Shown one piece after another: positions 1 through 13,603 of a stretch of DNA of 13,603 nucleotides. Every line of letters starts with the position of its first letter. Within the stretch, counting starts at the first letter, position 1. The notes beneath the pieces are model-generated. The model ran no database searches, was not told the origin of the DNA, and worked only from the letters and a program-made list of their open reading frames with translations. The DNA is from an uncultured Aquincola sp. (GTDB taxonomy: Bacteria > Pseudomonadota > Gammaproteobacteria > Burkholderiales > Burkholderiaceae), in NCBI GenBank assembly GCA_937883885.1, contig CAKZXL010000682.1, forward strand, positions 1 through 13,603. Direction: 5' to 3'. The position numbers and the translations under genes are program-made.

Positions 1-30
1 GACCGCCTGGTGCTGCGGCCGGCGCGCTGA
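1..30 (+). CDS. Possible C-terminal end of an upstream plus-strand gene (partial)
   Basis: Frame 1 reads nine codons (DRLVLRPAR) and then TGA at 28-30. All nine codons end in G or C, as expected of a coding region in this genome. If real, this gene converges on the phospholipase gene, with only about 21 bp between the two stop codons. Nine codons are too few to identify a product, and other frames are also open here. Treat it as a possibility only. Confidence 0.25.
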   Translation, partial: DRLVLRPAR

Positions 31-51
31 CGACCCACGGGCAGCGGCCGA

Positions 52-2304
52 TCAGGCCAGCGGCAGGCCCAGCGCCGGGTCGCTGACGGTGTGGCGGCCC
101 GTTTCCACGCGGCCGGCCAGGCGGCGCAGGTACTCGGGCTGGCCGGTGACCCGGGCGCTCAGGTCGTACCAGTGGCCGTTGGCGGCCATCGGCAGGCGCA
201 GCGTGGTTTCGCTGCGGGCGGGCAGCGTGTGGCTGCTGCTGTAGGCCGCGTACGCGTTGGACTTGAGCGTGAGCGTGCAAGGGCCCGAGCCGGCGTTGGA
301 CAGCAGCAGCACCAGCTCGCCGGTGGCGGCATCGCAGCGCGCCTGCACCTCGGGCCGCGGCTGTGCGGCCGACACCGCGCGGTAGGCGCTGCCGCCGAAG
401 TGCCGGTGGTAGCCGTTGGGGCCCAGCACCCACAGGTCGTACAGGCCACCGCCGGCCGGCACCCAGGTGTCTTCCAGCCGCTTGCCTGCTTCCACCATGT
501 AACGGCGCGGCAGCGCGGCCAGGTTCAGCCGGTCGTACACATGGAACACCGCCGCCTGGCGGCCGGTGTTGATGAAGCTCAGCTGCACCCGGGTGTTGGC
601 GATGCTGCCGGCGCCGGGCAGCACCTGGCAGGTGGTGGCCAGCTCATAGGGCAGCGCACGCGAAGGCCTGGTGCCCACCGCTTGTACAGGCAACTGCTGC
701 TGGGCGGGCGGGCGGATCTGCGCCAGCCGCTCCTGCTGGCGGCGCAGCGCATCGGCATCGGCCTTGCTGCGGCGGCCGTCCATCACCGGCAGCACCTCGG
801 TGTTGGGCGTGGCGAAGTTGAAGGCGCTGGTCAGGTCGCCGCACACCGCGCGGCGGAAGGGGCTGATGTTGGGCTCCATCACCCCGAAGCGCGCTTCCAG
901 GAAGCGCAGCACCGAGGTGTGGTCGAACACCTGCGAGTTGACCCAGCCGCCCCGGCTCCAGGGCGAGATGACGAAGAGGGGCACCCGCGGGCCCGGACCG
1001 TACACCCGACCGTCGGGCGCCGGCTGGCTGCGGCTGCCCGCCGGCTTGGGATGGGTGAAGTACTCGGGCGCCATCTCGGCAGCACCCAGCGTGGTCTTGC
1101 CGGCAAAGCCGCCCTTGCCGTCGGGCGAAGGGGCGGAGGGCGAAGGCACGTGGTCGAAGTAGCCGTCGTTCTCGTCGAAGTTGACGATGAGCACGGTCTT
1201 GCTCCACACCTCGGGTACGGCGGTCAGCGCGTCCAGCACCTCCTGCAGGAACCAGGCGCCCTGCACCGGGCTGGAAGGGCCGGGATGCTCGCAGTAGATC
1301 GACGGTGCATTGACCCACGAGACGGCGGGCAGCCGGCCTTCGCGGATGTCGCGGCGGAAGGTGTCGAGGTAGTTCTCGGGGCTGGTGCCGGGCAGCGTGT
1401 TGGCCACGCCCTTGTACAGCGGGTTGTTGGCGTTGTCGGTGGCCGGGTCGTAGGCGTGGTAGGGCACGGCCTGGCCGGTGTTGGTGTAGGGCCGGCCCGG
1501 CGATCCGCCGCTGGACACCGGGTAGCCCGAGGCGATGTTGGCCCGCTTGAACTGCCGGAACGCCCCCAGCATGTTGTCGCCCCATTCGTCGGGCATGTTC
1601 TGGTAGCTGATCCAGCTCACGCCGGCCTGCTCCAGCCGCTCGGCATAGGTGATCCAGGTGTAGCCGGTGTCCACACCGCCTGGCAGGCCGTCGATGGCGT
1701 CCCACTCGTTGCTGACGAAGGCGGTGCCGGTGGGCACGGCGCCGTTGGTGCCGGTGAGGAAGAACGAGCGGTTGGCGTCGGTGCCGGTGTGCATCGCGCA
1801 GTGGTACGCATCGCAGACCGTGAAGGCATTGGCCAGTGCGAACTGGAACGGGATCTCGGCCTGCTCGAAGTAGCCCATCGAGATCTGGTTCTTGTAGCGC
1901 GGCCACTGGTCCATGCGGCCGTGGTCCCAGGCCTGCTGGCTGTCGTTCCAGTCGTGCGGCGTGCCGTTGGCGCGCTGCGCATTGCCCACCGAACCGTCGA
2001 GGTGGAAGGGCAGGATCACCTGGCCCGCGGCATTGCGCTGCTGCCACACGTTGCGGCCATCGGGTAGCGGAATCGGAAAGCGGTCGCCGAAGCCACGCAC
2101 GCCGGCCAGGGTGCCGAAGTAGTGGTCGAAGGCCCGGTTCTCCTGCATCAGGATGACGACGTGCTCCACGTCCCGGATGGTGCCCGTGGCGTTGTTGGCC
2201 GGGATGGCCAGCGCCCGTTGGATGGAGGGCGGAAAGGCGCCCATGGCTGCGGCCGCCAGGCCCGCCTGCGCGCCGCCGCGCAGGAAGCTGCGTCGTGTCG
2301 TCAT
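52..2304 (-). CDS. Tat-exported phosphocholine-type phospholipase C
   Basis: This enzyme hydrolyses phosphatidylcholine or sphingomyelin to phosphocholine and a diacylglycerol or ceramide, outside the cytoplasm (family knowledge: PlcH/PlcN/AcpA phosphoesterases). The 750-residue product, close to the usual ~700-730, begins with a Tat signal (RRSFLRGG at 4-11, then an Ala-rich hydrophobic stretch to about 35). The catalytic domain shows the family's MQENRAFDHYFG segment (53-64), GTDANRSFF, the metal-binding DENDGYFDHV (377-386), and RVPLFVISPWSRGGW followed by FDHTSVLRFLE. Two C-terminal beta domains of the phospholipase C C-terminal type (PF05506) follow at about 549-632 and 648-740. I chose the start at 2304 because it puts the twin arginines at residues 4-5. 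An in-frame ATG at 2388 overlaps the TPR gene stop as ATGA and would add 28 residues. Neither start has a clear Shine-Dalgarno. It is second in a unit with the TPR gene. Substrate class (plcN-like or plcH-like) cannot be told from sequence, so no symbol is given. Confidence 0.93.
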   Translation of the reverse strand: MTTRRSFLRGGAQAGLAAAAMGAFPPSIQRALAIPANNATGTIRDVEHVVILMQENRAFDHYFGTLAGVRGFGDRFPIPLPDGRNVWQQRNAAGQVILPFHLDGSVGNAQRANGTPHDWNDSQQAWDHGRMDQWPRYKNQISMGYFEQAEIPFQFALANAFTVCDAYHCAMHTGTDANRSFFLTGTNGAVPTGTAFVSNEWDAIDGLPGGVDTGYTWITYAERLEQAGVSWISYQNMPDEWGDNMLGAFRQFKRANIASGYPVSSGGSPGRPYTNTGQAVPYHAYDPATDNANNPLYKGVANTLPGTSPENYLDTFRRDIREGRLPAVSWVNAPSIYCEHPGPSSPVQGAWFLQEVLDALTAVPEVWSKTVLIVNFDENDGYFDHVPSPSAPSPDGKGGFAGKTTLGAAEMAPEYFTHPKPAGSRSQPAPDGRVYGPGPRVPLFVISPWSRGGWVNSQVFDHTSVLRFLEARFGVMEPNISPFRRAVCGDLTSAFNFATPNTEVLPVMDGRRSKADADALRRQQERLAQIRPPAQQQLPVQAVGTRPSRALPYELATTCQVLPGAGSIANTRVQLSFINTGRQAAVFHVYDRLNLAALPRRYMVEAGKRLEDTWVPAGGGLYDLWVLGPNGYHRHFGGSAYRAVSAAQPRPEVQARCDAATGELVLLLSNAGSGPCTLTLKSNAYAAYSSSHTLPARSETTLRLPMAANGHWYDLSARVTGQPEYLRRLAGRVETGRHTVSDPALGLPLA

Positions 2305-2384
2305 GTGGTGGTGGAGAGGAACTGCAAGACCCCGCAGGCTAGGCGCGGGGGATGACACGGGCGTGAAGGGGCTGGGCCGTGCTT

Positions 2385-5300
2385 TCATTGAGCCAGCGGT
2401 GCGGTCGTGTCCGCGGTTTCACTGCCAGCGCGCATCGCCTTGTCACGCCTGACCTGGAACCCCTCGTCGTCGGGCCTGATCTCCAAGGCCGCATTGAGGG
2501 ACTCAACGGCCAGATCCCACCTGGCGGCCACCTCGAAGACCCTGGCGGCATCGCTGAACAGCCATACATCGCCGGCTATCTGCGGTGTCACCTGCTGCGC
2601 CAAGGCCACGGCAGGCTCGACGTCGGACGCCTGCGCCAGCAGCAGGGCCACGCGAAGCGACAGCCTGGGATCGTTTGTCGGCAGCAGGCGCCTGGCCTGC
2701 CTGGCCTTCTCCAGCGCCAGCACTGGGTCGCCGGCCATCAGCAGCAGTTCGGCCCAGCGGGCCCACGCGCGGGCCAGATCCGGCTGCCGGTGCGAGGCCG
2801 TGGCCGCGGTGTGCAATGCCTCGGCCATCGCGTTCGGGTCGGGCTGGAGAAGAATTTGTTCCGACCAGCTCAACAGGTCCTCGACCTCTGCTGGCAGCAG
2901 CTCGAGCAGTTCATCGAGCACCTTGCGCGCCGCGGGCATGTCCTGCACATCGACCAGGAAGCGCAGCAGCTGCCGCCTTGCGCGCACCGCCTGCGGTCGG
3001 CGCGCCAGTGCGTCGGCGTAGGCAGCGCGCGCTTCGGTTTGGCGGCCCCGCGAATGCTCGGTGCTGGCGATCTCGAGCAGGTCGTCGACGTTGGACGCAT
3101 CCCACTGCGCGGCCTCACGCCAGCGGTCAAGCGCCTCGTCGACAGCGTCTTTGGCCCGTAAGCCTCGCGCAACGAGCCGCAAGGCCTGCGCCGGGCGCTG
3201 TCGCCTTTCCAGGGCCGCATGGGCCCGCTCGATGGCTTTGACGGCGTTACGCGCATCCAGGTAGGTCTGCGACTCGAGCAACAGTGCGCGATCGTCCCAG
3301 GGCTTGGAGAGCGCAACGGCCCGATCGAGCACGTCAAGCGCTGCCTGGAACCGGCCCAGTCCCCGATAGAGGTGGGCAAGTTGCAGGTGCTCGTCCACCG
3401 AGTCCGGGGACTTGCCCACCCTTTGCTCGGCCAGCTCGATCACACCAGGGTCGCGGCGCCACAGCGCCGAGATCCAGGCGCCAGCGATCCAGCCGGCGCC
3501 CGGCTCCAGGCGCATGGCTTGCTGGAAGCCGGCCTGCGCGGCCTGCACATCGCCAAGCTCGGCGCGAGACCGGCCGAGCGCGACCGCCCCGCGAGCCTCG
3601 GCAGGCCAGCGATCCGCCAAGGTTTCAGCCACACGCAACGCCTCGGATGCGTCCTTGACCTTCAACAGGAACTGGACACCGTCGGTCCAGACGTCGATGT
3701 CGTATTGGGCGGCCTGCAACGCCTCGAACATCTTGCGTCGCGCCCCCGACACATCGCCCATGTCGAGCAGCACCCAAGCCCACCGGCGCAGCACCGCACC
3801 CACGCGACAGCGCCGTTGAAGGGCCTGGCCGCACAGCGACGCCGCTTCGGCGTAACGCTCCTGGCTGCGCATCAGTTCCACAAGATCCAACAGGGCCCAC
3901 ACATCGCTCGTCTGGGCGCCCATCGCCTCGCGCAGCGACTTCTCCGCCTCATCAGCCTGGTATCGGTCCAACTGGATCTGGGCCTGAAGGCGCAGCGCCC
4001 TGGCGGGATGCGACCAGGTTTGCCTGGCCCTTTCCACGCACGCCAGCGCCGCGTCCATGCGGCCCTGCAGCCGCTGCACCTCGCCCAGCTCAACCCAGCT
4101 GTAGACGTCGCCCTGGGCACAACCGACGGCCTGCCACAACACGGACTCCGCGCTTGCCAGATCTCCAGCATCTCGGTGCAAGGTGGCGATGCGGCGCCTG
4201 ACATCCGGCGAACGTGGCCACCGGGCACAGGCTTCATGGAGAAGCTCAAGAGCCTGCGCACGCTGACCCGCCTTGCGCAGCAAAGCCGCCTTGTCAAGCC
4301 GGGTCCATACGTCGTCCGCCCTTTCAAGCGCCTGATCCAGCAAAGCGATTGCCGCGGCCCGATCACCTGTGAAACTGAGCGCCTGCGCCTGCCAGCGATA
4401 GCCTTCGACGAACTGGGGGCGAAGCCGAATGACCTCCCGGGCCGATGCGACGGCTGCGGCCGGATCAGCCATGGCAAGGGCGGCCTGGCAGCGTTCGATC
4501 CACCCCCACGGGTCAGCCGGGTCCGCTTCACAGGCCTCGATGGCCCATTTCATGGCCTGCACCACCTCGCCCCGTTCCCGGCAGATGCGGCTGCGATAGC
4601 GGTATGCCGGCGCAAAGCCGGGGTCCAGGGCCTGCAAGGCATCCAGCGCCCTTTCGGCCACGTCGAGCTGCCCCATGCGAAAGTACGTGTCGGCTTCGTT
4701 GACACGGGCCCAGCGCGCCCTGGGTGCCAGATCGACAGCCCGGCCGAGGTAACGCAGGGCCGCACGCAGGTCGGCTTCACGGTCTGCAATGAGTCCCAGT
4801 CCGCGATAGCCCCGGCTGGACCGGGCGTTGCGGCCGATGACCTGCCGGAACCAGCGCCTTGCGGTCTCGAAGTTGCCCTGGTCGAGGTGCAGCAGGCCCA
4901 TGTTGGACATCGCCGCGATGTTCCTGGGGTCGGCGTTGAGCGCCAGCGTGAAGCTCTTTTCGGCCTGCATGAACTCTCGGCGTTCGCGGTGCAGGCTGCC
5001 GGTGAAGTTGTGAAAGCGGACGCCCAGCCGGGCAGTCTCGCGGCCTGTGCGCGTCGAGATGGAGGCCAGGCGGGCAAGGTCCAGCTTGGCCTGCATGCCC
5101 GCCTCATCGCCAAGGTTGCGCAGCAGGGAGGCCCACAACACATAGGCGTCCTGATGCGTGCCGATGGGTGCGGTGGCGAGATGCGCGCGCAGTGCCGCCC
5201 GGGTTCGGTCATACCCTTGTCGAGGACTCTCCAGCGAAAGGAACAGGGCCGCAGCTTCCAGGGTGCTGGTCAGTGGCAGCGCAGCTTCAGCGGCCGCACG

Positions 5301-5867
5301 CATCGCCGCCCCCAGATCGGACACGCCATGGAACCGCACCGGCACGTCCACGAACTGCGCGCTGGAACTTCGTATGCGCAAGCTGTAGCTTCTGCCGCTC
5401 TTGCAAACCTCGCCCAGCAGGCGGCGCTCCTGTCGCCCGAACAAGTGCCTGAAGTAGCGGATGGCACTGCGCACCGACCATGAGATGCCCGGCAGTTGCA
5501 GATCCACCTGCAGCCTGGGCAGTTCGATGAACGAGATGTCGCTGTGGCCGTCGTCCGGACGCGCCGATCGCTGCAGTTCGACGAGCGCGTCGTAGAGCTG
5601 TTGCGAAATGACGCTGCCCGTGAGACCGAGGTCCTGCAACTCCTTCGGCGTATCGAACGGTTCGATGATGAGCGGGTCGCGTATCCACTCCTTGTGGATG
5701 AACTTCGCCGCGAAGGCCAGGCCGATGATGATGAGCAACCAGGTGCCGAGCGACACGAGCGCGCCCACATCGTCCACGAACGGCTTGATGACGGGTACGT
5801 AAGCCGTGACCTTGACCGTCGACGCTGCGATCGCCGCCGGCAAGGCCGCCAACGCCTGTGTGGCCAT
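2385..5867 (-). CDS. Membrane-anchored large TPR-repeat protein
   Basis: The product has 1160 residues. One strong transmembrane helix lies at about 35-57 (GALVSLGTWLLIIIGLAFAA), followed by a basic flank (KFIHKEWIR). By the positive-inside rule this places the large C-terminal part in the cytoplasm. Residues about 65-220 form a separate domain with a conserved-looking segment (PFDTPKELQDLGLTGSV at 70-86). I vaguely recall similar segments at the N-termini of other bacterial TPR proteins, but cannot assign a function. From about 290 to the end there are many degenerate TPR units (for example AAMSNMGLLHLDQGNFETA, AYADALARRP), probably more than 20. This suggests a protein-binding scaffold; no catalytic motif is visible. 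The start at 5867 is fixed by AAGGAGG seven bases upstream; an in-frame ATG at 5936 has no such site and lies near the predicted transcription start. Spot-counted lines give about 65-67% GC, lower than in the flanking genes. The stop overlaps a possible phospholipase ATG. Confidence 0.88.
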   Translation of the reverse strand: MATQALAALPAAIAASTVKVTAYVPVIKPFVDDVGALVSLGTWLLIIIGLAFAAKFIHKEWIRDPLIIEPFDTPKELQDLGLTGSVISQQLYDALVELQRSARPDDGHSDISFIELPRLQVDLQLPGISWSVRSAIRYFRHLFGRQERRLLGEVCKSGRSYSLRIRSSSAQFVDVPVRFHGVSDLGAAMRAAAEAALPLTSTLEAAALFLSLESPRQGYDRTRAALRAHLATAPIGTHQDAYVLWASLLRNLGDEAGMQAKLDLARLASISTRTGRETARLGVRFHNFTGSLHRERREFMQAEKSFTLALNADPRNIAAMSNMGLLHLDQGNFETARRWFRQVIGRNARSSRGYRGLGLIADREADLRAALRYLGRAVDLAPRARWARVNEADTYFRMGQLDVAERALDALQALDPGFAPAYRYRSRICRERGEVVQAMKWAIEACEADPADPWGWIERCQAALAMADPAAAVASAREVIRLRPQFVEGYRWQAQALSFTGDRAAAIALLDQALERADDVWTRLDKAALLRKAGQRAQALELLHEACARWPRSPDVRRRIATLHRDAGDLASAESVLWQAVGCAQGDVYSWVELGEVQRLQGRMDAALACVERARQTWSHPARALRLQAQIQLDRYQADEAEKSLREAMGAQTSDVWALLDLVELMRSQERYAEAASLCGQALQRRCRVGAVLRRWAWVLLDMGDVSGARRKMFEALQAAQYDIDVWTDGVQFLLKVKDASEALRVAETLADRWPAEARGAVALGRSRAELGDVQAAQAGFQQAMRLEPGAGWIAGAWISALWRRDPGVIELAEQRVGKSPDSVDEHLQLAHLYRGLGRFQAALDVLDRAVALSKPWDDRALLLESQTYLDARNAVKAIERAHAALERRQRPAQALRLVARGLRAKDAVDEALDRWREAAQWDASNVDDLLEIASTEHSRGRQTEARAAYADALARRPQAVRARRQLLRFLVDVQDMPAARKVLDELLELLPAEVEDLLSWSEQILLQPDPNAMAEALHTAATASHRQPDLARAWARWAELLLMAGDPVLALEKARQARRLLPTNDPRLSLRVALLLAQASDVEPAVALAQQVTPQIAGDVWLFSDAARVFEVAARWDLAVESLNAALEIRPDDEGFQVRRDKAMRAGSETADTTAPLAQ

Positions 5868-5874
5868 GGCCGCC

Positions 5875-5881
5875 CCTCCTT
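5875..5881 (-). promoter_or_regulatory. Strong Shine-Dalgarno site of the TPR gene
   Basis: The minus strand reads AAGGAGG seven bases before the ATG at 5867-5865. This near-perfect anti-16S match decides between the 5867 start and the longer 5936 start. Confidence 0.8.
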
Positions 5882-5942
5882 CACTGAGTCTTTGGCTGCG
5901 CTGCTGTCTGCCATGCCCTGCCGGCCGACGGGGCATCGGGTG

Positions 5943-5971
5943 ACGATAGGCATCCAGATGCGCACATTCAA
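5943..5971 (-). promoter_or_regulatory. Candidate sigma-70 promoter of the TPR-phospholipase unit
   Basis: The minus strand shows TTGAAT (5971-5966) as a -35 element and TATCGT (5948-5943) as a -10 element. Each matches consensus at 4 of 6 positions, and the spacer is exactly 17 bases. Transcription would start near 5936, giving a leader of about 70 bases before the start at 5867. It is the best-spaced candidate I found in the gap, but it is unproven. Confidence 0.4.
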
Positions 5972-6024
5972 GTCGTCGTGCCCACCTCGGCTTGGCCGGC
6001 CTGCCCGCAGGGCCGGCAACAACG

Positions 6025-6035
6025 CTTGTAACAAG
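6025..6035. repeat. Short perfect inverted repeat, possible operator
   Basis: CTTGT-A-ACAAG has perfect 5-bp arms around one base and lies roughly midway between the two divergent starts. It is AT-rich compared with its surroundings. Its place suits a regulator binding site, but its length allows chance occurrence. Confidence 0.3.
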
Positions 6036-6147
6036 AGCCGCCTCCAGCCTCGCCCAGCGCCGGGGTTAGCGCGCACTTCAAGCTGGTCTGTCAGCTGCCG
6101 ATAAGGAACCCACAGCGGGCTTCCGCACAAGCAGTTCCTCCATCCAG

Positions 6148-7548
6148 ATGACAGAGCAGTACCCGGCAGTTTGGGATCGACACATCCACAGGAACGAGAG
6201 GACGACGAGGCGCACGGTCGCCGCCTGTTGGCCGCGCCCATCACGCAGCGTGGCCCTGGGCCTGGCCCTGGCGGCCTGGCTGGGCGCCGGGCTGTCGTCG
6301 GCGGCGCAGGCCGCTTCGGCGGCGCCGCCGGCACCGGCCTCGACACCGCCCGCGCTGGCGGCCTTGCTGGCGCAAGAGGCTGAGCGCGCCGGCAACCCCG
6401 AGTTCGACTACGCCCTGGGCGTGGCGGCGCTGGACGCGGGCCATCTGTCGCGCGCCATCTTCGCGTTCGAGCGCGTGCTGGAAGTGCAGCCCGGGCATGC
6501 GCAGGCGCGTGCCGAACTGGGCCGCGCCTACCTGGCCGCCGGCGACGTGGAGCGCGGCCGCGAAGAGCTGATGCGGGTGCGGCGCGGCGAGCTGCCGCCC
6601 GAAGCCGCGCAGGCCATCGACCGGGTGCTGGGTGCGCTGGACGCGGCGCCCACCAGCGACCGGCAGCGCAAGTTCAGCGCTTATGCCGAGGCATCGCTGG
6701 CCCGCGACACCAACGTCAACAGTGCCACCAATGCCGGGCAGTTCGCGCTGCCCGCCTTCGGTGGCCTGCTGTTCACCATGGCGCCCGAAGCGCGGCAACG
6801 CCGCGACGTGGTGGCCGGCGCCGCCGTGGGCGCCAGCGCGCAGCTGCCGCTGTCCGCCAGCTGGGACCTGGTGGCCGGCGCCAACCTGCGCGGCACCTCG
6901 CCGCGACGGGTGCACGACATGCAGACCACGGTGGCCGATGCCAGCCTGGGCACCACCCACCTGGCCGACGACAGCTCGCAGACGCTGGCCTGGCAGAGCT
7001 CCGGCGCCTGGCTGGACGGCGGCCGCTACCGCACGGCCAACGGCCTGGCGGCGCAGTGGCAGCAGCAGCTCAACCGCGAGACGCAGGGCAATGTCTTCGT
7101 GCAGCTGTCGCGCCAGTCGTATGCCGGCCAGGCCGAGCGCAACACCGACCGCGGCGTGATCGGCCTGGCGCTGGCCCGCGTGTTCGACGACGGCCGCCGC
7201 CTGGCCTATGGCAGCGCCTACCGCGTGCGTGAGCGGCCGCGCGATGCGATGAACAGCCACTTCGGCCACCAGGGCTACGGCGCACGCCTGGGCGCCGAGC
7301 AGGTGCTGGGCGCGGTCACCGCCTTTGCCGAATGGCAGGTCGAGCGCCGCCACTACGGCGGCACCGAACCGCTGTTCGATGCCCAGCGCCACGACCACCA
7401 GAGCGACTGGCTGGCCGGCCTGCGCTGGAACGTCGGCCCCCAATGGCAGGTGCTGCCCCAGCTGCGGCGAACCATCGCCCGCTCCAACGTCGTGCTGTAC
7501 GACTACCAGAAGACCGTCGTCCAGGTCGCCGTCCGCCGGGAGTTTTGA
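6148..7548 (+). CDS. Slam-like (DUF560) outer-membrane beta-barrel with N-terminal TPRs
   Basis: The product has 466 residues. A hydrophobic signal segment (VALGLALAAWLGAGLSSAAQA, cleavage near residue 55) is followed by a periplasmic helical domain with about two TPR units at roughly 83-160 (YALGVAALDAGHLSRAIFAFERV; HAQARAELGRAYLAAGD). From about 174 to the end there are alternating amphipathic strands typical of a 14-strand barrel, opening with FSAYAEASLARDTNVNSATN, which resembles the DUF560 barrel start. The chain ends in phenylalanine (VAVRREF), as outer-membrane proteins often do. Slam proteins carry lipoproteins or soluble barrel-tailed proteins across the outer membrane; the next gene encodes a candidate cargo. 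The n-region before the hydrophobic core is long (34 residues) and no good Shine-Dalgarno precedes 6148. No better in-frame ATG or TTG exists, and the GTG at codon 35 falls inside the signal. The stop overlaps the next start by one base (TGATG). Alternative: an ordinary DUF560 porin-like protein with no transport role. Confidence 0.82.
   Translation: MTEQYPAVWDRHIHRNERTTRRTVAACWPRPSRSVALGLALAAWLGAGLSSAAQAASAAPPAPASTPPALAALLAQEAERAGNPEFDYALGVAALDAGHLSRAIFAFERVLEVQPGHAQARAELGRAYLAAGDVERGREELMRVRRGELPPEAAQAIDRVLGALDAAPTSDRQRKFSAYAEASLARDTNVNSATNAGQFALPAFGGLLFTMAPEARQRRDVVAGAAVGASAQLPLSASWDLVAGANLRGTSPRRVHDMQTTVADASLGTTHLADDSSQTLAWQSSGAWLDGGRYRTANGLAAQWQQQLNRETQGNVFVQLSRQSYAGQAERNTDRGVIGLALARVFDDGRRLAYGSAYRVRERPRDAMNSHFGHQGYGARLGAEQVLGAVTAFAEWQVERRHYGGTEPLFDAQRHDHQSDWLAGLRWNVGPQWQVLPQLRRTIARSNVVLYDYQKTVVQVAVRREF
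7538..7542 (+). promoter_or_regulatory. Shine-Dalgarno site of the FecR-domain gene
   Basis: GGGAG lies five bases before the ATG at 7548, inside the end of the barrel gene. It supports the overlapping start at 7548 (ATGTCCATG) over longer in-frame starts that would remove the signal peptide from the N-terminus. Confidence 0.55.
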
Positions 7549-9611
7549 TGTCCATGCCTACCTTGAACCAGCCGCTGCACCGGCGCACCGCCCCTTCGGC
7601 CGTGGCCATGGGCGTGCTGCTGATGCTGTCCCACCTGGCCCATGCGGAGCCGGCCGCCACGGTGCTGTTCGCCTCCGGCGACGTACACATCCGCTCGGCC
7701 CAGGGCGTGGTGCGCGCGCCCACCAAGGGCGCCGTGGTCGACTCGGGCGACACCGTGGAAACCGGGCGCGGCAAGCTGCAGCTGCGGATGGTGGACGGCG
7801 CCATGATGTCGCTGAACGAAGAGACGGTGCTGCGCCTGGACGAGTACCACTTGGCCAGCGCGGCGGGTGACGACGAGAAGGGCTTCATGAGCCTGGTCAA
7901 GGGCGGGCTGCGCACCATCAGCGGCAGCATCGGCAAGGCCCGCCAGGATCGCTACAAGCTGGACACGCCGGCCGGCACCATCGGCATCCGCGGCACCGAA
8001 TACGCCGCTGCGCTGGACCAGGGCCTGCGCGTGAGCGTGTTCGGCGGCCGCGTGGCCGTGTGCAACGACGGCGGCTGCGTCGACGTGCCCAAGGGCTTCG
8101 GCGCGGTGACGCCCAACAAGTCGGTACGCCCGGCCGTGAGCACCAAGCTGGCCGTGGTGGTGACCCCGGCCGAGACTACCAGCACGTCGGCCGCGGCCGA
8201 ATCGGCGCCGGCCCAGGAATCGGCTGCGGCCACCACCACGAGCACCAGCACCACCACCAACACGGCCGCCGCTGCGCCGCTGGCCGCCGCCGTGCCCAGC
8301 ACGCCGGTGACCACCACCGAAGGCGAACGCGTGGCCCGCTACGTGGCCGCCGTGCTGTCGTCGCCCGACCCGGTGCTGCCCAGCCCGGCGCCCGCGCCCG
8401 CCACCGGCGAAGACGTGCTGCCCGGCATGGGCACCGGTGCCACGCCGGCCCCGCCGCGCGGCAATGCGCCGATCACCATCACGCCGGCGCCGCTGCCGCC
8501 GGCGCCGCCCGCACCGGCACCGGCACCCGCACCAGCGCCGGATGCTTCGCCGGCGCCTGCGCCCGCGCCAACGCCGGCACCTTCGCCGACGCCGACGCCA
8601 GCGCCTTCGCCCGGCGCCGCGCCTGCCCCCAGCCCGGTGCCCGCCCCGGCACCCAGCCCGGCCCAGCCCGACGTGACCACTCCGGCACCGTCCCCGGCGC
8701 CAGCGCCAGCGCCCGGCAACGCGCCGGCCCCCGCACCCGCGCCGACGCCAGCGCCCTCTCCGGCACCGGCACCGGCACCGGCACCAGCGCCCGACACGCC
8801 CGAAGGCCCCAAGCCCGGCGGCCCCGGGACCGCACCGTCACCGGCACCCGCACCGCAACCCCCGGGCGCCCGCGTGCCGCTGCCCAATGGCGTGGGCACC
8901 GTGGCCCTGGTGTGGACCAACGACAAGGGCGATCCTGGCTCGGGCCTGACGACGGGCGAGCGGACCTTCGCGCCCAACACCGGCCTGACGGACCTGGACG
9001 AAGCCGGTGCCAAGGGCAAGAAGATCCTGGACAAGGGCGTGCCGGTGGACCCCGGCGCCGACGGCAAGGTGGCCTGGGGCCGCTGGACCGGCGGCGAGTC
9101 CAAGGTCAACGACGGCAACGACGACGACAAGGGCAAGGACAAAGGCAAGGGCAAAGGCAAGATCGCCACGCTGCACTACGTGGCCTTCGTCGGCCAGCCC
9201 TCGCTGCCCGCCTTCGGCAGCTATGGCTCCTTCGCATCGACCGCGCCCACGGTCACGTCCGACGGCAAGCTGGTGGCCGTCGGGGTCATCAACTCGGCCA
9301 CCGGCCGGGTGAACCTGGCGCTCACGCGCCTTTTCGGGGGCACGGCCACCTACCAGCTCAACGTGCCGGTGTCGGGCCAGACCTTCTCGCTCAGCGGCAT
9401 CGCCACGCAGCTGGGCAGCTTCGGCTTCGAGGGCGTTTCGCTCATCACCAGCACCGGCAACGGCTGCAACGGCGGCTGCAAGGGCACGCTGGGCGATGGC
9501 GTCTCGGTGCGCGGGCTGCTGGGCGGCACCGGCAACAGCCGGCTGGGCGTGACCTACGGCTTCGACAGCCGGCTGGGCAACGTCACCGGCGTGATCGTCT
9601 TCAAGCCTTGA
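7548..9611 (+). CDS. Exported FecR-domain protein with Pro/Ala stalk and C-terminal beta domain
   Basis: The product has 687 residues. A Sec signal (VAMGVLLMLSHLAHA) has a cleavage site after Ala33; there is no lipobox Cys. Residues about 38-190 form a FecR domain (PF04773), seen in VLFASGDVHIRS, GDTVETGRGKLQLRMVDG and DTPAGTIGIRGTEYAA, with Cys172 and Cys177 close together. A Thr/Ser/Ala linker is followed by a Pro/Ala stalk at about 312-439. A C-terminal domain (445-687) contains WGRW (510-513), a Lys/Gly/Asp run (KGKDKGKGKGK), about eight beta strands, a CNGGC pair (640-644), and a Gly-rich end (RLGVTYGF, VTGVIVFKP). That end resembles the barrel end of TbpB-type Slam substrates. Classic FecR proteins pass signals from outer-membrane receptors to sigma factors, but no sigma factor or TonB receptor is nearby. 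I infer an envelope or surface protein exported with help from the preceding barrel. FecR fold is confident; cargo role is inference. Confidence 0.85.
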   Translation: MSMPTLNQPLHRRTAPSAVAMGVLLMLSHLAHAEPAATVLFASGDVHIRSAQGVVRAPTKGAVVDSGDTVETGRGKLQLRMVDGAMMSLNEETVLRLDEYHLASAAGDDEKGFMSLVKGGLRTISGSIGKARQDRYKLDTPAGTIGIRGTEYAAALDQGLRVSVFGGRVAVCNDGGCVDVPKGFGAVTPNKSVRPAVSTKLAVVVTPAETTSTSAAAESAPAQESAAATTTSTSTTTNTAAAAPLAAAVPSTPVTTTEGERVARYVAAVLSSPDPVLPSPAPAPATGEDVLPGMGTGATPAPPRGNAPITITPAPLPPAPPAPAPAPAPAPDASPAPAPAPTPAPSPTPTPAPSPGAAPAPSPVPAPAPSPAQPDVTTPAPSPAPAPAPGNAPAPAPAPTPAPSPAPAPAPAPAPDTPEGPKPGGPGTAPSPAPAPQPPGARVPLPNGVGTVALVWTNDKGDPGSGLTTGERTFAPNTGLTDLDEAGAKGKKILDKGVPVDPGADGKVAWGRWTGGESKVNDGNDDDKGKDKGKGKGKIATLHYVAFVGQPSLPAFGSYGSFASTAPTVTSDGKLVAVGVINSATGRVNLALTRLFGGTATYQLNVPVSGQTFSLSGIATQLGSFGFEGVSLITSTGNGCNGGCKGTLGDGVSVRGLLGGTGNSRLGVTYGFDSRLGNVTGVIVFKP
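8481..8865 (+). repeat. In-frame Pro/Ala-rich low-complexity repeat tract
   Basis: About 385 bp of GC-rich hexamer-like DNA (GCACCG, GCGCCA, GCGCCC variants) encode about 128 residues, mostly Pro-Ala pairs with interspersed Thr, Ser, Asp and Gly. The purest runs are around 8513-8530 and 8760-8790. Because the unit is six bases, slippage would change stalk length without a frameshift. It probably forms an extended spacer between the FecR and C-terminal domains. Confidence 0.8.
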
Positions 9612-9622
9612 TGGGCTGAGCC

Positions 9623-11857
9623 ATGGACCTGTCCGACCTGCACCGCCTGCAGGCACCGCCCGGTGCCGCGCCCGCCACCGAAGCGGGCGCCATCCGCGGC
9701 CGGCTGCTGCTGGCCACCGGCAATGCCGGGCCGGGGCCGGCGGCCCGCACCGAGGCCCTGCTGGGCAACCTGCGCCAGGCCCGCTTCATGGTGCGGCGGG
9801 TGGACATGGCCGAAGCCAGCGACGTGGTGGCCCTGACGCCGGCCGACGCCTTGCTGATCCATGCCGCCGACGCACCGGCCGAGATGCTGGCGCTGATCCG
9901 CCAGCTGCGCCGCCACCCGGCCTGCGCCCAGCTGCCGGTGGTGGTGATCGCCGCGCCCGGGCTGGACGCGATGCGCGGCCCCGCGATGGTGGCCGGTGCC
10001 ACCCACTGGCTGAGCGAGCCGGTGCACCTGGCCGGGCTGACCAGCATCCTGATGCACTGCACGCTGATGAACCGGCTGCAAGGCGTGGCCCCGGCCGCAC
10101 CGCCGCGGCCCACCATCGAGCACCTGGACACGCTGATCGACACCGGCCTGCGGCTGGCGATGGAACGCGACCGCGCCAGGCTGCTGCGCCACCTGCTGGC
10201 CTCGGGCCAGAAGCTGCTGCATTGCGATGGCGGCACCATGTACATGGTGACCGAGCGCGACACCCTGCGCTTTGAGATGCGCACCCGCGACGACGCCCTG
10301 CCCAGCCTGGAGATCCCGCTGCGCGACGCGGCCACCGGCCAGCCCAACCAGAACTACGTGTCGGTGTACACCGCCGTGCACAACCGCTCGGTGGTGATCG
10401 ACGACGTGTATGCCGAGACACGCTTCGACCTCACCGGCACCCGCGCCTTCGACGCCCAGAGCGGCTACCGCACGGTGTCGATGCTGGCGGTGCCCATCTC
10501 GCCGCGCGGCGGCCAGGCGGTGGGCGTGCTGCAGTTCTTCAATGCGCTGGACCGCCACAGCGGCGAGGTGGTGCCCTTCGACGCGCGCATGGTGCAGCTG
10601 GTGGAAGCGCTGGCCGCGCAGGCCGCGGTGGCGCTGGACAACATCGCGCTGGTGGAATCGCAGAAGCAGCTGATGGAAAGCCTCATCCGCCTGCTGGCCA
10701 CCGCGATCGACGCCAAGAGCTCCTACACCGGCCGCCACTGCGAACGTGTGCCCGAGCTGGCCATGATGCTGGCCCAGGCCGCCTGCGACACGCAGCAGGG
10801 CCCGCTGGCCGACTTCCGCTTTGCCAGCGAAGCCGAGTGGCAGGAGTTCCGCATCGGCGCCTGGCTGCACGATTGCGGCAAGGTGACCACGCCCGAGTAC
10901 GTGATCGACAAGGCCACCAAGCTCGAGACCATCCACAACCGCATCCACGAGGTGCGCATGCGCTTCGAGGTGCTGTGGCGCGACCTGGAGATCGAAGAGC
11001 TGCGCGCCAGCGCCGCCGGGGCGCTGACGCCCGAGCTGCAGCAAGGCTTTGCCGCACGCCGCCAGGCGCTGCAGGACAACTTCGCCTTCATCGCCCAGTG
11101 CAACCTGGGCAGCGAGGCCATGCGCGACGAAGACCTGGCCCGCCTGCAGGCGCTGGCCCAGGTGACCTGGGTGCGCCACTTCGACGACCGGCTGGGCCTG
11201 TCGGCGGCCGAGCTGGACCGCCGCCGCAACCAGCCCCCCGCCCCGCTGCCCGCGGTGGAACCGCTGCTGGCCGACAAGGCCCACGACGTGATCCAGCGGC
11301 CGCCCGAGCAGGCGCTGGACCCGGCCTTCGGCTTTCACATGGCCGTGCCGCAGCACCTGTACAACCTGGGCGAGCTGCACAACCTGGGCGTGCGCCGCGG
11401 CACCCTGACCGCTGAAGAACGCTACAAGATCAACGAGCACATGGTGCACACCATCATGATGCTGGAGCGCATGCCCTTTCCGAAGGAGCTGCGGCGCGTG
11501 CCCGAATACGCCGGCACCCACCATGAGCGCATGGACGGCAAGGGCTACCCGCGTGCCTTGCAGGCACACGAGCTGTCGGTGCCCTCACGCATCATGGCGG
11601 TGGCCGACGTGTTCGAGGCACTCACCGCTTCCGACCGGCCGTACAAGAAGGCCAAGACGCTGTCGGAGGCCCTGACCGTGATGCGCGGCATGGCCGGCGA
11701 CCATGTCGATCCGCATGTGTTCAACCTCTTCCTCAGCTCGGGCGTGTTCCTCGAATTCGCGCGCAAGCACCTGAACCCCGATCAGATCGACGTGGCCGAT
11801 GGCAGCGCCTTCATGGTCGATGCCACGCCGCAAGAGCCCCGCGATGCCGGCCGCTGA
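9623..11857 (+). CDS. Pseudo-receiver-GAF-HD-GYP protein, probable c-di-GMP phosphodiesterase
   Basis: The product has 744 cytoplasmic residues. Residues about 25-140 have the pattern of a response-regulator receiver (hydrophobic strands LLLA, DALLIHA, LPVVVIAA, then GATHWLSEP), but the phospho-acceptor Asp is His, the Thr is Ala and the Lys is Glu, so it should not be phosphorylated. A GAF domain follows at about 175-345 (LHCDGGTMYMV, MLAVPISPRGGQAVGVLQFFN, then the helix LAAQAAVALDNIAL). The HD-GYP domain spans about 355-715: HD at 416-417 in WLHDCGK, His606, the HHERMDGKGYP signature at 633-643, and VADVFEALTASDRPYKKA. All usual metal ligands are present, so activity on c-di-GMP is likely. 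About 190 residues separate the HD pair from His606, where about 30 is usual. The start is 11 bases after the FecR stop, with only a weak purine stretch upstream. Its end overlaps the next gene by 14 bases. Confidence 0.92.
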   Translation: MDLSDLHRLQAPPGAAPATEAGAIRGRLLLATGNAGPGPAARTEALLGNLRQARFMVRRVDMAEASDVVALTPADALLIHAADAPAEMLALIRQLRRHPACAQLPVVVIAAPGLDAMRGPAMVAGATHWLSEPVHLAGLTSILMHCTLMNRLQGVAPAAPPRPTIEHLDTLIDTGLRLAMERDRARLLRHLLASGQKLLHCDGGTMYMVTERDTLRFEMRTRDDALPSLEIPLRDAATGQPNQNYVSVYTAVHNRSVVIDDVYAETRFDLTGTRAFDAQSGYRTVSMLAVPISPRGGQAVGVLQFFNALDRHSGEVVPFDARMVQLVEALAAQAAVALDNIALVESQKQLMESLIRLLATAIDAKSSYTGRHCERVPELAMMLAQAACDTQQGPLADFRFASEAEWQEFRIGAWLHDCGKVTTPEYVIDKATKLETIHNRIHEVRMRFEVLWRDLEIEELRASAAGALTPELQQGFAARRQALQDNFAFIAQCNLGSEAMRDEDLARLQALAQVTWVRHFDDRLGLSAAELDRRRNQPPAPLPAVEPLLADKAHDVIQRPPEQALDPAFGFHMAVPQHLYNLGELHNLGVRRGTLTAEERYKINEHMVHTIMMLERMPFPKELRRVPEYAGTHHERMDGKGYPRALQAHELSVPSRIMAVADVFEALTASDRPYKKAKTLSEALTVMRGMAGDHVDPHVFNLFLSSGVFLEFARKHLNPDQIDVADGSAFMVDATPQEPRDAGR

Positions 11858-12719
11858 CCCCTGGGCCGTGCTGGCCGCCGCCCCCCTGCCCCCCACCCCC
11901 GCCAGCGCCGAGCGGGCGGCCGACGCGCTGACGCGCCTGATGGCGGTGGTGGCCGCGATGCCGCTGAAGGTGTCCGCCACCTGGCAGCGCACCACCGCTG
12001 CGCTGGCGGCCAGCGGCGCCGCCTGCGCCGCCGTCACGCGGGCCGGCAACCGCATCGCACAGTGGATCGACCACCATGCGCCGCAGGCCGACCGCCATGG
12101 CTACCACAACCGCCAGCATGTGTGCGAGGTGATGCTGGCCGCCGCCTTCCTGGGCCGGCTGCACGGACTGCCGGTGCCGCAGCTGCAACTGCTGCTGCTG
12201 GCCGCGCTGGTGCACGACCTGGACCACCCCGGCCAGCCGCAGCGCCACTTCGTGGCCGAGCGGCGGGCGCTGGTGCAGTGCCAGCCCTTCCTGGCGGGTG
12301 CGCAGGTGCCGGCAGCAGACCAGCAACGCCTGGCCACGCTGGTGCTGGCCACCGAGCCGCATGAAGGCGTGCCGCATGCGCTGGCCTGCCAGGCGGCTGT
12401 CGGCAGCCGGCCCGCGCCGCCTGCGCCCGCCCACGCGCCCGAGCTGCAGCAGCTGCAGCAGGACTCTTCGCTGGCCCGGCTGGCCTGCCTGCTCTGCGAA
12501 GCCGACATCCTGCCTTCGGTGGGCCTGACGCCGGCCTATGCGCTGAGCCTGCATGCGCGGCTGGCCGCCGAATGGGGCCGGCCGCTGGCACCCTCGGACA
12601 AGCTGCAGTTCGTCGAACGCACGCTGGCCCAGGGCACCGTGGGCAGCTTCTTCACGCCCAACGTGCAGCGGCTGCAGCAGCTGCTGCGTGCCCCGCTGGA
12701 CCGCCATGCGCTGGCTTGA
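11844..12719 (+). CDS. Class I (HD-type) cyclic nucleotide phosphodiesterase
   Basis: The product has 291 residues and shows the class I 3',5'-cyclic nucleotide phosphodiesterase signatures: YHNRQHVCEV (Y87, H88, N89, H92), HDLDHPG (H124-H128), and a later Asp in LLCEADILPSVG. These metal ligands suit hydrolysis of cAMP or cGMP. No regulatory domain and no membrane segment is seen, so it is probably cytoplasmic. A Pro/Ala stretch at about 190-205 (RPAPPAPAHAP) looks like a loop. I chose the ATG at 11844, preceded by AAGAG about eight bases upstream, over an in-frame ATG at 11799 that would need a 59-base overlap. It overlaps the HD-GYP gene by 14 bases at its start and the CHASE2 gene by 14 bases at its end, so tight co-translation is likely. 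Placed beside a probable cyclase, it would set that messenger's level. Specificity (cAMP or cGMP) cannot be read from sequence. Confidence 0.87.
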   Translation: MPAADPWAVLAAAPLPPTPASAERAADALTRLMAVVAAMPLKVSATWQRTTAALAASGAACAAVTRAGNRIAQWIDHHAPQADRHGYHNRQHVCEVMLAAAFLGRLHGLPVPQLQLLLLAALVHDLDHPGQPQRHFVAERRALVQCQPFLAGAQVPAADQQRLATLVLATEPHEGVPHALACQAAVGSRPAPPAPAHAPELQQLQQDSSLARLACLLCEADILPSVGLTPAYALSLHARLAAEWGRPLAPSDKLQFVERTLAQGTVGSFFTPNVQRLQQLLRAPLDRHALA

Positions 12720-13603
12720 GGCGCTGCGCCGGCACGGCCTGTGGCTGCTGCCGGCCACCACGCTGGCGCTGGTGCTGGCGGTGGCCTGGCGCGACCCGGG
12801 CACGCTGCGCGGCCTGCGGCATGCGGTGTTCGACCAGGCGCAGCGCTGGTCGCCCCGGGTGTACGAACCGGCGCCGGTGCTCATCGTCGACATCGACGAA
12901 GAAAGCCTGCGCCGCGTGGGCCAGTGGCCCTGGCCTCGCACCCGCGTGGCCGAGCTGGTGGGCCGCCTGCAGCAGGGCGGCGCCGCCGCGGTGGGCCTGG
13001 ACGTGGTGTTTGCCGAAGCCGACCGCACCTCGCCGCGTGAACTGCTCAAGTCCACCCGACTGCCGCCTGCCGCCGCGCGGGCCCTGGCCACCCTGCCCGA
13101 CCACGACGAGGTGCTGGCCCAGACCCTGCGCGCCGGCCCGGTGGCGCTGGGCTTTGCGCTCGATGGGGCCGACGGCGCCGCTGGCGCAACGGCCACCGGC
13201 CACGATGGCGGGGGCGCCGGAGTGGACGACGGCACCGCTTGCCAGTCGCCCGCCGGCTTCGTCACTTTGGGTGGCGCGGCCGATGCGCAGCTGAGGTCTT
13301 TCCACGGCTGCGTGCAGAGCATCGCGGTGCTCACCGCCGCCGCGCCCGGCCATGGCGCGCTGAGCTTCATCCCCGATGAAGACGGCGTGCTGCGCCGGCT
13401 GCCGCTGCTGTTCGACCTGCAGGGTCGGCTGGTGCCTTCACTGGCCGCCGAAACCCTGCGCCTGGCCCTGGGCACCAACCGCTACACCGTGCAGGCCGCG
13501 CCCGACGATGGCGGCGTGATCGGTCTGCGGCTGGGGCAGCTGCGCATCCCGACCACGGCCGATGCATCGATGTGGGTGCACTACACGCCGCCGCAGCCGG
13601 CGC
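12706..13603 (+). CDS. CHASE2-domain sensor, probable adenylate/guanylate cyclase (3' partial)
   Basis: The first 299 codons are present and the frame is open to the window end. A transmembrane helix lies at about 12-28 (LWLLPATTLALVLAVAW). An extracytoplasmic CHASE2 domain follows (PF05226): FDQAQRW at 42-48, VLIVDIDEESL at 58-68, WPWPR at 74-78, GLDVVFAE at 97-104, and the later FIPDEDGVLRRLPLL. Between them a Gly/Ala/Asp-rich stretch (about 152-185) looks like an inserted loop. CHASE2 is usually followed by three transmembrane helices and a cyclase, kinase or GGDEF output, all beyond this window. A class III cyclase is my best guess because the preceding gene encodes a cyclic nucleotide phosphodiesterase and because I recall CHASE2 cyclases next to FecR genes elsewhere. 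The start overlaps the phosphodiesterase stop by 14 bases, with only a weak Shine-Dalgarno. Confidence 0.9.
   Translation, partial: MRWLEALRRHGLWLLPATTLALVLAVAWRDPGTLRGLRHAVFDQAQRWSPRVYEPAPVLIVDIDEESLRRVGQWPWPRTRVAELVGRLQQGGAAAVGLDVVFAEADRTSPRELLKSTRLPPAAARALATLPDHDEVLAQTLRAGPVALGFALDGADGAAGATATGHDGGGAGVDDGTACQSPAGFVTLGGAADAQLRSFHGCVQSIAVLTAAAPGHGALSFIPDEDGVLRRLPLLFDLQGRLVPSLAAETLRLALGTNRYTVQAAPDDGGVIGLRLGQLRIPTTADASMWVHYTPPQPA

Follow-up and report, generated by a model that had tools for sequence, protein, structure and literature searches.

The closest functional precedent for the locus described here is NsrA-CyaK of Sinorhizobium meliloti. As far as the accessible parts of the reports go, NsrA is an outer-membrane receptor for surface signals that has CHASE2 cyclases as partners (PMC7529298, PMC13001267). 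Since FecR precedes the outer-membrane barrel in NsrA, its FecR domain should be periplasmic. In the S. meliloti locus that we used for comparison (L081), the CHASE2 cyclase gene is preceded by one for a protein with a FecR domain (85-179), TPRs (~440-606) and a long C-terminal part; judging from size and content, we take this FecR-TPR gene and the cyclase gene to be nsrA and cyaK. A cluster of Campylobacterota brings together a CHASE2-cyclase, a phosphodiesterase, a FecR outer-membrane protein and a TPR protein, the same four functional kinds as in our locus, but the available part of the paper mentions no SlipAM, Slam cargo or HD-GYP, and the likeness is one of the kinds of gene described (PMC9239204).

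Slam/T11SS (DUF560) systems with TbpB-type cargo share with our locus a PF04575 barrel with N-terminal TPRs and an adjoining gene for a handle-barrel of cargo fold; they differ from it in that the N-terminal effector of the cargo is here a FecR signalling domain. Two papers on T11SS nowhere use the terms FecR, cyclase or CHASE2 in their main text (PMC8406197, PMC12282271). Among the literature matches listed, Slam and FecR appear together only in a report on Lysobacter, where a sigma factor, a FecR regulator, a TonB transporter, a TbpB-like lipoprotein and Slam are encoded in one cluster (PMC11233812). FecR and Slam genes are thus clustered in both cases, but in Lysobacter the FecR regulator and the Slam cargo are separate proteins of an iron system, and the part of the report available names no messenger enzymes. 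FecR/PupR anti-sigma signalling has in common with our locus the FecR signalling-domain fold, but the cytoplasmic anti-sigma part, a sigma factor in the operon and a TonB receptor are all absent from the latter.

Like NsrA-CyaK, the locus analysed here combines FecR, TPRs and an outer-membrane barrel next to a CHASE2 cyclase. However, NsrA is a single chain, whereas here FecR and the TPR-barrel are split over two proteins, and the locus adds a Slam-cargo domain on the FecR protein, a phosphodiesterase gene and an HD-GYP gene. No PF04575 or SlipAM match was found by profile in the S. meliloti FecR-TPR protein, whereas the barrel of our locus is SlipAM-type. The locus is a split, Slam-type version of the known FecR-CHASE2 wiring, with c-di-GMP turnover added. 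A sequence-only reading had known of no described function for the full set; the core of the set proved to be known, from NsrA-CyaK and, in the available description, from Campylobacterota (PMC9239204), while the full set is indeed rare. Three features seem to be new: the Slam-type split, the chimera of FecR with a cargo domain, and the clade of cyclases with an Arg/Arg dyad. Parts of the wiring are known from other bacteria, but this combination seems not to be.

Results

The window, that is, the whole stretch of DNA analysed, is 13,603 bases long, with a G+C content of 65-79% per 1-kb block. Its plus strand encodes a SlipAM (Slam/T11SS-type) outer-membrane protein of 466 aa (6148..7548), a FecR protein of 687 aa that is the predicted SlipAM cargo (7548..9611), a GAF-HD-GYP protein of 744 aa, predicted to be a c-di-GMP phosphodiesterase (9623..11857), a small class I cyclic-nucleotide phosphodiesterase of 291 aa (11844..12719) and the first 299 residues of a CHASE2 receptor cyclase (12706..13603), which the end of the window cuts off before its cyclase domain. 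The compact five-gene run proposed earlier was borne out, as all five frames are present and the junctions of -1, +11, -14 and -14 bases were confirmed. The TGA stop of the SlipAM gene (7546-7548) shares one base with the FecR ATG (7548), the FecR stop (9609-9611) precedes the HD-GYP ATG (9623), the phosphodiesterase ATG (11844) lies inside the overlap with the HD-GYP stop (11855-11857), and the CHASE2 ATG (12706) overlaps the gene ending at the phosphodiesterase stop (12717-12719). We therefore accept the operon as genuine and as of more than passing interest, though its core idea is already known.

No sigma-70-like promoter or terminator-like site was found on the operon strand in 5900-13603, which is weak evidence either way, and the window holds no CRP-type site at ≤2 mismatches, where chance alone would give 2.71. 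The run is divergent from two minus-strand genes upstream, which overlap each other by 4 bases and encode a phosphocholine-specific phospholipase C (52-2388; NCBIfam TIGR03396, 923.9 bits against a cut-off of 580) and a 1183-aa TPR protein (2385-5936); neither gene had a match in L001 (Roseateles terrae) or L002.

The SlipAM protein matched PF04575 with 55.4 bits, against a curated cut-off of 22, over positions 4-288 of the 288 in the profile; with TPRs at residues ~88-150, N-terminal to the barrel match (179-466), this identifies it as Slam/T11SS-type. A census of 299 genomes from the family of R. terrae (G001) found PF04575 in 28 of them, at 30 places: L001, L002 and 28 others, for which the surrounding 14-20 kb were scanned using profiles built from the window and its relatives. 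Our own SlipAM profile picked up 24 of the 30 places, the rest (L156-158, L180, L182, L183) being Pfam matches. At 25 of the 30 places the SlipAM gene is directly followed by a FecR gene of the same orientation; the exceptions are L156, L157, L158, L178 and L183. Because five whole genomes hold only 13 FecR matches in total, such adjacency should rarely arise by chance. CHASE2 was found at 9 of the 30 places, HD-GYP at 8 and the class I phosphodiesterase at one, L168, which has the exact five-gene order of the window and is the sole full set, while seven other relatives have the set without the phosphodiesterase. Within the genus of R. terrae, a close SlipAM (E < 1e-100) is present in 5 of 16 genomes, and any match in 8. 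Since the gene order recurs in relatives, the grouping exceeds chance. Of the co-occurrence that the earlier reading set as a check, the SlipAM-FecR pair stood, as did the recurrent link between CHASE2 cyclase, cyclic-nucleotide phosphodiesterase and HD-GYP; the full set proved rare. Separately, L162 (10339-13144) and L165 (10290-13137) carry FecR genes in tandem behind a single SlipAM gene, an arrangement in which the same exporter might handle two cargoes.

Phylum-wide, PF04575 was matched in 69 of 398 genomes (62 above the cut-off), and 64 of the 88 places listed were inspected. A FecR gene lay downstream (same direction, ≤900 bases) at none of the 17 matches classed as strong (E of at most 1e-27; L236-252) but at 12 of the 47 weaker ones; the FecR pairing therefore belongs to a divergent SlipAM group and not to the classical Slams. 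The gene order was SlipAM-FecR-CHASE2 in L275, L282 and L285, FecR-SlipAM-CHASE2 in L266 and L301, and CHASE2-SlipAM-FecR in L199.

The FecR protein matched its family with 44.2 bits (cut-off 24). By eye, it starts with a Sec-type signal peptide without a lipobox Cys. The predicted fold then comprises a FecR cell-surface-signalling domain (7740..8147, plus strand as throughout; model residues ~65-200) that structurally matches PupR, a Pro/Ala-rich linker of mostly low model confidence (8148..8888; residues 201-447) and a C-terminal handle and barrel of the Slam-cargo type (8889..9608; residues 448-687). The best structural matches of the handle-barrel include NHBA, TbpB, fHbp, LbpB, HphA and hemophilin; the Pfam TbpB_B_D profile had no match in 20 members of the FecR group, and the neighbouring cargo by which Slam/T11SS loci are recognized is seen here by predicted fold only. 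As modelled, the protein is a chimera in which a Pro/Ala linker joins a FecR/PupR signalling domain to a handle-barrel of Slam-cargo fold. Because this handle-barrel resembles known Slam cargo (TbpB, fHbp, hemophilin), the protein is probably cargo, and the earlier idea that SlipAM exports it agrees with both the predicted fold and the pairing in the census. A divergent, little-studied T11SS group would thereby gain a predicted cargo class, the FecR chimera, that is directly testable. Six of the 25 FecR partners of SlipAM are without a cargo-type end. The C-terminal part of the window protein is 70% identical to an Aquincola agrisoli protein, which, together with a cyclase match to Aquincola tertiaricarbonis (below), makes an Aquincola/Roseateles-type member of the Burkholderiales the probable source. 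A search of plasmids with the FecR protein gave one weak match. The FecR frames of L275, L282 and L285 are short and lack the cargo-type domain, which would suit a FecR protein acting purely as a periplasmic partner.

The CHASE2 domain matched with 138.4 bits. A 728-aa protein that is 98% identical to the window over the 299 residues (P0066) contains CHASE2 and Guanylate_cyc. The class III metal Asp pair and the transition-state Asn/Arg are present in relatives and in P0066 (the window ends before this domain), but in place of the Lys and Asp/Thr/Ser of adenine recognition P0066 has R and R. We assigned the dyad positions by motif (K-x-x-G-D and D/T-x-x-G-D-x-V-N) and take them to be those of base recognition, with roles as in mammalian cyclases. 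With the L168 cyclase as query, the best 120 of at least 2915 homologues were inspected (P0065-P0184), and all 120 of those listed, P0066 included, have Arg/Arg at these positions; an Aquincola tertiaricarbonis protein is 81% identical to the query. The S. meliloti cyclase, in contrast, has K/S. Because Arg occupies both base-recognition positions, the label 'adenylate cyclase' is not safe; an assignment of the nucleotide to cAMP or cGMP is not secure, and the product of the Arg/Arg group cannot be assumed. In the cCMP-making EaPycC, according to the accessible part of the report, the metal Asp is D146 and is preceded, at a distance of four residues, by R142 (PMC11224242). This is the position that the dyad motif gives to Lys, a point of similarity with the Arg/Arg cyclases. 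The group was unnamed in the titles and abstracts, among the matches listed, on CHASE2 cyclases and on class III Arg/Lys terms.

Across the loci, 87 distinct cyclase domains comprised 67 with Lys/Thr, 14 with Arg/Arg, 4 with Lys/Ser and 2 unresolved. All 14 Arg/Arg loci (including L001, L160, L166 and L168) have FecR, and 12 have SlipAM and 12 HD-GYP. FecR was visible at 3 of the 67 Lys/Thr loci, which is an undercount, because many of these had 1.5 kb flanks only and duplicates kept the first locus. The link of the dyad to SlipAM-FecR/HD-GYP is not exclusive, given that the SlipAM-FecR loci L199 (counted as its short duplicate L105), L266 and L301 have Lys/Thr cyclases and that L275 has an Arg/Arg cyclase and no visible HD-GYP. 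When the dyad was masked in the 85 rows of a quick tree, Arg/Arg sequences formed one side of a branch with an SH-aLRT of 100; a caution is that long branches meet at this point.

The HD-GYP protein matched HD_5 (159.6 bits) and GAF, and has intact HD and GYP motifs (LHDCGK, HHERMDGKGYP), as in HD-GYP phosphodiesterases; a GAF cNMP-binding motif is loosely visible by eye in the alignment. The small phosphodiesterase matched PDEase_I with 22.1 bits, below the cut-off of 24.8, and its predicted fold matches class I phosphodiesterases over the whole length; this fold and the metal-binding His/Asp set place it in class I. The profile alignment ends before the region of the purine-binding invariant glutamine. 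For 8 of 37 phosphodiesterase homologues, the longest contig has, in a comparison by eye, the same length as that of one of the 120 cyclases listed, which suggests that they perhaps co-occur with an Arg/Arg cyclase.

A cluster of CHASE2 cyclase, class II phosphodiesterase and GAF-HD-GYP recurs among L001-L080: it is present in L027 and L066, where a GAF-GspE-like ATPase joins it (and in L027 an FHA protein too), and in 21 other loci. The GAF-HD-GYP proteins of this betaproteobacterial cluster, for which we found no published name, are 40-44% identical to that of the window, but the cluster is without SlipAM or FecR, its phosphodiesterase is of the metallo-beta-lactamase class, and its cyclases are of the canonical K/T type where resolved.

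Discussion

On balance, at a little better than an even chance, we judge that the operon encodes an envelope-spanning signalling module, running from surface export through FecR and CHASE2 to a cyclic nucleotide and c-di-GMP. SlipAM in the outer membrane would move the C-terminal barrel of the FecR protein to the surface, as family, pairing and fold suggest, and by analogy with NsrA-CyaK the periplasmic FecR domain would signal how this complex stands to the cyclase in the inner membrane, through the latter's extracytoplasmic CHASE2 domain. The cyclase would make what we infer to be a 3′,5′-cyclic nucleotide; the class I phosphodiesterase, to go by its active-site residues, would remove it; and the GAF-HD-GYP protein may couple the signal to c-di-GMP breakdown, perhaps via its GAF domain. 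An exporter, its probable cargo and messenger enzymes in one operon suggest that the cell may monitor its surroundings by means of a surface protein, and join secretion to second-messenger signalling. As a split version of NsrA-CyaK, the locus would make the surface part, the periplasmic part and the cyclase separable by deletion one by one. According to the available part of one report, the FecR gene beside CyaD1 is not needed for perception (PMC5498481), which counts against FecR as the input.

A fuller version of this module, improbable when taken as a whole, is a two-protein surface receptor. Here the FecR protein would be cargo that its Slam-type translocon keeps spanning the outer membrane, with the cargo-type barrel sensing the outside and the Pro/Ala linker threading the pore; FecR would stay periplasmic and switch a CHASE2 cyclase of the Arg/Arg clade, making a non-cAMP nucleotide that is cleared by the dedicated class I phosphodiesterase and read out into c-di-GMP turnover.

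The messenger enzymes may instead stand upstream of the pair: SlipAM and FecR would then be a self-contained secretion pair, whose product is a binding protein that stays on the surface or is released, and the enzymes would regulate its making or export. We regard this as less probable, though a serious competitor. The CHASE2 gene is missing from the fetched stretch in 16 of the 25 SlipAM-FecR pairs, and together with the rarity of the full set this shows that conservation centres on SlipAM-FecR, to which the messenger genes are an addition. The two CHASE2-less pairs whose neighbours were identified stand among housekeeping genes, a 2-oxoglutarate dehydrogenase complex (L159) and a molybdopterin oxidoreductase with cytochrome c (L162), and c-di-GMP often controls surface proteins. 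However, FecR and CHASE2 are neighbours also in loci without a visible SlipAM, as FecR lies ≤3 kb from CHASE2 in 17 of 48 sampled loci and SlipAM in only 3 of the 48, and NsrA, the precedent, works on the input side. The short FecR partners would fit the signalling module too.

A role of the FecR protein as a classical anti-sigma regulator, with a TonB receptor and a sigma factor encoded at other sites of the genome, is very unlikely. The match of its FecR domain to PupR, the Lysobacter cluster and, in R. terrae, a TonB-receptor gene that runs towards the operon from the opposite strand (L001 13972-16308, minus strand) speak for such a role, but the protein has a signal peptide with FecR first, no cytoplasmic anti-sigma part and a cargo-type barrel at its C-terminus, and we rejected this reading on domain order. 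Furthermore, no sigma-factor or TonB-receptor Pfam family is present in the seven window proteins, in line with what had been read from the sequence, and the Pfam list of the L001 receptor consists of plug and barrel without the N-terminal signalling domain. Genes that are neighbours without a shared function would explain why membership differs among relatives and why the phosphodiesterase is at only 1 of 30 SlipAM places, but hardly the overlapping or 11-base junctions and a co-occurrence that recurs in different orders, and we give this reading very little credence.

The earlier reading also noted that other bacteria have FecR genes next to those of CHASE2 cyclases, and such adjacency of FecR and CHASE2 was confirmed both in the sampled loci and in the accessible parts of two papers (PMC9239204, PMC5498481). 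Other arrangements were also seen. In L083 (6130-10148), FecR-CHASE2 stands beside two-component signalling: a LysM-FecR gene overlaps that of a CHASE2 histidine kinase, with a response regulator upstream and a DUF11-rich protein downstream. In L082 (762-10860), FecR and TPR genes adjoin NHLP-type exporter genes and are divergent from a CHASE2 cyclase gene, behind which lies a gene for an MBL-fold hydrolase.
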